Shown: piece after piece, positions 1 through 64,000 of the stretch
How the letters are laid out: each line of letters starts with the position of its first letter
How positions within the stretch are numbered: position 1 is the stretch's first letter
DNA from: Xanthomonas translucens pv. cerealis
Lineage (GTDB): Bacteria > Pseudomonadota > Gammaproteobacteria > Xanthomonadales > Xanthomonadaceae
NCBI RefSeq assembly: GCF_006838285.1
Contig: NZ_CP038228.1
Span: forward strand, 496,001 to 560,000
Length of the DNA stretch: 64,000 bases
Reading direction: 5' to 3'
The notes under the pieces: generated by a model
Told to the model about the DNA's origin: nothing
What the model saw: the letters and a program-made list of their open reading frames with translations, nothing else
The model's database searches: none
Translations under genes and position numbers: made by a program

Positions 1-1425
1 ATCGCCGGCATGATCGCCGGGCGTCCGGACTGGACCATCTCGCGGCAGCGCACCTGGGGCGTGCCGATCGCGCTGTTCGTGCATCGCGAGACCGGCGAGC
101 CGCATCCGCGCAGCACCGAGCTGATGCGCCAGGTCGCCGACCGCGTCGAGGAGAGCGGGGTGGACGTGTGGTACACGCTCGACGCCGCCGAACTGCTCGG
201 CGACGAAGACGCCGACTACGACAAGATCACCGACATCCTCGACGTGTGGTTCGACTCGGGCGTCACCCACGAGACGGTGCTGGCCGAGCGCGGCTTCCCC
301 AAGCCGGCGGACCTGTACCTGGAAGGCTCGGACCAGCACCGCGGCTGGTTCCAGTCCTCGTTGCTGACTGGCGTGGCCATGGACCAGGCGGCGCCGTACC
401 GGCAGTGCCTGACCCACGGCTTCACCGTGGACGAGCACGGCCGCAAGATGTCCAAGTCGCTGGGCAACGGCATCGAGCCGCAGGACATCATGAAGACCCT
501 GGGCGCGGACATCCTGCGCCTGTGGATCGCCTCCAGCGACTACAGCAACGAGATGTCGCTGTCGCAGGAGATCCTCAAGCGCAACTCCGACGCCTACCGG
601 CGCCTGCGCAACACCGCGCGCTTCCTGCTCGGCAACCTGCACGGCTTCAACCCGGCCGTGCATCTGCGCACCTTGCCGGAACTGGTGGCACTGGACCGCT
701 GGATCGTGCATCGCGCCTACGAGGTGCAGGAGCAGATCAAGGCCGCCTACGCGCGCTACGACTTCGCCGCGATCGTGCAGGCGCTGCTGAACTTCTGCAG
801 CGTGGACCTGGGTTCGCTGTACCTGGACGTGACCAAGGACCGTCTGTACACGATGCCGGAGGACTCGCACGGCAGGCGTTCGGCGCAGAGCGCGATGTTC
901 CATGTCGCCGAAGCGTTCGTGCGCTGGATCGCGCCGATTCTGAGCTTCACCGCCGACGAACTGTGGGGCTACCTGCCCGGCGCGCACGTCGGCAACGTGC
1001 TGTTCGCGACCTGGTACGAAGGCCTGGCGCCGATGCCGGACGATGCGCCGCTGAGCGCGGCCGATTTCGAGCAATTGCTGGCGCTGCGCGAGCAGGTGGC
1101 CAAGGTGCTGGAGCCGATGCGCAGCAACGGCGTCATCGGCGCGGCGCTGGAGGCGGAGATCACCGTCGCCGCCGACGCGGCCACGGCCGCCAAGCTGCAG
1201 CCGCTGCAGGAGGAATTGCGCTTCCTGTTCATCAGCGGCGACGTGGTGGTGCGCGAGGCCAGCACCGACGAGATCTTCGTCAGCGCTCAGGCGACCAGCA
1301 AGCAGAAGTGCGTGCGTTGCTGGCACCACCGCGCTGACGTGGGCGTGGATCCGGCGCACCCGGAACTGTGCGGCCGCTGCGTCGGCAACATCGGCGGACC
1401 GGGCGAGGAGCGCACCTGGTTCTGA
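1..1425 (+). CDS. ileS: Isoleucyl-tRNA synthetase, C-terminal half (5' end outside window)
   Basis: Charges tRNA-Ile with isoleucine in the cytoplasm. The frame is open from base 1, so about 470 C-terminal residues are present and the N-terminal Rossmann half and most of the editing domain lie upstream. Visible are the class I KMSKS signature ([10 protein letters not shown]), the anticodon-binding helical domain, and a C-terminal zinc finger with two CxxC pairs (CVRCWHH and CGRC) just before the stop. lspA follows about 110 nt downstream and then ispH, the ileS-lspA-ispH order common in gammaproteobacteria. Truncation is due only to the window edge. Family assignment is secure. Confidence 0.97.
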
Positions 1426-1534
1426 TCCGCCCCTGTGCGGCAGCGGCGGCGGCGACCCATTCGCCGTCGCCGTCGTGATTTTCGCCGCGTCGCCGTCTTT
1501 CACATCCAACCTTCGCCCGAGCCGGACTCCGCGC

Positions 1535-2038
1535 ATGACCGTACGATCCAAACCCTCCGCCCTGAGCTGGCTGCTGCTGTCCGTGCTGGTGATCGGCCTG
1601 GACCAGTGGAGCAAGGCCTGGGTGCTGTCCAGCCTGCCCGAGTTCACCGCGGTGCCGGTGATCCCCGGCTTCTGGAACTGGTACCGCACCTACAACACCG
1701 GCGCTGCGTTCAGCTTCCTGAGCCATGCCGGCGGGTGGCAGCTGTGGTTCTTCACCGCGCTGGCGGTGGGCATCAGCGCCCTGTTGGCCTGGTGGCTGGC
1801 GCGCACCCCGCGCGGCGACTGGCGCGGCGCCATGCCGTACGCCCTGGTCATCGGCGGCGCGATCGGCAATGTGATCGACCGGCTGATGCATGGCCACGTG
1901 GTCGATTTCATCCAGTGGTACGTGGGCGACCATTACTGGCCCTCGTTCAACATCGCCGACTCGGCGATCGTCGCCGGCGCCGTGGGCATCGCCGTGTTCG
2001 GCGTGTTCGACGGCAAGTCGAAGCGAAAAGCGGGATAA
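1535..2038 (+). CDS. lspA: Lipoprotein signal peptidase (signal peptidase II)
   Basis: Inner-membrane aspartyl peptidase that cleaves prolipoprotein signal peptides before the lipid-modified cysteine. The 167-residue product has four hydrophobic segments and the family motifs [17 protein letters not shown] and FNIADS; the Asp residues of the last two form the catalytic dyad. The start is the Met of MTVRSKPS, which gives the usual family length; an in-frame Met 20 codons upstream adds a sequence with no membrane character. It lies between ileS and ispH on the same strand, 7 nt before ispH, so co-transcription is likely. Substrates within this window would include CyoA, HrcJ and the LprI-like lipoprotein. 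Confidence 0.96.
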
Positions 2039-2045
2039 TCGGGCA

Positions 2046-2996
2046 ATGGACGTTCTGCTCGCCAATCCCCGTGGTTTCTGCGCCGGCGTCGACCGTGCGA
2101 TCGAGATCGTCAAGCGCGCCATCGAGACCCTGGGCGCGCCGATCTACGTGCGCCACGAGGTGGTGCACAACCGCTTCGTGGTCGACGACCTGAAGCAGCG
2201 CGGCGCGATCTTCGTCGAGGAACTGGACGAGGTGCCCGACGGCAACACGGTCATCTTCAGCGCCCACGGCGTGTCCCAGGCGGTCCGCCAGGAGGCCGAG
2301 CGGCGCGGGCTGAAGGTGTTCGACGCGACCTGCCCGCTGGTCACCAAAGTCCATTTCGAAGTGGCCCGGCACTGCCGCGCAGGCCGCGACGTGGTGCTGA
2401 TCGGCCATGCCGGCCACCCCGAGGTGGAGGGCACGATGGGCCAGTGGAACCGCGAACGCGGCGCCGGGCGCATCTATCTGGTCGAGGACATCGAGCAAGT
2501 CGCCACGCTGGACATCCAGCAGCCGGAGAACCTGGCCTACACCACCCAGACCACGCTGTCGGTGGACGATACCCGCGGCATCATCGACGCGCTGCGCGCG
2601 CGCTACCCGGCGATGCAGGGGCCGAAGAACGACGACATCTGCTACGCCACCCAGAACCGCCAGGACGCGGTGCGCGACCTGGCCCGGCAGTGCGACCTGG
2701 TGCTGGTGGTCGGCTCGCCGAACAGCTCCAATTCCAACCGGCTCAGCGAGCTGGCGCGACGCGATGGGGTGGAGTCCTACCTGATCGACGGCGCCGACGA
2801 GATCGACCCGGCCTGGATCGCCGGCAAGCGCCGCATCGGCCTGACCGCCGGCGCCTCGGCGCCGCAGGTGCTGGTGGACGGCGTCATCGCGCGGCTGCGC
2901 GAACTGGGCGCCGATGGCGTGGGCGAACTGGCCGGCGAACCGGAGTCGATGGTGTTCGCCCTGCCCAAGGAACTGCGCCTGCGCCTGGTCAATTGA
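2046..2996 (+). CDS. ispH: 4-hydroxy-3-methylbut-2-enyl diphosphate reductase
   Basis: Last step of the MEP (non-mevalonate) isoprenoid pathway: a [4Fe-4S] enzyme reducing HMBPP to IPP and DMAPP. The 316-residue product starts [15 protein letters not shown]; Cys12 and two later conserved cysteines (FDATCPLV and DDICYATQ) are the cluster ligands. The HxxVHN element (RHEVVHN), the FSAHGV stretch and the SSNSNRL motif are all present. The start lies 7 nt after the lspA stop. Length and motifs match the family and no defects are seen. Confidence 0.97.
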
Positions 2997-3031
2997 CCGG
3001 CGGCCGGCGCCCCCCTAGAATTGGCGGTTCA

Positions 3032-3107
3032 GCCGGAATAGCTCAGTTGGTAGAGCGGCGCATTCGTAATGCGTAGGTCGTAGGTTCGATTCCTATTTCC
3101 GGCACCA
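3032..3107 (+). tRNA. tRNA-Thr (anticodon CGT)
   Basis: A cloverleaf folds by eye: acceptor stem GCCGGAA/TTCCGGC, D-arm with AGTTGGTA, anticodon loop TTCGTAA giving anticodon CGT at 3065-3067, T-loop TTCGATT, discriminator A and an encoded CCA end. The anticodon reads ACG (Thr). It lies 35 nt after ispH and is followed by a rho-independent terminator. The lower-GC accessory patch starts right after it, which suggests an island insertion point, but no duplicated 3' end was found. Confidence 0.96.
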
Positions 3108-3119
3108 GATGCAGCGAAG

Positions 3120-3145
3120 AACCCTGGCCTCGGTCGGGGTTTTTT
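3120..3145 (+). terminator. Rho-independent terminator of the tRNA-Thr transcript
   Basis: Stem AACCC (3120-3124) pairs with GGGTT (3137-3141) around a 12-nt loop and runs into six T residues (3140-3145). It lies 12 nt after the CCA end of the tRNA. Confidence 0.7.
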
Positions 3146-3768
3146 GTTAGTGGAGTTTGTAAAGAACCAGAAACCGGCCAACGGGCCACTTCCACAGCGC
3201 TCTCGCACTACTTTTCTCCGCCGTACTCAGCCATAAAGGCCGACAGCGACATCCCGGATTGGAACTGGATACGGTTCATTGCCATGCTCTGACTGCTGCA
3301 CGAATGACTTGCCGTCAATGTGCGGGGCGGTTGGCGCCCAGGCTGCGACCGGGCTGAAGTGGCGTGCTAGTCAGGTACATTTTTGGGTACGTAATGAAAC
3401 GGGCCATGAACCTGGTCTCGCTGCCCTATCAAATTCAGCTCGACCCTGTTCCATGTGGCTTCGTATCAGGCACCAGCCATTCGCCTAGCATGCGAACGGC
3501 GCAGCATTCGGTGGTTTACTTAGGCATCGGCTTGGCGCCCATCCGACCAGTGAGTGAGTAGCGAACTGCTTGCGTTGAAACGGCGATCACAGGCACCACA
3601 GAGGTATCGCTGCGGATGCGTCAGCCACGATCGCATGTTGAAGAAGGGCAGGGCTGATCCAACATCGCGCGATGCAGGTGCTGCGACATGCAGCGTGATC
3701 CGGCAAGCGTACTGAGCTCTATGACGCACGTAAAACAAGTATTGCACCACGCCGCGGCACCGGGCGTT
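3146..3768. other. Non-coding stretch between tRNA-Thr and the xopP-type gene
   Basis: No convincing gene is seen. Open frames here are short and lack ribosome-binding sites or recognisable motifs. Base composition is visibly lower in GC than the flanking core genes. It is most likely the upstream part of an acquired effector region. Confidence 0.5.
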
Positions 3769-3793
3769 TTCGCTGACTTGCCAGGCCTTTCCG
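3769..3793 (+). promoter_or_regulatory. Imperfect PIP box upstream of xopP-type gene
   Basis: TTCGC at 3769-3773, 15 nt, then TTCCG at 3789-3793. The spacing matches the TTCGB-N15-TTCGB plant-inducible promoter box, with one mismatch in the second half. No clear YANNNT hexamer lies 30-32 nt downstream. HrpX control of the downstream gene is therefore only suggested. Confidence 0.35.
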
Positions 3794-3886
3794 TGCCACA
3801 CCCCCAAGATCCACGCACATCCCGAGAACGGGCGCATCTGGACGTCATGCGCGTGGCAATTGAATGGCAATATCAGAGGATGCACC

Positions 3887-6028
3887 GTGCCTAAAGTCAG
3901 AACGACCAATCAGACCCCACTGGATCCCTCGCAATCCACGCAACCTGCACCGACGCGCCCGGATCCGGGGGTAACGGCAAGTGCGTCTGCCGACGTTGTG
4001 GCGACCTCCGCGCAACTCAGCGGGCTTGCCATCAGGCCGCGGAGGCCGATCAGAGCGTCCAGAGCCAATGCCCAAGCGGCATCGTCCGCCAACGCCAGGG
4101 ACGTCAGTGCGGCGCTCTTTGCCCCGACGCCTGCCTCGCAAGGATCAGATCCTTGCGTCGTATTGAACAATGCCTTGTCCAGGCTGCAACAGTTCAACCG
4201 CTTGGCAAACATAGCGCCGGCGGATCCGGGGAACATAAAGGGCCTTGAAGCAAGACTCAGGTCCGGCGCGTTAGCCATCGAATCCGCTCGACAAGGGTTG
4301 CAGGCGCTGGCCGAGCTGAAGATGCGACAACAGTTGCCGCTCGACCAAGTCGAATGCCACGAGAGTAAGTTGCTTTCGCAGCTCGCACAAGCCGCAGCGC
4401 TGAACTATAATTCGTGCCAAAATATAATCTGTGAAAAGATGGTCAAGGAATTGGGCTATGTGCACACGGAAGGGGTCGTTATGTTGGCGTTGCCCGCCGA
4501 AGCCATCCTTCTGCAACAGCCGGAATCATGGCTTGCGTTACGCACTCATCTTCTTGATGCCATTGCAGCGTTGGAGGAAGTTTGCCGACGCATCAAGTCG
4601 CCGATGACAGATAAAGCGCCGCCCGACTGGCTCAAGGACCAACTGCAGCTCTTCAGGGCGATGATAGGAGGTTGCCACACTCTGATGCAGACCGTCCGCG
4701 GAGTGATCTTCGACATACATGCAAAGAAACTCTGCGTTCAGGCCAGCGATTGCGGCCTACCACAGGTGCTGGACCGACTGAGTGAGCTCGTAGAAGTCGG
4801 CAACTATATGGACGCCGATTTGAGTGTAGCGCTCGTAAAATTGATGAATTTCCATGTCGAACGCCTGTCCTCAACCGAGTGTTCGCTTACACCGGAGGAG
4901 CTGGCCATGTACAAAGGCGTCGTTATCGAATACGCCGAGATTCGTGGCCGAGTGGGGATGAAGCTGTGTCTAGATGCTGCCGCTCTCATTGAGGAAGGGG
5001 ATCATTCCAGAGATCATCTATGGCCGACCATGCTCGAAATCGCAACGGCGCTCACCGATCAACGCCAGGCGTTTCTTGATCTGTGTCAGTCCGCTGTCCA
5101 TGACAGGCAGTTGATTGGCGCAGCGAAGGCCCCGACCGAAAAAACATCCGCATCAGTGACGCCACGATTAGCGATAACGACATCAGGCGAATCGGCCAAG
5201 TCACGCAAGGTCCGCAAGGAGACGCCCGCTGCCTCCAGCTCGACGGCAGTGCCCGCACGGCTGGCAAACGATGATCGCAGCGCAGCGCAGAAACAGGCCG
5301 ACGAGGTGCTGAGGGGTACCCCCTTGGAGCCGTCACTTGTGGCCGAACTCGGGGGAGATTTCATCAAGATCGCCAAACGCCTTGGCAAGGACACCACAAA
5401 CGTAGAGCGACTGATCGGCGATTCCAGGCATGACGCTGCGACGGCCTTCGATTTTGCCAGGACCTCCATGCAGGGCTGGTTCGGATCGAGAGAGCGTCTG
5501 CTGCAACTCAAAAGCAAGCTTCCCAGGCAAGACCAACGCCTCGCGCAACTCGACACGCGGTTGCATCTTCTCCAGATGATCGAGCACGATTTCGATCGGC
5601 GCGAAGCCGATGCGCTCAAGACCGATCCGCAGCCGCGCGCGCCGCATTTGCAGCGCTTGTTGGCAATGAAGGGACTGGCACGCGTCGCGACTCCGAACCG
5701 CCTTCCCTCGGAGGGCGACCGCGGCAACCGTGGCAGGCTGTTCGAAGTGCGTATCGACCACATGCCGCAGTCGAATGGCAGCCTCCCTGCGCCCTGGTTC
5801 GTACACCTGCATACCGAAAACCTGGTAACCCCCGCTGCGCTGCGCTCGCTTCCCTATAAGGACTTTACCGCTGTCCACCTCAAGACGGCGAGGGAGGTGA
5901 ACTTGGGCTCACGTTGGGAAGAAGTGATGCGCGCACTCGGGAACACCGATGCCAAGGTGCACCGGGCAACGATTGGCGTCAAGCTGCTCGGCCAGCTTTG
6001 GGCGGCTGGCTCTGGTGGACAGAGGTAA
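3887..6028 (+). CDS. xopP: XopP/HLK-family (RipH-like) type III effector
   Basis: Predicted substrate of the T3S system, delivered into plant cells. The product is about 713 residues. Residues 1-100 are a Ser/Thr/Pro/Ala-rich secretion-signal-type region; the middle is helical; the C-terminus carries DFTAVHLKTAREVNLG, containing the His-Leu-Lys element after which the HLK family (XopP in Xanthomonas, RipH in Ralstonia) is named. I chose GTG at 3887 because AGAGGA lies about 6 nt upstream and the resulting N-terminus (MPKVRTTNQ) looks effector-like; an ATG at 3860 is the alternative. The gene is lower in GC than the core genes around it and is unlinked to the main hrp cluster, as expected of an acquired effector. 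An imperfect PIP box lies about 95 nt upstream. The family call is from recall of the motif, not an alignment. Confidence 0.75.
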   Translation: MPKVRTTNQTPLDPSQSTQPAPTRPDPGVTASASADVVATSAQLSGLAIRPRRPIRASRANAQAASSANARDVSAALFAPTPASQGSDPCVVLNNALSRLQQFNRLANIAPADPGNIKGLEARLRSGALAIESARQGLQALAELKMRQQLPLDQVECHESKLLSQLAQAAALNYNSCQNIICEKMVKELGYVHTEGVVMLALPAEAILLQQPESWLALRTHLLDAIAALEEVCRRIKSPMTDKAPPDWLKDQLQLFRAMIGGCHTLMQTVRGVIFDIHAKKLCVQASDCGLPQVLDRLSELVEVGNYMDADLSVALVKLMNFHVERLSSTECSLTPEELAMYKGVVIEYAEIRGRVGMKLCLDAAALIEEGDHSRDHLWPTMLEIATALTDQRQAFLDLCQSAVHDRQLIGAAKAPTEKTSASVTPRLAITTSGESAKSRKVRKETPAASSSTAVPARLANDDRSAAQKQADEVLRGTPLEPSLVAELGGDFIKIAKRLGKDTTNVERLIGDSRHDAATAFDFARTSMQGWFGSRERLLQLKSKLPRQDQRLAQLDTRLHLLQMIEHDFDRREADALKTDPQPRAPHLQRLLAMKGLARVATPNRLPSEGDRGNRGRLFEVRIDHMPQSNGSLPAPWFVHLHTENLVTPAALRSLPYKDFTAVHLKTAREVNLGSRWEEVMRALGNTDAKVHRATIGVKLLGQLWAAGSGGQR

Positions 6029-6061
6029 CTGGCTTGACCAACTCTATTGCCCTCCGGGACA

Positions 6062-6508
6062 CTATTTAATCTCTTTCACAAATGTGATTCGCGCTCTGGT
6101 AGCTGTGGTTTTGCAAGCGCTGATAAGCATGGGGCGCATCGAGCCGCCTTCTTCTGCTTCCGGCTCTTCGTTGCATGCTTTTTCACGCTCGGCTTCCCAA
6201 GCGGCTTGAGCACCATCTATCTGGGCGCGACATTGTGGCAAGGATTCCCGCTTGGCCTTGAGTGCAGCATCGAGGTCGAGGTCTGATGCGACAAAATCTC
6301 GAAAAGCGCAGATGTTCATGCTGCGCTGTGTTCGATCACAGTCATTCAGTAGCTGCTGCAGTTCTGTTGGGGGAATTCGGCTGCGGCTGGAGAGCTCCTC
6401 CACAATCGTGGATTGGTGGGTCGCGCACGCAACCAACCCAGAACACATCGCCAGGAACAGACCTGCGAGTGCAGCGTATGTTCGTTTCGGGCAAGTTCCG
6501 ACTGCCAT
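6062..6508 (-). CDS. Lipoprotein with LprI-type (DUF1311) lysozyme-inhibitor domain
   Basis: Predicted secreted lipoprotein of 148 residues. The N-terminal signal peptide ends in a lipobox (GLVAC), so the mature Cys would be lipidated. The remainder fits the DUF1311/LprI pattern: an N-terminal Cys, QRSMNICA, a central AQ-AWE-xRExxC block, EGGSMRPM, then a Cys and T-x-x-R near the end. LprI proteins inhibit lysozyme in other bacteria; that activity is inferred here. The start is the Met of MAVGTC, with GGAGG 5 nt upstream; a Met six codons earlier overlaps that site. It is convergent with the xopP-type gene and may shield the cell from host or endogenous muramidases. Confidence 0.7.
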   Translation of the reverse strand: MAVGTCPKRTYAALAGLFLAMCSGLVACATHQSTIVEELSSRSRIPPTELQQLLNDCDRTQRSMNICAFRDFVASDLDLDAALKAKRESLPQCRAQIDGAQAAWEAEREKACNEEPEAEEGGSMRPMLISACKTTATRARITFVKEIK

Positions 6509-6573
6509 GGAAACCTCCATCTTCATGGTCCTATGCAGGCAGTCTAGTCAGAGATGGACTCCGGTTCCACAGC

Positions 6574-7207
6574 CTACCGGTCATTGCGCCTGGGCGGTGG
6601 CAGGCAGCGAGCACGTGGCTTCCGCAACGCCCTGTTTGCGCTTCCACTGCCAGGTCCCACAGTCTCGCCACGCGGCTTGTACGAGATCGTCAACGGCTTG
6701 CCATCGCGTAGCAACTGCAAAGTGAGGATGCCATCCTGCTCCCCCTGCAACTGATCCTGGCCCACCGGGTGGGTGATCTCATCGCCGTTTTGCACGCCGG
6801 CCTTGGCGGCGGCCGAGTCGGGGATCAGGTCGCGGACGATGCGGGGGGATTCGGTCAGCACGGCGGGGACGAAGCCGAGTTCGTAGCGGTGCATGGGTTG
6901 GGAGATGCGTTCGAAGCAGGGGCCGAAGGCGTCGCTAGCCGATAGCGGTGCGGCGCCGTCGAGCATGGCGTGCAGCTGGCGGACCGCGTCTTCGTCGAGG
7001 TTGTCGCAGCATCGCTTCCCAGTCGGCGATGCCGAGCGGCTTGTCGCGTTGCCGACGATGCAGTATCGCCAGGATCAGATCGTCCAGCGATTTGCGGCCG
7101 CCGCTGGCCTTGCGCAGGGCGTTGTCGACGGTGACGAAGTACAGGAAGCCGCGGTCGTAGGGCAGGGTGCGGATGCGGGTGTCCTGCCAGAACCGCGTGG
7201 CCACATG
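6574..7207 (-). pseudogene. Decayed M61-family peptidase (glycyl aminopeptidase-like), C-terminal remnant
   Basis: Two overlapping minus-strand frames together encode the C-terminal third of an M61-type peptidase. The first (from about 7207) has WQDTRIRTLPYDRG, FLYFVTVDNALR and SGGRKSLDD. Near 7008 the homology jumps by one frame to DNLDEDAVRQLHAMLDG, then continues into a PDZ-like segment (RDLIPDSAAAKAGVQNGDEI). The N-terminal two thirds, with the HExxH zinc site, are absent. So this copy is both truncated and frameshifted. An intact M61 peptidase lies at 11617-13506, so loss is probably tolerated. The cyo operon starts about 300 nt away on the other strand. Confidence 0.75.
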
Positions 7208-7518
7208 CCGTGCCGAAGCGGTGCCGGTGGCGCCCGATGTCATCTCAGGCTGTAACGAGATCGAAGGCGCCGACCGCGCGTCGCGGGCAGGCTGCGGCGA
7301 TCCGTCGCACGCAGGTGCGGCAATGTGTCGCACATAAAAGCACGCCTGCGCGCACGCTCGGTCTTGTCAATGGCTTTCGGAGATGCCGCACGGCAGCATA
7401 AAATACATGGTCGATCGCGCATGCCGGCCAGGATGCCGCAGGAAACGCGGAAACGCCCATGGGGCCGCTCCCGTTCGCCACTGCGCGGTCCGCCTCCCTT
7501 ATGCAATTGGATCGTTCG

Positions 7519-8460
7519 ATGATTCCGTTGAAACAACTCCGGCGCTCGCTGCGCTCCGGTCTGTCGCTTCTGCCCGCGCTGCTGCTGGCCGGGTGCGATG
7601 CGGCCATCCTCAATCCCAAGGGACAGATCGGCCACGACGAAAAGACGTTGCTGATCACCTCGGTGGTGCTGATGCTGCTGGTGGTGATCCCGGTCATCGT
7701 GATGACCCTGGCCTTCGCCTGGCGCTATCGCGCGTCCAACACCACGGCCCGCTACGAGCCGAACTGGTCGCATTCCACCGCGATCGAGGTGGTGGTGTGG
7801 TCGATCCCGTGCATGATCATCCTGGTGCTGGCGGTGCTGACCTGGCGCTCCTCGCATGCGCTTGACCCGTACAAGCCGCTGGATTCCAAGGTCAAGCCGA
7901 TCACCATCGAGGCGGTGGCGCTGGACTGGAAGTGGATGTTCATCTACCCCGAGCAGGGCATCGCCACGGTCAACGAGATCGCGTTCCCAGTGGATACGCC
8001 GCTGAATTTCAGGATCACCTCCGACACGGTGATGAACTCTTTCTTCATCCCGCACCTGGGCACGCAGATCTACGCGATGGCCGGCATGGAGACCAAGCTG
8101 CACCTGATCGCCAACGAGCCTGGCGACTACTTCGGCCTGTCGGCGAACTACAGCGGCCACGGCTTCTCGAAGATGGGCTTCACCGCGCATGCCACCAACC
8201 GCGCCGGTTTCGAGGCGTGGGTGGCCAAGGTCAAGGCCGCGCCGAAGGCGCTGGACCAGGCCGAGTTCCAGATCCTGGCGGCCAACCGCAACGACAAGGC
8301 GCCGTACCCGGTGACCTACTACGCGTCGGTGCAGGACGGCATGTTCAAGTCGTTGATTCACAAATACATGATGGGCAAGGGTCAGCATATGGAAGGCCAC
8401 GATGACCATCCGGCATCGGCTGCTGAGCCGGTCGCCATGTGCACTTCTGGAGACAAGTGA
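7519..8460 (+). CDS. cyoA: Cytochrome bo3 ubiquinol oxidase subunit II
   Basis: Subunit II of the proton-pumping quinol oxidase in the inner membrane. The 313-residue product has a lipoprotein signal (LLLAGCDAA), the NPKGQIG stretch typical of CyoA, two transmembrane helices and a periplasmic cupredoxin-like domain. It lacks the CuA ligand set of cytochrome c oxidases, as expected for a quinol oxidase. The start (MIPLKQL) was chosen because the signal peptide then has normal length; a Met six codons upstream is possible and neither has a strong ribosome-binding site. Its stop overlaps the cyoB start (TGATG), so the genes are translationally coupled. Confidence 0.92.
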
Positions 8461-10460
8461 TGCTAGGCAAACTCACGCTCGAGGCGATTCCGTTCCACGA
8501 GCCGATCGTCATGGGCGCCCTCGGCGGCGCCGGCCTGCTCGGCCTGCTGGTCGTGGCGGCGGTCACCAAGTACAAGCAGTGGGGCTACCTGTGGCGCGAG
8601 TGGCTGACCTCGGTCGACCACAAGCGCATCGGCGTCATGTACATCGTGGTGGCGCTGGTCATGCTGCTGCGCGGCTTCGCCGACGCGGCGATGATGCGCA
8701 CCCAGCAGGCGATGGCGCACGGCGGCAATGAGGGCATCTTCCCGCCGCATCACTACGACCAGATCTTCACCGCGCACGGCGTGATCATGATCTTCTTCAT
8801 GGCCATGCCGTTCATGACCGGCCTGCTGAACCTGATCGTGCCGCTGCAGATCGGCGCGCGCGACGTGGCCTTCCCGTTCCTGAACTCGCTGAGCTTCTGG
8901 CTGTTCGTGGCCGGTGCGGCGCTGGTCAACATCTCGCTGGGCGTGGGCGAATTCGCCCAGACCGGCTGGCTGGCGTATCCGCCGCTGTCGGGGCTGGAAT
9001 ACAGTCCCGGGGTCGGCGTCGATTACTACATCTGGGCCTTGCAGATCTCCGGCCTGGGGACATTGCTGACCGGCATCAACTTCTTCGTGACGATTCTGCG
9101 CATGCGCACGCCAGGCATGACCCTGATGCGCATGCCGATCTTCACCTGGACCGCGCTGATCACCAACATCCTGATCATCGCCGCATTCCCGATCCTGACC
9201 GTGGCGCTGGCGCTGCTGGGCGCGGACCGCTACCTGGGCACGCACTTCTTCACCAACGACGGCGGCGGCAACGCCATGATGTACGTCAACCTGATCTGGA
9301 TCTGGGGCCATCCGGAGGTGTACATCCTGATCCTGCCGGCGTTCGGCATCTTTTCCGAGCTGGTCGCCACTTTCAGCAGCAAGCGCCTGTTCGGCTACAC
9401 CTCGATGGTTTACGCCACCTCGTGCATCGGCGTGCTGTCGTTCGTGGTGTGGCTGCACCACTTCTTCACCATGGGCTCGGGCGCCAACGTCAACGCGTTC
9501 TTCGGCATCACCACGATGATCATCTCCATTCCCACCGGGGTGAAGATCTTCAATTGGCTGTTCACCATGTTCCGCGGCCGCGTGCGCATGACCGCGCCGG
9601 TGCTGTGGACGATCGGCTTCATGATCACCTTCACCATCGGCGGCATGACCGGGGTGATGCTGGCGATCCCGGCGGTGGACTTCGTGCTGCACAACAGCTT
9701 GTTCCTGATCGCGCACTTCCATAACGTGATCATCGGCGGCGTGGTGTTCGGCTACCTGGCCGGCTTGACCTACTGGTTCCCGAAGGCGTTCGGTTTCAAG
9801 CTCAACGAGACGCTGGGCAAGGCCTCGTTCTGGTGCTGGATCGTCGGCTTCTTCGTCGCCTTCATGCCGCTGTACGTGCTCGGCTTCATGGGCATGACCC
9901 GGCGCATGAACAGCTACAACCATCCGGAGTGGGCGCCGTGGCTGATGGTGGCCGCGGCCGGCGCGGCGATCGTCGGCATGGGCATCTTCCTGAACCTGGT
10001 GCAGATCGGCTACAGCATCTGGAAGCGCAAGGACAACCTGGACCTGACCGGCGACCCGTGGGGCGGGCGCACGCTGGAGTGGGCCACGTCCTCGCCGCCG
10101 CCGTTCTACAACTTCGCAGTGCTGCCGCACATCGACGACCGCGACCAGTTCTGGGAGGACAAGCTCAAGGGCAAGGGTTGGACGCGTCCGGCCAGGTACG
10201 AACCGATCCACATGCCGCGCAACACCGCGGCCGGGGTCTGGATCGGCGCCTTCAGCGTGGTGCTGGGCTTCGGCTTGATCTGGCACATCTGGTGGATGGC
10301 GATCATCGGCCTGGTCGGCATGATCGGCAGCTTCATCGCGCGGACGTTCGACGACGACGTCGATTACTGGGTCCCGGCGGAGGAGGTGGAGCGCATCGAG
10401 AACGCGCGTTTCGCCCTGCTGGAACAGCAACAGGCGGCGCATGCCGCAAAGGCGCTCTGA
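8460..10460 (+). CDS. cyoB: Cytochrome bo3 ubiquinol oxidase subunit I
   Basis: Catalytic haem-copper subunit: reduces O2 to water at the haem o3-CuB site and pumps protons. The 666-residue product has about 14-15 membrane segments. Visible are [12 protein letters not shown] (CuB His and the cross-linked Tyr region), the VWLHHFF His pair, and [17 protein letters not shown], which carries the haem ligands. The start overlaps the cyoA stop by one base. Length fits the family (E. coli CyoB is 663 residues). cyoC follows after 3 nt. Confidence 0.97.
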
Positions 10461-10463
10461 ACC

Positions 10464-11090
10464 ATGTCCTCCACGACGCTCGACAACCACCACGCCGTCC
10501 ACGCCGACGGCCACGACGATCACGCCCACCACGACAGCGGCGGCAACACCGTGTTCGGGTTCTGGGTCTACCTGATGAGCGACTGCCTCATCTTCGCCGG
10601 CCTGTTCGCGACTTACGCGGTGCTGGCCGGCGCGACCGTGGACGGACCCACCGCCAAGGAACTGTTCGACCTGAAGTTCGTGCTGGTGGAAACCTTCCTG
10701 CTGCTGTTCAGCAGCCTGAGCTTCGGCTTGGCGATGATCTCCGCGCACAAGCGCAGCCTGGGCGGTCTGTATGGCTGGCTGGCGGTCACCGCGGCGCTGG
10801 GCCTGGGCTTTCTGGGCATGGAAATCTACGAGTTCCACCATCTGATCGAAGAGGGCGCCGGTCCCGGCCGCAGCGCGTTCCTGTCCGCGTTCTTCACCCT
10901 GGTCGGCACCCACGGTCTGCACGTGGCCTCGGGCCTGCTGTGGATGACGGTGCTGGTGATCCAGATCGCCAAGAACGGCCTGACCCCGCGCACCACCACC
11001 CGCCTGGCGTGCCTGAGCCTGTTCTGGCACTTCCTGGACGTGATCTGGATCGGCGTGTTCACCATCGTCTACCTGCTGGGAGCGCTGTAA
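10464..11090 (+). CDS. cyoC: Cytochrome bo3 ubiquinol oxidase subunit III
   Basis: Membrane subunit of the bo3 oxidase with about five transmembrane helices, 208 residues. The N-terminal 25 residues are unusually His/Asp-rich ([16 protein letters not shown]), a possible metal-binding or merely flexible tail. Conserved features include [11 protein letters not shown] at the first helix, [16 protein letters not shown] and [10 protein letters not shown] near the end. The gene starts 3 nt after cyoB, and its TAA overlaps the cyoD ATG by one base. Confidence 0.95.
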
Positions 11091-11425
11091 TGGCCAACCA
11101 TTCTCCTTCCGACGCACACGCCGAGTCGCACGGCAGCGGCCTAAAGTCCTACCTGATCGGCTTCGTGATGGCGGTGGTACTCACCGTGATCCCGTTCGGC
11201 ATGGTCATGAGCGGCGCGTTCCCCAAGGGCGTGACCGTCATCGTCATCGCGGTGCTGGCCGCGGTGCAGATGGTGGTGCACCTCATCTACTTCCTGCACA
11301 TGGACCGCTCCGCCGAGCAGCGCTCCAACGTGCACGTCGGCCTGTTCTCGCTACTGATCATCGGCATCGTGGTGGTCGGCTCGCTGTGGGTCATGCACAA
11401 CCTCAACGTCAACATGATGCATTGA
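11090..11425 (+). CDS. cyoD: Cytochrome bo3 ubiquinol oxidase subunit IV
   Basis: Small assembly subunit of the bo3 oxidase, 111 residues with three transmembrane helices. SYLIGFVMAVVLTVIPFG and YFLHMD are typical of CyoD. The ATG shares its A with the cyoC stop, so translation is coupled. It is the last gene of the operon: no cyoE (haem O synthase) follows, and a terminator lies about 30 nt downstream. Haem o would have to come from a synthase encoded elsewhere. Confidence 0.94.
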   Translation: MANHSPSDAHAESHGSGLKSYLIGFVMAVVLTVIPFGMVMSGAFPKGVTVIVIAVLAAVQMVVHLIYFLHMDRSAEQRSNVHVGLFSLLIIGIVVVGSLWVMHNLNVNMMH

Positions 11426-11452
11426 GGTCGCGTACCGCCGCGCGCTCGCGAA

Positions 11453-11474
11453 GGCCGCCTGCGGGCGGTCTTTT
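11453..11474 (+). terminator. Rho-independent terminator of cyoABCD
   Basis: Stem GGCCGCC (11453-11459) pairs with GGGCGGTC (11463-11470) around a short TGC loop, allowing one wobble pair, and is followed by TTTT (11471-11474). Confidence 0.65.
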
Positions 11475-11616
11475 GCGTTGCGGCGCTCGCATCGGCGCGT
11501 AATGTCGGCCGCTGTCGCCGGCGATGGCGCCGATGCATGACCAATGGCATGCAACGCCACGCCAGCAGCCGGCATAGCATCGCCGATTGCCCGTCCACCG
11601 TACTACTGGAGACCCC

Positions 11617-13506
11617 ATGACCAAGTCCACCGCCTGGATGGCGCCGCTGTTGCTGGCCGCCACTGCCGCGTTCCAGGCCGCGGCGCAGACCGCGCCGCCG
11701 CAGGACGTGCCATTCGCCGGCACGCTGAAGATCGATGTCGACGCCACCGACCTGGCGCATCGCATCTTCCACGTGCGCACCACGATCCCGGCCACGCCGG
11801 GACCGATGACCCTGTTGTACCCGCAGTGGATTCCCGGCAACCATTCGCCGACCGGGCCGATCGACAAGCTGGCCGGGCTGGTGGTCAAGGCCAACGGCCA
11901 GGTGCTGCCGTGGAAGCGCGACCAGTTCGACGTGTACGCGTTCAAGGTCGAGGTGCCGCCGGGCGTCAGCGAGATCGTCGCCGAGTTCCAGTTCCTTTCC
12001 TCGCAGGGCGACGGCCAGGGCCGGGTGATGATGACCCCGGAGATGCTCAACCTGCAGTGGAACACCACCGCGCTGTACCCGGCCGGCATCTACGCGCGCA
12101 ACATCAAGGCCCAGGCCAGCGTGACCCTGCCGCCGGGCTGGAGCTATGCCACCGCGCTGGAGACCGCCACGCGGGTCGGCGACACGGTGACTTTCAAGCC
12201 GATCGACTTCGACGACCTTGTCGATTCGCCGATGTTCGCCGGCAAGTACTACAAGCGCATCGCGCTGGATGCCGGCGGCAAGGCGCCGGTGTATCTGAAC
12301 GTGTTCGCCGACGAGGCCAAGTCGCTGGATGCCAGGCCCGAGCAGATCAAGGCGCACGCGGCGCTGGTGCGGCAGATGGACAAGCTGTACGGCGCGCGTC
12401 ATTTCGATCACTACGAATTCCTGCTGGCCCTGACCGAGAAGCTCGGCGGGATCGGCCTGGAGCATCACCGTTCCAGCGAGAACAGCGGCCCGCTCAACTA
12501 CTTCACCGAGTGGGACAAGAGCTGGGACCGGCGCGACCTGCTTTCGCACGAGTTCAACCATTCCTGGAACGGCAAGTACCGCCGCGGCGCCGACCTGGCC
12601 ACGCCGAACTTCAATGTGCCGATGGGCGACAGCCTGCTGTGGCTGTACGAGGGCCAGACCCAGTTCTGGGGCGAAGTGCTGGCCGCGCGCTCCGGGCTGT
12701 GGACGCAGCCCCAGGCGCGCGACGTGCTCGCCGACGTCGCTGCCACCTACCAGCGCGGCCGTCCCGGCATGGCCTGGCGCGCGCTGCAGGACACCACCAA
12801 CGACCCGACCATGTCGCTGCGCCGGCCGCGCGCCTACCGCAGCTACCAGATGAGCGAGGACTATTATTCCGGCGGGCAGATGCTGTGGCTGGAGGTCGAT
12901 GCCAAGCTGCGCGAGCTCAGTGGCAACAAGCGCTCGATCGACGACTTCGCCAAGGCCTTCTTCGGCATGCACGACGGCGCCTGGGACGTGAATCCGTATA
13001 CCTTCGAGGACATTGTCGCCACCCTCGACGGCGTGGCCAGGTACGACTGGGCGAGCTTCCTGCGCAGCCGCGTCGACGGCCACGGCCCGCTGATCGGCGG
13101 CATCGAGGCCAGCGGCTGGAAGGTGGTCTACAGCGACCAGCCGAACGAGGCGATCAAGACCTACGAGGCGACCAAGAACGGCGTCGGCCTGAGCTATTCG
13201 CTGGGCCTGAGCCTGGACGACAAGGGCAGCGTGCAGGACGTGCTGTGGGACGGCCCGGCGTTCGACGCCGGCATCATCGCCGGCAACAGCATCGTCGCGG
13301 TCAACGGCCGCGAGTACAGTGCCGACGCGATCAAGGAGGCGATCACCGCGGCCAAGGGCGCCGCCGCGCCGATCGAACTGCTGGTCAAGCGCGGCAACCG
13401 CTACGACACGCTGCGCATCGCCTACCACGGCGGCCTGCAGTATCCGCACCTGGAACGCATCGCCGGCAAGCCGGACCGGTTGAGCGAGTTGTACAAGGCC
13501 CGATAA
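11617..13506 (+). CDS. M61-family metallopeptidase with C-terminal PDZ domain
   Basis: Predicted periplasmic zinc aminopeptidase of the M61 (glycyl aminopeptidase) family, 629 residues. A signal peptide is visible at residues 1-23 (AAAQ cleavage region). The GxGLEH motif (GGIGLEHHRSS) precedes the zinc site SHEFNHSW (HExxH), and LYEGQTQFWGE supplies a downstream Glu typical of the family. A PDZ-like domain occupies about the last 100 residues (GIIAGNSIVAVNGREY). The start is the Met of MTKSTAWM, which opens the signal peptide. It is monocistronic between the cyo terminator and the PLP-enzyme gene. A decayed relative lies at 6574-7207. The substrate is unknown. Confidence 0.9.
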   Translation: MTKSTAWMAPLLLAATAAFQAAAQTAPPQDVPFAGTLKIDVDATDLAHRIFHVRTTIPATPGPMTLLYPQWIPGNHSPTGPIDKLAGLVVKANGQVLPWKRDQFDVYAFKVEVPPGVSEIVAEFQFLSSQGDGQGRVMMTPEMLNLQWNTTALYPAGIYARNIKAQASVTLPPGWSYATALETATRVGDTVTFKPIDFDDLVDSPMFAGKYYKRIALDAGGKAPVYLNVFADEAKSLDARPEQIKAHAALVRQMDKLYGARHFDHYEFLLALTEKLGGIGLEHHRSSENSGPLNYFTEWDKSWDRRDLLSHEFNHSWNGKYRRGADLATPNFNVPMGDSLLWLYEGQTQFWGEVLAARSGLWTQPQARDVLADVAATYQRGRPGMAWRALQDTTNDPTMSLRRPRAYRSYQMSEDYYSGGQMLWLEVDAKLRELSGNKRSIDDFAKAFFGMHDGAWDVNPYTFEDIVATLDGVARYDWASFLRSRVDGHGPLIGGIEASGWKVVYSDQPNEAIKTYEATKNGVGLSYSLGLSLDDKGSVQDVLWDGPAFDAGIIAGNSIVAVNGREYSADAIKEAITAAKGAAAPIELLVKRGNRYDTLRIAYHGGLQYPHLERIAGKPDRLSELYKAR

Positions 13507-13728
13507 GCCGTCGGAGCGCTGCTGCGCGGCGGTGCGTGGACCGCGCAGCGGTGGCTGGGGGCGAGGGCGTCGGGCGGCGTAGCGCATGCGCGGTTACGCA
13601 AGTTTTATCCCGCCGGCCCGGTTGTTTACGCGCACAGGCATGGCGCCTTTACGGGGGCGCGCGCGATCGTAGGTGGGCCGCTAGCCAGCGGCCTTTCGAC
13701 CCTCGATCAACCTGCCACGGCCCCCACG

Positions 13729-15075
13729 ATGAAGCCTTCTTTGCCTACTGTTTCTCTCGCGGCCGACGCCGTTGGTCAATGCGATCCCCTGCCCCAAAGC
13801 GGGGAGAACTTCGATCCGGCGTTGCTGTTCGACAACCGCGGCATGCGGCTGCGGCAGCGGGCGCAGTATGTCGCGACGCTGGTTGCGCATGACCGCGAGC
13901 AAGGGCGCATGCCGTACCACCGGCAGATTTGCTCTCCGGCCGATCGCCAAGTGCTGCTGCGCGATGACGCCGGTGGCGCGGCGCGTCCAGTGCTGATGTT
14001 CGGTTCCAACAATTATCTGGGCCTGGCCAATCACCCGCACGTGCGCGAGCGGGTAGGGCGTGCCATCGCCGAATACGGCACGGGTATCGGCGGGCCGCCG
14101 TTCCTCAATGGCTACCTGCGCATCACCCGCGAACTGGAAGAGCGTCTGGCCGCGCACAAGGGCCAGGAGGACGCGATGATCTTCCCAAGTGGGTTTTCCG
14201 CGAACCTGGCGTTGCCCGGCGCGTTGGCGCGCAACGGCGACCGCATCTACTACGACGCCTATTCGCATGCGTCCTGGTTCGACGGGCTGAAACTGGCCGG
14301 GCTCTCCTCGCGCCGGTTCCCGCACAACGATCTGCAGCGTCTGGCGCATTGGCTGGAGCGCAGCGGCCGCTGCGAGCAGGACACCTTCGTCGCGGTGGAA
14401 GGGGTGTACTCGATGGATGGCGACCTGGCGCCGCTGGATCAGCTGGTGCCGCTATGCAAGCGCCATTCGGCGCTGCTGGTGGTCGACGATGCGCACGGCA
14501 GCGGGGTGCTCGGCGCGCATGGCGGCGGCAGCGGCGAGCACTTCGGCGTGGCGCAGGAGATCGACGTATTGATGGGTACCTTCAGCAAGACCTTGGCGGT
14601 CAATGGCGGCTTCGTGTGCGCTTCGCGTCCGCTGATCGAGTATCTGCGCTGGATCTCGCGCTCGTACATGTTCTCCGCCGCATTGCCGCCGGCCACGATC
14701 GCGGCGGCGCATGGCGCATTGGACGTCATCGCCGCCGAGCCTGAGCGGATGCGCCAGCTGCACGCCAATGCCGCCGGCCTGTGCGCGCGGCTCAATGCGC
14801 TGTCCTGGGGACTGGACGTGTCCACGCCTTCGGCGATCCTGATCGTGCATACCCCGCCGGGCATGGATGCCAAGGCGGCGGCGATGCGCCTGGAGCAGTT
14901 GGGGCTGTTCGTCAATCCGGTGCACTTCCCGGCGGTGCCGCGCGGCCAGGAGCGTCTGCGTATCAGTGTGATGGCCACGCATACCGAGCAGGACCTGGAT
15001 CGGCTGGCCGAGGGCATCGACCGGATCTGGGGCGAGCACGCGCATGGCGATGCGCGCCTGCGCGCGCAGGCATAG
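13729..15075 (+). CDS. PLP-dependent alpha-oxoamine synthase family enzyme
   Basis: Member of the family that condenses an amino acid with an acyl-CoA, with decarboxylation (BioF, Kbl, HemA, serine palmitoyltransferase, CqsA). The 448-residue product has MFGSNNYLGLANHP, GTGIGGPPFLNG, the substrate/PLP-binding VVDDAHGSGVLG and the PLP lysine in GTFSKTLAVNGG. About 60 N-terminal residues precede the standard fold. No biotin, threonine-degradation or haem genes adjoin it, so BioF or Kbl roles are not supported by context. A sphingolipid-type (SPT-like) or signal-molecule (CqsA-like) role is possible but not shown. It reads toward radA. Confidence 0.85.
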   Translation: MKPSLPTVSLAADAVGQCDPLPQSGENFDPALLFDNRGMRLRQRAQYVATLVAHDREQGRMPYHRQICSPADRQVLLRDDAGGAARPVLMFGSNNYLGLANHPHVRERVGRAIAEYGTGIGGPPFLNGYLRITRELEERLAAHKGQEDAMIFPSGFSANLALPGALARNGDRIYYDAYSHASWFDGLKLAGLSSRRFPHNDLQRLAHWLERSGRCEQDTFVAVEGVYSMDGDLAPLDQLVPLCKRHSALLVVDDAHGSGVLGAHGGGSGEHFGVAQEIDVLMGTFSKTLAVNGGFVCASRPLIEYLRWISRSYMFSAALPPATIAAAHGALDVIAAEPERMRQLHANAAGLCARLNALSWGLDVSTPSAILIVHTPPGMDAKAAAMRLEQLGLFVNPVHFPAVPRGQERLRISVMATHTEQDLDRLAEGIDRIWGEHAHGDARLRAQA

Positions 15076-15164
15076 CGCCGCGGCAGCTGCGCACGGCGCG
15101 GTTCTCGCCCGGCGAGACGCCGCGCGGCTACAGTAGCGCTCCCACCGCTTTTCCGGATGTTCCG

Positions 15165-16565
15165 ATGGCCAAGAGCGCCGCAAGCAAAGCCAGAACCGCC
15201 TACGTCTGCGGCGACTGCGGCGCCGAGTACAGCAAATGGCAAGGCCAGTGCGCCGAGTGCGGAGCGTGGAATTCCCTGAGCGAGATCGTGCTGGAGAGCG
15301 CGGCGGCGCCCAAGGCGCCGGCCGCCGCGCGGCGCAGCGGCTGGGCCGGCAAGACCGAGGCGCCGAAGATCACTGCGCTCAAGGACGTAGAGCATCGCGA
15401 CCAGGCGCGCGTGTCCACCGGCATCGGCGAGTTCGACCGGGTGCTCGGCGGCGGCCTGGTCGAAGGCGCGGTGGTGCTGATCGGCGGCGACCCGGGCATC
15501 GGCAAGTCGACGCTGCTGCTGCAGGCGTTGGCGAAGATGGCCAGCACGCTGCCGGTGCTGTACGTGACCGGCGAGGAATCGCTGGCCCAGGTCGCCGGCC
15601 GCGCGGTACGCCTGGACCTGCCGCTGGACGGTCTCAACGCATTGGCCGAGACCGGCATCGAGCAGATCCTGCAGCAGGCCAGCGCAGCGCGGCCCAAGCT
15701 GATCGTGGCCGACTCGGTGCAGACCCTGTGGACCGAGTCGCTGACCGCCGCGCCCGGTTCGGTCAGCCAGGTGCGCGAGAGCGCGGCGCGTTTGGTGCGC
15801 TACGCCAAGGAGACCGGCACCGCGGTGTTCCTGGTCGGCCACGTGACCAAGGAAGGCGGGATTGCCGGGCCGCGCGTGCTCGAGCACATGGTCGATGCGG
15901 TGCTGTATTTCGAGGGCGAGAGCGGCAGCCGCTTCCGCCTGCTGCGCGCGTTCAAGAACCGCTTCGGCGCGGTCAACGAGCTGGGCGTGTTCGCGATGGG
16001 CGAGAAGGGACTGAAGGAAGTCTCCAATCCGTCGGCGATCTTCCTGTCCGGCAGCAGCGCCAACCAGCCCGGCAGCTGCGTGATGGTCACGCGCGAGGGC
16101 ACGCGGCCGCTGATGGTGGAAGTGCAGGCGCTGGTCGATGCCTCGCCGCTGTCCAATCCGCGTCGCGTGGCGGTGGGCCTGGAACAGAACCGCCTGGCGA
16201 TGCTGCTGGCGGTGCTGCATCGGCACGGCGGCATCGTGGTCGGCGACCAGGACGTGTTCGTCAACGTGGTCGGCGGCATCCGCGTGCAGGAGACCGCGGC
16301 CGACCTGCCGGTGCTGCTGGCGGTGCTGTCCTCGCTGCGCGACAAGCCGCTGGCGGAGAAGACCATCGCCTTTGGCGAGGTCGGTCTGTCCGGCGAGATC
16401 CGCCCGGTGCCCAACGGCGAGGACCGATTGCGCGAGGCGGCCACGCATGGCTTCAAGCGCGCCATCGTGCCCAAGGCCAATGCGCCCAAGACCGGCGTGG
16501 TCAAGGGCATGGAGGTGATCGCGGTGGAGCGCCTGTCGCAGGCGCTGGAGGCGGCGAGCGAGTAG
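15165..16565 (+). CDS. radA: DNA repair protein RadA
   Basis: RecA-like ATPase/helicase that promotes branch migration during recombinational repair, cytoplasmic, 466 residues. An N-terminal C4 zinc finger (YVCGDCGAEYSKW and CAECGAW) is followed by a Walker A motif (GGDPGIGKST), the RadA-specific KNRFG motif (FKNRFGAVNELG) and a C-terminal Lon-protease-like domain that is expected to be inactive. The start is the ATG at 15165, which places the zinc finger at the usual position. Length and domain order are normal. Confidence 0.97.
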   Translation: MAKSAASKARTAYVCGDCGAEYSKWQGQCAECGAWNSLSEIVLESAAAPKAPAAARRSGWAGKTEAPKITALKDVEHRDQARVSTGIGEFDRVLGGGLVEGAVVLIGGDPGIGKSTLLLQALAKMASTLPVLYVTGEESLAQVAGRAVRLDLPLDGLNALAETGIEQILQQASAARPKLIVADSVQTLWTESLTAAPGSVSQVRESAARLVRYAKETGTAVFLVGHVTKEGGIAGPRVLEHMVDAVLYFEGESGSRFRLLRAFKNRFGAVNELGVFAMGEKGLKEVSNPSAIFLSGSSANQPGSCVMVTREGTRPLMVEVQALVDASPLSNPRRVAVGLEQNRLAMLLAVLHRHGGIVVGDQDVFVNVVGGIRVQETAADLPVLLAVLSSLRDKPLAEKTIAFGEVGLSGEIRPVPNGEDRLREAATHGFKRAIVPKANAPKTGVVKGMEVIAVERLSQALEAASE

Positions 16566-16577
16566 CTGCAAGCGTTT

Positions 16578-16595
16578 CCCTGCGGCAGGGTTTAT
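16578..16595 (+). terminator. Weak hairpin after radA
   Basis: CCCTG (16578-16582) pairs with CAGGG (16586-16590) around a 3-nt loop and is followed by TTTAT. The stem is short and the T-run interrupted, so it is a weak candidate. Confidence 0.3.
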
Positions 16596-16646
16596 GCCAC
16601 CATGCCGCCGCTGCAGTGACGCAGCGGTTCGAAAAAAGGAAACACA

Positions 16647-17033
16647 ATGGAATGGATGTTGATGCCGCTCAAGCGCTACGCGGATTTTTCCGGGCGTTCG
16701 CGGCGCAAGGAGTACTGGATGTTCACGCTGTTGAACATCATCGTGATCACGGTGTTGATGGTGCTGGTCGGCATCGGCGGTGGCTTCGGCGGCCAGAACG
16801 GGACCAGTGCGTTGTCGATGGCTGCGTTCGTGCTGGTATGCCTGTATTCGCTCGCCATGCTGGTGCCGTCGTTTGCTGTGCAGGTGCGCCGTTTCCACGA
16901 TCAGGGCAAGTCCGGCTGGTACGTGCTGCTGGGCCTGATCCCCTGGCTGGGCGGTGTCGTGGTGCTGGTCTTCATGTTGATGGAGGGCGCCAGGGGCGCC
17001 AACGTTTACGGCCCGGATCCGAAGCAGGCCTGA
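16647..17033 (+). CDS. DUF805 family membrane protein
   Basis: Small inner-membrane protein of 128 residues with three to four hydrophobic segments. The pattern is typical of DUF805: W-x-x-x-P-L-K-R-Y-x-D-F-x-G-R-S-R-R-K-E-Y-W at the N-terminus, VRRFHDQGKSGWY in the middle and a short polar C-terminus (YGPDPKQ). The function of the family is not established. It stands alone 81 nt after radA, with AAAAGGA as ribosome-binding site just upstream. Confidence 0.9.
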   Translation: MEWMLMPLKRYADFSGRSRRKEYWMFTLLNIIVITVLMVLVGIGGGFGGQNGTSALSMAAFVLVCLYSLAMLVPSFAVQVRRFHDQGKSGWYVLLGLIPWLGGVVVLVFMLMEGARGANVYGPDPKQA

Positions 17034-17050
17034 GCCGCGTCCGATCCTGT

Positions 17051-17078
17051 AGCGGCCGGGTCCCGCGACCCGGCCGCT
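17051..17078. terminator. Perfect 12-bp stem-loop after DUF805 gene
   Basis: AGCGGCCGGGTC (17051-17062) is the exact reverse complement of 17067-17078, with a CCGC loop. No T-run follows. It starts 17 nt after the DUF805 stop and may act as a terminator or as an RNA-stabilising or REP-like element. Confidence 0.5.
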
Positions 17079-17233
17079 GCCGATCGATGCATTGGCGTGC
17101 ATGCGCTGCTTGCGGTGATGCCGGGCATCGACGCTGCAAATCGCGGCACCCCGATCCGGAGCGTAGCGGTGGGACGCAGCGGCGCAGCGGCGTTCGCCGG
17201 CGTGCAGCGCGCAGAGACAATCCGCGTAGCTGA

Positions 17234-17261
17234 AACGGCGCTCGCTTTTGCGAGCGCCGTT
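17234..17261. terminator. Perfect 12-bp stem-loop, terminator-like
   Basis: AACGGCGCTCGC (17234-17245), a TTTT loop, then GCGAGCGCCGTT (17250-17261). A short T-rich tail (CTCGTTTGT) follows on the plus strand. It lies in a gene-free stretch (17034-17630) in which I see no convincing coding sequence. Confidence 0.5.
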
Positions 17262-17630
17262 CTCGTTTGTGCGCGAACGCGCGCGCCGCTGCGATGCGTC
17301 AGTCCTTCTTGGGAGCGGAAGGTGCGGGCGCAGCGCTGCCGCGAAGGGCCCAATGCTGCGTTGTGCCTGGACTACGAGGATCGACAGCGACGATCGGGCA
17401 CCGGTTTTCGATGAATTTTCTGTGACAGGTGTGGTGGGCGAGCGCGGGTGGAGGTTGTTCGCTGCGGTCCACGCCTGCGCGATCGGAACGGCGCGGCGTG
17501 ATCGGGGCGCGCGCCGATCGTGCGGCGCGCAGTGCGTCGTCGGCAGCAGTATGCGAGCGCTTGCCATTGCACGCAGCGTTCGCCATCGGCGTGGCAGTGC
17601 TGATCGCCGTGTCTGGCACCGGCGATGTGG

Positions 17631-17798
17631 CTAGTTGAAATCTTCGGCCACGTTGGCCAGCGGTTCGTCGCGGAACACGATGCGGCCGCTGCCACCAGGC
17701 ATGCATCGGCAGGTCTCCTGCACCATGTCCTCAGCGTCCTCGCTGGCGCCGCGGCGCACGAAGAAGCCGCGCAACACCGGACCGTGCTGGGCGACCAT
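17631..17798 (-). pseudogene. Relic of a FecI-type sigma factor fused to a FecR-type tail
   Basis: A 55-codon minus-strand frame reads LRGFFVRRGASEDAEDMVQET, which resembles region 2 of ECF sigma factors of the FecI group, and then runs directly into GRIVFRDEPLANVAEDFN, which resembles the end of a FecR/anti-sigma-type sequence. Most of both genes is missing. The simplest reading is an internal deletion that joined the start of a fecI-like gene to a piece of a fecR-like gene. It has no expected function. The resemblance is by eye only. Confidence 0.5.
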
Positions 17799-17943
17799 CT
17801 GCGTTCACGCGCGTCTGGCGTTGCCGGTCATCGCCTGCGTTCGGCGCACGGTGGGCCAGCCTCGCTGGCGCAGATGACATGACGATGACGTGGCGGTGCG
17901 GGCCGGCCCCGCCGTCCGCAAGCCCGCTGGCCTGTCGCCTGTT

Positions 17944-18005
17944 TTCGGTTTGCTTTTCGGAAATTCGTGGTTCATGGCCCGCGCGGTTTCACGCCGATCC
18001 AAAAT
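17944..18005 (+). promoter_or_regulatory. Perfect PIP box and -10 hexamer upstream of an effector-like gene
   Basis: TTCGG (17944-17948), 15 nt, TTCGT (17964-17968): a perfect TTCGB-N15-TTCGB plant-inducible promoter box. CAAAAT (18000-18005) fits the YANNNT -10 element and lies exactly 31 nt after the box, the same spacing as at four other boxes in this window. It predicts HrpX activation of the gene at 18042. Confidence 0.85.
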
Positions 18006-18041
18006 GGACGTCCTGTTTCGATTTCTACGAAGGAGACAATG

Positions 18042-18740
18042 ATGGGAAATATAAATCGCTGTTTTCGTTCCGGTGAGTCCAGTGCGCGTTACCAGCAAGA
18101 TGAGCACGCACACGGGTCTGCCACGCCGGGCTCGCCACATGAGCGCGATCCCTACCAGCCGGTTGCATCGAACAATCCGGCGCTTGCCGGCCTGCGACCC
18201 CGCGTCTCGAACGCGCCGGTACATCAGAGGGGCGTGGCAACTAACGAGGCCGGTCTGCAGGCGGTGCTTCGCGAGGCGCAACAATTGAGTCGTGAGATCG
18301 CTGAACAGGCCGAGCATGGGGATCCGGGTCTGCAACCGATCCTGGAGTCATTGAATAAAACTATCCGTAAAATCAACGGCAAGTTGAATGGCTCGCTTGG
18401 GAGCCGCGGTCCTGACGAGTATCGTTCAGAAATCCAACAAGTGCGCCGGGATTTCAACGCGTTCAATGAAGCAGCGGGCGGTTATCAAGGGGCGAACTTC
18501 GGATACAGCGGTGTGCTGCACTCGGGTTCTTTCGGGGGGGGCGCTGAGTCGTTCTGCCGCCGCCGAGCTTCGGTGGCGGTCGGCGCTGCCGATCGCGCTG
18601 GCTGCCCAGCGCGGTCCAGCGCGCCACGACACGCCAGGCGCATGATGCGGCGGTCGGCCTTGCGCCTTTCCCTTCAGTGGGTGGAATCACCGCTTCCGGC
18701 GGAAGTTTGCGCAGGGCGGCGAACAGCGCCTCGCCGCTGA
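18042..18740 (+). CDS. Candidate HrpX-regulated type III effector, probably 3'-truncated or frameshifted
   Basis: Not recognised. A perfect PIP box and -10 element precede it, and AGGAG lies 6 nt before the second ATG (18042), giving MGNINRCFRSGESSA. That N-terminus has Gly2 and Cys7, which could allow acylation in the host, although the classic Ser/Thr at position 6 is absent. Residues 1-65 are polar and disordered-looking; 65-150 form amphipathic helices (LREAQQLSREIAEQ, LNKTIRKINGKLNG); then comes GYSGVLHSGSFGGG. From the G8 tract (18534-18541) onward the frame becomes Arg/Ala-rich with no protein-like pattern, so the real gene probably ended or shifted here. It may be an effector cut by rearrangement, or one whose tail depends on the G-tract length. 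Confidence 0.5.
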   Translation: MGNINRCFRSGESSARYQQDEHAHGSATPGSPHERDPYQPVASNNPALAGLRPRVSNAPVHQRGVATNEAGLQAVLREAQQLSREIAEQAEHGDPGLQPILESLNKTIRKINGKLNGSLGSRGPDEYRSEIQQVRRDFNAFNEAAGGYQGANFGYSGVLHSGSFGGGAESFCRRRASVAVGAADRAGCPARSSAPRHARRMMRRSALRLSLQWVESPLPAEVCAGRRTAPRR

Positions 18741-18852
18741 TTTCGCGCAGGAAGGTGATGGGGCCGGCCGAAGATTGCACGCGCTGCCCCGACGATGCGG
18801 GCGCGTTAGAGGGCGTGTTCAACGGCGCATAGGCCTTTCTTTTAGGAAACAC
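18655..18852 (-). pseudogene. N-terminal fragment of an unrecognised gene downstream of xopF
   Basis: On the minus strand, 42 nt after the xopF stop, a GTG-initiated frame reads FPKRKAYAPLNTPSNAP, then ITFLREISGEALFAALRKL and PPEAVIPPTEGKG. These have normal protein-like composition. Beyond about 18655 the frame turns into Arg/Pro-rich noise, so a gene seems to have been cut there. No ribosome-binding site is obvious. It would be transcribed with the chaperone-xopF operon and so could be the stump of another Hrp-associated gene. It converges on the truncated effector at 18042. Confidence 0.35.
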
Positions 18853-18894
18853 AACGTAGTGTGGCAGGGCGCTCCAGGGCGATCGGCGCTGGGC

Positions 18895-20958
18895 CTACGT
18901 GCTGGTCCGCGGCCGCCCGTTGCGCCAATCGAGCAGCGCTTGGCGCTGCATCAGCAGCCCACGCACGTCGGTGACCTGGTCTTGCAGTGTGCGCAGCCGA
19001 TTCAGGGTCTGCTGCTCGATGCCGTCCGGCGCGTCGAGCACCTGGCCGATGGTGGCGAGGGCTGTCTCGAATCTGCTTCGTTCGAGCACGCCCGTCCCAT
19101 GCTGCAGCGACTGCTCCAGCGCGGCAGCGACCTGCTGCAGGCGCGCATTCTGGGTCTGCTCGGCTGCATTGCGAATGAGGTCGATCTCCGGCTGCAACCC
19201 GGCCTGGATGGTCAATGCCCTCGACCTCAGCCTGGCCTGTTTGTTGTCGCGATGCCCGTCCAGGTTGACGGCCAGGTCGTGCTTGGTATCGCTCAGTGCG
19301 CTGTTGGTCGCATTCCAGACCGCGTCGTTGGAGAAGGACTGGCCGAATTGCTGGACGACGCTGCCGGGCGAGGACAGGGATTCATTGGTGCCAGGCGTGC
19401 CGTAGCTGCCGCGCACCAGCGACGCCAGGACCATGCCTCCGCCGGTGGCGACCCAACTGGTCAAGATATTACCGCCCATATGGCGCAGCAGCAGGTCGCG
19501 TACGCTGCGCACCGCCATCAGCGGCGACGTGAACGGTAGCGTTGCCAGGGCGCCTGCTTCCTGCGCGATCTCCACAAGCGTGTGATGCAACCGCCGCGCG
19601 TCGCTCCAGCGCAGCGCCGGCGCCGATTCGTCGTGGCGGGCGAGCCGGAACAGATTGACCGTCTGGGTGCCGCCGACCAGATTGTCCACCTGGGTCTGGC
19701 CGACCCGAGGTAGCGCCTTGCCGGTTTCGAGGATGGCCTTGCCGAGCGCACCGGAGGTGCCGGAGCCGATCATCGATGTGCCCAACACAAGGGGCGGTGA
19801 CAGCAGGGTTGCGGTGCTGCTCAGGCTGCGCCGTACCCCGTTGAGCGTGCCGCTCAGCACCGGTTTCAGGAAGGTTGCCTCGGCCTTGCCGTCCATCAAC
19901 TTCTGTCGCTCCAACAGCTGCCGTTGCCGGTCGCGCGCGATGCTCTGCAGTTTCCCGAAGGTCGGTCGGTCGCCTTCGTGTTCGAGGTGCGAGACCTCCT
20001 CGTCGCGCAGTGGCCGCCAAAAGTGCTTGTTCCCCTCCGCGGTGATCTCCATTTGCACCGGTCCGGGCTCCGGGCTGAGAATGGACGGCGCAATGGGCTT
20101 GAACGCGGGCATGTTGGCCAGGCGCGCGCGGCGTTCGATGGCGCTCAACAGGATCTGCTCTGTGAAGTAGGAGGTGATTCCGGAGGTGGCCCCGCCGACC
20201 GCCGTCGGGCCGACCTTGGTGGTGAGGCTGCCGTCTTGCTGGTCGTACTTGGTCGCAGTGGCGCTGCCGGGAGGCGTTCGCAGTGCGGAGGAGAGAAATC
20301 CCTTCAGCGTTTCATAGGCTGCCGGCAACGCCGCCGCGGTGCCCGCCGCGCTCATGTTTTCGTTGAAGCGATAGCCGCCGTTCGGGCCGTACGCTTCGTG
20401 CCGCTGCTGCAATCGGTCGGCCGCCCACTCCACGTATTCCTCTTCCAGTTGCTCCTGGGTTTCCGGCGCATCGTCTGTGTCCGCGGTTGCGGGGTACTCG
20501 TTCAGGTAAATACGCAATTGGTTGACGAACGCCCGACGCTGCAATGCAGGGGGCGGCTGGCTGCGGCTGGCGCCCGAAGCCTGCGTCGAAGCGGGGCGCT
20601 GCAGCTGCGACAGCGACGCGACGTCGGAACGAGAGGACGGTTCCGGCTGCTCTTGAAGACGGCCTGCAACAGGCAGCGTGGCGGCGCGATCTGGGTCCTG
20701 CGATCCGATCCACAGGCGAATCTCTGGGACGGAGCTGCTTGCGGTTGACGGCGTCGCACCCTCCGCCGTGGGCGAACCGCCTGTCTGAAGGCGGCCGCTG
20801 CGCTGCGACCCTGGGCGCGGTGCGCGCTGCGAGAGCGCCTCGGTCTGGATGTCGGCGGGCGGTGAGGGCTGGATCGATTCCTGCGGGGGCGTGGACGCCA
20901 TCTCGTGCGCAACGCGCGTCGGCGAGGTGGTGGCGGAGATGGGTGACGACGCTCTCAT
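18895..20958 (-). CDS. xopF: XopF-family type III secreted protein
   Basis: Predicted T3S effector of 687 residues, assigned to the XopF1/XopF2 family by overall character and by its location beside the hrp cluster with a dedicated chaperone. Residues 1-155 are Ser/Pro/Gln-rich (secretion and translocation signal type); a helical body follows, including LRIYLNEYPA, EEYVEWAADRLQQRHEAYG and, near 440-560, hydrophobic segments (TLLSPPLVLGTSMIG; VATGGGMVLASLV). The last 120 residues are predicted coiled helices rich in Gln and Leu. Its ATG overlaps the chaperone stop by 4 nt. Transcription should start at the PIP box at 21554-21578. The XopF family's host target is not known to me. Confidence 0.7.
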   Translation of the reverse strand: MRASSPISATTSPTRVAHEMASTPPQESIQPSPPADIQTEALSQRAPRPGSQRSGRLQTGGSPTAEGATPSTASSSVPEIRLWIGSQDPDRAATLPVAGRLQEQPEPSSRSDVASLSQLQRPASTQASGASRSQPPPALQRRAFVNQLRIYLNEYPATADTDDAPETQEQLEEEYVEWAADRLQQRHEAYGPNGGYRFNENMSAAGTAAALPAAYETLKGFLSSALRTPPGSATATKYDQQDGSLTTKVGPTAVGGATSGITSYFTEQILLSAIERRARLANMPAFKPIAPSILSPEPGPVQMEITAEGNKHFWRPLRDEEVSHLEHEGDRPTFGKLQSIARDRQRQLLERQKLMDGKAEATFLKPVLSGTLNGVRRSLSSTATLLSPPLVLGTSMIGSGTSGALGKAILETGKALPRVGQTQVDNLVGGTQTVNLFRLARHDESAPALRWSDARRLHHTLVEIAQEAGALATLPFTSPLMAVRSVRDLLLRHMGGNILTSWVATGGGMVLASLVRGSYGTPGTNESLSSPGSVVQQFGQSFSNDAVWNATNSALSDTKHDLAVNLDGHRDNKQARLRSRALTIQAGLQPEIDLIRNAAEQTQNARLQQVAAALEQSLQHGTGVLERSRFETALATIGQVLDAPDGIEQQTLNRLRTLQDQVTDVRGLLMQRQALLDWRNGRPRTST

Positions 20959-21413
20959 TGCGTCGCCTCCTGCGCGTGCGCGGCCGGGGCGTCGTCCAGC
21001 AGCGCGAACAGGATCGCCCGGCCCAGCGCCTGGACCTGATCCAGCTGCGTGGCCACCTGGTCGATGCCGTCCGCATAAAGCAGCGGGCGCAGCGACAACA
21101 TGCCTTCATCGGCCAGGCCCAGGCGCAGGCCATGCTCGGTCAGCATGAGGTCCTGGATCGCCAGCAGACGGACGACGTCCGCGCCGCCCAGTTCGGCTCC
21201 GGTCAGCGGCAGCAGCGCTTCGGGATAAACGCGCCACGCCGCCCCGTGCGGTTCGCTGTGCAGCCGGCACAGCAATCCGGACGGAGCGACGAACGGCTCG
21301 CCGCCTGCGGCCGCCTGCATGAGCTTTGCATCGATGCCAAGGTGCAAACCGATTTGCGCGAACACAACATGCAGCGGAACGGATGGCGGGGGTACTTCGC
21401 TTTCACTCGACAT
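20955..21413 (-). CDS. CesT/Tir-type type III chaperone for XopF
   Basis: Predicted small acidic cytoplasmic chaperone of 152 residues. Such proteins dimerise and hold the N-terminal region of a cognate effector for delivery to the secretion ATPase. The sequence has the alternating helix/strand pattern of the class: VVFAQIGLHLGIDAKLM, a hydrophobic strand (GLLCRLHSE) and C-terminal helices (DQVATQLDQVQALGRAI). No sequence signature is decisive; the call rests on size, acidity and the 4-nt overlap with xopF. A perfect PIP box lies about 140 nt upstream of its start. The gene is the first of a two-gene operon. Confidence 0.7.
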   Translation of the reverse strand: MSSESEVPPPSVPLHVVFAQIGLHLGIDAKLMQAAAGGEPFVAPSGLLCRLHSEPHGAAWRVYPEALLPLTGAELGGADVVRLLAIQDLMLTEHGLRLGLADEGMLSLRPLLYADGIDQVATQLDQVQALGRAILFALLDDAPAAHAQEATQ

Positions 21414-21553
21414 GGAAAGTTAACCTGGTGGAAAGTTCACCTGGGATGGAGAGGGTGTGCAGTCACCAGTTGGTCGTGACCTGATGTTGGGTGCATGCCT
21501 TGCAGCCGCGAAGAACATTTGAGTCGTGTGCTCAAGGGGCCGAGCCGCTGCAG

Positions 21554-21578
21554 ACGAAGCCGCTGTCGGACAAGCGAA
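21554..21578 (-). promoter_or_regulatory. Perfect PIP box for the chaperone-xopF operon
   Basis: On the minus strand TTCGC (21578-21574), 15 nt, TTCGT (21558-21554). At 31 nt downstream the hexamer is TCAAAT (21522-21517), one mismatch from YANNNT, so the -10 is weaker than at the other boxes. No gene is seen in 21579-21889 between this box and hrpG. Confidence 0.8.
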
Positions 21579-21889
21579 GCGAACCGCGCGGCGACGGCCG
21601 GCGCTGGCAAAAAGTGTGAAATTCACCACATTTGCAATGCCGGCGTTTTGCGCTCGGATCGCGCTGCACGCTAGCGATCGGCTGCGGCGCGCGCCAGGCG
21701 CCGGTGCGTACACGTGCTGGCCGACAGCGGGCGGGCCGGCCGCTGGCGGGCGTGAGCCGCTCGTGCGCGGGCCGCCGCCGTCAGCGAAGGCGCGGCCCGC
21801 GCAGAGCGTGGTGCACGGGTTGGGGCAGGCCGTTGCCGGTCAAGCATGGCTGCAGCCGCGCTGGATGCTGAGGCGTCCAGCGTGGGGGC

Positions 21890-22672
21890 TTACGCGCTGG
21901 CCAGTGTTGCCGGCAGCGGCGCCAAGGGCGGCAAGGGCGGCTCGCAGGGGCGCTCGCCTTCGATCAGCTCGAGCTGGTAGCCATGCGAATAGATGGTGCG
22001 GATGCGCACGCTGCCGGTACTGCATAGCCGCAATTTCTTGCGCAACTTGTAGATGTGCTGCTCCAGGGTGCGGTCGGTGAAGTCGCTGACGCTGCCCCAG
22101 ATGGTCTTGGCCAGCTGGCAGCGACGCAGGCATACGCCAGCATTGGAGAACAGCAGCCACGCGATGCAGAACTCGCGCGCGGTGAGCTTGATCGGCTCAT
22201 CGTTCAGATAGGCCGTGCTGCTGGGGCGATCCAGCAGATAGGCTCCCACGCGGATGCGCTGGTCGTCGTTGGCGGCCGGCTCCAGCATGCGCGTGGCCAG
22301 AGCGGCTCGTACGTGCAGTTCGTTGGTGTTGAACGGAATGCTGAGCACATCCAGCGCGCCGGCACGATACCAGTCGAAGATCGCCGTGCACGTCGGAAAG
22401 CGGCCCATTACGATCAGCGGGATTGGCCGGCCCTGATGGCAGTGCTGCCAGGCTAGCACCGCGCTGTCCAGCGGCGAGGCGCAGTTCGCGTCGAACAGGA
22501 TCAATTCGCACGGAGACTGGCGCAGGGCGCGCAACACTTCGAGCTCTTCGCTGAAGACCTGAAGTTCCGGACGCAGGCAGCGCAGGCTTTCGGAGACCTG
22601 GGCGATCAGCGCCGGGTCGCGGCTCAGTAGTGCGTAGTGCTGTCCCCGGGGTGCCCAATCCGGACTCATCAT
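21890..22672 (-). CDS. hrpG: HrpG, OmpR-family regulator of the hrp regulon
   Basis: Master response regulator that switches on hrpX and hence the T3S genes. The 260-residue product has an N-terminal receiver-like domain (about 10-125, with LILFDANCASP around the phospho-acceptor region) and a C-terminal winged-helix DNA-binding domain (IKLTAREFCIAWLLF, LEQHIYKLRKKLRL, TIYSHGYQLEL). I chose the ATG at 22672: GGAG lies 6 nt upstream and the length matches HrpG (about 263 residues elsewhere); the longer frame adds 69 residues of no domain character. In most xanthomonads hrpG sits with hrpX away from the hrp cluster; here it lies between hpaB and the chaperone-xopF operon. Confidence 0.92.
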   Translation of the reverse strand: MMSPDWAPRGQHYALLSRDPALIAQVSESLRCLRPELQVFSEELEVLRALRQSPCELILFDANCASPLDSAVLAWQHCHQGRPIPLIVMGRFPTCTAIFDWYRAGALDVLSIPFNTNELHVRAALATRMLEPAANDDQRIRVGAYLLDRPSSTAYLNDEPIKLTAREFCIAWLLFSNAGVCLRRCQLAKTIWGSVSDFTDRTLEQHIYKLRKKLRLCSTGSVRIRTIYSHGYQLELIEGERPCEPPLPPLAPLPATLASA

Positions 22673-23177
22673 GGCGTTCTCCAATGTGCGCCGGCAGCGG
22701 CGCTGCGGTGTGGGCAAGTGGCCATTACGGTGGCAGGGGGAGCGGCGAAAGAGCGGGTCGTGATGAGGGCAGGGTGCATAAAAATATCGCGAAGTCGCTA
22801 TCGGGGGGAGGTGGACAATGGAGCGTCCTAGCAACACTGCCCTGACATAATCGCGAGAAAGATAAGAAATAAGCAACACTCTGTCTCAAATTACGGCTGA
22901 TGACATCGTTTGCTTTAGCTTGCGGTCAGCCTCAGACTGTGGTTCAGCTTTTCGAGAAGCGCGGATTCATCCGGCGGTGCGCTGGGTGTGCTGTGCGGCC
23001 AGGCCGTATCGGTAGCGGGAGGCCGCTGGGATCGTCTCCCGGGCCGGCGGTCGCGGCGCCGGCGTGCCGTGGAGCTTTTTTAGCGGTGGGTGAAGCGTCG
23101 GCGACCGGCGAACGCATTGCGCGCCATGGGCGATTCAACCGCGGATGTAGCCCGGCGGCACCGGTCATGCGAATGGG
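22673..23177. other. Long intergenic region upstream of hrpG
   Basis: About 500 nt with no supported gene; open frames here lack ribosome-binding sites. It contains an AT-richer block (about 22840-22910) and a candidate sigma70-type promoter for hrpG. No PIP box was found. If that promoter is used, hrpG has a leader of nearly 190 nt, which could host post-transcriptional control. Confidence 0.5.
22860..22889 (-). promoter_or_regulatory. hrpG: Candidate sigma70-type promoter of hrpG
   Basis: On the minus strand TTGAGA (22889-22884), an 18-nt spacer, then TTATCT (22865-22860). It lies in the only AT-rich block upstream of hrpG, about 190 nt before its start. This is a sequence-match prediction only. 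Confidence 0.35.
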
Positions 23178-23648
23178 TCAGGCGCGGATCCAGAGATAGT
23201 CTCCGGTGCACAGCGCCGAGTACATCTCGTCGGTACAGGCGAAGATGGTGTCGCGCCAGTAGCGGCCGTGTTGCACATAGTGGTTGACCAGATCGGCGAG
23301 CCAGCCGCCATGGATGTCGGCGTCCAGACCCACCCGGGCGATCAGCACGACTTCACCGCTGGCCGGCTCCAGCCCCAACTGCGCCTGGTCTTGCGCATAG
23401 ACGGAAAGATTGGCCTCCAGCATGAGCCGGAACACCTGCAGGGTACGCCCCGGGGGCATTACCCCGAAACCGATCAGCAAGTACATCGCCGCATCGGGCT
23501 CGGCCAGAGCGGCGTCGTCCGGATAGCGCAGGGTGACCTGGAAACCGTCGTTCTCGAACGAAAAATGGGTCCCCGCCACATTGGCCGGGACCATGCCTAA
23601 TTCCGCGCAAAGATCGTCTATCAGCCTGGAAAAAGCTGGTTGGTTCAT
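23178..23648 (-). CDS. hpaB: HpaB, general T3S export chaperone
   Basis: Cytoplasmic chaperone that in Xanthomonas docks many effectors to the secretion ATPase and helps separate effectors from translocon proteins. The 156-residue product is acidic and has the CesT-like layout: N-terminal helix FSRLIDDLCAELGM, strands HFSFENDGFQVTLRY, a hydrophobic core (MYLLIGFGVMPPG) and a C-terminal helix/strand (GGWLADLVNHYVQHGRYW). Length is near the usual 160 residues. It follows hrpE as in the canonical cluster, 98 nt downstream and beyond a strong stem-loop. Neither hrpF nor hpaF follows; hrpG is next. Confidence 0.9.
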   Translation of the reverse strand: MNQPAFSRLIDDLCAELGMVPANVAGTHFSFENDGFQVTLRYPDDAALAEPDAAMYLLIGFGVMPPGRTLQVFRLMLEANLSVYAQDQAQLGLEPASGEVVLIARVGLDADIHGGWLADLVNHYVQHGRYWRDTIFACTDEMYSALCTGDYLWIRA

Positions 23649-23686
23649 CGTTGCGCTAACCGATTTTCAGATTCAGGCTGATTGAC

Positions 23687-23713
23687 GGCGAGGCCTCCGG
23701 TGGAGGTCTCGCC
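23687..23713 (-). terminator. 12-bp stem-loop between hrpE and hpaB
   Basis: GGCGAGGCCTCC (23687-23698), a GGT loop, then GGAGGTCTCGCC (23702-23713); 11 Watson-Crick pairs and one mismatch or wobble. No T-run follows. It could stabilise the hrpE message or attenuate read-through into hpaB, giving more pilin than chaperone. Confidence 0.45.
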
Positions 23714-23746
23714 GCCGTTTGCACCGCGCAGCGCGGCTACCGCTCA

Positions 23747-24040
23747 TCAACCCTGCGTCAGCGACTTTGCGTTTGCGCCGGCCTGCTTCGAGAGCTGGCA
23801 CATCGCCATGTGCATATTCAATTCGTTCTGCATCTGGGTGACTTGATCCATCATTGCTTCCTGGTTGCTGACGTCTGTGCGCATGTTTCCGACCATGCAG
23901 CCCATCTGGCCTGCGCCGATGGCGTTGTTGGCCATGCCGGAGGCGCCATTGATGCCAAGGCCCGCAAGCCCATTACGAAAGGAGCCGAAAGCAGTGGATG
24001 CGCTGCCTGCGTTCGCGAGGGCGCTAAAGGGAAGTGCCAT
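23747..24040 (-). CDS. hrpE: HrpE-position protein, putative Hrp pilus subunit
   Basis: Predicted major subunit of the extracellular Hrp pilus, assigned mainly by position between hrpD6 and hpaB and by size (97 residues; HrpE is about 93). The N-terminal half is Gly/Ala/Ser-rich (ALANAGSASTAFG, GLAGLGINGASG), as in secreted pilins, and the C-terminal half is a helix rich in Met and Gln (MMDQVTQMQNELNMHMAMC). The start MALPFSAL was chosen because AGGAG lies about 9 nt upstream. It contains two Cys and many Met, and I could not match the known HrpE N-terminus, so it appears divergent. Hrp pilins vary strongly on their exposed surfaces. A 205-nt gap precedes it, but no PIP box was found there. 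Confidence 0.65.
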   Translation of the reverse strand: MALPFSALANAGSASTAFGSFRNGLAGLGINGASGMANNAIGAGQMGCMVGNMRTDVSNQEAMMDQVTQMQNELNMHMAMCQLSKQAGANAKSLTQG

Positions 24041-24244
24041 AAGTTTTTTCTCCTCGAAATTATCGCTGTTTAATGAACACGCTTTCGCGTGGGTACCGGC
24101 GGCTCCTGCCGCACGGATCGTGGCTGGCCTGTTGGGGCCAAAGAGCGGATACAAGTCGCTTGGGAGCGCTGTTTCCGGCTGTACTCGTCACAGCGTCCAT
24201 GCAGCGATCCCAAACGGCTTCACGTTACAGTTACCGCGCAGTCT

Positions 24245-24490
24245 TTAGACGTCGGATTCACGCACCTGGGTCACCACCTCGGCGGCTGCGAGGAGTCCCT
24301 CGTGCAGTACCTGCGCCTGACTGCGCTCGTGGGCGTCTACCGCCGAGATCCTGTATTGGTTCGCTTGTTCTGCGGCGTCGCGCAGTGCGGCGATGGCCCG
24401 CTCCAGGCGCTGTCCTGACGGATCCTCGCGGCGCGTATCCAGCAGTTTGTTCAGATCGTTGCCGATGCTGCTATCGAATGTCTCGAACAT
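24245..24490 (-). CDS. hrpD6: HrpD6
   Basis: Small T3S cluster protein of 81 residues, matching HrpD6 (about 80 residues) in position between hrcD and hrpE. It is almost entirely helical (LERAIAALRDAAEQANQYR; QAQVLHEGLLAAAEVV). Its role is uncertain: in Xanthomonas oryzae HrpD6 has been linked to control of harpin and hrp gene expression and to secretion. The start (MFETFDSS) lies 17 nt after hrcD. It is the last gene of the hrcU-led operon; about 205 nt without a gene separate it from hrpE. Confidence 0.85.
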   Translation of the reverse strand: MFETFDSSIGNDLNKLLDTRREDPSGQRLERAIAALRDAAEQANQYRISAVDAHERSQAQVLHEGLLAAAEVVTQVRESDV

Positions 24491-24507
24491 GGCGGTGTCA
24501 TCCGGTG

Positions 24508-25452
24508 TTAGGGGGAGATGTCGGTGAAATGTTTGGAGCCGTCGGGCGTCTCCACGTAGTGCAATTCGTCCACGGACAGGGCCGTGTCGTAGGTGTTGGG
24601 CAACGCGTCGCGCGGGTCCAGCGCGCGCAGTCTTGCGTCGATCCGCACCACGCGCGGACCCATGTCGTGGCGCAGTTGCTCCAGTCGCTGCGTCACTGTG
24701 TCGGGGTGTTCGCTGGCGCCGCTGACTTCGTACACGCCATGCCCGCGATAGCGGATCGTCAGGTTCGGCTCGTGCAGCGATTCGTTCATCGATTCGATCA
24801 GCGTCTGGGCGACGCCGAAATGCGTCTGCCATGGACCTGGATGCCGTTCCAGCCAATGCTCGACGCACTGCGCGTCGGTCACGTTGCGCACCATGCCTTC
24901 GATCTCCACGCGATCATCGACAGTACGCAGGCGCAGTTCCGTCTGCCCCAGCCGCGCGAAGGCCTTCTTCGCCTGCGCCATCTGGGTCTGGGCTGCGGAC
25001 ATGGCATGCGCTCTTGGTGCGTCGTAGCGCCAGGCCGTCAAGGTCAGGGCCAGCACGGTCACTGCCGCGATCCAGGCGAAGCGTCGCTTGCGCTGCGACG
25101 GCGGCGGCGTGGCGGGAGCGCTAGCAGATGGGCTGGCCTGATGCGGTTGCAGCGCATCGCGAAGCAGTTGCAACTCGTCCGGCCATTGCTGGTCCGCCGG
25201 TCCCATGCACAACACGATGGCGTCGAAGCACACCGGCACGAATGGCTGCAGCGCTTGCTCCACATCCGCCTGGGTGTTGTCGGCATAGCGTACGTTTGCA
25301 TCTGCGTCGATCTCCAAGGTCAGCGAGGGGCCGGTCCAATCGGTGAGTTGCAGGTCGGCGTCCTCTTCCCGGCCCAGCTGGTAGCGTCCTGGAGACAACG
25401 TTATCCGCGCGCCTGCGTGGCGCCCGGTCAGGATGCGAATCTCGGCGTTCAT
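24508..25452 (-). CDS. hrcD: HrcD/HrpD5, SctD-family inner-membrane ring protein
   Basis: Forms, with HrcJ, the concentric rings at the inner membrane that anchor the export apparatus. The 314-residue product has an N-terminal cytoplasmic FHA-like domain (GRHAGARITLSPGRYQLGRE, DADLQLTDW), a single transmembrane helix near residues 123-143 after a basic RKRR stop-transfer signal, and a periplasmic part with ring-building-type repeats (VEIEGMVRNVTDAQ). Its ATG overlaps the hpaA stop by 4 nt. Order hpaA-hrpD5-hrpD6 is canonical. Confidence 0.9.
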   Translation of the reverse strand: MNAEIRILTGRHAGARITLSPGRYQLGREEDADLQLTDWTGPSLTLEIDADANVRYADNTQADVEQALQPFVPVCFDAIVLCMGPADQQWPDELQLLRDALQPHQASPSASAPATPPPSQRKRRFAWIAAVTVLALTLTAWRYDAPRAHAMSAAQTQMAQAKKAFARLGQTELRLRTVDDRVEIEGMVRNVTDAQCVEHWLERHPGPWQTHFGVAQTLIESMNESLHEPNLTIRYRGHGVYEVSGASEHPDTVTQRLEQLRHDMGPRVVRIDARLRALDPRDALPNTYDTALSVDELHYVETPDGSKHFTDISP

Positions 25453-26321
25453 GCGCGAACTCCCCCCATACCGATACAGGCGATGTCAAGCATTGCGATG
25501 GCCCGTTGGCTGTGGCTTGCGTTACGCGGTCGGTTCGCATGCAGCAGCATCAGCGGCAGCAGCAGGTGCAAGGTCTGCGTGCCCTGCTCCGGCATGTTCG
25601 GGGTGGGCTTTACCAGCTCCCTCAGCTGCGTGCGCACCTGTTCCAGCGACTGGCTCGGCGTCGCGGTCGCCCGCGCGGTGCGGGCGATGTGTTCGCGCAG
25701 CAGGATCCAGCTGGCGATGTTGAAGGACGTCGGCAACGAGCGATCGAGGACGCGATCGCGTACCTGCAGCAGCGCGCGTGCCAGCGCCGGCTGCGCCTGA
25801 TCGCCGGCGGCGCTGCGGTAACCATGCAGGATCTGCTCGAAGGCCGCATCGCTCTCGGAAAGTTGCGCCGCTGCCGCTGGCACCGGCGCGTCGCCGGCCT
25901 GTGAGGACGGTGCGGCTGCTGAGGACGGTGCGGCCGCGGGTGTTGCGTCGTGCGCAGATCCGCCGTGCGCAGCTCCGCCGCCAGGGTTTTGGTGTTGGCC
26001 CGATTCCTGGTTCTTTTGCTGCTGGGCGCCGGCATGGACCTTGAGCGATGCGGCTTCGGCGTCGCGTTCGGTTTCGAGCGCCAGCGATGGCGGTTCGGGC
26101 AATTCGCCTTCTTCGTCGACATGACGGCCGCCGACCAGGCGCCTGCGCTTGCGCCAGCTCGGCGGAAACCGCGCCGAGGCGACGGCGCCCGGCCAAGTGC
26201 TCTGGCTTTCGCCGGATTCTTGCGCATGCGCGTCGGACGTGGGGCACTCTGGCGGCGTCCCGTCCGCTGAGACGATCTGCGTGCCGGATCTGGTGAGGCG
26301 GCCTACACGGGGTATGATCAT
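25449..26321 (-). CDS. hpaA: HpaA, T3S control protein and secreted substrate
   Basis: HpaA is secreted through the system and, with HpaB, promotes assembly and effector export. The 290-residue product starts MIIPRVGRLTR; a basic RKRRR cluster around residue 56 resembles the nuclear-localisation-type motif known in HpaA; residues 70-150 are a low-complexity Ala/Ser/Gly/Gln linker; the C-terminal domain has alpha-helical blocks (AFEQILHGYRSAAGD; FNIASWILLREHIAR; LHLLLPLMLLHANR). The start overlaps the hrcS stop by 4 nt (ATGA), which fixes it over the longer frame. It is slightly longer than the usual 275 residues because of the linker. Confidence 0.88.
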   Translation of the reverse strand: MIIPRVGRLTRSGTQIVSADGTPPECPTSDAHAQESGESQSTWPGAVASARFPPSWRKRRRLVGGRHVDEEGELPEPPSLALETERDAEAASLKVHAGAQQQKNQESGQHQNPGGGAAHGGSAHDATPAAAPSSAAAPSSQAGDAPVPAAAAQLSESDAAFEQILHGYRSAAGDQAQPALARALLQVRDRVLDRSLPTSFNIASWILLREHIARTARATATPSQSLEQVRTQLRELVKPTPNMPEQGTQTLHLLLPLMLLHANRPRNASHSQRAIAMLDIACIGMGGVRA

Positions 26322-26578
26322 GGGAAGGCTGCTCCGAACATGGTCTTGGCGAACTGCAGCACTGCGCCGGCGCCCCATGGCGCGGCGATGAGCAAACTGA
26401 CGACGACCACGATCAACTTCAATGCGAAGGAGATCGATGCGTCCTGCAGCGACAGCACGGCTTGAAAAAAGGCGATCACCAGGCCGGAGGCCGCGGCGAC
26501 CAGAACCACCGGCAGCGAAACCATCAGGCACAGCATCAACGCATCGGAAGTGAAGCGGACCAGATCGTCGGCACCCAT
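26318..26578 (-). CDS. hrcS: HrcS, export apparatus membrane protein (SctS)
   Basis: Small inner-membrane component of the T3S export gate, 86 residues with two transmembrane helices. VAAASGLVIAFFQAVLSLQD is the typical first-helix/loop region of the FliQ/SctS family, and LLIAAPWGAGAVLQFAKTMF closes the second. Starts 4 nt after hrcR and overlaps hpaA by 4 nt. Confidence 0.95.
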   Translation of the reverse strand: MGADDLVRFTSDALMLCLMVSLPVVLVAAASGLVIAFFQAVLSLQDASISFALKLIVVVVSLLIAAPWGAGAVLQFAKTMFGAAFP

Positions 26579-26582
26579 GGCA

Positions 26583-27230
26583 TCACCTGTAGGTCAGGAC
26601 CAGGCCGTGCAGCAGCGTGGACCAGCCGTCCAGTGCTACGAACAACAGCAGTTTGAAGGGAATCGCCACGTTGGTCGGGGTGACTTGGTTCAACCCGAGC
26701 GCCATCAGCGCATTGGCGATGACCAGATCGACCACGATGAAGGCCAGGTAGATCAGGAAGCCGATCCTGAAGGCATCGGTGAGCTCGGTCAGGGTAAAGG
26801 CGGGGGCCAGTACGATCAGGTCGTCCGGCTTGAGCGCGTCGGCCTGGTCCTTGGGCCATATCTGCCGCGCCGAGTGCATGAAAAAGGCCTTTTCGCGCTC
26901 GCGGGTATGCGCCAACAGGAAGCGTTTGAATGGTTGCCGCGCCGCGTCCATCATGACCACCACCTCGCTGGTGCCCGGTGCGGTGCCGCCGCCGGCGCGG
27001 GCGATTCGCATCGCCTCCATGCCTACCGGCGCCATCACGAAGCAGGACATGATCAGGGCCACGCCGTTGAGCACCATGTTCGGCGGTACCTGCTGCACGC
27101 CGATGGCGTTGCGCAGCAGGCCCAGGACCACCACGATCTTCGTGTAGGAGGTGATCACCATGGCTGCGAACGGCAGCATCGCCAGCAGTACCACCAACAG
27201 CAGCAGCGAGCCGAAGTCAGGCGTCTGCAT
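26583..27230 (-). CDS. hrcR: HrcR, export apparatus membrane protein (SctR)
   Basis: Core of the T3S export gate in the inner membrane, 215 residues with four hydrophobic segments. Family motifs include SYTKIVVVLGLLRNAIGVQQ, PPNMVLNG and the C-terminal NVAIPFKLLLFVALDGWS. It is complete, overlaps the end of hrcQ by 14 nt and is followed by hrcS. Order hrcQ-hrcR-hrcS is canonical. Confidence 0.96.
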   Translation of the reverse strand: MQTPDFGSLLLLVVLLAMLPFAAMVITSYTKIVVVLGLLRNAIGVQQVPPNMVLNGVALIMSCFVMAPVGMEAMRIARAGGGTAPGTSEVVVMMDAARQPFKRFLLAHTREREKAFFMHSARQIWPKDQADALKPDDLIVLAPAFTLTELTDAFRIGFLIYLAFIVVDLVIANALMALGLNQVTPTNVAIPFKLLLFVALDGWSTLLHGLVLTYR

Positions 27231-28263
27231 GCGGGTGTCCGTTCACGCTGACCAGTTGCACGCCGAGATGGTCGCCAATGGCGATCAGGCGTCCGTTGCC
27301 GATGCTCTGCCCGTAGACCATCAAGTGCACACAGGCGTCTTCCAGCAAGGTGTTCAACTCGAGCACGTGGCCAGGATGCAGCGTGCCCAGTTCGGCCAGC
27401 GGTAGCACCAACGGATCCAGCTCCAGCTGTACCGGAACGTCCACCTGTTCGACCGGCACGGGCGCGGACGGCGGGACGGATTGCCCGGGTTCGGCGGCCG
27501 TGGTGGCGTCGCTCATCTCTGCCATGTCTGCGCTGTCCTCTATATGGAAGGTGTTGCGTTCGATATGGCCGGGCAGCCGCCACTGCCGGCCGGTGGCCAC
27601 GCCGCAGCGCAGCCAGGCGCGATAGCCGCCATGGCGGCGTTGCAGAGGCGCGATCAGCACATCGCCGGGGCGCAGCGAGGCCAGCCGCTCGCTGCGATAG
27701 CGGCGCTCGCCGAGGCACGGGTATGCGCACAGCCGAAGCGACCGCAGCATTGCGTCGGTCGGCGCCCCTGGGTCGATGTTGCCGCATGCCGTCTCCAGCG
27801 CCTGGATGGCGCCGGCGCACGCGTCCACCGGCATGCACGGCAGTGGCAACGCCGTATCGCCCAGGACCAGGAGGGGGCCGCATGCGCTGGGCAAGGGCGC
27901 CGGCCAGGGGGCGAAGTCGACGACCCGCGGCTGGCCCAGGCCAAGCCGAGCCAGCGCCGCCAACGGCGCGTCCAGCAACAGCGCCGCCACGGCGGTTTGC
28001 GTCACCCCGCCATCGACCAGCAGCGCGCGCAAGGCGGGGTCGGCAGCGACATCCATGCACAGCGTCAAGCGGCCTGCGCTGCCAAGCTCCACGCCCACCC
28101 GTGCGTAGATCCTCGACTCGGGCAAGCCGTGCTGCAGTGTCAGCGCCGCCGCGTCGGCCAGCGGTTGGCGACACAACAAGCGTCCCAACCGGACCGCAGA
28201 GCGTGCGATGCGCGGCAAACGGGTCTGCAGCTGCGAGATGGGGGCGATCGCTGGGCTGGACAT
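27217..28263 (-). CDS. hrcQ: HrcQ, cytoplasmic sorting-platform (C-ring) protein
   Basis: Cytoplasmic SctQ-family protein that forms the sorting platform below the export gate. The product is about 348 residues. The C-terminal SpoA/SpaO-type domain is clear (VQLELDPLVLPLAELGTLHP, HVLELNTLLEDACVHLMV, IGNGRLIAIGDHLGVQLV); the N-terminal half is Leu/Ala-rich and less conserved. The start is uncertain: MSSPAIAP (28263) or MPMSSP (28269) are close, and neither has a purine-rich ribosome-binding site, so translation may depend on coupling to hpaP, which ends 17-23 nt upstream. It overlaps hrcR by 14 nt. Confidence 0.92.
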   Translation of the reverse strand: MSSPAIAPISQLQTRLPRIARSAVRLGRLLCRQPLADAAALTLQHGLPESRIYARVGVELGSAGRLTLCMDVAADPALRALLVDGGVTQTAVAALLLDAPLAALARLGLGQPRVVDFAPWPAPLPSACGPLLVLGDTALPLPCMPVDACAGAIQALETACGNIDPGAPTDAMLRSLRLCAYPCLGERRYRSERLASLRPGDVLIAPLQRRHGGYRAWLRCGVATGRQWRLPGHIERNTFHIEDSADMAEMSDATTAAEPGQSVPPSAPVPVEQVDVPVQLELDPLVLPLAELGTLHPGHVLELNTLLEDACVHLMVYGQSIGNGRLIAIGDHLGVQLVSVNGHPHADA

Positions 28264-28286
28264 GGGCATCGACAGGGGGAGGGGGT

Positions 28287-28934
28287 TCAAACGACTTCTA
28301 TATCCACGTCGCAAGGCTCATCCAACACGGCATCCAGCGCTTTGTGCAGGCTTTGCCGACCAGTGCACACTAGCTGCTGCGCGAGCGGCGTACCGCAGCG
28401 GAAGCGAAGTAACAGCGAGCCAGGCGAAAGGCGCATCCACAGGTGGGTGGCCGGCAGCACGTCCTCGCGCAGGTCCAGCTGCGCTTCCCATAGGCCGCCT
28501 TCGCGTACCGGTGCGGCATTGCAGAACTCGCTCACGTGAGCGGCCACCCGTTGCATCGCCAGGCGCGCGTGGCTGTCGTGCAGCACGGCGTTGGCGATGC
28601 GGCGTTCGATGGCTGCGGGCGTGGTCGGCGGCGGGAGGACTGGCTGGACGGGATCGTAGCGATCCGGTGCCGCGGCATCGGGCGATGCCTGCTCCGGCGT
28701 ATCTGTCTGCACGCGTTCTTCGGCCGTTTCTGGCTCCGGCGCAAGCATGGACAGGATGGTGTGCGCATCCTCGTCCTCGCATTCCGGATCTTCCTGGTCA
28801 CTGCGGCATGCCCCGCGGTAGCGCGTGCCATACAGCGACCAGCGCGCGCGCGTGGCCGATGGCGGCGGACACTTGCCGCCTGGTGCGGCCAGCGGCGCGT
28901 TGCCGATGATGGTGGGGCGTAGCGGCCGGCGCAT
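28287..28934 (-). CDS. hpaP: HpaP/HpaC, T3S substrate-specificity switch protein
   Basis: Cytoplasmic control protein that in Xanthomonas interacts with HrcU and switches export from early (pilus) to late (translocon and effector) substrates. The 215-residue product starts MRRPLRPTIIGNAP. It has a variable acidic/Pro-rich N-terminal half and a conserved C-terminal domain (AAHVSEFCNAAPVREGGLWE, LPATHLWMRLSPGSLLLRF, QSLHKALDAVLDE). The start lies 2 nt after the hrcV stop; the longer open frame upstream is the antisense of hrcV and was rejected. Position between hrcV and hrcQ is canonical. Confidence 0.9.
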   Translation of the reverse strand: MRRPLRPTIIGNAPLAAPGGKCPPPSATRARWSLYGTRYRGACRSDQEDPECEDEDAHTILSMLAPEPETAEERVQTDTPEQASPDAAAPDRYDPVQPVLPPPTTPAAIERRIANAVLHDSHARLAMQRVAAHVSEFCNAAPVREGGLWEAQLDLREDVLPATHLWMRLSPGSLLLRFRCGTPLAQQLVCTGRQSLHKALDAVLDEPCDVDIEVV

Positions 28935-28936
28935 CG

Positions 28937-30853
28937 CTACAAGCCGATGCGCCCGATCGGCGCCAGTTCGATGTGGCCATTCAACTCCTGGTAGGAGTGG
29001 ACCGGAAGCCAGTCGATCCGCGGTTCGATCATTCGCCGAATGTAGCGGCGAATGTCCATGGACGTGATCAGCGCCAGCGGTGCGTTCGGCGTGTCTCCGG
29101 CCATGGCGATGATGCGGTCGGTGACCATTCGCGCGTCTTCGGGCGGCATGGTCAGGAAATTGCCGGCCGGGGTCGGCTTGATCGCCTGGCGGATCATCTG
29201 CTCGAGCGCCTGCTCCAGCAACAGTGCCGGCAACTGCGGGGCGCCACCGCTGACCCGGTGCGCCAGGAACGCGCCCAGATCGCCGCGGACGTACTCGGTC
29301 AGCATCACCGGATCCTTCTCCTTCGGGCCCCAGATCACCAGGCTTTCCAGGATCAGCTTGATGTTGCGGATCGGAACCCGCTCCTCGAGCAGGCGCCGCA
29401 ACACATCGGCGGTGCGTTGCAGCGGCACGACCTTCTGCACTTCCGCGACCAGGCCCGGGTAGTCGCCATTGATCTGTTCCAGCACCCACTGGGTTTCCTG
29501 CAGGCCGAGGAACTGGTGCGCGCGATCGCGCAGCGGACGCGTCGCCTGCTGCGCCAGTTCCTTTTCCGGTTGCGCGCTAGGCGGCAGGCATGCGCGCTGC
29601 ACCGGCACGTCGTGCACCAGCACCTCGAACTCATGCTCCTGCAGGTCCGGCGCGCGCCACAGGCTCACTCCGGGGAACGGCAGCCCCAGTTCCTCTACCA
29701 GTAGCGTGCGTTCATGCTCAATGGCGCGACTGAGCGTCTCCGCTTGCAGGCGGTCGGCCAGGTCCGGCGCGAGCCTGACCGACAAGGCCGCGGCGAAGTC
29801 CGGTGCATGATCGGCGATCGTCGGCGTCTGCCCCTTGCTGCCGCGGCGCGCGGCGCCGGTCACCGGCGCGCGCACCGGGCCTGTGGTGGCACGGCGCTGG
29901 TGTCGCAGCCAGAAGCCGCCGCCGGCGATGGCCGTGGCCAGCAGCAGGAACAGCATCGCCGGGAAGCCCGGCACCAGCGCGAAACAGGCCAGCATGCCGG
30001 CGGCGCAGAACAGCGCCTGCGTGCTGCGGGTGAGCTGCTTGCCGATTTCGTTGCCGAGCGAGCTGTCGTCGTCTTCGCCGCTGGCGCGGGTGATCATGAT
30101 GCCGGCCGAGACCGAGATCAGCAGCGACGCGATCTGCGACACCATCGCATCGCCGATGGACAGGATCGCAAAGCGGTTGGCGGCTTCGGCCGCGCTCATG
30201 CCGTGGTAGGTGACGCCGATGATGATGCCGGCCACGATGTTGACCAGAGTGATGACCAAGCCGGCGATGGCATCGCCCTTGACGAACTTCATCGCGCCAT
30301 CCATGCCGCCGTGCAACTGGCTCTCCATGGCCAGCCGCGCGCGCTTGACGCGCGCATCGTCGGCGTTGAGGCTGCCGTTGCGCAGGTCCGCGTCAATGCT
30401 CATCTGCTTGCCGGGCATCGCGTCCAGGGTGAAGCGCGCACCGACTTCGGCGACGCGTTCGGAGCCCTTGGCGATGACGATGAACTGTACCGTCGTGATG
30501 ATCAGGAAGATCACCATGCCCACCACAAGGTTGCCGCCGACCACCAGTTTGCCGAAGCTGTCGATGATGTGGCCTGCGTTGGCGTGCAGCAGGATCGACT
30601 TGGTGGAGGCGATGTTCAGCGACAACCGCAACAAGGTGGTGAACAGCAGCAGAGAAGGGAAGGAGGACAGTGCCAGCGAGTCCGGCACATACATGGTGGC
30701 CATCAACAACACCACGCTGAGTCCGATGTTGACGGCGAGCAGCGCATCGATCAGCGCGGTGGGCAGCGGCAATATCATCAGCGCCACCACCGCCACGACC
30801 AACAGCGCAATCGCCGCCTCGCCGCCGTAGCGCAGTCCACGAGTCAGTCGCAT
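28937..30853 (-). CDS. hrcV: HrcV, major export gate protein (SctV)
   Basis: Largest inner-membrane component of the T3S export apparatus; its cytoplasmic domain forms a nonameric ring that receives substrate-chaperone complexes. The 638-residue product has seven to eight N-terminal transmembrane segments (to about residue 330). The FHIPEP-family signature region is present (FTLDAMPGKQMSIDADLRNG), followed by a large cytoplasmic domain (LEQINGDYPGLVAEVQK; RLLEERVPIRNIKLILE). Length is normal. It starts 18 nt after hrcU and ends 2 nt before hpaP. Confidence 0.97.
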   Translation of the reverse strand: MRLTRGLRYGGEAAIALLVVAVVALMILPLPTALIDALLAVNIGLSVVLLMATMYVPDSLALSSFPSLLLFTTLLRLSLNIASTKSILLHANAGHIIDSFGKLVVGGNLVVGMVIFLIITTVQFIVIAKGSERVAEVGARFTLDAMPGKQMSIDADLRNGSLNADDARVKRARLAMESQLHGGMDGAMKFVKGDAIAGLVITLVNIVAGIIIGVTYHGMSAAEAANRFAILSIGDAMVSQIASLLISVSAGIMITRASGEDDDSSLGNEIGKQLTRSTQALFCAAGMLACFALVPGFPAMLFLLLATAIAGGGFWLRHQRRATTGPVRAPVTGAARRGSKGQTPTIADHAPDFAAALSVRLAPDLADRLQAETLSRAIEHERTLLVEELGLPFPGVSLWRAPDLQEHEFEVLVHDVPVQRACLPPSAQPEKELAQQATRPLRDRAHQFLGLQETQWVLEQINGDYPGLVAEVQKVVPLQRTADVLRRLLEERVPIRNIKLILESLVIWGPKEKDPVMLTEYVRGDLGAFLAHRVSGGAPQLPALLLEQALEQMIRQAIKPTPAGNFLTMPPEDARMVTDRIIAMAGDTPNAPLALITSMDIRRYIRRMIEPRIDWLPVHSYQELNGHIELAPIGRIGL

Positions 30854-30871
30854 TCGGAAGGTCCTGTGTGA

Positions 30872-31936
30872 TTAGTGAAGGTCTGGCGCTGCATCGGGCG
30901 GCGTCTGCACCAGGCCATCGACCCAGCGCAGGACGGCCGCCACGACCGCGAACAGTTCGTCGGGAATGGCCGCGTCCAGCTCCACCTTGTAGAGCGCACG
31001 CGCCAACGGTGGATTGGCGATGATCGGCAAGCCCTGCGCCATTGCCGCTTCGCGTAGCGCCAGCGCTGCCTCGTCCTGGCCTTTGGCGACAACCTGCGGC
31101 ACGCCGAACTCCTGCGAATAGGCGATCGCCACCGCGTAATGGGTAGGGTTGACCACCACCGCCTTGGCCTTGGACAGGCGTTGGCGCGGGTCGGAGAACA
31201 GCAGCTCTTGCGCGAACTGCTTGCGCTGGCCTTTGATCTCCGGGTCGCCTTCCACATCCTTGTTCTCGCGCTTGACCTCGTCCTTGCTCATGCGGTGATC
31301 GCGGATGAACAGCCAATGCTGGAGTCCCACGTCGATGCCGGCGACGATCAGCAGGATCACGCAGGTGATGGCGAGCAGGCGCACCAGCACTTCCCAACCG
31401 ATCTGGGCGATGTCCAGTAGCGGGAGGTAGGCGGTGCCCAACAGCAGCGGCATCAGCGCTTCCACGCCTTTCCACAGGACCACGCCGATCGCCACCGCCT
31501 TGACCAGCATCTTGATCAAGTCGGTCAGCGTGCGCGCGGAAAAGATGCGTTTGAGTCCGGTGACCGGATTCAGCGCGTCCAGTTTCGGTTCGAGCTTCTT
31601 GAACGACAAGTTGAAGCGCGTTTGCAACAGGCCGACGAACAGCGGTCCTGCGACGATTGCCAGCATCAGTGGCAGCGCCAGCCATGCGGCTTCCACGCCC
31701 ATGCGCAGCATGCCCTGGCGCATGGCGGTATTGTCGCGGCTGTTGCCCATGTCCAGCGCCAGATGCAGCAAGGCGCGCAGATGCGCACCAAGGAAGCTTG
31801 AGGAAACCTGCATGGCCAGCACTGCACAGATCGCGCCGGCGGCCATACCTACATCCTGGCTGAACGCGATCTCGCCGTCGCGCCGAGCATCCTGCAGTTT
31901 TTTTTCTGTCGGTTGTTCGGTCTTCTCGTCGGACAT
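30872..31936 (-). CDS. hrcU: HrcU, autocleaving export switch protein (SctU)
   Basis: Inner-membrane export component whose cytoplasmic domain self-cleaves and controls substrate switching with HpaP. The 354-residue product starts MSDEKTEQPTEKKLQDARRD, a hallmark of the family, and has four transmembrane segments. The cleavage motif NPTH (VVVNPTHYAVAI) is intact in the C-terminal domain. A longer frame adds 42 upstream residues but lies across the promoter, so it was rejected. It is the first gene of a nine-gene minus-strand operon driven by the PIP box at 32001-32025. Confidence 0.96.
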   Translation of the reverse strand: MSDEKTEQPTEKKLQDARRDGEIAFSQDVGMAAGAICAVLAMQVSSSFLGAHLRALLHLALDMGNSRDNTAMRQGMLRMGVEAAWLALPLMLAIVAGPLFVGLLQTRFNLSFKKLEPKLDALNPVTGLKRIFSARTLTDLIKMLVKAVAIGVVLWKGVEALMPLLLGTAYLPLLDIAQIGWEVLVRLLAITCVILLIVAGIDVGLQHWLFIRDHRMSKDEVKRENKDVEGDPEIKGQRKQFAQELLFSDPRQRLSKAKAVVVNPTHYAVAIAYSQEFGVPQVVAKGQDEAALALREAAMAQGLPIIANPPLARALYKVELDAAIPDELFAVVAAVLRWVDGLVQTPPDAAPDLH

Positions 31937-31963
31937 TGCCTTGAGGCCAAGCTGGGACAATGC

Positions 31964-32025
31964 ATTGTGCGGCGCTCTCGGCGGCCTGGGCTCGCATGCC
32001 GCGAACGCGCTGACGCACACGCGAA
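31964..32025 (-). promoter_or_regulatory. Perfect PIP box and -10 for the hrcU operon
   Basis: On the minus strand TTCGC (32025-32021), 15 nt, TTCGC (32005-32001). The -10 hexamer CACAAT (31969-31964) fits YANNNT and lies exactly 31 nt downstream. It is divergent from the hrpB1 PIP box, with 29 nt between the two boxes. Confidence 0.88.
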
Positions 32026-32054
32026 GCCGGAATGCGGCCGTGGTCGGAAAACGT

Positions 32055-32116
32055 TTCGCCAACGTGTCGTGGATTTCGCCTGGCCGGGAAGGTACCGGGG
32101 GTGGTCACGCTAGGCT
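32055..32116 (+). promoter_or_regulatory. Perfect PIP box and -10 for the hrpB operon
   Basis: TTCGC (32055-32059), 15 nt, TTCGC (32075-32079). TAGGCT (32111-32116) fits YANNNT, exactly 31 nt downstream. hrpB1 starts 34 nt after the -10. It should bind HrpX. Confidence 0.88.
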
Positions 32117-32150
32117 GCAAGCTCGAAGCATCCTGCAGGAAACACTGACC

Positions 32151-32612
32151 ATGAGTACGTTCAAAGCCAACGACCAGCTCACCAACGGTCTGATCGAAAT
32201 CATTACCGTGGCAATGCAACGGAACCAAGTGGAAGAAGCCGAGGCGGTACTGGGCGCTGTACGCCTGCTGCGCCCCAATGTCACGGCACTGGACAGCTTC
32301 GACGCCTGGCTGGCGATCAAGCGCGGCCGCTTCGCCGACGCGGCGCGCTTGCTGCGCAGTCTCGACGTAGACAAGGACGCGCCGCCCATCAGCAAGGCGC
32401 TGCGCGCGTGTTGCCTGTTCGCGATCGGCGATTCCGACTGGACCATCAGCGCTAACGAGGTGATTCTGGAAAACCGCGACCCCGATGCGGTGGCGCTGGT
32501 CAAGATGCTCAGTGGGCAGCCGGTTGAGCAGCGCGAGCCCAGTGCGGCCGACGGCGAGGCCGCTGCCAGTCCCGCCGTGGACATCGCAACGCTCGGCTAT
32601 GTTCGTGCCTGA
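32151..32612 (+). CDS. hrpB1: HrpB1, periplasmic T3S-associated protein
   Basis: First gene of the hrpB operon. HrpB1-family proteins of Xanthomonas are needed for T3S; HrpB1 has been reported in the periplasm with peptidoglycan affinity. The 153-residue product (MSTFKANDQLTNGLIEI) is a small TPR-like helical protein: VEEAEAVLGAVRLLRPNVTA and GRFADAARLLRSLD resemble tetratricopeptide helices. AGGA lies about 10 nt before the ATG. The longer upstream frame runs into the divergent promoter and was rejected. Only 11 nt separate it from hrpB2. Confidence 0.92.
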   Translation: MSTFKANDQLTNGLIEIITVAMQRNQVEEAEAVLGAVRLLRPNVTALDSFDAWLAIKRGRFADAARLLRSLDVDKDAPPISKALRACCLFAIGDSDWTISANEVILENRDPDAVALVKMLSGQPVEQREPSAADGEAAASPAVDIATLGYVRA

Positions 32613-32623
32613 GGAGAAACCAG

Positions 32624-33013
32624 ATGACGCCTATCGCGCCAATCAGTCCAGTGACTGCCGCCACGACGGGCAGCGCTGCCGCGCCTGTCCCGGCGGCGCC
32701 GTCGGCCGCTTCCGTCCATAACTTTCAAGCGTTGATGCAGCAAGGCCATCGGGTCGCGCCGGATCTGCAGATCTCCCAGCACCCGACCGCCATCGGACGG
32801 CTGGTCGGTGCTGAAGACAAAGCAATGAAAACCGTGATGGACCAAGCCGAGGATTTCGCTGCGCGCGCACCGACCATGGACATGGCCCAGTTGGCCGCCG
32901 GGCAGGTGCAGATGATGGACCGCATGACTGTGACGATGCTGCAGCTCAACATCGGCACTGCCGTGGCACAGGGCGGCAAGTCCGCGGTGCAGACCCTCTT
33001 CAAGAACCAATGA
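32624..33013 (+). CDS. hrpB2: HrpB2, T3S inner-rod/early substrate protein
   Basis: Early substrate needed for pilus formation, thought to form the inner rod of the needle complex. The 129-residue product has a Pro/Ala/Thr-rich N-terminus and a C-terminal helical part with the amphipathic MVTMLQ-type motif of the family ([20 protein letters not shown]). In Xanthomonas its export is held in check by HrcU/HpaC. Its stop overlaps the hrcJ ATG by 4 nt. Confidence 0.93.
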
Positions 33014-33795
33014 TGGGTGCGGCTGTGCCCTGCCGGGGCTTGTGCCGGTGGCTGTGCGTCGCGCTGCTGGCGTTGTGCCTGAGCGGTTGCAGTTCTGCGC
33101 TGTACAGCGGCCTGAGCGAGAACGACGCCAACGAAATGCTGGTGGTGCTGCTGCGCAAGGGCGTCCAAGCCGACAAGGAAAGTCCCGATGATGGCAAGAC
33201 CTGGACGGTGTCGGCGCCGCAGGAGCAAATGGCCGACGCGCTGGAAGTCTTGCGCGCACACGGGTTGCCGCGGGAAAAGCACGCCAACCTCGGCGAAATG
33301 TTCAAGAAGGACGGCCTGATCTCCACGCCTACCGAGGAGCGGGTGCGGTTCATCTACGGCGTCTCCCAGCAGCTGTCGCAGACGCTGTCGGAAATCGACG
33401 GCGTGGTCGTGGCTGATGTGCAGATCGTGCTGCCCAACAACGATCCGCTGTCTAGCGTGGTCAAGCCTTCAAGCGCCGCAGTGTTCGTCAAGTATCGGCC
33501 CGGGACCGACGTGGCGCCGCTGGTGCCGAGCATCAAGAATCTGGTGGTGCATAGCGTCGAGGGACTCAGCTACGACAACGTCAGTGTCACCATGGTGCCG
33601 TCGCAATTGTTGGATACGACGCAAACCACGACGATCCATGGCGCATGGTGGTTGCCGCTGGGCCTGGGCGCGCTGTTGCTGGCCGCCGCCGCTGCCGCCG
33701 CGTTCTGGCTGGCCCGTCGCGATGGCGGCTGGCGCGCGCTGCTGCAGCGGCTGCAGCGGCTGCGGCCGCCCAGGTCCGGGGACGCGGCGCAATGA
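33010..33795 (+). CDS. hrcJ: HrcJ, inner-membrane ring lipoprotein (SctJ)
   Basis: YscJ/PrgK/FliF-family lipoprotein that forms the inner-membrane ring with HrcD. The 261-residue product has a lipobox (LCLSGCSS), two ring-building domains ([36 protein letters not shown]) and a C-terminal transmembrane helix near residues 215-235 followed by a basic tail. It starts within the hrpB2 stop and overlaps hrpB4 by 4 nt. Confidence 0.96.
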
Positions 33796-34424
33796 GCACG
33801 CTGGCGGCGCCGGCGTCGGCGCAGCGTCTGCTGCGCTACCGCACGCGGGTACAGGCGCTGGCGGGACAGGCGTCTCCGCCGCCGCTATGCGATCAGGTGG
33901 CGTTGCGACGCGCATGGGCTGGCGCGGCGCCATTGCGTCGGCAGGATCTGGTGATCGCCGCCCTGCAGCTGGATGGGCTGTCGGCGGCGTGCTTCGACGC
34001 GGCGGACAGCGAGCTGGCGCTACTGGAACCGGCGCCGTTGCAGCAACTGCTGTTCGCGCGCGCGCTGTATGCGCGGTCGGACGCGTTGCGCCACTGCATC
34101 GAGCGCGCCCCGCGGCAGTGGCTCGCCGAGCGTCTGGGTGCCTCGTTGTGGCAGTGGTTGCGCGGCTGCCCGGCCTCGCCCACATGGGTGCCGTTGCTGG
34201 CATGCGGCAACGAGGCCCACGCGCAGGCGTGGTACCTGGACGGCTGGTGCCGCCTGGTCGCCGACGGCCTGTGGCCGTGGCCTGGCCTGGCGCGTCTGGC
34301 GGCCGCCAGCGCCGGCCTGGACCCGGGCGATGCGGCATTGCCAGGCGATGGTGGCAGCCGCGATTTCATTGCCCAATGGCGCCTTTGCACGCAGGAGAAC
34401 ACAAGATGGGAGAACGCGGCATGA
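33792..34424 (+). CDS. hrpB4: HrpB4
   Basis: Cytoplasmic T3S cluster protein of 210 residues, thought to be the sorting-platform (SctK-like) component. It is Trp/Leu/Ala-rich ([38 protein letters not shown]), as in HrpB4 homologues. The ATG shares bases with the hrcJ stop (ATGA), which decides the start. It overlaps hrpB5 at its 3' end. The assignment rests on position between hrcJ and hrpB5 plus composition. Confidence 0.88.
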
Positions 34425-35143
34425 TGCGGTTGCGTACAGAAAGCCACGTCGTGATAGACGACGACATTGTGCGGCGTGAGGAATTGTCCACGGTGCTCGA
34501 GCTGGACCGCGCCGAGGACCAGCACCGGCAGCGATTGCTGGAAGACGCCGAGCGCGCGCACAACCAGGCGCAGGCCTTGGTGCACAACGCGCAGCGCGAA
34601 GCCGAACGCCTGCGCAGCGCGGCGCGCGCGCGCTTCCAGCGCGTTGCGCGGCTTGGCTATGCCGCCGGCAGGCGTGGCGCGTTGCGCGACTGGAACATGC
34701 GCTCGGTACGCGCGATGCACGATGAGCGCCAGCAATGGCTGCGTAACCGCGAGCGGCTGCTGCAGGTCGTCGTCGATGCGTGCGCCGCGATGCTGGGCGA
34801 AGACCGCGGTGCGCTGTATCGACGGGCGGCGCATGCCCTGGAGCAGGCTTGCGCCGAGGCGAAATTCCTGCATGTGCAGGTTGCGCCCGGCGAACTCGCG
34901 TCGGCGCAGCAGGCATTCGCCCGGTTCGCCGCGCAGTCCGGCGGGTTGCGCGTGGAGGTGGCCGAATGCACGACGCTTGCACAGGGCGAATGCCGCTGCG
35001 AGTGGGACAGCGGCGTATTCGAAACCGGATTGCAATTGCAACTGGACAGCTTGCGCGATGTGCTGCACAAAGTGCTGGGCAACGACGCGGCGGTGGAATG
35101 CGCAGCGGCCGAGGAGGCTGACGCAGAGGCGGTCACGTGCTGA
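34406..35143 (+). CDS. hrpB5: HrpB5/HrcL, stator-like regulator of the secretion ATPase (SctL)
   Basis: FliH/SctL-type protein that binds and regulates the HrcN ATPase. The product is about 245 residues: a basic Ala/Arg/Glu-rich coiled coil (residues 30-90: [20 protein letters not shown]) and a C-terminal helical domain ([35 protein letters not shown]). I chose ATG 34406 with AGGAG about 9 nt upstream; ATG 34421 or 34424 with GGGAG upstream would shorten it by 5-6 residues. It overlaps hrpB4 by 19 nt and hrcN by 7 nt. Confidence 0.9.
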
Positions 35144-36453
35144 ACCTGGACCGCAGCGTGCTGCAGCGCGAGCTGGAGACGCTGGCGCCGGGTGTGCGCT
35201 ACGGCAAGGTGGTGGAATTGGTCGGCACCCTGCTGCGCGTGGAGGGGTTGGCCGTCACCGTGGGCGAAGTGTGCGAATTGCGCAATCCCGATGGCCGTTT
35301 GCTGCAACGCGCCGAGGTAGTGGGTTTCGCGCGCGATCAGGCGGTGCTGGCGCCATTCGGGGCGATGCTCGGATTGTCCGCGAGCACCCGGGTGATCGGC
35401 CAGGGGCGGCCGTTGTCGGTGCCGGTGGGAGAACAGTTGTTGGGGCGGGTGCTGGATGGCCTGGGCGAGCCGGCCGATGGGCGTGGCCCGGTGCAGTGCG
35501 ACGCGCAGGTGCCGATCCATGCCTCAGCGCCGGACCCGATGCGGCGGCGCCTGATCGATGCGCCGCTGTCCACCGGCATCCGCCTGGTGGACGCGCTGAC
35601 CACGCTGGGCGAGGGCCAGCGCCTGGGCATCTTCGCGCCGGCCGGGGTCGGCAAGAGCACCTTGTTGGGCATGTTCGCGCGCGGCACCAGCTGCGACGTC
35701 AACGTCATCGTGCTGATCGGCGAGCGCGGCCGCGAAGTGCGCGAGTTCATCGAGTTCATCCTGGGCGAGCAGGGCATGGCACGCAGCGTCATTGTCTGCG
35801 CCACCTCCGATCGTTCGGCGGTGGAGCGCGCCAAAGCCGCCTATGTCGGTACCGCGATCGCCGAGCATTTCCGCGACCAGGGCCTGCGCGTGTTGCTGAT
35901 GATGGATTCGCTCACCCGCTTCGCACGCGCGCAGCGCGAGATCGGCCTGGCCAGCGGAGAGCCGCCAACGCGGCGCGGCTTCCCGCCGTCGGTGTTCGCC
36001 GAATTGCCGCGTCTGGTGGAACGCGCCGGGATGGGCGACAGCGGGTCCATCACCGCGTTGTATACCGTCCTGGCCGAAGACGAGTCGGGGGCCGATCCCG
36101 TCGCCGAGGAGGTGCGCGGTTTGCTCGACGGCCACTTGCTGCTGTCGCGCGAATTGGCCGCGCGCAACCAGTATCCGGCAGTGGACGTGCTGAACAGCCT
36201 GAGCCGGGTGATGACCCAGATCGTCGGCCGCGAGCATCTCGATCTGGCCGGCCAGCTGCGTCGGCTGCTGGCCAAATACCAGGAGATCGAACCGCTGCTG
36301 CAGGTCGGCGAATACCGTGCCGGCAGCGACGCGGTGGCCGACGAGGCGGTGTCGCGCATCGATGCGATCCGTGCCTTCCTTGCCCAGGAAACCGCCGATG
36401 TGACCGATTTCCAGCAGTCGCTGTGGCATTTGCAGCAGGCGCTGTATGAGTGA
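35137..36453 (+). CDS. hrcN: HrcN, T3S ATPase (SctN)
   Basis: Hexameric ATPase at the base of the export apparatus that detaches chaperones and unfolds substrates. The 438-residue product has Walker [13 protein letters not shown], the F1-ATPase-like signature region ([16 protein letters not shown]), Walker [12 protein letters not shown] and a C-terminal chaperone/substrate-binding part. It starts with GTG at 35137, overlapping hrpB5, and ends overlapping hrpB7 by 8 nt. Length is normal. Confidence 0.97.
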
Positions 36454-36955
36454 GAAGCGTGCGCCGTGGCGGTTGCTGGCGGGGTTGCATCGTCGCCGTG
36501 GCGAGGCGGTGGAGGTGGAGTTGCGCCAGGCCTTGCGCGAACTGCAATCGCTCGAGGATGCGCTGCAGGCGCAACGCGAACAGCGCGCGCAGCGACAGCT
36601 GCAGTGCGAGCAGCGGGCGCAGCAACAGGCGCAGCTGAGCGCCGCGCCGCGCCTGTGCATCGCGTCGTGGCTGGAGGGCGAGCGCCATCGCGAGGAGCTT
36701 GCCCGCCAACTGCAGGCTGCCGAGCAGGCGCTGCAGCAAGCGCAGGACGCATGCGACGCGCAACAGGAGCAGATTGCGAGCGTGCGCACGCGGCTGGCGC
36801 GCCACAATTCCCAGGCAGAGCAATACCAGCAGCGCGCCGATCGCCTGGCGCGGCAATGCGCCGAACAACGCGAACTCGCCGAGGACGAGGAAATCGCCGA
36901 GACCGTGGTGGCGCGTGCGCGCCTGCACCCGGGCATGCGTGCGGGGCGCCGATGA
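36446..36955 (+). CDS. hrpB7: HrpB7, coiled-coil ATPase partner (SctO-like)
   Basis: FliJ/SctO-type stalk protein linking the ATPase to the export gate; HrpB7 is reported to interact with HrcN in Xanthomonas. The 169-residue product is one long charged coiled coil (about residues 20-150) dominated by Gln, Glu, Ala and Arg ([35 protein letters not shown]). It overlaps hrcN upstream and hrcT downstream (4 nt). Confidence 0.9.
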
Positions 36956-37779
36956 ATGTGTCCGATGCCGGCCAGGCGCTGGTCTGGCTGCACTCGCAGG
37001 GCCTCGGGCTGGTGCTCTTGCTGGCTCTGGCGAGCGTGCGTTGCTTCGTGCTGTTCATGGTGCTGCCGGCGACCGGAGAAGAGGCCATTCCGGGAGCCGC
37101 ACGCAATGGCGTGGTGTACCTGCTGGGAGGCTTCGTCGCCTATGGCCAGCCGCCCGATCTGGTGGCGCGGATGGATCCGCTGAGCATGTTCGCGCTGGTC
37201 GGCAAGGAGGCCTTCGTCGGCCTGATGATCGGCTATGCCGCATCAACCATCTTCTGGGTGGCGCAGAACGTAGGCACGGTGATCGATGACCTGGCCGGTT
37301 TCAACAACGTGCAGATGAGCAATCCGCTGCGCGGAGACCAGAGCACCCCGGTGTCCAATACGATCCTGCAGACCGCCATCACGCTGTTCTATGTGCTCGG
37401 TGGAATGAGCATGCTGCTGGGCACCGTGTTCGAATCCTACCGTTGGTGGCCGCTGGCAACGCTGCAGCCGGATACGAGCCAGATTGCTACCCAGTTCGTG
37501 CTGCAGACTACCGACAACCTGATGACGGCGACGGTCAAGCTATCTGCACCGGTGATGCTGGTCCTGGTGCTTGTGGACCTGGGTTTCGGCCTGGTCGCGC
37601 GCAGTGCCGACAAGCTCGAGCCGTCCAACCTGAGCCAGCCGGTGCGCGGGGCGTTGGCGTTGCTGATGCTGGCCTTGCTGATGCAAGTATTCGTTTCGCA
37701 GTTGCTGGACGAACTGTCCTTCGTTCACTTTCAGGCCAAGATCGGCCAGTTCCTGAGCGGGTCTCCTGCTACCCACTGA
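36952..37779 (+). CDS. hrcT: HrcT, export apparatus membrane protein (SctT)
   Basis: Inner-membrane component of the T3S export gate, 275 residues with about six transmembrane helices. Typical FliR/SctT features include GKEAFVGLMIGYAASTIFW and FNNVQMSNPLRGDQSTPVSN in the central loop. The ATG overlaps the hrpB7 stop by 4 nt. It is the last gene of the hrpB operon; hrpX follows after 377 nt on the same strand rather than hrcC directly. Confidence 0.95.
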   Translation: MNVSDAGQALVWLHSQGLGLVLLLALASVRCFVLFMVLPATGEEAIPGAARNGVVYLLGGFVAYGQPPDLVARMDPLSMFALVGKEAFVGLMIGYAASTIFWVAQNVGTVIDDLAGFNNVQMSNPLRGDQSTPVSNTILQTAITLFYVLGGMSMLLGTVFESYRWWPLATLQPDTSQIATQFVLQTTDNLMTATVKLSAPVMLVLVLVDLGFGLVARSADKLEPSNLSQPVRGALALLMLALLMQVFVSQLLDELSFVHFQAKIGQFLSGSPATH

Positions 37780-38156
37780 GCGCCCGTCGCCGCGCGTTTG
37801 CCTCGTTTTCGCTGCCGCCTTCGCCTTCGCAGCCACTGCGCCGGCGTTGTTGGTCTGCGCTCGCTGCCGGCGTGCCGAGGTCGACGGGCCGAATTTGTAT
37901 TTTCGAATATTATTCAATTATTGACCATCGTGCACTGTATGAGTTGCGCTGTCTATCGCTGGCAGCCCCGCAGAATCAATAGGTTGAAGGTGTTTGTCTG
38001 CGAAAGGCGACAGAATGAGACTTTTTGATCATCGTCCTGGGGTTATTTGCGGGATTCTGTTGCGGCGTCTACCTACAATGCATTGCGCCATCGCACCGCA
38101 TGTGCTGCAGACGTTTCTTGCGGTTCTTCCTCTCACTCCCCCGGAGAGAAAACGTT
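37780..38156 (+). other. hrcT-hrpX intergenic region
   Basis: 377 nt without a supported gene. It holds the most AT-rich stretch of the T3S island (about 37890-37960), with a small perfect dyad GAATA-T-TATTC at 37905-37915. No TTCG-N16-TTCG box is present; three TTCG tetramers around 37808-37829 have the wrong spacing. No terminator is obvious, so read-through from hrcT is possible. HrpG is expected to act in this region if hrpX has its own promoter. Confidence 0.45.
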
Positions 38157-39578
38157 ATGTTTCTGACCACCTATCTTGCTGCGATCTCTGCATTAACCCA
38201 TAACGAAACTTTGCCGAATTATTCGAAGAAGATTCTAGACGGAGCTTGGCCGCAGGCACTGCAATACCTGCATCATCGTCGCGATCAGGAGCATGAGGAC
38301 GGCGTCGGCGAGGCGAGTCTGTTATGCGCCATCGGCGATGGGTTGTTGATGATGGAATACGAAGAGGAGGCTGAGGAGTCCTATCGCCTGGCGCAGAAGC
38401 GGATGCGCAACGGCGGCGCGGACCTGCGTCTGCTCTCCTGTCGCAATACCGCCTGGCAGATGCTTCAGCAGCGCAGGCTCAGCGCCGCCTTGAACTGTTT
38501 CGGCCAATTGGCGGTGGATCGCGATGCCGATCAGCTGCTGCGGACGGAAAGCCTGATGGGCAAGGCGCTGTCGCACTTCCACCTGGGCCAGAGCATGCAG
38601 GCGCTGCAGGTCGTGGATCGCGCACAGGAAGCGGCGGCGGAGACCGAGACCGCCAAGCTGCTGGTGCCGGTCGTTCATGCCATGCGCCTGGACATGCTCG
38701 CGCAGTTGAGCATCCGCCGCTCCGAGCGGCTGATCGATCATGTCTTCTGGCAGGCTGCGGCATGCAACGAGAGATGGACCGGCACCTTCGATGCCGACGA
38801 GATCGACCGTTGCGTCGCCCAGGTCGCCGCGGCGATGCCGATCCTGGCGCGGCGGCTGCAGTTCGTGCGCGCCTTGTTGCGGATCGCCAGCGAAGATGTC
38901 AGCGCTTTCGATGCGGTTTACGACGCGATTCCGCAGCCTGCTGCGGCGTGTGGCCGCAACTCGCGGCATGGCCCCAAGCTGGAGCTGGCCCTGGCGGCGC
39001 TGGCCGCCGGTCGCGTCGACCTGGCCGAGCGCGCATTGGCCGGCGTGGTCAGGCAGGTATCGATGCGCTGGGATCTGGAACTGGAGTATTGCCAGGCCAA
39101 GATCTGCCATGCGTCCGGACGTACCGAGCAAGCCCTGCGCCTGTATAACCGCTATGCGCTGGATGCGGTGCAATGCCTGCGCAGCGAAGTGCAGATTGCG
39201 CGATCGCTGGAAGACCGCCCTGCGGCGCAGCTCAGCGACGACATTTCGGCGCGCTTGCCGGCAAAGTACCGTCGTGCCTATGCTTACATGCTGGAAAACG
39301 TGCATCGTCCCGACCTGTCGATCAACGAAGTGGCAGCGCAGATCGGGGTGACTGGGCGCGCCTTGCAGTTGGCGTTCAAAGCCGCCACTGGCATGTCGCC
39401 TACCCAGGTGCTGCGCCGTTACCGCATGCAGGGCATTCGCGATGAGCTGCTGTCCGAATCCGGCTGCGGCGGAGTGCTGCAGGCGGCCGAGCATTGGGGC
39501 GTGGTCAGCCGTTCGGCGCTGGTCAAGTGCTATCGGCGGCAGTTCGACGAAGTTCCGGCCGAAACCTTGCAGCGCTAA
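38157..39578 (+). CDS. hrpX: HrpX, AraC-family activator of PIP-box promoters
   Basis: Transcription activator that binds PIP boxes and turns on T3S and effector genes under HrpG control. The 473-residue product starts MFLTTYLAAISALTHN, closely matching the known HrpX N-terminus, followed by TLPNYSKKILDGAWPQAL. The central region is TPR-like helical. The C-terminal AraC domain is clear (LSINEVAAQIGVTGRALQLA, ATGMSPTQVLRRYRMQG). ATG 38157 has GGAGAG 10 nt upstream; the longer frame adds 44 non-conserved residues. Unusually it sits between hrcT and hrcC, 11 nt before hrcC. Confidence 0.95.
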   Translation: MFLTTYLAAISALTHNETLPNYSKKILDGAWPQALQYLHHRRDQEHEDGVGEASLLCAIGDGLLMMEYEEEAEESYRLAQKRMRNGGADLRLLSCRNTAWQMLQQRRLSAALNCFGQLAVDRDADQLLRTESLMGKALSHFHLGQSMQALQVVDRAQEAAAETETAKLLVPVVHAMRLDMLAQLSIRRSERLIDHVFWQAAACNERWTGTFDADEIDRCVAQVAAAMPILARRLQFVRALLRIASEDVSAFDAVYDAIPQPAAACGRNSRHGPKLELALAALAAGRVDLAERALAGVVRQVSMRWDLELEYCQAKICHASGRTEQALRLYNRYALDAVQCLRSEVQIARSLEDRPAAQLSDDISARLPAKYRRAYAYMLENVHRPDLSINEVAAQIGVTGRALQLAFKAATGMSPTQVLRRYRMQGIRDELLSESGCGGVLQAAEHWGVVSRSALVKCYRRQFDEVPAETLQR

Positions 39579-39589
39579 CAGGAGGATTA

Positions 39590-41440
39590 ATGAAACAGCA
39601 ACGTTCGCGATCGTCGGCAGTGCCACGCGCGTGTTTGACAGTGGCGTTGGCGATCGCGGTGCACGCCGCCGCCGCTCCGGCGACGGCGGCCGAGGTGCCC
39701 TGGCATCGCGGCAACTTCCAGTACGTGGTCGAAAACAAGGATTTGAAGGATGTCTTGCGCGACTTCGCCTCCAGCCAGGGGGTGATGACCTGGATTTCGC
39801 CTGAGGTCAGCGGCACGGTCAGCGGCAAGTTCGCTACCCCGCCGCAGAAGTTCCTGGACACGTTGGCGTCCAGCTACGGATTCGTCTGGTATTACGACGG
39901 TACGGTGTTGCGCGTGTGGGGCGGCAACGAAGTCACCAGCGCGACCTTGACCCTGTCCGCTGCCACCACCGACCAGGTGAAGTCGGCGCTGGAGCGGATG
40001 AGCGTGGCCGATCGGCGCTTTCCGATCCGCTATGACGACAAAGCGCGAACGCTGCTCGTCTCCGGCCCGCCCGGCTATGTGGAAACGGTGTCGGCGGTGG
40101 TGCGCTCGGTGGATCACAGCAGTGCGTTGCACGACGGTACGGAGATGCGCGTCTTCCCGTTGCATTATGCCCGTGCCGCCGATCGCACCGTTCAGATGGA
40201 CGGGCAAAGCGTACAGATCCCCGGGATGGTCACCTTGCTGCGCGGCATGTACACACATGCCTCGCAGAGCTCCAGCGGGCTGCCGTTCTCGACCAACCTC
40301 ATCGAGCGCGCGCTCGCCAACAAGGAACGCTTGCGCTCGTTGGAAGAGAGTATCAATAACGGGACGCGCAGCGATCCCGGCGGTGGAGCATCGGGCGTGG
40401 GGCTGCCAAACAACTGGTTCGGTCTGGGCGGCGCTCAGGCGCCGGTGCGGCCACCGTTGCCTAGCGGCGGGCCGGCTGCCGATACCACTGCCGCACCTGC
40501 GCCGGCTGGCGCGGACTATGGTGCCGGTGCCGGTGCCGGTGCCGGCGCTGGCGCCGCTGCGCGTAGCGCGGGGCAGGGCGCCGGGGGCAGCTCGGATCTG
40601 CCCTTCATCCAGGCCGATCCGCGCGTTAACGCCGTGGTGATCCGCGATCGCCCGGAACGCATGGACGGTTACGCATCGCTGATCCAGCAACTGGACGCGC
40701 GTCCGATGCTGCTGCAGATCGACGCGACGATCATCGAGGTACAGGACGGCGCCCTGCGCGATCTCGGCGTGGACTGGCGATTGCACAACCGCCATCTGGA
40801 CCTGCAGAACGGCGACGCAAAGGGCGCTGCGCTGGGCTACCGCGCTCCCGGCGCCAACCCGGGGCTGGGCGACAGTGCCGACGGGCTGACGCCTGGCGGC
40901 GGCATGCTCACGGCCGTGCTCGGCGATGCCGGTCGTTTTCTGATGACGCGGGTGTCGGCGCTGGAGCAGAGCAATCGCGCCAAGATCGTCTCTACGCCGA
41001 AAGTGGCGACGCTGGACAACGTCGAGGCCATCATGGACCAGCGGCAACGCTTCTTCGTGCGCGTGGCAGGCTATCAGAGCGCGGATCTGTACGGGCTGTC
41101 GGCCGGCGTTTCGCTGCGGGTGTTGCCCACGGTGATACCCGATTCAGAGGCCAAGCAGATTCGCCTCGACGTGCATATCGAGGATGGGCAGTTGACATCG
41201 AAGACGGTGGACCAGATTCCGGTGATCTCTTCCAGTCAGATCAATACCGAGGCCTTCGTCAACGACGGCGAGAGCCTGCTGATCGCCGGCTACGAGAGCA
41301 ACGACGACGAGAATAGCGTGACCGGCGTTCCGGGATTGTCCAAGGTGCCGGTGTTGGGCCGCCTGTTCCAGCATCGCTCCAAGCAGCGCAGCAGCGTGCA
41401 GCGTTTGTTCCTGCTGACGCCCCACGTGGTCTCGCCCTGA
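39590..41440 (+). CDS. hrcC: HrcC, outer-membrane secretin (SctC)
   Basis: Forms the outer-membrane pore of the T3S apparatus. The 616-residue product has a signal peptide (residues 1-32, Ala-rich, ending near TAAEVPW), N-terminal secretin N-domains (WHRGNFQYVVENKDLKDVL; SYGFVWYYDG), a Gly/Ala/Pro-rich linker around residues 285-340 with a GAGAGAGAGAGA run, and a C-terminal secretin barrel (NRAKIVSTPKVATLDNVEA; GESLLIAGYE; VPVLGRLFQHRS). AGGAGG lies 5 nt before the ATG, a strong ribosome-binding site. It follows hrpX after 11 nt, so the two are probably co-transcribed. It converges on hpa1 at a 13-bp stem-loop. Confidence 0.95.
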   Translation: MKQQRSRSSAVPRACLTVALAIAVHAAAAPATAAEVPWHRGNFQYVVENKDLKDVLRDFASSQGVMTWISPEVSGTVSGKFATPPQKFLDTLASSYGFVWYYDGTVLRVWGGNEVTSATLTLSAATTDQVKSALERMSVADRRFPIRYDDKARTLLVSGPPGYVETVSAVVRSVDHSSALHDGTEMRVFPLHYARAADRTVQMDGQSVQIPGMVTLLRGMYTHASQSSSGLPFSTNLIERALANKERLRSLEESINNGTRSDPGGGASGVGLPNNWFGLGGAQAPVRPPLPSGGPAADTTAAPAPAGADYGAGAGAGAGAGAAARSAGQGAGGSSDLPFIQADPRVNAVVIRDRPERMDGYASLIQQLDARPMLLQIDATIIEVQDGALRDLGVDWRLHNRHLDLQNGDAKGAALGYRAPGANPGLGDSADGLTPGGGMLTAVLGDAGRFLMTRVSALEQSNRAKIVSTPKVATLDNVEAIMDQRQRFFVRVAGYQSADLYGLSAGVSLRVLPTVIPDSEAKQIRLDVHIEDGQLTSKTVDQIPVISSSQINTEAFVNDGESLLIAGYESNDDENSVTGVPGLSKVPVLGRLFQHRSKQRSSVQRLFLLTPHVVSP

Positions 41441-41445
41441 GTGTG

Positions 41446-41475
41446 GCGCCTCGCTCGCAGTCGCGAGCGAGGCGC
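41446..41475. terminator. 13-bp perfect stem-loop between convergent hrcC and hpa1
   Basis: GCGCCTCGCTCGC (41446-41458) is the exact reverse complement of 41463-41475, with an AGTC loop. It starts 5 nt after the hrcC stop and ends 11 nt before the hpa1 stop on the other strand, so it probably works in both directions. No T-run is present. Confidence 0.65.
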
Positions 41476-41486
41476 AGTGGCACTCC

Positions 41487-41957
41487 TCAATTGATCTGGG
41501 GGCCAGGGCCTTGCTCGAAGCTGTTGTTGCCGAAGCCGCCGCTCATGCCGCCGCCGAAGCCGCCGCCCATGCCGCCGCCCATGCCGCCGCCCTGCAACTG
41601 CTGCAGGAGCGTCGACAGTACAGCCATCAGCACCTGGCCAACGCCGTCAATGCCCTGGCCACCCTGCTGGCCACCCTGGCCGCCGCCCTGACCGGGACCC
41701 TGCCCGCCGCCGCTCTGGTCGGGACCCTGAGCGCCCTGGCCCTGCTGGCCCTGCTGGCCCTGCTGGCAATCCTGGCCCTGCTGCGGGCCCTGCAATTGCT
41801 TAAGCAGCGTCTCGATCAGCTTAAGCATCAACTGGTCGATCTGCGCGGAGGAGTTGCCACCGTCGCAGTTGTTGGAGGGGGATTGGGTGTTGGCGGTTTC
41901 GGTATTGACGTTCTGAGCAGAGGCAGCGAAGTTTCCACCGATGTTTAGAAGGCTCAT
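41487..41957 (-). CDS. hpa1: Hpa1/HpaG-type harpin
   Basis: Secreted heat-stable harpin that helps translocation and can trigger plant responses. The 156-residue product (MSLLNIGGNFAASAQ) is Gly- and Gln-rich, as in Hpa1. It has the amphipathic harpin helix IDQLMLKLIETLLKQLQ near residues 39-56, a Gln/Gly-rich middle (QQGQQGQQGQGAQG), a second helix (GVGQVLMAVLSTLLQQLQGG) and a C-terminal GGGMGGG-type repeat coded by imperfect 12-nt units. It has two Cys and some Phe, unlike the most compact harpins, and is longer than the common 137 residues. Transcription should start from the PIP box at 42063-42087. Confidence 0.9.
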   Translation of the reverse strand: MSLLNIGGNFAASAQNVNTETANTQSPSNNCDGGNSSAQIDQLMLKLIETLLKQLQGPQQGQDCQQGQQGQQGQGAQGPDQSGGGQGPGQGGGQGGQQGGQGIDGVGQVLMAVLSTLLQQLQGGGMGGGMGGGFGGGMSGGFGNNSFEQGPGPQIN

Positions 41958-42025
41958 AGTGACTATCTCAATGTCTATGGTTGAGTGATATCGACCACGA
42001 TGGTCCGGGCATCTAGCCCGGGCCT

Positions 42026-42087
42026 AAGGTAGACGCCCGATCCGCAGCGGTACCGTCGATCCACGAAATTGGACCGCCGTGAGCGAA
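42026..42087 (-). promoter_or_regulatory. hpa1: Perfect PIP box and -10 for hpa1
   Basis: On the minus strand TTCGC (42087-42083), 15 nt, TTCGT (42067-42063). The hexamer TACCTT (42031-42026) fits YANNNT and lies exactly 31 nt downstream. It is divergent from the next box, with 46 nt between them. Confidence 0.88.
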
Positions 42088-42133
42088 GAAAGAGCGTGCC
42101 AGCGGGGGTGATGCGCGGATCTTTTCGCCTTGT

Positions 42134-42195
42134 TTCGCAGAGGGAGCGATCGGTTCGGTTGAAGCGGCAAGTGTACGCGCGCCTGCACTTAGTGT
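42134..42195 (+). promoter_or_regulatory. Perfect PIP box and -10 for the 448-residue gene and hpa2
   Basis: TTCGC (42134-42138), 15 nt, TTCGG (42154-42158). TAGTGT (42190-42195) fits YANNNT, exactly 31 nt downstream. The gene begins 75 nt after the -10. This is strong evidence that the unrecognised gene belongs to the HrpX regulon. Confidence 0.88.
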
Positions 42196-42270
42196 TGGAT
42201 CGCGGCCGTCTGATCGGTCGCTGGTCCGGGCCGGAACCGGTTCACTTCGACAAAAAATGAGGACTTTTCG

Positions 42271-43617
42271 ATGAGCCTTAAAAGTTTCTTCAAAAGTATC
42301 GGGCATGGCATCACCAATGCGGTAGAAGATGTCGCACACGGCGTCGAGCAGGGGGCGAAAGACATAGCCAAAGGCGTGGAAGGTGCCGTAGAGCATGGCG
42401 TCCATGCTTTCGGCGACGTCCTGCAGGGGGATTTCAGGGGCGGGCTTCATGAATTGGGGCAGGCTGGCAAGGCCGTGGGCGACACCGCCAAGGCCGAGTT
42501 CAAGCTGGGCTTGACCGTTGGCGGGGCGATGACCGATCTGGCCCTGGGTACTGTGGCCGATGCGCATCTGAGCAAGGGCCTCACCAAGCTCGCCGAGACC
42601 GCCAAGGGCGGGCTGGACAAGGCCCGCGACGCCGTCGATAAAAGCCTGAATCAAGTCGTCGATTCCGCCGAAGGCGCGGTGGCCGGCGGCATGCGTTGCG
42701 TCGATGACGTGGCACATGGCCGTTTCGACCGCCTGGGCAAGGATAGCCTGTCCGTGGCGGGCAATGCGTTCAACCTGTGCACCTCGCTGACGCCGGAAGG
42801 CATGGTCGCCAATGTCGGCGCCAATCTCACCCGTTCGTTTATGGATGGCACGCCCCTGTCCAAGTACGCCAATGTCATCGGCGATACGATGGCGCGCAAG
42901 CCGCTGTGGATGCTGCGCGACGGCGCCAAGGACGTGGCCGAGCCGTTTCTGGATCCGCTGAAAAAGGATCTGGCCTCGGCCGACGCCGCCGTCAACCGTA
43001 CTTTGGACAAAGCGGAGAACGGCATCAGCGGCACTTTGGACAAAGCGGAGAACGGCATCAGCCGCACGTTGGCCGAAGCGGCCGTTGCCTCGGGCTTGGC
43101 GGTCCAGGGCGGCATGACGGCGCAATCGCAGACGCCGCCGCTGTCCGAGGCTCAGGAGGATGCGATTGCGCGCCAGTTGGCGGATGCCATGGAAAGGAAG
43201 GACACGCAATTCGGCGGGCAGGACAATCTGTCTATGCAGGACGGGCGCGGCGATACGCCGTTGCTGTCCAAGGCTCAGGAGGATGCGATTGCGGGCCAGT
43301 TGGCGGATGCCCTGAATGACAATCTGTCGACACAGGACGGGCGCGGCGATACGCCGCAGCTGTCCGAGGCTCAGGAGGATGCGATTGCGGGCCAGTTGGC
43401 GGATGCCCTGAATGACAATCTGTCGACACAGGACGGGCGCGGCGATACGCCGCAGCTGTCCGAGGCTCAGGAGGATGCGATTGCGCGCCAGTTGGCGGAT
43501 GCCATGGAAGGGAAGGACAAGCAATCCGGCCGGGAAGAAGGCTTGCTGGCTTCACTCTTCGGCGAACCGGCGCTTTCCGCCTCGGCGGACGTGTCGTTCC
43601 AGCTCCATACGGTGTAG
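42271..43617 (+). CDS. Unrecognised HrpX-regulated 448-residue protein with C-terminal tandem repeats
   Basis: I do not recognise this gene. The PIP box and -10 upstream, the neighbour hpa1 (divergent) and hpa2 (5 nt downstream) place it in the T3S regulon. The N-terminus MSLKSFFKSIGHGITNAVED starts an amphipathic helical region (to about residue 60) with repeated HG-V-x-x-G/A spacing. Residues 60-245 are Ala/Gly/Asp/Lys-rich helices with one mildly hydrophobic stretch (FKLGLTVGGAMTDLALG). Residues 245-275 carry 11-residue repeats (TLDKAENGISG). Residues 290-420 hold four copies of a roughly 32-residue repeat with the core LSEAQEDAIAGQLADA. No Sec signal peptide and no strong transmembrane helix are seen. 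It may be a secreted effector, a pilus-tip or helper protein, or a substitute for the missing HrpF. Function unknown. Confidence 0.85.
   Translation: MSLKSFFKSIGHGITNAVEDVAHGVEQGAKDIAKGVEGAVEHGVHAFGDVLQGDFRGGLHELGQAGKAVGDTAKAEFKLGLTVGGAMTDLALGTVADAHLSKGLTKLAETAKGGLDKARDAVDKSLNQVVDSAEGAVAGGMRCVDDVAHGRFDRLGKDSLSVAGNAFNLCTSLTPEGMVANVGANLTRSFMDGTPLSKYANVIGDTMARKPLWMLRDGAKDVAEPFLDPLKKDLASADAAVNRTLDKAENGISGTLDKAENGISRTLAEAAVASGLAVQGGMTAQSQTPPLSEAQEDAIARQLADAMERKDTQFGGQDNLSMQDGRGDTPLLSKAQEDAIAGQLADALNDNLSTQDGRGDTPQLSEAQEDAIAGQLADALNDNLSTQDGRGDTPQLSEAQEDAIARQLADAMEGKDKQSGREEGLLASLFGEPALSASADVSFQLHTV
43237..43524 (+). repeat. 96-bp tandem repeat, three copies plus a degenerate fourth
   Basis: Units begin CAGGACGGGCGCGGCGATAC at 43237, 43333 and 43429, exactly 96 bp apart, and each encodes 32 residues. 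The second and third units are nearly identical over most of their length. A related, longer-spaced copy of the core (CTGTCCGAGGCTCAGGAGGA) starts at 43141. Upstream, a 33-bp unit starting ACTTTGGACAAAGCGGAGAA is duplicated at 43000 and 43033. The near identity points to recent expansion. Confidence 0.92.
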
Positions 43618-43622
43618 CCCGT

Positions 43623-44282
43623 ATGCGACGGATAGGATGGCTGCTTGCGGCGTGGCTAGCCACGCCGCTGGCACATGCCGGTTGCTTTGAGCAGGCCGCG
43701 GCCTATCAGCAGGTCAATGCGCGCGTGCTCAAGGCCATCGCCTGGCAGGAGTCGCGCGCCCGGCCGCAGACGGTGCATCGCAACGCCAACGGCAGCATCG
43801 ACTATGGGCAGATGCAGATCAATTCGATCCATCTGCGGCGCCTGTCGCAGTACGGGGTCTCGGTGCGCGAGCTGATGGATCCCTGCGAAAGTACCTATGT
43901 GGCGGCCTGGCATCTGCGGCAGATGATGAACAAGTACGGCAATAGCTGGGCGGCGGTGGGCGCCTATCACTCGGAGACGCCGGCCGAGCGCGATCGCTAC
44001 GCGCGTTCGGTACGCCAGATCCTGGAATCGGACCAGCGGTTCGCGCGCTTCGAACAGTCGTCGGGGCCGCTGCCGCAAGGACAGGACATGCGCACGGCGC
44101 GTGCGGATGTCCAGCCTGATCGTGCGCAGGCGCAGTCGCAGGCGCAGGCGCTGCAGCAGGCGCCTGCGCGGCGTCAGTCGGCGGTCGGGAGCGATCCGGT
44201 GCAGATCGCCGAACAGATGCTACGCAAGCGTCCGCCTCCGGAGGACGATCGCTGCCTGTTCGAGGATCTGGCTGCGTGTTGA
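43623..44282 (+). CDS. hpa2: Hpa2, lysozyme-like lytic transglycosylase
   Basis: Periplasmic muramidase thought to open peptidoglycan for the T3S apparatus. The 219-residue product has a signal peptide (MRRIGWLLAAWLATPLAHA) and an SLT domain: catalytic Glu in AIAWQESRARPQ, then GSIDYGQMQINSIH and WAAVGAYHSETPAERDRYA. The last 65 residues are a Gln/Ala-rich polar tail. It starts 5 nt after the 448-residue gene and must share its transcript. In canonical clusters hpa2 lies next to hpa1; here a gene is inserted between them. Confidence 0.92.
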   Translation: MRRIGWLLAAWLATPLAHAGCFEQAAAYQQVNARVLKAIAWQESRARPQTVHRNANGSIDYGQMQINSIHLRRLSQYGVSVRELMDPCESTYVAAWHLRQMMNKYGNSWAAVGAYHSETPAERDRYARSVRQILESDQRFARFEQSSGPLPQGQDMRTARADVQPDRAQAQSQAQALQQAPARRQSAVGSDPVQIAEQMLRKRPPPEDDRCLFEDLAAC

Positions 44283-44441
44283 ACGGCGCGCGCCGGGGCA
44301 TGCCCTGGCGCGTAAGCAGGCACCGGCGCGCTGTCGGCCGTGTCCAGCGGTACCGCAGGTAGCGCATCGGCTTGCGGTACCGGTTTCAGTCTCTTGCCGT
44401 GCGAGCGTCCGCGCCGGGCGCCGGCGCGTTGCGATTCGGAT

Positions 44442-46166
44442 TCAATGCGAGTCGCGGGCCACGTCGGCGCCGCTGCCGCCGACCAGGAAATCCAGGTCCG
44501 CGCCCAGGTGCGCCTGCTGCACATGCTCCACGTACAGTTTGGCCCAGCCGCGCAGCGGCGTCGGCAGCGGCGTCCATTCGCTGCGCCGGCGCAGCAGTTC
44601 CGCGTCGCTGACTTCCAGGTGCAGCGAGCGCCCGGGTACGTCCAGTTCGATGATGTCGCCGTCGCGCACCAGCGCCAGGGTGCCGCCGGTGGCGGCTTCG
44701 GGCGAGGCGTGCAGGACCACAGTGCCGTAGGCGGTGCCGCTCATGCGCGCGTCGGAGATGCGCACCATGTCGGTGACGCCGGCGCGCAGCAGCTTAGGCG
44801 GCAGCGGCATGTTGCCGACCTCGGCCATCCCAGGGTAGCCGCGAGGGCCGCAGTTCTTCAGCACCATGATGCAGTCGGCGTCGATGTCCAGCGCCTCGTC
44901 GTCGATGCGCGCCTTCATGTCCTCGATGCTCTCGAACACCACCGCGCGGCCACGGTGGCGCAGCAGGTGCGGCGAGGCCGCCGAAGGCTTGATCACCGCG
45001 CCGTCCGGGGCCAGGTTGCCGCGCAGCACGGCGATGCCGGCCTGTTCGCGGAACGGCGTGTCCAGCGCGTGGATCACCTCGCGGTTCCAGCACGGCGCGT
45101 CGGCCACGTTCTCGCCCAGGGTGCGGCCGTTGACGGTGAGCGCGTCCAGGTCCAGCTCGGCGCCGAGTTCGCGCATCACTGCCGGCAATCCGCCAGCGTA
45201 GTAGAAATCTTCCATCAGGTACTGGCCGGACGGTTTCAGGTTGACCAGGCACGGCAGCCGCGAGCCCAGCTGGTCCCAGTCGTCCAGGCTCAGCGGCACG
45301 CCCAGGCGCCCGGCGATGGCCAGCAGGTGGATCACCGCATTGGTGGAGCCGCCGATCGCCGCATTGACCTTGATCGCGTTCGCGAACGCGGACCGGGTCA
45401 GCACCTGTGACATGCGCAGGTCGTCCTCCACCATCTGCACGATGCGCCGGCCGCTGAGCCGCGCCAGCCGCGCGCGGCGCGCATCGACCGCAGGGATCGC
45501 CGCGTTTTCCGGCAAGGAAATGCCCAGCGCTTCGACCATGCTGGCCATCGTCGAGGCGGTGCCCATGGTCATGCAGCTGCCCTTGGAGCGCTGCATGCAG
45601 GCCTCGGCCTCGACGAACTCGTCCTGGCTCAGAGTGCCGGCGCGAACCATCTCCGACATCTGGATCACCCCGGTGCCCGAGCCCAGCGGCTGCCCGCGCC
45701 AGTTGCCGGACAGCGACGGGCCGCCGGATAAACCGATCGTCGGCAGGTCCACGCTGGCCGCGCCCATCAGCAGCGACGGGGTGGTCTTGTCGCAGCCCAT
45801 CAGCAGCACCACGCCGTCCAGCGGATTGGCGCGGATCGATTCCTCCACGTCCATGCTGGCCAGATTGCGGAACAGCATCGCGGTGGGCAGCATCTGCGTC
45901 TCGCCCAGCGACATCACCGGGAATTCCAGCGGGAAGCCGCCGGCCTCGTAGACGCCGCGTTTGACGTGCTCGGCCAGCTCGCGCAGGTGGCCGTTGCACG
46001 GGGTCAGTTCGGACCAGGTGTTGCAGATGCCGATCACCGGGCGCCCGTCGAACATGTCGTGCGGGTGGCCCGCGCTCTTGAGCCAGCTGCGGTAGTAGAA
46101 ACCCTGCTTGCCTTCGCGACCGAACCACGCCTGGCTGCGGCGGACCGGTTTGGTGGGTGAGCCCAT
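44442..46166 (-). CDS. IlvD/Edd-family dehydratase, probable L-arabinonate dehydratase
   Basis: Predicted to dehydrate a C5 aldonate (L-arabinonate) to the 2-keto-3-deoxy acid. The 574-residue product has the IlvD/Edd iron-sulfur motifs: GICNTWSELTPCNGHL, LMGCDKTTPS, SKGSCMTMGTAS and a C-terminal KNCGPRGYPGMAE and DARMSGTAYG. Branched-chain and Entner-Doudoroff roles are less likely because the neighbours are sugar dehydrogenase, AraD1-type and semialdehyde dehydrogenase genes. The start MGSPTKPV was chosen by homology-like onset and GAGGA upstream; the frame extends 53 codons further through the promoter. It is divergent from the SDR gene across a 174-nt AT-rich region. Confidence 0.85.
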   Translation of the reverse strand: MGSPTKPVRRSQAWFGREGKQGFYYRSWLKSAGHPHDMFDGRPVIGICNTWSELTPCNGHLRELAEHVKRGVYEAGGFPLEFPVMSLGETQMLPTAMLFRNLASMDVEESIRANPLDGVVLLMGCDKTTPSLLMGAASVDLPTIGLSGGPSLSGNWRGQPLGSGTGVIQMSEMVRAGTLSQDEFVEAEACMQRSKGSCMTMGTASTMASMVEALGISLPENAAIPAVDARRARLARLSGRRIVQMVEDDLRMSQVLTRSAFANAIKVNAAIGGSTNAVIHLLAIAGRLGVPLSLDDWDQLGSRLPCLVNLKPSGQYLMEDFYYAGGLPAVMRELGAELDLDALTVNGRTLGENVADAPCWNREVIHALDTPFREQAGIAVLRGNLAPDGAVIKPSAASPHLLRHRGRAVVFESIEDMKARIDDEALDIDADCIMVLKNCGPRGYPGMAEVGNMPLPPKLLRAGVTDMVRISDARMSGTAYGTVVLHASPEAATGGTLALVRDGDIIELDVPGRSLHLEVSDAELLRRRSEWTPLPTPLRGWAKLYVEHVQQAHLGADLDFLVGGSGADVARDSH

Positions 46167-46273
46167 GCTGGCGGAATCCTCGAGACCTGATTGGCCCGGA
46201 TCGGTGCCTGCGCGGCGTCGCCCGGGGTGCTTTACGTCGGGGATGCTAGCGGGCATATTGATACATGAAAAAT

Positions 46274-46298
46274 AACAAATATCTGCATTCAGATATTT
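46274..46298. promoter_or_regulatory. Palindrome in the divergent dehydratase/SDR promoter region
   Basis: AAATATCTG (46277-46285), CATT, CAGATATTT (46290-46298): a perfect 9-bp inverted repeat in an AT-rich island. The 10-mer GATATTTGTT (reverse complement at 46274-46283) recurs exactly at 48457-48466 in the LysR/araD1 divergent region. This suggests one regulator acting at both promoters. Confidence 0.45.
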
Positions 46299-46340
46299 TT
46301 TTTTGTATATCAAAATCCTATCCACCTAGAGCGAAACGGC

Positions 46341-47138
46341 ATGGACAACACGGCAAGCGCGGCGTCTCCCGGCATCGGCAACGCAACCTACGGCAGCCTG
46401 CACGGGCGCCGCGTCTTCATCACCGGCGGCGGGTCGGGCATCGGCGCGGCCCTGGTCGAGGCCTTCGCCGGGCAGGGCGCGCAGGTCGCCTTCGTCGACG
46501 TGGCCGCCGAGGCCAGCGCGGCGTTGGCCGAGCGCCTGGCCGCGGCCGGCCTGGCCAGGCCGTGGTGGCGCCGTTGCGACGTCACCGACGTGGCCGCGCT
46601 GCAGGCGGCGCTGGGCGAGGCTGCCGCCGAGCTGGGCGATTTCCACGTGCTGCTCAACAACGTGGGCAGCGACGACCGGCACGCGCTGGACGCGGTAACC
46701 CCGGCGTACTGGGAGCGCTGCGTGGCGATCAACCAGCGCGCCGCGTTCTTCGCCATCCAGGCGGCGGTGCCGGGCATGAAGCGGCTCGGCGGCGGTTCGA
46801 TCGTCAATCTCGGTTCCACCGGCTGGCAGACCAAGACCGGCGGCTATCCGGTCTACGCCACCGCCAAGTCGTCGGTGAACGGGCTGACCCGCGGCCTGGC
46901 GCGCGAGCTGGGCGCGGCGCGGATCCGGGTCAATGTGCTGACCCCGGGCTGGGTGATGACCGAACGCCAGGTCACGCTGTGGTTGGACGAGGCCGGCGAG
47001 CGCGAACTGGCGCGCAACCAGTGCCTGCCGGACAAGGTGATGCCCGAGGACATCGCGCGCATGGCGCTGTTCCTGGCCTCGGACGAGTCGCGCGCGATCA
47101 CCGCGCAGGAATTCGTGGTGGATGCGGGCTGGACCTGA
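46341..47138 (+). CDS. SDR-family sugar dehydrogenase (probable L-arabinose 1-dehydrogenase)
   Basis: Short-chain NAD(P)-dependent dehydrogenase of 265 residues. The cofactor motif is TGGGSGIG, followed by D at VAFVDVAAEA, the NNVG motif (LLNNVGSDD), catalytic Ser (NLGSTGW) and the YxxxK pair (YPVYATAKSS). Context suggests oxidation of L-arabinose (or a similar aldose) to the lactone at the head of the pathway. No separate lactonase gene is seen, so hydrolysis may be spontaneous or encoded elsewhere. Divergent from the dehydratase gene. Confidence 0.82.
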   Translation: MDNTASAASPGIGNATYGSLHGRRVFITGGGSGIGAALVEAFAGQGAQVAFVDVAAEASAALAERLAAAGLARPWWRRCDVTDVAALQAALGEAAAELGDFHVLLNNVGSDDRHALDAVTPAYWERCVAINQRAAFFAIQAAVPGMKRLGGGSIVNLGSTGWQTKTGGYPVYATAKSSVNGLTRGLARELGAARIRVNVLTPGWVMTERQVTLWLDEAGERELARNQCLPDKVMPEDIARMALFLASDESRAITAQEFVVDAGWT

Positions 47139-47164
47139 GCGGCGGATGCGGATGCGTCGCCGAC

Positions 47165-47415
47165 AGGTAGGAGGGGCTTCAGCCCCGGCCGATCACTGAA
47201 ACGATCGCGATTCCAGGCTCCGCTCGTCGCGATTGAAGTCGCTCCCACAAGATGGTCGCGATTGGCTGGCGGGTTGCACTGTGGGAGGGGCTTCAGCCCC
47301 GACGGTGTCCGAAGACGGAATGTTTATCGCTGCGTTCGGTCGCGGCTGAAGCCGCCTACAAGGGGCTTGCGGTTGGCCGGCTGGGTGCACTCTGGGAGGG
47401 GTTTCGGCCCCGGCA
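47165..47415. repeat. Cluster of short palindromic REP-like elements
   Basis: The intergenic stretch after the SDR gene carries several copies of a GGGAGGGGCTTCAGCCCCG-type element. GGGGCT-TC-AGCCCC occurs at 47173-47186 and 47287-47300, an inverted variant GCGGCT-GA-AGCCGC at 47342-47355, and a degraded copy near 47395-47412. Related words (GCTCCCACA, TGTAGGAG) lie between them. Similar units are common between Xanthomonas genes. No gene is present here. Confidence 0.75.
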
Positions 47416-48411
47416 TCAGCCTTCGGTTCGCGCCTCCGCCGGCGCCGGCGCATCCTCGGCCGGCGCGACATGGCCGTACACCGGCCCGGCCGCCGCCTGC
47501 AGCGCCTGCAGCATGATCCGCGCGCCCGGCGACAGTAGCCAGTCGGTGCGGGTGACGATGCCGAAGGCGTCCATCCGGCACGACAGGTCCACCGGCACGA
47601 TCGCCACGCTGCCGTGGTCGGCGAAATGCCGGGCCACGTCCACCGGCACCACCGCCAGGTAATCGCCCAGGCGCAGCAGTTGCGGCAGCACCACCAGCGC
47701 CGAGGTCTCCACCACCCGCCTCGGCGGTTCCAGCCCGGCGTTCTGGAACATCAGCTCGAAGCGGTGGCGTAGCACGCTGCCGTCCGGCGGCACGATCCAG
47801 CCGGCCGCGGCCAGTTCGCGCAGCGCCGGTTGCGGCATCGCCAGCAGCGGGTGGCCGGGACGAGCAATGGCGCAGACCTCTTCCTCGGCCAGCGCCTGGT
47901 AGTGCAGGTTGCGCTTGTCGTGGCGCGCGAACAGCCGCGCCACCACGATGTCGAGCTTGTTCTGCGCCAGCTGCTCCAGCAACACGTCGCTGCCGTCCAC
48001 GCGCAGCACCACCCGCAGCAGCGGATGCTGTTCGGTGACCTGGGCCAGCGCGGCCGGCAGCAGGGTCATCGCCGGCCCGGCGATGGCGCCGACGCTGACG
48101 CTGCCGAAATAGCCGGCCTTCAACGCCTCGATCTCGGCGCCGGCCTCGCCCAGGCTGGACAGGGCGATGCGCGCGTGGCGGATCATCGCCTCGCCGTACC
48201 AGGTCGGGCGCATGCCGCGCGGCAGCCGCTCGAACAGCGGCACCTCCATCATGTCCTCCAGGTCCTTCAGCAGCTTGGACGCGGCCGGCTGCGACATGTT
48301 CAAGGTCTCGGCGGCGCGGTGGATGTTACCTTCCTCCTCGATCGCCAGCAGCAGCATCAGCTGCCGGGTCTTCAGGCGGGCGCGGACGAACCAGGGCGTG
48401 GCGGCAGGCAT
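47416..48411 (-). CDS. LysR-family regulator of the arabinose locus
   Basis: Predicted transcription regulator of 331 residues. N-terminal winged helix: LKTRQLMLLLAIEEEGNIHR, AAETLNMSQPAASKLLKDLE; C-terminal periplasmic-binding-like effector domain (VSVGAIAGPAMTLLP onward). It is divergent from the araD1-type gene, the usual layout for a LysR regulator and its target. I chose MPAATPWF (48411); Mets at 48426 and 48444 are possible but overlap a candidate operator. No start has a good ribosome-binding site. The inducer may be L-arabinose or a pathway acid (inference). Confidence 0.85.
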   Translation of the reverse strand: MPAATPWFVRARLKTRQLMLLLAIEEEGNIHRAAETLNMSQPAASKLLKDLEDMMEVPLFERLPRGMRPTWYGEAMIRHARIALSSLGEAGAEIEALKAGYFGSVSVGAIAGPAMTLLPAALAQVTEQHPLLRVVLRVDGSDVLLEQLAQNKLDIVVARLFARHDKRNLHYQALAEEEVCAIARPGHPLLAMPQPALRELAAAGWIVPPDGSVLRHRFELMFQNAGLEPPRRVVETSALVVLPQLLRLGDYLAVVPVDVARHFADHGSVAIVPVDLSCRMDAFGIVTRTDWLLSPGARIMLQALQAAAGPVYGHVAPAEDAPAPAEARTEG

Positions 48412-48420
48412 GGCGGGCCA

Positions 48421-48466
48421 ATACATATGAATGTTCGTATACATTAAGCCAAAAACGATATTTGTT
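48421..48466. promoter_or_regulatory. Candidate operator between LysR and araD1-type genes
   Basis: A hyphenated dyad (8 of 11 positions matching) is centred on 48432-48433 and includes GAATGTTC. Just beyond lies GATATTTGTT (48457-48466), an exact 10-mer shared with the dehydratase/SDR promoter region. Such paired sites fit autoregulation plus activation by the LysR protein. Confidence 0.4.
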
Positions 48467-48562
48467 GCATATAGGTCATCCGGCCAGAATAGAACCGCAT
48501 CCGCGGCACCGGCGGTCTGTGCTGCCGCGCCGCTCTTTCGTATTCCGACAGGCGACCGATTC

Positions 48563-49570
48563 ATGCGATTGATCCAACTGCTCGACGAGTCCGGCATCCC
48601 CAGCGTGGGGGCAGTGGTGGCGGACGGCACCCAGGTGCGCCTGCTGCGCGAAGTCGGCTCGACCTATGCGCTGGCCAACGCCGCGCTCGCCGCCGGCCTC
48701 GGCCTGGACGCCTACGCCACGCATCAGCTCGGCGACATCGTGCTCGACTACGCCGAGCTGCTGGCCAACCACCGCGTGCTGTCGCCGCTGACCCATCCGG
48801 ACCCGGCGCATTGCCGCGTCACCGGCACCGGCCTGACCCACCTGGGCAGCGCCGCCACCCGCGATGCGATGCATCAGAACCTGCAGCAGCAGGCCGACCA
48901 GGGCACACTCACCGATTCGATGAAGATCTTCCAGCTCGGCGTGGAAGGCGGCATCCCGCGCGATGGCCAGCCCGGCGCGCAGCCGGAATGGTTCTACAAG
49001 GGCGATGGCAGCATCCTGGTCGCGCCGGGCGCACCGTTGCCGTCGCCGGACTTCGCGCTGGACGGCGGCGAGGAGCCGGAGCTGGTCGGGCTGTACGTGA
49101 TCGGCGCCGACGGGGTGCCGTACCGGCTCGGCTTCGCGCTCGGCAACGAGTTCTCCGACCACATCACCGAACGCCAGAACTATCTGTACCTGGCCCATTC
49201 CAAGCTGCGCGCCTGCGCGGTCGGGCCGGAGCTGCGCAGCGGCGAACTGCCGCGCGACCTGCGCGGCAGCAGCCGCATCCGCCGCGGCGATGCGCTGATC
49301 TGGGAAAAGCCCTTCGTCACCGGCGAGGCCAACATGTGCCACTCGCTGGCCAATCTGGAATACCACCACTTCAAGTACGCCGCGCATCGCGTGCCCGGCG
49401 ACGTGCACCTGCACTTCTTCGGCACTGCCACACTGAGCTTCGCCGACGGCGTGCAGGCCGAGCCGGGCGACCGCTTCGAGATCGAACTGCCGGAACTGGG
49501 CGCGGCCCTGGTCAATCCGTTGCAGCGGGTGTCGGCCGGGTTCGAACTGGGTGGCGTGCGCGCGCTGTAA
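48563..49570 (+). CDS. AraD1/GguC-family 2-keto-3-deoxy-L-arabinonate dehydratase
   Basis: FAH-superfamily protein of 335 residues. Members of the AraD1/GguC group convert 2-keto-3-deoxy-L-arabonate to 2-oxoglutarate semialdehyde. Visible are RVTGTGLTHLGSAATRDAMH, EWFYKGDGSILVAPG, the metal-binding-type EEPELVGLYVI and LGNEFSDH (Glu/Asp ligands) and SLANLEYHHFKYA. The start is MRLIQLLDESG at 48563. First gene of an eight-gene plus-strand operon; the semialdehyde dehydrogenase follows after 17 nt, which is exactly the next step. Confidence 0.85.
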   Translation: MRLIQLLDESGIPSVGAVVADGTQVRLLREVGSTYALANAALAAGLGLDAYATHQLGDIVLDYAELLANHRVLSPLTHPDPAHCRVTGTGLTHLGSAATRDAMHQNLQQQADQGTLTDSMKIFQLGVEGGIPRDGQPGAQPEWFYKGDGSILVAPGAPLPSPDFALDGGEEPELVGLYVIGADGVPYRLGFALGNEFSDHITERQNYLYLAHSKLRACAVGPELRSGELPRDLRGSSRIRRGDALIWEKPFVTGEANMCHSLANLEYHHFKYAAHRVPGDVHLHFFGTATLSFADGVQAEPGDRFEIELPELGAALVNPLQRVSAGFELGGVRAL

Positions 49571-49587
49571 CCGAACAGGAGAACGGC

Positions 49588-51027
49588 ATGAGCCAACGTT
49601 TCCAGAGTTATATCGACGGCCAGTGGCTGGCCGGCAGCGATATCGCGGCGGACGAGAATCCGTCCGACCTGTCCGCGCCGGTGGGCGAGGTCGGCAGCGT
49701 CGATGCGGACGCGGTGCGCGGCGCGATCGCCGCGGCCAACGCGGCGCAGGCCAGGTGGGCGGCGAGCACGCCGCAGCAGCGCGCCGACGCGCTGGACTTC
49801 GTCGGCACCGAGATCCTGGCGCGCAAGCAGGAACTGGGCACGCTGCTGGCGTCCGAAGAGGGCAAGACCCTGCCGGAGAGCATCGGCGAGGCCGCCCGCG
49901 CCGGGCAGATCTTCAAGTTCTTCGCCGGCGAGGCGCTGCGCATTCCCGGCGAGAAACTCGCCTCCACCCGCCCCGGCGTGGACGTGGAGATCACCCGCGA
50001 GCCGGTCGGCACGGTCGGCATCATCGCGCCGTGGAATTTCCCGCTGGCGATCCCGGCGTGGAAGATCGCCCCGGCGCTGGCCTACGGCAACACCGTGGTG
50101 TTCAAGCCGGCCGAGATCGTGCCCGGCTGCGCCTGGGCGCTGGCCGAGATCCTCAGCCGCGCCGGCCTGCCCAGCGGCGCGTTCAATCTGGTGATCGGCA
50201 GCGGCCGCACGGTCGGCCAGGCGCTGGTCGAGGACCGCGGCATCGACGCGCTGAGCTTCACCGGCTCGGTGCCCACCGGCAACCATCTGCTCAAGCAGGC
50301 CGCCGCGCGCGGGCTGAAGATCCAGCTGGAACTGGGCGGCAAGAATCCGCTGGTGGTGCTGGCCGATGCGGACCTGGACCTGGCGGTGGAGATCGCGGTC
50401 AACGGTGCGTACTTCTCCACCGGCCAGCGCTGCACTGCGTCGAGCCGCTTGATCGTGGAGCGCGCGGTGTACGACGAGTTCGTCGCGCGGGTGAGCAAGC
50501 GCCTGGCCACGCTGAAGATCGGCCATGCGCTGAGCTCCGGCATCGACATCGGCCCGGTCGCCAGCGCCAGCCAGTTCGCGCAGGACCGCGACTACGTGCG
50601 CATCGCCCAGGAAGAAGGCGCCGAGCTGGTGTACGGCGGCGAGGCGCTGGAGTGCGAGCACCAGGGCTACTACATGCGCCCGGCGCTGATCGCCGCGCAG
50701 CCGCAGCACCGCATCGCGCGCGAGGAAGTGTTCGGCCCGGTCGCGGCGGTGATGCCGGCCGACGATTACGAACATGCGCTGGCGCTGGCCAGCGACACCG
50801 AATTCGGCCTGTGCGCCGGCATCGCCACGCGCTCGCTGCAGCACGCCACGCATTTCAAGCGGCATGCGCAGGCCGGCATGGTCATGGTCAACCTGCCCAC
50901 CGCCGGGGTCGATCCGCACGTGCCGTTCGGCGGGCGCAAGGCGTCCAGCTACGGCCCGCGCGAGCAGGGCCGCTATGCGGTGGAGTTCTACACGACGGTC
51001 AAGACGGCCTATACATTCGCGGGATGA
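49588..51027 (+). CDS. 2-oxoglutarate-semialdehyde (succinate-semialdehyde-type) dehydrogenase
   Basis: NAD(P)-dependent aldehyde dehydrogenase of 479 residues, cytoplasmic. Motifs: cofactor region IIAPWNFPLAIPAWK and FKPAEI, Rossmann FTGSVPTG, catalytic Glu in QLELGGKNPLVV and catalytic Cys in STGQRCTASSR. In this operon the likely substrate is 2-oxoglutarate semialdehyde, giving 2-oxoglutarate for the TCA cycle. GGAG precedes the ATG at 49588. The ABC importer genes follow after about 100 nt. Confidence 0.88.
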   Translation: MSQRFQSYIDGQWLAGSDIAADENPSDLSAPVGEVGSVDADAVRGAIAAANAAQARWAASTPQQRADALDFVGTEILARKQELGTLLASEEGKTLPESIGEAARAGQIFKFFAGEALRIPGEKLASTRPGVDVEITREPVGTVGIIAPWNFPLAIPAWKIAPALAYGNTVVFKPAEIVPGCAWALAEILSRAGLPSGAFNLVIGSGRTVGQALVEDRGIDALSFTGSVPTGNHLLKQAAARGLKIQLELGGKNPLVVLADADLDLAVEIAVNGAYFSTGQRCTASSRLIVERAVYDEFVARVSKRLATLKIGHALSSGIDIGPVASASQFAQDRDYVRIAQEEGAELVYGGEALECEHQGYYMRPALIAAQPQHRIAREEVFGPVAAVMPADDYEHALALASDTEFGLCAGIATRSLQHATHFKRHAQAGMVMVNLPTAGVDPHVPFGGRKASSYGPREQGRYAVEFYTTVKTAYTFAG

Positions 51028-51124
51028 ACTGATCGATCCATTCGCGCGCCTGCCTGGGAGGGTGGGCGGCCGCCGCGGCACTAGCGCCGCGCGACCGCCA
51101 GCGTGCAACCAACGAGGAGGGGTT

Positions 51125-52117
51125 ATGCAGAAGTCAGGTATGCGTGCGGCGGTGCTGGGAATGGCGGTCCTGCTGGGTGCGGCGTTGAGCGCGTGTTCCG
51201 GCGGCGGCAAGGACGCGGCCGCCAAGCCGGGCCAGATCACGGTCGGCTTCAGCCAGGTCGGCGCCGAGAGCGAGTGGCGCACCGCCAACACCGCCTCGGT
51301 CAAGCAGGCGATCGAGCAGGCGGGGATGAAGCTGAAATTCTCCGACGCGCAGCAGAAACAGGAAAATCAGATCAAGGCGCTGCGCTCGTTCATCGCCCAG
51401 CGCGTGGACGTGATCGCGTTCTCGCCGGTGGTCGAATCCGGCTGGGAAACCGTGCTGCGCGAGGCCAAGGCGGCCAACATCCCGGTGGTGCTGACCGACC
51501 GCGCGGTCAAGGTTTCCGACGACAGCCTGTACACCACGCTGATCGGCTCGGACTTCGTCGAGGAAGGGCGCAAGGCCGGGCGCTGGCTGCTCGAACAGTC
51601 GCCGCTGAAGGACGGCGACAAGCGGGTGCGCATCGTCGAGCTGCAGGGCACAGTTGGCTCGGCGCCGGCCATCGACCGCATGCAGGGCTTCAAGGAGATC
51701 ATCGCGGCCAACCCGCGCTTCCAGGTGGTGCGCTCGCAGAGCGGCGACTTCACCCGCGCCAAGGGCAAGGAAGTGATGGAGGCGTTCCTGAAGTCGGAAG
51801 GGCGCAACATCGACGTGCTGTACGCGCACAACGACGACATGGCGATCGGCGCGATCCAGGCGATCGAGGAAGCCGGGCTGAAGCCGGGCAAGGACATCCT
51901 GGTGATTTCGATCGACGGGGTGAAGGGCGCGTTCGAGGCGATGCAGGCCGGCAAGCTCAACGTCACCGTGGAATGCAATCCGCTGCTCGGCCCGCAACTG
52001 GTGCAGGTGATCCGCGATGCCAAGGCCGGCAAGCCGCTGCCCAAGCGCATCGTGGTCGAGGAATCGGTGTACACCCAGGCGCAGGCCGCCGCCGAGCTGC
52101 CCAAGCGCAAGTACTGA
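51125..52117 (+). CDS. ytfQ: Sugar ABC transporter substrate-binding protein (YtfQ-like)
   Basis: Periplasmic sugar-binding protein of 330 residues that feeds the YtfR/YtfT/YjfF-type importer. The signal peptide contains a lipobox-like LSACSGG, so it may be lipid-anchored in this organism. ITVGFSQVGAESEWRTANT, VDVIAFSPVVESGWETVL and NDDMAIGAIQAIEEAGLKPG match the galactofuranose-binding group. In context the ligand may be a furanose such as L-arabinofuranose (inference). Start ATG 51125 after GAGGAGG. Confidence 0.9.
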   Translation: MQKSGMRAAVLGMAVLLGAALSACSGGGKDAAAKPGQITVGFSQVGAESEWRTANTASVKQAIEQAGMKLKFSDAQQKQENQIKALRSFIAQRVDVIAFSPVVESGWETVLREAKAANIPVVLTDRAVKVSDDSLYTTLIGSDFVEEGRKAGRWLLEQSPLKDGDKRVRIVELQGTVGSAPAIDRMQGFKEIIAANPRFQVVRSQSGDFTRAKGKEVMEAFLKSEGRNIDVLYAHNDDMAIGAIQAIEEAGLKPGKDILVISIDGVKGAFEAMQAGKLNVTVECNPLLGPQLVQVIRDAKAGKPLPKRIVVEESVYTQAQAAAELPKRKY

Positions 52118-52129
52118 CGGGGCCTGCCG

Positions 52130-53644
52130 ATGACGCCGGTGGTGCTGCATGCGCAGGGACTGAGCAAGGCCTACGCCGGCGTCGCCGCGCTGGACGACGT
52201 AGCGCTGTGCCTGCGCCGCGGCGAGATTCACGCGCTGATGGGCCAGAACGGCGCCGGCAAATCCACCCTGATCAAGTTGCTGACCGGCGCGGTCGCCGCC
52301 GATGCCGGGCGCATGGCGCTGGACGGCGACGCCATTGCGCCGAGCTCGCCGCTGCAGGCGCAGCAGCTGGGCATCAGCACCGTGTACCAGGAAGTGAACC
52401 TGTGCCCGAACCTGTCGGTGGCCGAGAACATCTTCGCCGGCCGCTATCCGCTGAAAGGTTGGCCGCGGCGCATCGACTGGCGCCGGGTCGAGCGCGAAGC
52501 GCGTGCGTGCCTGCAGCGGCTGGGCGTGGACATCGACGTGCGCCGCGCGCTGTGCGCCTATCCGGTGGCGGTGCAGCAGATGGTGGCGATCGCGCGCGCG
52601 CTGAGCGTGTCGGCGCGCGTGCTGATCCTCGACGAACCCACCTCCAGCCTCGACGAAGGCGAGGTCGCCGAACTGTTCCGGGTGATGCGCGGCCTGCGCG
52701 AGCAGGGCATGGCGATCCTGTTCGTGACCCATTTCCTCGACCAGGTGTACGCGGTGTCCGACCGCATCAGCGTGCTGCGCAACGGGCGCCTGGTCGGCGA
52801 ATACCTGGCCGCGGACCTGCCGGCGCCGCGGCTGATCGCGGCGATGGTCGGGCGCGAACTGGACGTGGCTGCCGCGGCCGCCACGGCGGTGGACGCCGCG
52901 CCGCCCGAAGCCGCGCCGGTGCTGCTGCAGGCGCAGGGCCTGGGCCGGCGCGGCCAGTTGCATCCGATCGACCTGCAACTGCGCCGCGGCCAGGTGCTGG
53001 GCCTGGCCGGCCTGCTCGGCGCCGGCCGCACCGAGTTGGCGCGGCTGCTGTTCGGCCTGGACCGCGCCGATTGCGGCCGTGTGTCCATCGACGGTCATGA
53101 CGTGGCGCTGCGCGGCCCGCCCGACGCGATCCGCCATGGCCTGGCGCTGTGCCCGGAAGAGCGCAAGACCGACGGCATCGTCGCCGAGCTGTCGGTGCGC
53201 GAGAACATCGTGCTGGCGCTGCAGGCGCGCATGGGCCTGCGCCGGTTCCTGCCGCTGGCCGAACAACTGCGCATCGCGCAGGGCTACGTGGACGCGCTGG
53301 GCATCAAGACCGCCAGCGTGGAAACGCCGGTCGGCCTGCTGTCCGGCGGCAACCAGCAGAAAGTGGTGCTGGCGCGCTGGCTGGCGACGCGGCCACGGTT
53401 GCTGATCCTCGACGAACCCACCCGCGGCATCGACATCGCCGCCAAGCAGGACATCATGACCCGTATCCTGGCGCTGGCCCGCGAGGGCATGGCGGTGTTG
53501 TTCATTTCCGCCGAGGTCGCCGAGATCGAGCGCATCGCCGACCGCATCGCGGTGTTGCGCGAACGGCGCCTGGTCGGCGAACTGCCGGGCGGCTGCGGCG
53601 AACGCGCGGTGTTCGAGCTGATCGCCGGGAGCGCGGCGGCATGA
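52130..53644 (+). CDS. ytfR: Sugar ABC transporter ATP-binding protein (YtfR-like)
   Basis: Duplicated ATPase of a CUT2-class sugar importer, 504 residues. First domain: Walker A GQNGAGKST and Walker B ILILDEPTSS. Second domain: degenerate P-loop LLGAGRTELA, signature LLSGGNQQKVVLARW and LLILDEPTRGIDIAAK. The degenerate second Walker A is normal for this class. It starts 12 nt after the binding protein and overlaps the permease gene by 4 nt. Confidence 0.94.
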   Translation: MTPVVLHAQGLSKAYAGVAALDDVALCLRRGEIHALMGQNGAGKSTLIKLLTGAVAADAGRMALDGDAIAPSSPLQAQQLGISTVYQEVNLCPNLSVAENIFAGRYPLKGWPRRIDWRRVEREARACLQRLGVDIDVRRALCAYPVAVQQMVAIARALSVSARVLILDEPTSSLDEGEVAELFRVMRGLREQGMAILFVTHFLDQVYAVSDRISVLRNGRLVGEYLAADLPAPRLIAAMVGRELDVAAAAATAVDAAPPEAAPVLLQAQGLGRRGQLHPIDLQLRRGQVLGLAGLLGAGRTELARLLFGLDRADCGRVSIDGHDVALRGPPDAIRHGLALCPEERKTDGIVAELSVRENIVLALQARMGLRRFLPLAEQLRIAQGYVDALGIKTASVETPVGLLSGGNQQKVVLARWLATRPRLLILDEPTRGIDIAAKQDIMTRILALAREGMAVLFISAEVAEIERIADRIAVLRERRLVGELPGGCGERAVFELIAGSAAA

Positions 53645-54696
53645 GCGCGGCGGCCACGCAATCGCCGAGCGCGCCGCGGCTGCCGGCGCGCATCATCGCC
53701 CACCCGCTGTTCTGGCCGCTGGCGACGCTGGCGCTGCTGCTGCTCGGCAACGGCCTGTGGAATCCCGGCTTCCTGGCGCTGCAATGGCGCGACGGGCACC
53801 TGTACGGCAACCTGGTGGACATCGGCAATCGCGCCGCACCGCTGGCGCTGGTCGCGCTGGGCATGACCCTGGTGATCGCGGTGCGCGGCCTGGACATCTC
53901 GGTCGGCGCGGTGGTGGCGATCGCCGCGACGGTGGCGGCATGGATGATCGGCGGCGGCGAACACAGCCGCTTCCCGCTGTGGGCGGTGATCGTAGCGCCG
54001 CTGCTGGTCGCCGCGGCGTGCGGACTGTGGAACGGGTTGCTGGTGGTCAAGGTCGGCATGCAGCCGATCATCGCCACGCTGATTCTGATGGTGGCCGGGC
54101 GCGGCGTGGCGCAGCTGATCGGCGACGGCCAGATCCTGACCATCTACCACCCGCCGTATTTCTATCTCGGCAACGGCTTCCTGCTCGGCCTGCCGTTCGC
54201 GCTGTTCGTGGTCGCGGCGGTGTTCGTGGCGTTGCAGCTGCTGCTCGGGCGCACCGCGCTGGGCCTGTTCGTGCGCGCGATCGGGCACAACCCGCGCGCG
54301 GCGCGGGTGGCCGGGATCAAGGCGCGGCTGATCACGGTGCTGCTGTACGTGTTCTGCGCGTTCAGCGCCGGCCTGGCCGGGTTGCTGATCAGCTCCAACG
54401 TCAAGAGCGCCGACGCCAACAACGCCGGCCAGCTGATGGAGCTGGACGCGATCCTGGCGGTCACCCTCGGCGGCACCCTGCTCGACGGCGGCCGCTTCAG
54501 CCTGGCCGGCAGCCTGATCGGCGCGCTGATCATCCAGACCCTGACCGCGACGATCTACGCGATCGGCGTGCCGGCGCAGGTCAACATGCTGATCAAGGCG
54601 CTGCTGGTGTTCGCGGTGATGCTGCTGCAGTCGCCGCAGTTCCGCGCCAGTGTGCGCGGCTGGGTGCGGCGTGCCGAGCCGGGAGCGCGGCGATGA
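53641..54696 (+). CDS. ytfT: Sugar ABC transporter permease (YtfT-like)
   Basis: Inner-membrane permease of the CUT2 importer, 351 residues, about eight to ten transmembrane helices. The family motif region VIAVRGLDISVGAVVAIA and the coupling-type loop AIGHNPRAARVAGIK are visible. The ATG overlaps the ATPase stop (ATGA), and its end overlaps the second permease by 4 nt. The two permeases presumably form a heterodimer. Confidence 0.93.
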   Translation: MSAAATQSPSAPRLPARIIAHPLFWPLATLALLLLGNGLWNPGFLALQWRDGHLYGNLVDIGNRAAPLALVALGMTLVIAVRGLDISVGAVVAIAATVAAWMIGGGEHSRFPLWAVIVAPLLVAAACGLWNGLLVVKVGMQPIIATLILMVAGRGVAQLIGDGQILTIYHPPYFYLGNGFLLGLPFALFVVAAVFVALQLLLGRTALGLFVRAIGHNPRAARVAGIKARLITVLLYVFCAFSAGLAGLLISSNVKSADANNAGQLMELDAILAVTLGGTLLDGGRFSLAGSLIGALIIQTLTATIYAIGVPAQVNMLIKALLVFAVMLLQSPQFRASVRGWVRRAEPGARR

Positions 54697-55721
54697 GCGC
54701 GGCCGGGGCGCCGATCCAGACCGCGCGCGGCCTGCGCCGCGTCGGCACGCTGCTGCACGGCGCGCGCCTGCCGCTGGCGATCACCGTGGCCCTGTTCATG
54801 GCCATGCTCGGCGCCGGCGGCGTGCTCTACGACGGCTTCCTGTCGCCGCAGGTGTTCGCCAATCTGCTGATCGACAACGCCTTCCTGTGCATCGCCGCGG
54901 TCGGCATGACGTTCGTGATCCTCAGCGGCGGCATCGACCTGTCGGTGGGCGCGGTGATCGCGTTCAGCACCGTGCTGTCGGCGTCGCTGGTGCAGCGCCA
55001 TGACTGGTCGCCGCTGGCGGCGATCCCGCTGCTGCTGCTGCTCGGGGCGCTGTTCGGCGCGTTCATGGGCACGCTGATCCAGCGCTACCGGCTGCAGCCG
55101 TTCGTGGTGACCCTGGCCGGCATGTTCCTGGCGCGCGGCGCCAGCTACCTGATCAGCGTCGATTCGATCCCGATCGACGATGCGTTGTACGTGGCCATCG
55201 CCCAGTTCCGCGTGCCGATCGGCGCCGGCGCCTCGCTGTCGATCGGCGCGCTGATCGCGCTGGCCACGGTGGCGCTGGGCATGTGGCTGGCGCACTGTAC
55301 GCGCTTCGGCCGCTGCGTGTACGCGCTGGGCGGGAGCGAAGCTTCGGCGCGGCTGATGGGCCTGCCGGTGGCCGCCACCCAGGTCAAGGTCTACGCCTTC
55401 AGCGGCTTCTGTTCGGCGCTGGCCGGGGTGGTGTGCACGTTCTACATGCTGTCCGGCTACAGCCTGCATGCGCTCGGCCTGGAGCTGGACGCGATCGCCG
55501 CGGTGGTGATCGGCGGCAGCTTGCTGGCCGGCGGCAGCGGCTACGTGATCGGCACGCTGTTCGGCGTGCTGATGCTGGGCGTGATCCAGACCCTGATCGT
55601 GTTCGACGGCACGCTCAGCTCGTGGTGGACGCGCATCGTGATCGGCGCGCTGCTGCTGTTGTTCTGCCTGCTGCAGCGCGTGTTGACCCGGCGCATGCCG
55701 GATGCGGGAGCGGACGCATGA
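54693..55721 (+). CDS. yjfF: Sugar ABC transporter permease (YjfF-like)
   Basis: Second permease of the importer, 342 residues, about eight to ten transmembrane helices. FVILSGGIDLSVGAVIAFS and ALGGSEASARLMGLPV are the permease motifs; MGTLIQRYRLQPFVVTLAGM matches the YjfF group. It is tightly coupled: ATG within the ytfT stop, and its own stop overlapping the GH127 start (ATGA). Confidence 0.93.
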   Translation: MSAAGAPIQTARGLRRVGTLLHGARLPLAITVALFMAMLGAGGVLYDGFLSPQVFANLLIDNAFLCIAAVGMTFVILSGGIDLSVGAVIAFSTVLSASLVQRHDWSPLAAIPLLLLLGALFGAFMGTLIQRYRLQPFVVTLAGMFLARGASYLISVDSIPIDDALYVAIAQFRVPIGAGASLSIGALIALATVALGMWLAHCTRFGRCVYALGGSEASARLMGLPVAATQVKVYAFSGFCSALAGVVCTFYMLSGYSLHALGLELDAIAAVVIGGSLLAGGSGYVIGTLFGVLMLGVIQTLIVFDGTLSSWWTRIVIGALLLLFCLLQRVLTRRMPDAGADA

Positions 55722-57676
55722 CGGAGCATGAAGAGGCAGCCCTGGCCTGCACACGGCGCGATTTCCTGCACTACGGCGGCGCCTCGCTGGCCGCGCTGGG
55801 CCTGTTGACGCAGGGCGATGCGCTGGGCGCGGCAGTATCGGCGGTCATGCCGGAGCAGGCTAAACGGCAGCCGGCAGTGCAACTGCGCGAGCAGCCGTTC
55901 GCACTGGGCCAGGTGCAATTGCTCGACGGTCCGTTCCTGCAGGCACGCGAGCGCGACCGCCGCTACCTGATGTCGATTCCCAATGCGCGCCTGCTGCACA
56001 ACTTCCGGCTTGTCGCGGGCCTGGCCTCGGATGCCGAACCGTTGAGTGGTTGGGAATCACCGAAGTGCGAACTGCGCGGGCATTTCGCCGGCGGCCATTA
56101 CCTGTCCGCCTGCGCGCTGCTGTACGCCGCCACTGGCGATGCCGCGCTGAAGGACAAGGCCGATGCGCTGGTCGCCGAACTGGCGCGTTGCCAGCGCGAG
56201 GACGGTTATCTCGGTGCGTATCCGGCCGCGTTCTACGCGCGGCTGCGCCGCGGCGAGGACGTGTGGGTGCCGCTCTACACCGCGCACAAGATCCTGGCCG
56301 GGCACCTGGACATGGCCCGCCATGCCGGCAATGCGCAGGCGCTGCGCAGCGCGCAGCGCTTCGCCGACTGGCTGGGCGCGTGGATGGACGGCTGCGACGC
56401 CGCGCAGTGGCAGCACATCCTCGGCGTGGAGTTCGGCGGCGTGCACGAGTCGCTGCTGGAGCTGTCCCTGCTCAGCGGCGACGCCAGGTACCAGCGCTGG
56501 GCTACGCGCTACGAGCAGGCCTCGCTGCTGGAACCGCTGGCGCAGCAGCGCGACGCACTGGCCGGCCTGCACGCCAACACCCAGATCCCGAAGATCGTCG
56601 CTGCCGCGCGCGCCTACGAGATCGACGGCGAGCCGCGCCAGCGCCAGATCGCCGAATTCTTCTGGCGCACGGTCAGCGGCCACCATGCCTACTGCACCGG
56701 CGGCGTCAGCGACTTCGAGATGTTCGGCAAGCCCGACCACTTCGCCGGGCGCCTGAGCGGGCACAGCCACGAGTGCTGCTGCAGCTACAACATGCTCAAG
56801 CTGACCCGGCACCTGTACACCTGGCAGCCGGACGCGGCGCTGATGGATTACTACGAGCGCGTGCTGTTCAACGCGCGCCTGGGCACCCAGGACGAAGCCG
56901 GCATGATGATGTATTTCGTGCCGATGGATGCCGGTTACTGGAAGCTCTACAACACGCCGTTCGCCTCGTTCTGGTGCTGCACCGGTACCGGCGTGGAAGA
57001 GTTCGCCAAGAGCAACGACAGCATCTATTTTCGCGACGATGCCGGCCTCACCGTCAACCTGTTCATCGCCTCGCAGCTGGATTGGCCCGAGCGCGGCCTG
57101 CGCGTGGTGCAGCGCACCCGGTTCCCGCAGCAGGAAGGCACCGCGCTGGAGTTCCAGTGCAAGCGCCCGCAGCAGATGACGCTGCGCCTGCGCATCCCGT
57201 ATTGGGCCACCCAGGGCGTGCGCCTGCGCATCAACGGCAAGGCGCAGGCGGTCAAGGCGACACCTGGCAGCTATCTGGCGCTGCAGCGCCGTTTCGCCGA
57301 CGGCGACCGCATCGAACTGGACCTGCCGATGGCGCTGCACGCCGCGCCGCTGCCCGACGAACCCAGCCTGCAGGCGATGATGTACGGCCCGCTGGTGCTG
57401 GCCGCGCAGCTGGGCAGCGACGGCATCGATCCGGCGCAGCTGCACGTGTCCGACCAGCGGCCGTCGTTGAACAGGATCGTCGGCCGCCAGCTGCCGGCGG
57501 TGTATTTCGCGCCAGAACAATTGTGGGCGCGCAAGCGTGAAGGCATGGAGCAGGTGTTCGAGGCCGACGGCATCGAAGGCCCGATCACTCTGGTGCCGTT
57601 CTACCGCATCGCCCACGAGCGCTATGCGGTCTATTGCCGAGCGAGGCCGGCATGGGAAAAGAACCCGCAATTTTGA
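55718..57676 (+). CDS. GH127 (DUF1680) family beta-L-arabinofuranosidase
   Basis: Predicted exported glycoside hydrolase of 652 residues that removes beta-L-arabinofuranose, as found on plant hydroxyproline-rich glycoproteins and pectin side chains. A twin-arginine signal (TRRDFLHYGGASLAALGLL) points to Tat export. The conserved core is present: VPLYTAHKILAGHLDMA, GVHESLLELS, the Cys-rich zinc site SHECCCSYNMLK and the catalytic-Cys motif FWCCTGTGVEE. It is embedded in the arabinose operon, overlapping the upstream permease by 4 nt and the GH97 gene by 25 nt. Confidence 0.9.
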   Translation: MTEHEEAALACTRRDFLHYGGASLAALGLLTQGDALGAAVSAVMPEQAKRQPAVQLREQPFALGQVQLLDGPFLQARERDRRYLMSIPNARLLHNFRLVAGLASDAEPLSGWESPKCELRGHFAGGHYLSACALLYAATGDAALKDKADALVAELARCQREDGYLGAYPAAFYARLRRGEDVWVPLYTAHKILAGHLDMARHAGNAQALRSAQRFADWLGAWMDGCDAAQWQHILGVEFGGVHESLLELSLLSGDARYQRWATRYEQASLLEPLAQQRDALAGLHANTQIPKIVAAARAYEIDGEPRQRQIAEFFWRTVSGHHAYCTGGVSDFEMFGKPDHFAGRLSGHSHECCCSYNMLKLTRHLYTWQPDAALMDYYERVLFNARLGTQDEAGMMMYFVPMDAGYWKLYNTPFASFWCCTGTGVEEFAKSNDSIYFRDDAGLTVNLFIASQLDWPERGLRVVQRTRFPQQEGTALEFQCKRPQQMTLRLRIPYWATQGVRLRINGKAQAVKATPGSYLALQRRFADGDRIELDLPMALHAAPLPDEPSLQAMMYGPLVLAAQLGSDGIDPAQLHVSDQRPSLNRIVGRQLPAVYFAPEQLWARKREGMEQVFEADGIEGPITLVPFYRIAHERYAVYCRARPAWEKNPQF

Positions 57677-59643
57677 GCCGCCGGTGCTGGGGCGCGGCGA
57701 TGATCGCCGCGGCCTGGGTGTTGCTGCTGTGCGCGCTGCCGGCGCTGGCCGCCGAGCGCATGGTCGGCGACGTGCTCAGCCCGGACGCCATGCTGCGCGC
57801 GCAAGTGAGCGTGGACGCGGCCGGCAGCGCGCACTACCGCGTGCTGCGCGACGGGCGCGAGGTACTGCTGCGCTCGCGGCTGGGCCTGGTCCGCGACGAT
57901 GCCGATTTCTCCAAGGGCCTGCGCCTGCGCGCGGTGTCGCCGGTCGAGCCGGTGCACGATCGCTACGCACTGCTGACCGGCAAGCGGCGCATCAACGACT
58001 ACTGCGCCAACCGCCGCGTGTTCTCCTGGCGCGGCGCCAACGGCGAGCGCCTGCAGATCGAATTCCAGGTCTCCGACGATGGCGTCGCGTTCCGCTACGC
58101 CTTTCCGCAGCGCGATCCGAACATCCGTGAGCTGCGCGAGGACGCCACCACGTTTCGCTTCGCCGCCGCCACTCGCGCCTGGCTGCAGCCGATGTCGCCG
58201 GCCAAGACCGGCTTCGGCAGGACCAATCCCTCGTACGAGGAGTACTACCTGCAGGACATCGGCGTCGGCACGCCGTCGCCGCTCGTCGCCGGCTGGGTGT
58301 ATCCGGCCTTGTTCCGTCATGAGGCGGACTGGGTCCTGCTCAGCGAGGGCTCGCTCGGCCGCGGCCACGCCGGCAGTCGCCTGCGCGAGGTCGCCGACGC
58401 GCCCGGCGAGTACGCGATCGGCATGCCCGACCCGCGCGAGGCGCTGCCCGGCGGCGCCGCCAATCCGCGCTTCGCGCTGCCGTGGCGCTCGCCGTGGCGC
58501 ATCGTCGCGGTCGGCAGCCTGAAGACCATCGCCGAGTCCACGCTCGGTACCGACCTGGCCGACCCGCCCGCGGCAGCGCAGGCCGCGCCGCCGCAGCCGG
58601 GCAAGGCGGCGTGGAGCTGGCCGCTGCTCGGCGATGGCGCCACCACCTTCGCCGTGCAGAAGCGCTACATCGACTTCGCTGCGCGCATGGGCTGGCGCTA
58701 TACCTTGATCGACGCCTTGTGGGACACCCAGATCGGTGAGGACAAGCTGCGCGAACTGATCGACTACGCGCGCGGCAAGCAGGTCGCGATCCTGCTCTGG
58801 TACAACTCGGCCGGCAGCTGGAACGAAGCGCCGCAGACCCCGCGCGACCGCATGCTGACCCACGCCAGCCGCATCCGCGAGTTCGCGCGGCTCAAGGCGA
58901 TGGGCGTGGCCGGGGTGAAGATCGACTTCTTCGGTGGCGACGGGCAGTCGATGATCGGCTATTACCTGGACATCATGCAGGACGCCGCGCCGTACGGGCT
59001 GATGCTCAACTTCCATGGTGCCACCTTGCCGCGCGGCTGGCAGCGCACCTGGCCGGACCTGATGACGATGGAGGCGGTGCGCGGCCTGGAATTCGCCACC
59101 TTCGAGCAGGCCAATGCCGACCAGGTGCCGGCGCATGCGGCGATGCTGCCGTTCGCGCGCAACGTGTTCGACCCGATGGACTTCACCCCGCTGGCCCTGG
59201 TCAAGCTCAACGACAAGGTGCAGCGCCGCACCACGCCGGGCTTCGAGCTGGCCGAGACGGTGCTGTTCGTGTCCGGCATCCAGCATTACGCCGAGACCCC
59301 GGAGAATCTGGAGAAGGCCGCGCCGGAGGTGCAGGCGCTGCTGCGCGAGCTGCCCTCGGTGTGGGACGACAGCCGCTATGTGGACGGCTATCCCGGCCGC
59401 TTCGCGGTGTTCGCGCGGCGCGGCGGCACGCGCTGGTACGTGGCCGGCGTCAACGCCGATGCGCAGCCGCGCACGCTGCGCCTGAACCTGGCGGAGCTGG
59501 GCGTGGCCGGCCGTGGCGCCCGCCTGATCGCCGATGGCGACGGCCCGCTGGGGCTGGCCAGCCGTCGCATCGAGGTAGGGCCGGCGCAGATCGTGGACGT
59601 GGCAGTGCCGGCGCGCGGCGGCTTCGTGCTGCAGTTCGACTGA
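57652..59643 (+). CDS. GH97 family glycoside hydrolase
   Basis: Predicted periplasmic glycosidase of 663 residues. After a signal peptide (AAWVLLLCALPALAAE) come an N-terminal beta-sandwich, a catalytic barrel (AWSWPLLGDGATTFAVQKRY, IDFAARMGWRYTLIDALWD) and a C-terminal beta domain. GVAGVKIDFFGGDGQSM resembles the nucleophile region of retaining GH97 alpha-galactosidases, so a retaining alpha-galactosidase or related activity is more likely than an inverting alpha-glucosidase. The start MGKEPAIL was chosen for GAGG 5 nt upstream. Last gene of the operon. Confidence 0.88.
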   Translation: MGKEPAILSRRCWGAAMIAAAWVLLLCALPALAAERMVGDVLSPDAMLRAQVSVDAAGSAHYRVLRDGREVLLRSRLGLVRDDADFSKGLRLRAVSPVEPVHDRYALLTGKRRINDYCANRRVFSWRGANGERLQIEFQVSDDGVAFRYAFPQRDPNIRELREDATTFRFAAATRAWLQPMSPAKTGFGRTNPSYEEYYLQDIGVGTPSPLVAGWVYPALFRHEADWVLLSEGSLGRGHAGSRLREVADAPGEYAIGMPDPREALPGGAANPRFALPWRSPWRIVAVGSLKTIAESTLGTDLADPPAAAQAAPPQPGKAAWSWPLLGDGATTFAVQKRYIDFAARMGWRYTLIDALWDTQIGEDKLRELIDYARGKQVAILLWYNSAGSWNEAPQTPRDRMLTHASRIREFARLKAMGVAGVKIDFFGGDGQSMIGYYLDIMQDAAPYGLMLNFHGATLPRGWQRTWPDLMTMEAVRGLEFATFEQANADQVPAHAAMLPFARNVFDPMDFTPLALVKLNDKVQRRTTPGFELAETVLFVSGIQHYAETPENLEKAAPEVQALLRELPSVWDDSRYVDGYPGRFAVFARRGGTRWYVAGVNADAQPRTLRLNLAELGVAGRGARLIADGDGPLGLASRRIEVGPAQIVDVAVPARGGFVLQFD

Positions 59644-59718
59644 GCGCGCTCGCCGCTGCCGGCGGCGCAGGCCGGCATGCGCCAGCATAGAATTGGCGCT
59701 CGCGACAGGAGCGCTGCC

Positions 59719-60339
59719 ATGCTGACGATCTGGGGCCGACACAATTCGAGCAATGTGCGCAAGGTGCTGTGGTGCGCCGAGGAAATCGGCGTGGCCTATG
59801 AATCGATCGAGGCCGGCGGCGCGTTCGGCAAGACCGCCGATCCGGCCTACCGCGCATTGAATCCCAACGGCCTGGTGCCGGCGATCGAGGACGACGGCCT
59901 GGCGCTGTGGGAATCCAACGCCATCGTGCGCTACCTGGCCGCGCGCTATGCGCCGGACACGCTGTATCCGCAGCATCCGGCCACGCGCGCGCGTGGCGAC
60001 AAGTGGATGGACTGGACCACCTCCAGCTTCGCCGGCGCGTTCCGCGACCTGTTCTGGGGCACGCTGCGCACCGCGCCCGAGGCGCGCGACGAGGCCAGGA
60101 TCGCCGCGGCGCTGGCGCGATCTGGCCAATTGCTGGGCATGGCCGATGCGGCGCTGGCGCAGCAACCCTGGCTGTCGGGCGCGCAGTTCGCGATGGGCGA
60201 CATCCCGCTGGGCAGCTTCGCCTACGCCTGGTTCGAGATGCCGATCGAACGGCCGGCGCTGCCGCATCTGCAGGACTGGTACGCACGCCTGCAGCAGCGT
60301 CCGGCTTACCGCAAGGGCGTGATGACGGCGCTGACCTGA
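59719..60339 (+). CDS. Glutathione S-transferase family protein
   Basis: Cytoplasmic GST-like protein of 206 residues. The N-terminal thioredoxin-like domain has GRHNSSNVRKVLWCAEE at the active-site loop, NPNGLVPAIEDDG with the cis-Pro, and LWESNAIVRYLA (the Glu-Ser glutathione site). The C-terminal domain is helical. AGGAG lies 7 nt before the ATG at 59719. It stands alone between GH97 and the DUF4261 gene. The substrate is unknown. Confidence 0.9.
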   Translation: MLTIWGRHNSSNVRKVLWCAEEIGVAYESIEAGGAFGKTADPAYRALNPNGLVPAIEDDGLALWESNAIVRYLAARYAPDTLYPQHPATRARGDKWMDWTTSSFAGAFRDLFWGTLRTAPEARDEARIAAALARSGQLLGMADAALAQQPWLSGAQFAMGDIPLGSFAYAWFEMPIERPALPHLQDWYARLQQRPAYRKGVMTALT

Positions 60340-60436
60340 GGATGGTTTGTCCCCGGCCAGCGCTGCCGTGCCTGTTTCGCTGCGGCGGCCATTCCGCTCA
60401 AGCGCATCCGATACCTGACGGCAAGGAGCCGCCACC

Positions 60437-61156
60437 GTGATCGAAACCCCCAAAATCGTGCTGTGCATTCCCGGCCCATGGCCGGACCGCCCGGATCTGC
60501 TCGCGCGCATCGTCCGCGACAGCGGTGGCTATCTGTTCGCCGGGCAGGTTCTGCTGCATCTGCAAAGCGGCGACGCATTCGAACTGCAATACGAGCCGCG
60601 CGACCCGCGCATGGCGGCCGCGTTCGCTGCCGCCGGGCCGCATTGGCTCGACTCCGACGACATGGCGCGCATCCACGCGCATGCCTCGGTCGTGTATCTG
60701 ATCGGCGATGGCGGTTCCCGGGCGCGCGCCGAGGCGATGATGCTGGCGGCCGCGGCGCTGCTGGATGCCGGCGGCCTGGGGGTGAAGGTCGAGAGCAGCG
60801 GCGTGGCGCACGGCCCGGGCGCGTGGCGCCAGCTGTGCGCAGACCTGGCCTTGTTCAGCGCCCATCGTGCGTATGTGTTGAACCTCACCGGCGAGCAGGT
60901 GCATTCCTGCGGCATGCACCAGTTCGGCATGAAGGACGCGATCGTCGCGGCGCAGGCGGCAGACGACCCGGTCGCGCTGCTGCACACCTTCACCTGGTAT
61001 CTGTTCACCGAAGCGCCGCCGATGCGCGAGGGCCACACCTTCGCCGTCGCGGAGGATGCGCCGCGCTACCGGCTCGATGCCGAACCCAGCGCCCAGTTCC
61101 AGCCCGGCGACCTGTTCGCCAATCCTTACGGGCTATGGCGGCTGACGCCGTTGTGA
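60437..61156 (+). CDS. DUF4261 domain protein
   Basis: Cytoplasmic protein of 239 residues, assigned to DUF4261 from its overall pattern: an N-terminal PKIVLCIPGPWPDRPDL, a middle MLAAAALLDAGGLGVKVES and a C-terminal block with ALLHTFTWYLF and EDAPRYRLDAEPSAQF. The function of the family is not established. AAGGAG is visible about 10 nt before the ATG. No operon partners. Confidence 0.7.
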   Translation: MIETPKIVLCIPGPWPDRPDLLARIVRDSGGYLFAGQVLLHLQSGDAFELQYEPRDPRMAAAFAAAGPHWLDSDDMARIHAHASVVYLIGDGGSRARAEAMMLAAAALLDAGGLGVKVESSGVAHGPGAWRQLCADLALFSAHRAYVLNLTGEQVHSCGMHQFGMKDAIVAAQAADDPVALLHTFTWYLFTEAPPMREGHTFAVAEDAPRYRLDAEPSAQFQPGDLFANPYGLWRLTPL

Positions 61157-61182
61157 GCCGGCAATTCAAGCTGCACGTGTAG

Positions 61183-61196
61183 GAGGCTTCAGCCTC
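61183..61196. repeat. Single REP-like element
   Basis: GAGGCT-TC-AGCCTC preceded by TGTAG, the same type of element as at 47165-47415. It lies 27 nt after the DUF4261 gene. Confidence 0.6.
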
Positions 61197-61278
61197 GACA
61201 GGGCTTCACCGGCACCCCGTCACCGTCGCGACGGCCGCATGACACGCGGCCGACTGCAAAGACAGCAGGCGAACCCGC

Positions 61279-61545
61279 TCAACGCGGCGCATGCACCGTC
61301 GCCGCCACCAGGCGCATCACCAGCGGCCGCACCAACAGAATGCAGCAGAACGCGGTCGGCATCGCCAGTCGGTACGCCCCGAGCACGCGCTGCAGATAGC
61401 CGTCGCCGAGGCCGGCATCGGCTGCGGTGATCACCAGGCACATCAGCATGGCCATGATCGCGGCCATGTAGAAGGCGAACACGAACGGGGCGGCGCGCAG
61501 GCCCAGTTTCAGGCGGCGTGGCGCGGCGATATCGAAATCCTGCAT
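61279..61545 (-). CDS. DUF2798 family small membrane protein
   Basis: Inner-membrane protein of 88 residues with two transmembrane helices (FVFAFYMAAIMAMLMCLVIT; AMPTAFCCILLVRPLVMRLV). The YxxxxAxxM-x-x-V pattern followed by a short loop and RPxVxxLV is typical of DUF2798. The function is not known. It is divergent from a LysR-type gene 144 nt away, a common sign of regulation by that neighbour. Confidence 0.75.
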   Translation of the reverse strand: MQDFDIAAPRRLKLGLRAAPFVFAFYMAAIMAMLMCLVITAADAGLGDGYLQRVLGAYRLAMPTAFCCILLVRPLVMRLVAATVHAPR

Positions 61546-61688
61546 GGGCGATGCCTCGGTGGTCGTTGCGGGCCGGACGGCTCGGGACGCGGCACGTTAG
61601 CAAGCTGATCGCAATGCCAGTAGGCGAGGGCGGCTTGCGACTTTGTAAACTGTAACTTACGAATGCATCGCGTATAGCTGTTTGCGTA

Positions 61689-62621
61689 GTGAACCTTCTC
61701 CAGTCCATCCGCAGCTTCATCCATACCGTCGAGGCCGGCAGCGTCGCCGGCGGCGCCAAGGCATTGGGCGTGAGCCCGGCGGCGGTGAGCCAGAACATCG
61801 CGCGGCTGGAGGCGCACCTGGGCGTGCGCCTGCTCAACCGCAGCACGCGCAGCCTGGCGCTGACCGAGCGCGGCGCGCTGTATCTGCAGCAGGTGCGGCG
61901 GGTGGAACTGGATCTGGAGCGCGCGCGGCAATCGGTGGCCGATCCGCATGCCGAGCCGGAAGGGCGGTTGCGCGTCGCCAGCACCGCCGCGTTCGGCCGG
62001 CATGTGCTGGCGCCGCTGTTGCCTGCGTTGGCGGCGCGGTATCCGCGCCTGTCGATCGAACTGCTGAGCGCTGATCATCGCGTCGACCACGCGCAGGAAG
62101 GCGTGGACGTCAGCATCCGTATTGAATCGCAATTGCAGGACGGCCTGGTCGCGCGTTGCATCGCCGCGGTGCCGTTCGTGTTCTGCGCGGCGCCGGAGTA
62201 CCTGGTGCGTGCCGGCACCCCGGCGACGCCGGAGCAATTGAAGGGCCACGCCTGCCTGTTGCTGCGCTGGGCTGTGGACGGCCGCTGCCTGCGCTGGGGT
62301 TTCGTCCGCGACGGGTTGCGCTTCGATGTCGATGTGACGCCGGCGCTGGTCGGCGACGACATCGACGCGCTCGCCGGCATGGCGGCGGCCGGTGGCGGCA
62401 TCACCCGGCTGGCCGCGTTCGTGGCCCAGCCTTACCTGCAGCGCGGCGCGTTGCGCGCCTTGTTCGAAGACGACGCAGCTGGCGCGGCCGACGCCGCGCC
62501 CGAACCGATGCGGCTGTACCTGTGCGTGGTCGACCGCCGCGATTTCACGCCGAAAGTGCGCGCCTTGCAGGAGCAGCTGGTCGCCGGCCTGCCGCCGGCG
62601 TGGCGCGTGCCCGCGGCATAG
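61689..62621 (+). CDS. LysR-family transcription regulator
   Basis: Predicted DNA-binding regulator of 310 residues starting with GTG. The winged helix is clear: LLQSIRSFIHTVEAGSVAG, ALGVSPAAVSQNIARLEAHL, LLNRSTRSLALTERG. The effector domain follows (GRLRVASTAAFGRHVLAPLL). It belongs to the large group of LysR proteins that often repress a divergent gene, here DUF2798. The longer frames inside it are shadows. Confidence 0.9.
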   Translation: MNLLQSIRSFIHTVEAGSVAGGAKALGVSPAAVSQNIARLEAHLGVRLLNRSTRSLALTERGALYLQQVRRVELDLERARQSVADPHAEPEGRLRVASTAAFGRHVLAPLLPALAARYPRLSIELLSADHRVDHAQEGVDVSIRIESQLQDGLVARCIAAVPFVFCAAPEYLVRAGTPATPEQLKGHACLLLRWAVDGRCLRWGFVRDGLRFDVDVTPALVGDDIDALAGMAAAGGGITRLAAFVAQPYLQRGALRALFEDDAAGAADAAPEPMRLYLCVVDRRDFTPKVRALQEQLVAGLPPAWRVPAA

Positions 62622-62639
62622 GCGCGGGCACGCGCCGCG

Positions 62640-63908
62640 CTACAGCCTGCCGTCGGCCACCGCCGGCGCCGCATCGCGCGCGGCGGCGCGGCGCATCACC
62701 CAGTTGAACAGCGGCGTGGCCAGCAACGTGGACACGATCGCCATCAGCACCAGGATCGAGAACAGGCCCTGCTCGATGACCCCGGCCTGCAGGCCGATGT
62801 TGATGATGATCAGCTCCATCAGCCCGCGTGCGTTCATCAGCGCGCCGATCGCCATCGCGTCGCGGTTGTTCTCGCCGCTGATGCGCGCCGCGGCCCAGCA
62901 GGCGATGCCCTTGCCCAGGAACGAAGCGAGCAGGATCGCCACCGCGGCGATCAGGATCTGCGGGTCCAGCAGCACGCTGAGCTGGGTCTTGAGCCCGGAG
63001 AAGGTGAAGAACATCGGCAACAGGAACACCACCACGAACGGCTGCAATTGCTCGCGCAGCTTCTCGGTCAGCGCGCCCTTGGGCAGGCAGGCGCCGAGCA
63101 GGAAGCCGCCGAACACCGCGTGGATGCCGATCGCGTCCATCGCCCAGGCGCTCGTGCAGAACAGCATCAGCACCACCGCCAGCACGCTGGCGCTGAGCGG
63201 CTGGTCGGGACGCACGTGGTCGGCCAGGCGCCGCAGCCAATGGCGGCCGACCAGCAGCATGAACAGCGCGTAGCCCACACCGCCGCCAATCGCCAGATAG
63301 GCGCTGTTCCAGCTGCCGCCGAAGCTGGCCAGCACGATGGCCAGGATGCACCACGCCGCGGCGTCGTCCACCGCACCGGCGGTGAGCGCCAGGGTGCCGA
63401 GCGAACTGCCGGTGAGGCCGCGCTCGTGGATGATCCGCGCCAGCATCGGGAACGCGGTGATGGCGATGGCCGCGCCCAGGAACAGCGAGGCTTCCAGGAT
63501 CTTGGCCTTGGCCGAGAACAGGCCCGGGGTGTGCAGCAGCCACGGCACCAGCGCGAACGCGAGCACGAACGGCACCGCGATGCCTGCCAGCGACACGCTC
63601 ATCGCGCTGCGGTAACGCGCACGGAAATGCTCGCTGCGAAAGTCGGTGCCGACCAGGAACATGTACAGGCCCACGCCGAACTGCGCGACCACGTACAGCA
63701 TGTCCAGGGTCTGCTTGGGGAACAGCGCCTGCTGCAGCTCCGGCAGGACCAGGCCGAACAGCGATGGCCCCAGGGCGACGCCGGCGATCATCTCGCCCAC
63801 CACCTGCGGCTGGCCCACGCGCTTGGCGAGCAGGCCGACCAGGCGGCATGTCAACAGGATCGCCGCCGCCTGCAGAAAAAAATACACCGACATCTGCGGG
63901 GTGGTCAT
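62640..63908 (-). CDS. CPA2-family cation:proton antiporter
   Basis: Inner-membrane Na+(K+)/H+ antiporter of 422 residues with about 12-13 helices. VVGEMIAGVALGPSLFG is the typical N-terminal motif of the KefB/GerN-type group, and the AGAVDDAAAWCIL segment carries the paired acidic residues of the ion site. Unlike KefB/KefC it lacks the C-terminal TrkA-N regulatory domain. It is convergent with the LysR gene, 18 nt apart. The start MTTPQMSV is close to the window end, and 63909-64000 holds only its upstream region. Confidence 0.9.
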   Translation of the reverse strand: MTTPQMSVYFFLQAAAILLTCRLVGLLAKRVGQPQVVGEMIAGVALGPSLFGLVLPELQQALFPKQTLDMLYVVAQFGVGLYMFLVGTDFRSEHFRARYRSAMSVSLAGIAVPFVLAFALVPWLLHTPGLFSAKAKILEASLFLGAAIAITAFPMLARIIHERGLTGSSLGTLALTAGAVDDAAAWCILAIVLASFGGSWNSAYLAIGGGVGYALFMLLVGRHWLRRLADHVRPDQPLSASVLAVVLMLFCTSAWAMDAIGIHAVFGGFLLGACLPKGALTEKLREQLQPFVVVFLLPMFFTFSGLKTQLSVLLDPQILIAAVAILLASFLGKGIACWAAARISGENNRDAMAIGALMNARGLMELIIINIGLQAGVIEQGLFSILVLMAIVSTLLATPLFNWVMRRAAARDAAPAVADGRL

Positions 63909-64000
63909 TGAGCACGCATTCTTGATAGGTCGGTGGATGATAGGAGGGCAGTGCGCAGAAATCCACGGATGCCGGCCGCCCCGCCATGTGCGCCGGCCGC

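What the first reader, a model, noticed from the sequence alone, without database searches (positions are those of the whole stretch)
42134..43617. Unrecognised PIP-driven 448-residue protein inserted between hpa1 and hpa2
A perfect PIP box with a -10 hexamer at the same 31-nt spacing as the core hrp operons drives this gene, and hpa2 starts 5 nt after it. I cannot assign the protein to a known Hrp, Hpa or Xop family. It has no Sec signal, an amphipathic N-terminus, Ala/Gly/Asp-rich helices and a repeat tail, consistent with a T3S substrate. With no hrpF in the window, a translocation-helper role is one hypothesis, though it lacks strong membrane helices.
Basis: partly seen in the sequence, partly recalled or inferred. 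Interest (0 to 1): 0.82.

Follow-up and report, generated by a model that had tools for sequence, protein, structure and literature searches.

The report
HpaT, a stand-in type III translocon
This gene is hpaT, already described in the bacteria that cause leaf streak of wheat and barley, and its protein likely helps the bacterial injection machine pass proteins through the plant cell membrane in strains that lack the usual helper, HrpF.

Summary
In detail: a perfect PIP box with a -10 hexamer at 31 nt precedes a 448-codon gene ending 5 nt before hpa2/hpaH. It is not unrecognised. It is hpaT (first hgiA) of the Xanthomonas translucens group, described and mutated by Pesce et al. 2017 (PMC5483457): same position, same CCCGT spacer, same 20-residue repeat (4 copies).

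Added here: of 398 Burkholderiaceae genomes, 14 carry a strong HpaT homologue, each beside hrcC. Of 13 with HrpF/NolX, 7 have it beside hrcC instead. No locus examined has both, but 4 genomes do, so the published mutual exclusivity fails at genome level. Orientation differs between Xanthomonas and Burkholderiaceae. HpaT shows no detectable similarity to HrpF and no transmembrane segment; its N-terminal part has strong amphipathic-helix periodicity. AlphaFold models were unusable. Verdict: already known; the slot swap is a modest addition.

The parts
42134..42158 (+). PIP box (TTCGC-N15-TTCGG), predicted HrpX target, promoter of hpaT-hpaH
42190..42195 (+). -10 hexamer TAGTGT, 31 nt after the PIP box
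42259..42263 (+). GAGGA, likely ribosome-binding site of hpaT
   Evidence: read from the sequence
42271..43617 (+). hpaT (hgiA), 448 codons
   Evidence: homologues; literature
42271..42975 (+). conserved region of HpaT, residues 1-235: amphipathic helices and the LTPEG motif (residues 173-177)
   Evidence: alignments; helix periodicity
42992..43081 (+). 33-bp tandem repeat (11-residue unit), 2.7 copies
43129..43503 (+). repeat tail: four copies of the 20-residue HpaT motif (residues 287-306, 328-347, 360-379, 392-411); 96-bp DNA repeat at 43222-43503
   Evidence: motif as given by Pesce et al.
43618..43622 (+). 5-nt spacer CCCGT between hpaT and hpaH
   Evidence: same spacer reported for X. 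translucens
43623..44282 (+). hpaH/hpa2, lytic transglycosylase (SLT domain E 1.6e-19; IagB-like), second gene of the operon
41487..41957 (-). xopA/hpa1, divergent harpin-like gene
   Evidence: 36.2 bits, below the model's cut-off of 100
42063..42087 (-). divergent PIP box of xopA/hpa1, -10 at 31 nt
39590..41440 (+). hrcC (SctC secretin), upstream neighbour; start taken as the Met of MKQQRSR, 11 nt after the hrpX stop
38025..39578 (+). hrpX (AraC-type regulator); open frame as listed, the true start may lie further in
   Evidence: named by its position and by its matches in homologous clusters, one of which is AraC-type

Best explanation
The gene is hpaT of a Xanthomonas translucens-group bacterium, predicted to be switched on by HrpX together with the lytic transglycosylase gene hpaH, and its protein likely acts as a translocon component of the type III system that would bind or enter the plant membrane through long amphipathic helices, doing the job that the unrelated HrpF is thought to do in other xanthomonads. 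Shown here: identity, promoter anatomy, gene layout, limits of homology, amphipathic periodicity, no transmembrane segment by hydropathy, no HrpF/NolX match in the genome, and a conserved position next to hrcC in Burkholderiaceae. Shown in print for other strains: induction by HrpG/HrpX, co-transcription with hpaH, loss of disease and of the hypersensitive response in a polar insertion mutant, and restoration by X. euvesicatoria hrpF. Inferred: that HpaT is secreted by the type III system, that it touches the plant membrane, and that the helices do this.
For: Identity: same PIP, gene order and CCCGT spacer as published. Four copies of the published 20-residue motif, the number given for CFBP 2541. 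99% identical to P0001, an unnamed entry whose longest contig is 4,504,942 bp, the length given for CFBP 2541. Function in print: PMC5483457. Position: 14 of 14 strong Burkholderiaceae homologues lie 160-3290 nt from the hrcC stop in a cluster with hrpX, and in 7 of 13 genomes with HrpF that gene sits beside hrcC instead. Helices: mean 18-residue hydrophobic moment over residues 1-235 is 0.383, against 0.202 +/- 0.022 (maximum 0.260) in 300 shuffles. In the window protein, hydropathy autocorrelation over residues 1-150 peaks at lags 4, 7, 11, 15, 18 and 22; in residues 1-55, 21 of 21 aligned members show a helical peak (97.5-100 degrees) that none of 200 shuffles each reached. NolX is not among the Pfam hits of the protein and has no match in the genome.
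Against: The published hpaT insertion was polar on hpaH, and hpaH alone partly restored the mutant, so HpaT is not strictly required. hpaT hardly restored an hrpF mutant. Four of the 14 Burkholderiaceae genomes with a strong homologue also carry HrpF, so HpaT is not simply what a genome uses when HrpF is missing. In all 14 Burkholderiaceae loci hpaT runs opposite to hrcC, while in the window it runs with hrcC and has xopA between, so 'the same slot' is loose across the two groups. Amphipathic periodicity also fits a soluble helix bundle; in residues 1-150, 3 of 21 members peak at 103.5 degrees, nearer a heptad pattern, and in 2 of 21 one of 200 shuffles reached the peak. No transmembrane helix is evident, and no structure supports membrane insertion: both models have mean pLDDT about 37. 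13 of 14 Burkholderiaceae homologues have no PIP-like box within 400 nt upstream, and the one match has no -10 at the right spacing. No solved structure matches convincingly. hpaH is not found in the fetched 18-kb stretches of the 14 Burkholderiaceae hpaT loci at E 1e-5.
Confidence: 0.72

Rival explanations
1. HpaT is a secreted harpin-like helper or pilus-associated protein that assists effector export or docking without inserting into the plant membrane, working with HpaH at the envelope.
For: No 19-residue stretch above 1.55 (Kyte-Doolittle) in 21 of 21 aligned members. The window protein is Ala/Gly/Asp-rich and acidic (charge -28), with 2 Cys and 1 Trp. In print it is co-transcribed with the gene of a predicted peptidoglycan-cutting enzyme, and hpaH alone partly restores the polar mutant.
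Against: hrpF, a putative translocon protein, fully restored the mutant's pepper reaction, which fits a translocon role better. Strong amphipathic periodicity, though a soluble bundle could show it too.
Confidence: 0.18
2. HpaT is an effector: injected and acting inside plant cells.
For: HrpX-type promoter, sequence and repeat-number variability among strains, no Sec signal apparent.
Against: The published mutant also lost a non-host response that the authors ascribe to another, unidentified effector, and hrpF restored it; loss of one effector would not be expected to do that. No effector family model matches.
Confidence: 0.07
3. The phenotype belongs to HpaH, and HpaT is a minor or dispensable passenger of the operon.
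For: The mutants described in what I read are polar insertions, and hpaH alone gave partial restoration.
Against: hpaT alone also gave partial, slightly stronger restoration. 14 of 14 strong Burkholderiaceae homologues keep the place beside hrcC without hpaH in the fetched stretch, so HpaT is conserved on its own.
Confidence: 0.05

Closest known systems
HpaT (HgiA) of Xanthomonas translucens, X. theicola and X. hyacinthi (Pesce et al. 2017)
   Same: Same gene: position, promoter, spacer, repeat motif, sequence. 80% and 83% to the full-length entries named X. translucens (P0002, P0004), 99% to the unnamed P0001; 53% to G001 (X. theicola by P0013) over residues 1-287 and 42% to G010 (X. hyacinthi by P0012) over 3-236.
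   Different: Strain-level differences: four repeat copies here, against 2 to 7 reported among strains. The 20-residue motif is not found in the X. theicola and X. hyacinthi proteins.
HrpF / PopF / NolX (PF05819)
   Same: Putative translocon role; hrpF restores an hpaT mutant in print. In 7 Burkholderiaceae clusters HrpF sits beside hrcC, where HpaT sits in 14 others.
   Different: No detectable homology (hhalign probability 0.4%, 17 columns). HrpF is longer (565-795 residues in the 11 of alignment A5), lies on the same strand as hrcC in the 7 slot loci (HpaT on the opposite strand in the 14), and has on the whole more hydrophobic segments (highest 19-residue means 1.33-1.86 against 0.99-1.55).
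HrpK1/HrpW1/HrpZ1/HopAK1 of Pseudomonas syringae (semi-redundant translocators)
   Same: Same idea of several partly redundant helpers of translocation (as told in PMC5483457).
   Different: Pesce et al. found no homologues in X. translucens. Not compared here by sequence.

Membership tests
HpaT | Plant-inducible promoter (PIP box plus -10) and position between xopA and hpaH | tested here: met
   compared
HpaT | CCCGT spacer between the TAG of hpaT and the ATG of hpaH | tested here: met
   published
HpaT | 20-residue repeat D/Q-TP-L/P-LSEAQED-A/S-IA-R/G-QLADA | tested here: met
   four copies, with small departures: K for E in the second, Q at the L/P position in the third and fourth
HpaT | Sequence homology to X. 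translucens HpaT | tested here: met
   The DAR61454 entry P0009 shows two motif copies (read), the number published for that strain; P0002 shows five, the number published for Xtu4699, but its strain was not named to me
HpaT | No predicted transmembrane helix | tested here: met
   Kyte-Doolittle scan only; TMHMM, Phobius and TOPCONS were used by Pesce et al.
HpaT | Induction by HrpG/HrpX and co-transcription with hpaH | not testable with these tools
   shown in print for strain UPB820
HpaT | Mutant loses disease and hypersensitive response | not testable with these tools
   shown in print for two strains, polar insertion
HrpF/NolX (PF05819) | NolX domain or profile similarity | tested here: not met
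   not among the Pfam hits up to E 1; hhalign 0.4%
Type III translocon component (function) | Secreted by the type III system and inserted in, or bound to, the host membrane | not testable with these tools
   amphipathic helices only suggest it
Known Xop/Hop/Rip effector family | Match to a curated effector family model | tested here: not met
   no match above cut-off in Pfam or NCBIfam
Phage or anti-phage defence protein | Match in PHROGs or PADLOC | tested here: not met
   0 families each at E 0.01

The most novel reading that the evidence does not exclude
HpaT and HrpF are two unrelated translocator families that compete for one address, the place next to hrcC in hrpX-hrcC type clusters: 14 loci hold HpaT, 7 hold HrpF, none examined holds both. 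HpaT carries effectors across the host membrane with a long 11-residue-repeat amphipathic helix bundle instead of hydrophobic hairpins. Four genomes that own both, with HrpF away from the hrc genes, mean that the two can work side by side, so HpaT is a second type of translocon rather than only a substitute.
Probability: 0.35. Interest if true: 0.5.

Novelty: already known. Interest (0 to 1): 0.27.

Why it matters
How plant-pathogen type III systems cross the plant membrane is still unclear, and HpaT is a published candidate that cannot be recognised from HrpF. The slot swap in Burkholderiaceae supports the idea that the two are alternatives at one locus, and the genomes with both show that the published mutual exclusivity is not strict. 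They offer a natural comparison. For annotation, no Pfam or NCBIfam model matches HpaT above its cut-off, and the named database entries are still 'hypothetical protein'.

Tried and rejected
Structure: two AlphaFold jobs, one on the whole protein with 9 Xanthomonas rows and one on residues 1-269 with 9 rows including distant homologues, gave mean pLDDT 36.6 and 37.3. I therefore ran no fold search; the models say only 'all helical', at low confidence.

Weak Pfam hits (Sigma70_r1_2, Perilipin, Unstab_antitox, MT0933_antitox) lie below their cut-offs and were not followed. Perilipin is a membrane-surface binder with 11-residue repeats (recalled), so that hit is at most a likeness of helix pattern.

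The first named-genome scan found no relative. The second found Trinickia, plus two Lachnospiraceae stretches with 47 and 59 residues matched, which I set aside as likely chance matches without testing. The order-level hit G043 (E 9.9e-4) was set aside the same way. A class-wide draw of 369 genomes matched only the window's own. In some searches at most 4 candidates per genome were scored, so the counts are lower bounds; one search scored all candidates in 23 of the genomes and gave the same 14.

The profile hits G559, G612 (195-codon frames) and G451 (E 2.6e-6) were dropped from the count of 14 strong homologues. G559 and G612 have no hrc marker in the fetched stretch; G451 was not fetched. 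With these three the count is 17 of 398. For HrpF I used the best match of each of 13 genomes; G462 has a second, partial match elsewhere (E 8.9e-16), not followed.

A slip: the HrpF model was built from 8 frames, of which 2 (from L050 and L055) were opposite-strand frames taken by mistake, and the true frames of L050, L051, L053 and L055 were left out. It gave some false opposite-strand hits, which I ignored. The HrpF genes themselves stand on PF05819 at the same places, and the model was rebuilt from 11 correct-strand frames (A5). In one search the start codon of the L067 homologue is uncertain, so its upstream stretch may be shifted.

HrpF in clade-2 xanthomonads could not be examined: none of the 20 held genomes of the genus matches NolX. 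Four of the 20 have SctC over the cut-off; three of these have an SctC beside HpaT, and two further SctC over the cut-off (in G001 and G002) were not classified. So exclusivity within Xanthomonas rests on the paper. Plasmid records: no match.

Full report
Observation. Window 42134-42158 is a perfect PIP box (consensus recalled), the -10 hexamer TAGTGT follows after 31 nt, a GAGGA lies just upstream of the ATG at 42271, and the 448-codon frame stops at 43617, five bases (CCCGT) before hpa2/hpaH. Seven PIP boxes in the window have a -10 at 30-32 nt, all at 31; 60 simulated windows gave a mean of 0.05 and a maximum of 1. The divergent gene on the left is xopA/hpa1 with its own PIP box, and the gene on the right has a lytic transglycosylase domain.

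Identity. The gene is hpaT. Pesce et al. 2017 (PMC5483457; abstract, passages and sections 11, 16 and 17 read) describe in X. translucens, X. hyacinthi and X. theicola a PIP-controlled gene between xopA and hpaH, first hgiA and then hpaT, with a CCCGT spacer to hpaH in the X. translucens strains and a 20-residue repeat whose copy number varies from 2 to 7 among the strains listed. The window has the position, the spacer and four motif copies. Its protein is 99% identical to P0001, an unnamed entry whose longest contig is 4,504,942 bp, the length given for pv. cerealis CFBP 2541 (PMC8924669, passages); Pesce et al. give four copies for that strain. P0009, named for DAR61454, shows two copies (read), as printed for that strain; P0002 shows five, the number printed for Xtu4699, though its strain is not named in the listing. 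The window's genome has 4,622,198 bases in one contig, close to the 4,622,298 bp of pv. cerealis NXtc01 (PMC6737349, passages), so it is likely that strain or a near twin. No Pfam or NCBIfam model matches the protein above its cut-off, which explains why it looked unassigned.

What is known of function. In print, and for other strains: hpaT is induced by HrpG and HrpX and co-transcribed with hpaH; an hpaT insertion abolished disease on barley and the pepper response; hpaT or hpaH alone each partly restored it; X. euvesicatoria hrpF restored the pepper response fully, while hpaT hardly restored an hrpF mutant. The insertion was polar on hpaH, so the share of HpaT itself is not cleanly separated. 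I saw no secretion or membrane test of HpaT in the parts read.

Family reach. Three protein searches and a named-genome scan found homologues in X. translucens, X. graminis, X. theicola, X. hyacinthi, Ralstonia mannitolilytica (P0016), two entries without a genus (P0014, P0015) and Trinickia dabaoshanensis (L016). In the Trinickia locus the gene stands beside genes for SctC (hrcC), an AraC-type regulator, SctT, SctN and SctJ. The paper already reported betaproteobacterial homologues typically near type III clusters. The motif LTPEG (residues 173-177) is invariant in the nine-row alignment; in the 21-row alignment four of its five residues stay invariant and the Thr is nearly so.

Slot analysis. 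In 398 Burkholderiaceae genomes drawn from a larger group, the HpaT profile matches 17, of which 14 strongly (E 1.2e-60 or better), and the NolX/HrpF profile matches 13 (at most 4 candidates scored per genome). The 14 strong HpaT genes each lie next to hrcC (gap 160-3290 nt) in clusters ordered hrcN-hrcT-hrpX-hrcC (hrcN not seen in one, G439, where the fetched stretch ends), on the strand opposite to hrcC. In 7 of the 13 genomes HrpF lies beside hrcC instead (gap 173-1861 nt), on the strand of hrcC (one of these, G670, shows only hrcC and hrpX of the markers). In the other six the best HrpF match lies elsewhere: in two about 19 and 28 kb away, with neither gene next to hrcC, and in four without any hrc marker in the 13-18 kb fetched. 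No locus examined has both genes. The nine HrpF-only genomes stay without HpaT when all candidates are scored with the wider 21-row profile. These loci were chosen because they carry one of the two genes, so clusters with neither are under-counted. In Xanthomonas the layout is similar but not the same: hpaT runs with hrcC, and xopA lies between them (window, L002, L003).

Against the published exclusivity. Four genomes (G469, G493, G494, G583) carry both genes. Three of them belong to one genus in which 6 of 16 genomes have HpaT and 3 of 16 have HrpF, all three of the latter also with HpaT. That genus is likely Ralstonia, since R. mannitolilytica HpaT is 71-83% identical to the six HpaT proteins found in it. 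The statement that HrpF and HpaT exclude each other therefore holds per locus, not per genome, in this sample. Searches of the paper library (8, 9 and 3 papers, overlapping) listed no title that treats this; I read parts of four of those papers (PMC5483457, and passages of PMC8924669, PMC8195340 and PMC6737349) and not the rest.

How it might work. HpaT and HrpF are unrelated by profile comparison (hhalign probability 0.4%). No member of the 21-row alignment has a 19-residue stretch above 1.55 on the Kyte-Doolittle scale. The first 235 residues of the window protein are strongly amphipathic as helices (mean moment 0.383 against 0.202 +/- 0.022 in shuffles), and over its first 150 residues hydropathy repeats at lags such as 4, 7, 11, 15 and 22. 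In residues 1-55 the helical periodicity is seen in 21 of 21 members; over residues 1-150 the peak is at 96-99.5 degrees in 18 and at 103.5 in 3, and 2 of 21 had one of 200 shuffles reach it. The members are related, so these are not independent tests. Patterns of 11 residues are known from membrane-surface binders such as apolipoproteins, synuclein and perilipins (recalled), but soluble helix bundles are amphipathic too. The likely picture is a secreted protein that lies on or enters the plant membrane by amphipathic helices, with the variable repeat tail exposed. Secretion, membrane contact and pore formation are inferred. AlphaFold gave no usable model, and no solved structure matches convincingly.

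Limits. 13 of 14 Burkholderiaceae homologues lack a PIP-like box within 400 nt upstream, and hpaH is not found in their fetched stretches, so the PIP-hpaT-hpaH operon is particular to Xanthomonas in this sample. None of the 20 held genomes of the window's genus has a NolX match, so the HrpF-bearing xanthomonads could not be compared.

Verdict. A correct observation and a good guess about a gene that is already named and partly tested.

Noticed in passing
window 17944-18740 (+): Another PIP box with -10 at 31 nt in front of a 233-codon gene without any NCBIfam match, next to xopF (18895-20958, minus strand; XopF2 718 bits). It fits the position published for hgiB, the second unknown HrpX-controlled gene; a hgiB mutant had no phenotype in print.
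   Followed up: partly
Burkholderiaceae genomes G469, G493, G494, G583 (L065/L083, L060/L084, L069/L085, L064/L086): Genomes with both HpaT (next to hrcC) and HrpF (away from the hrc genes), against the published mutual exclusivity.
   Followed up: partly
L074, L075, L076, L080: hpaH-like genes lie near the HrpF-slot clusters in 4 of 7 loci and in none of the 14 HpaT-slot loci (fetched stretches of up to 18 kb), the reverse of the Xanthomonas hpaT-hpaH pairing.
   Followed up: no
G523:C2 (L087) and G665:C3 (L088): hrpX-hrcC clusters with neither HpaT nor HrpF next to hrcC; HrpF lies about 19 and 28 kb away.
   Followed up: partly
G001 and G002 (same genus): Additional type III secretins over the family cut-off: a second SctC in the X. 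theicola-like genome G001, and one in the 3.7-Mb genome G002, which has no HpaT match.
   Followed up: no
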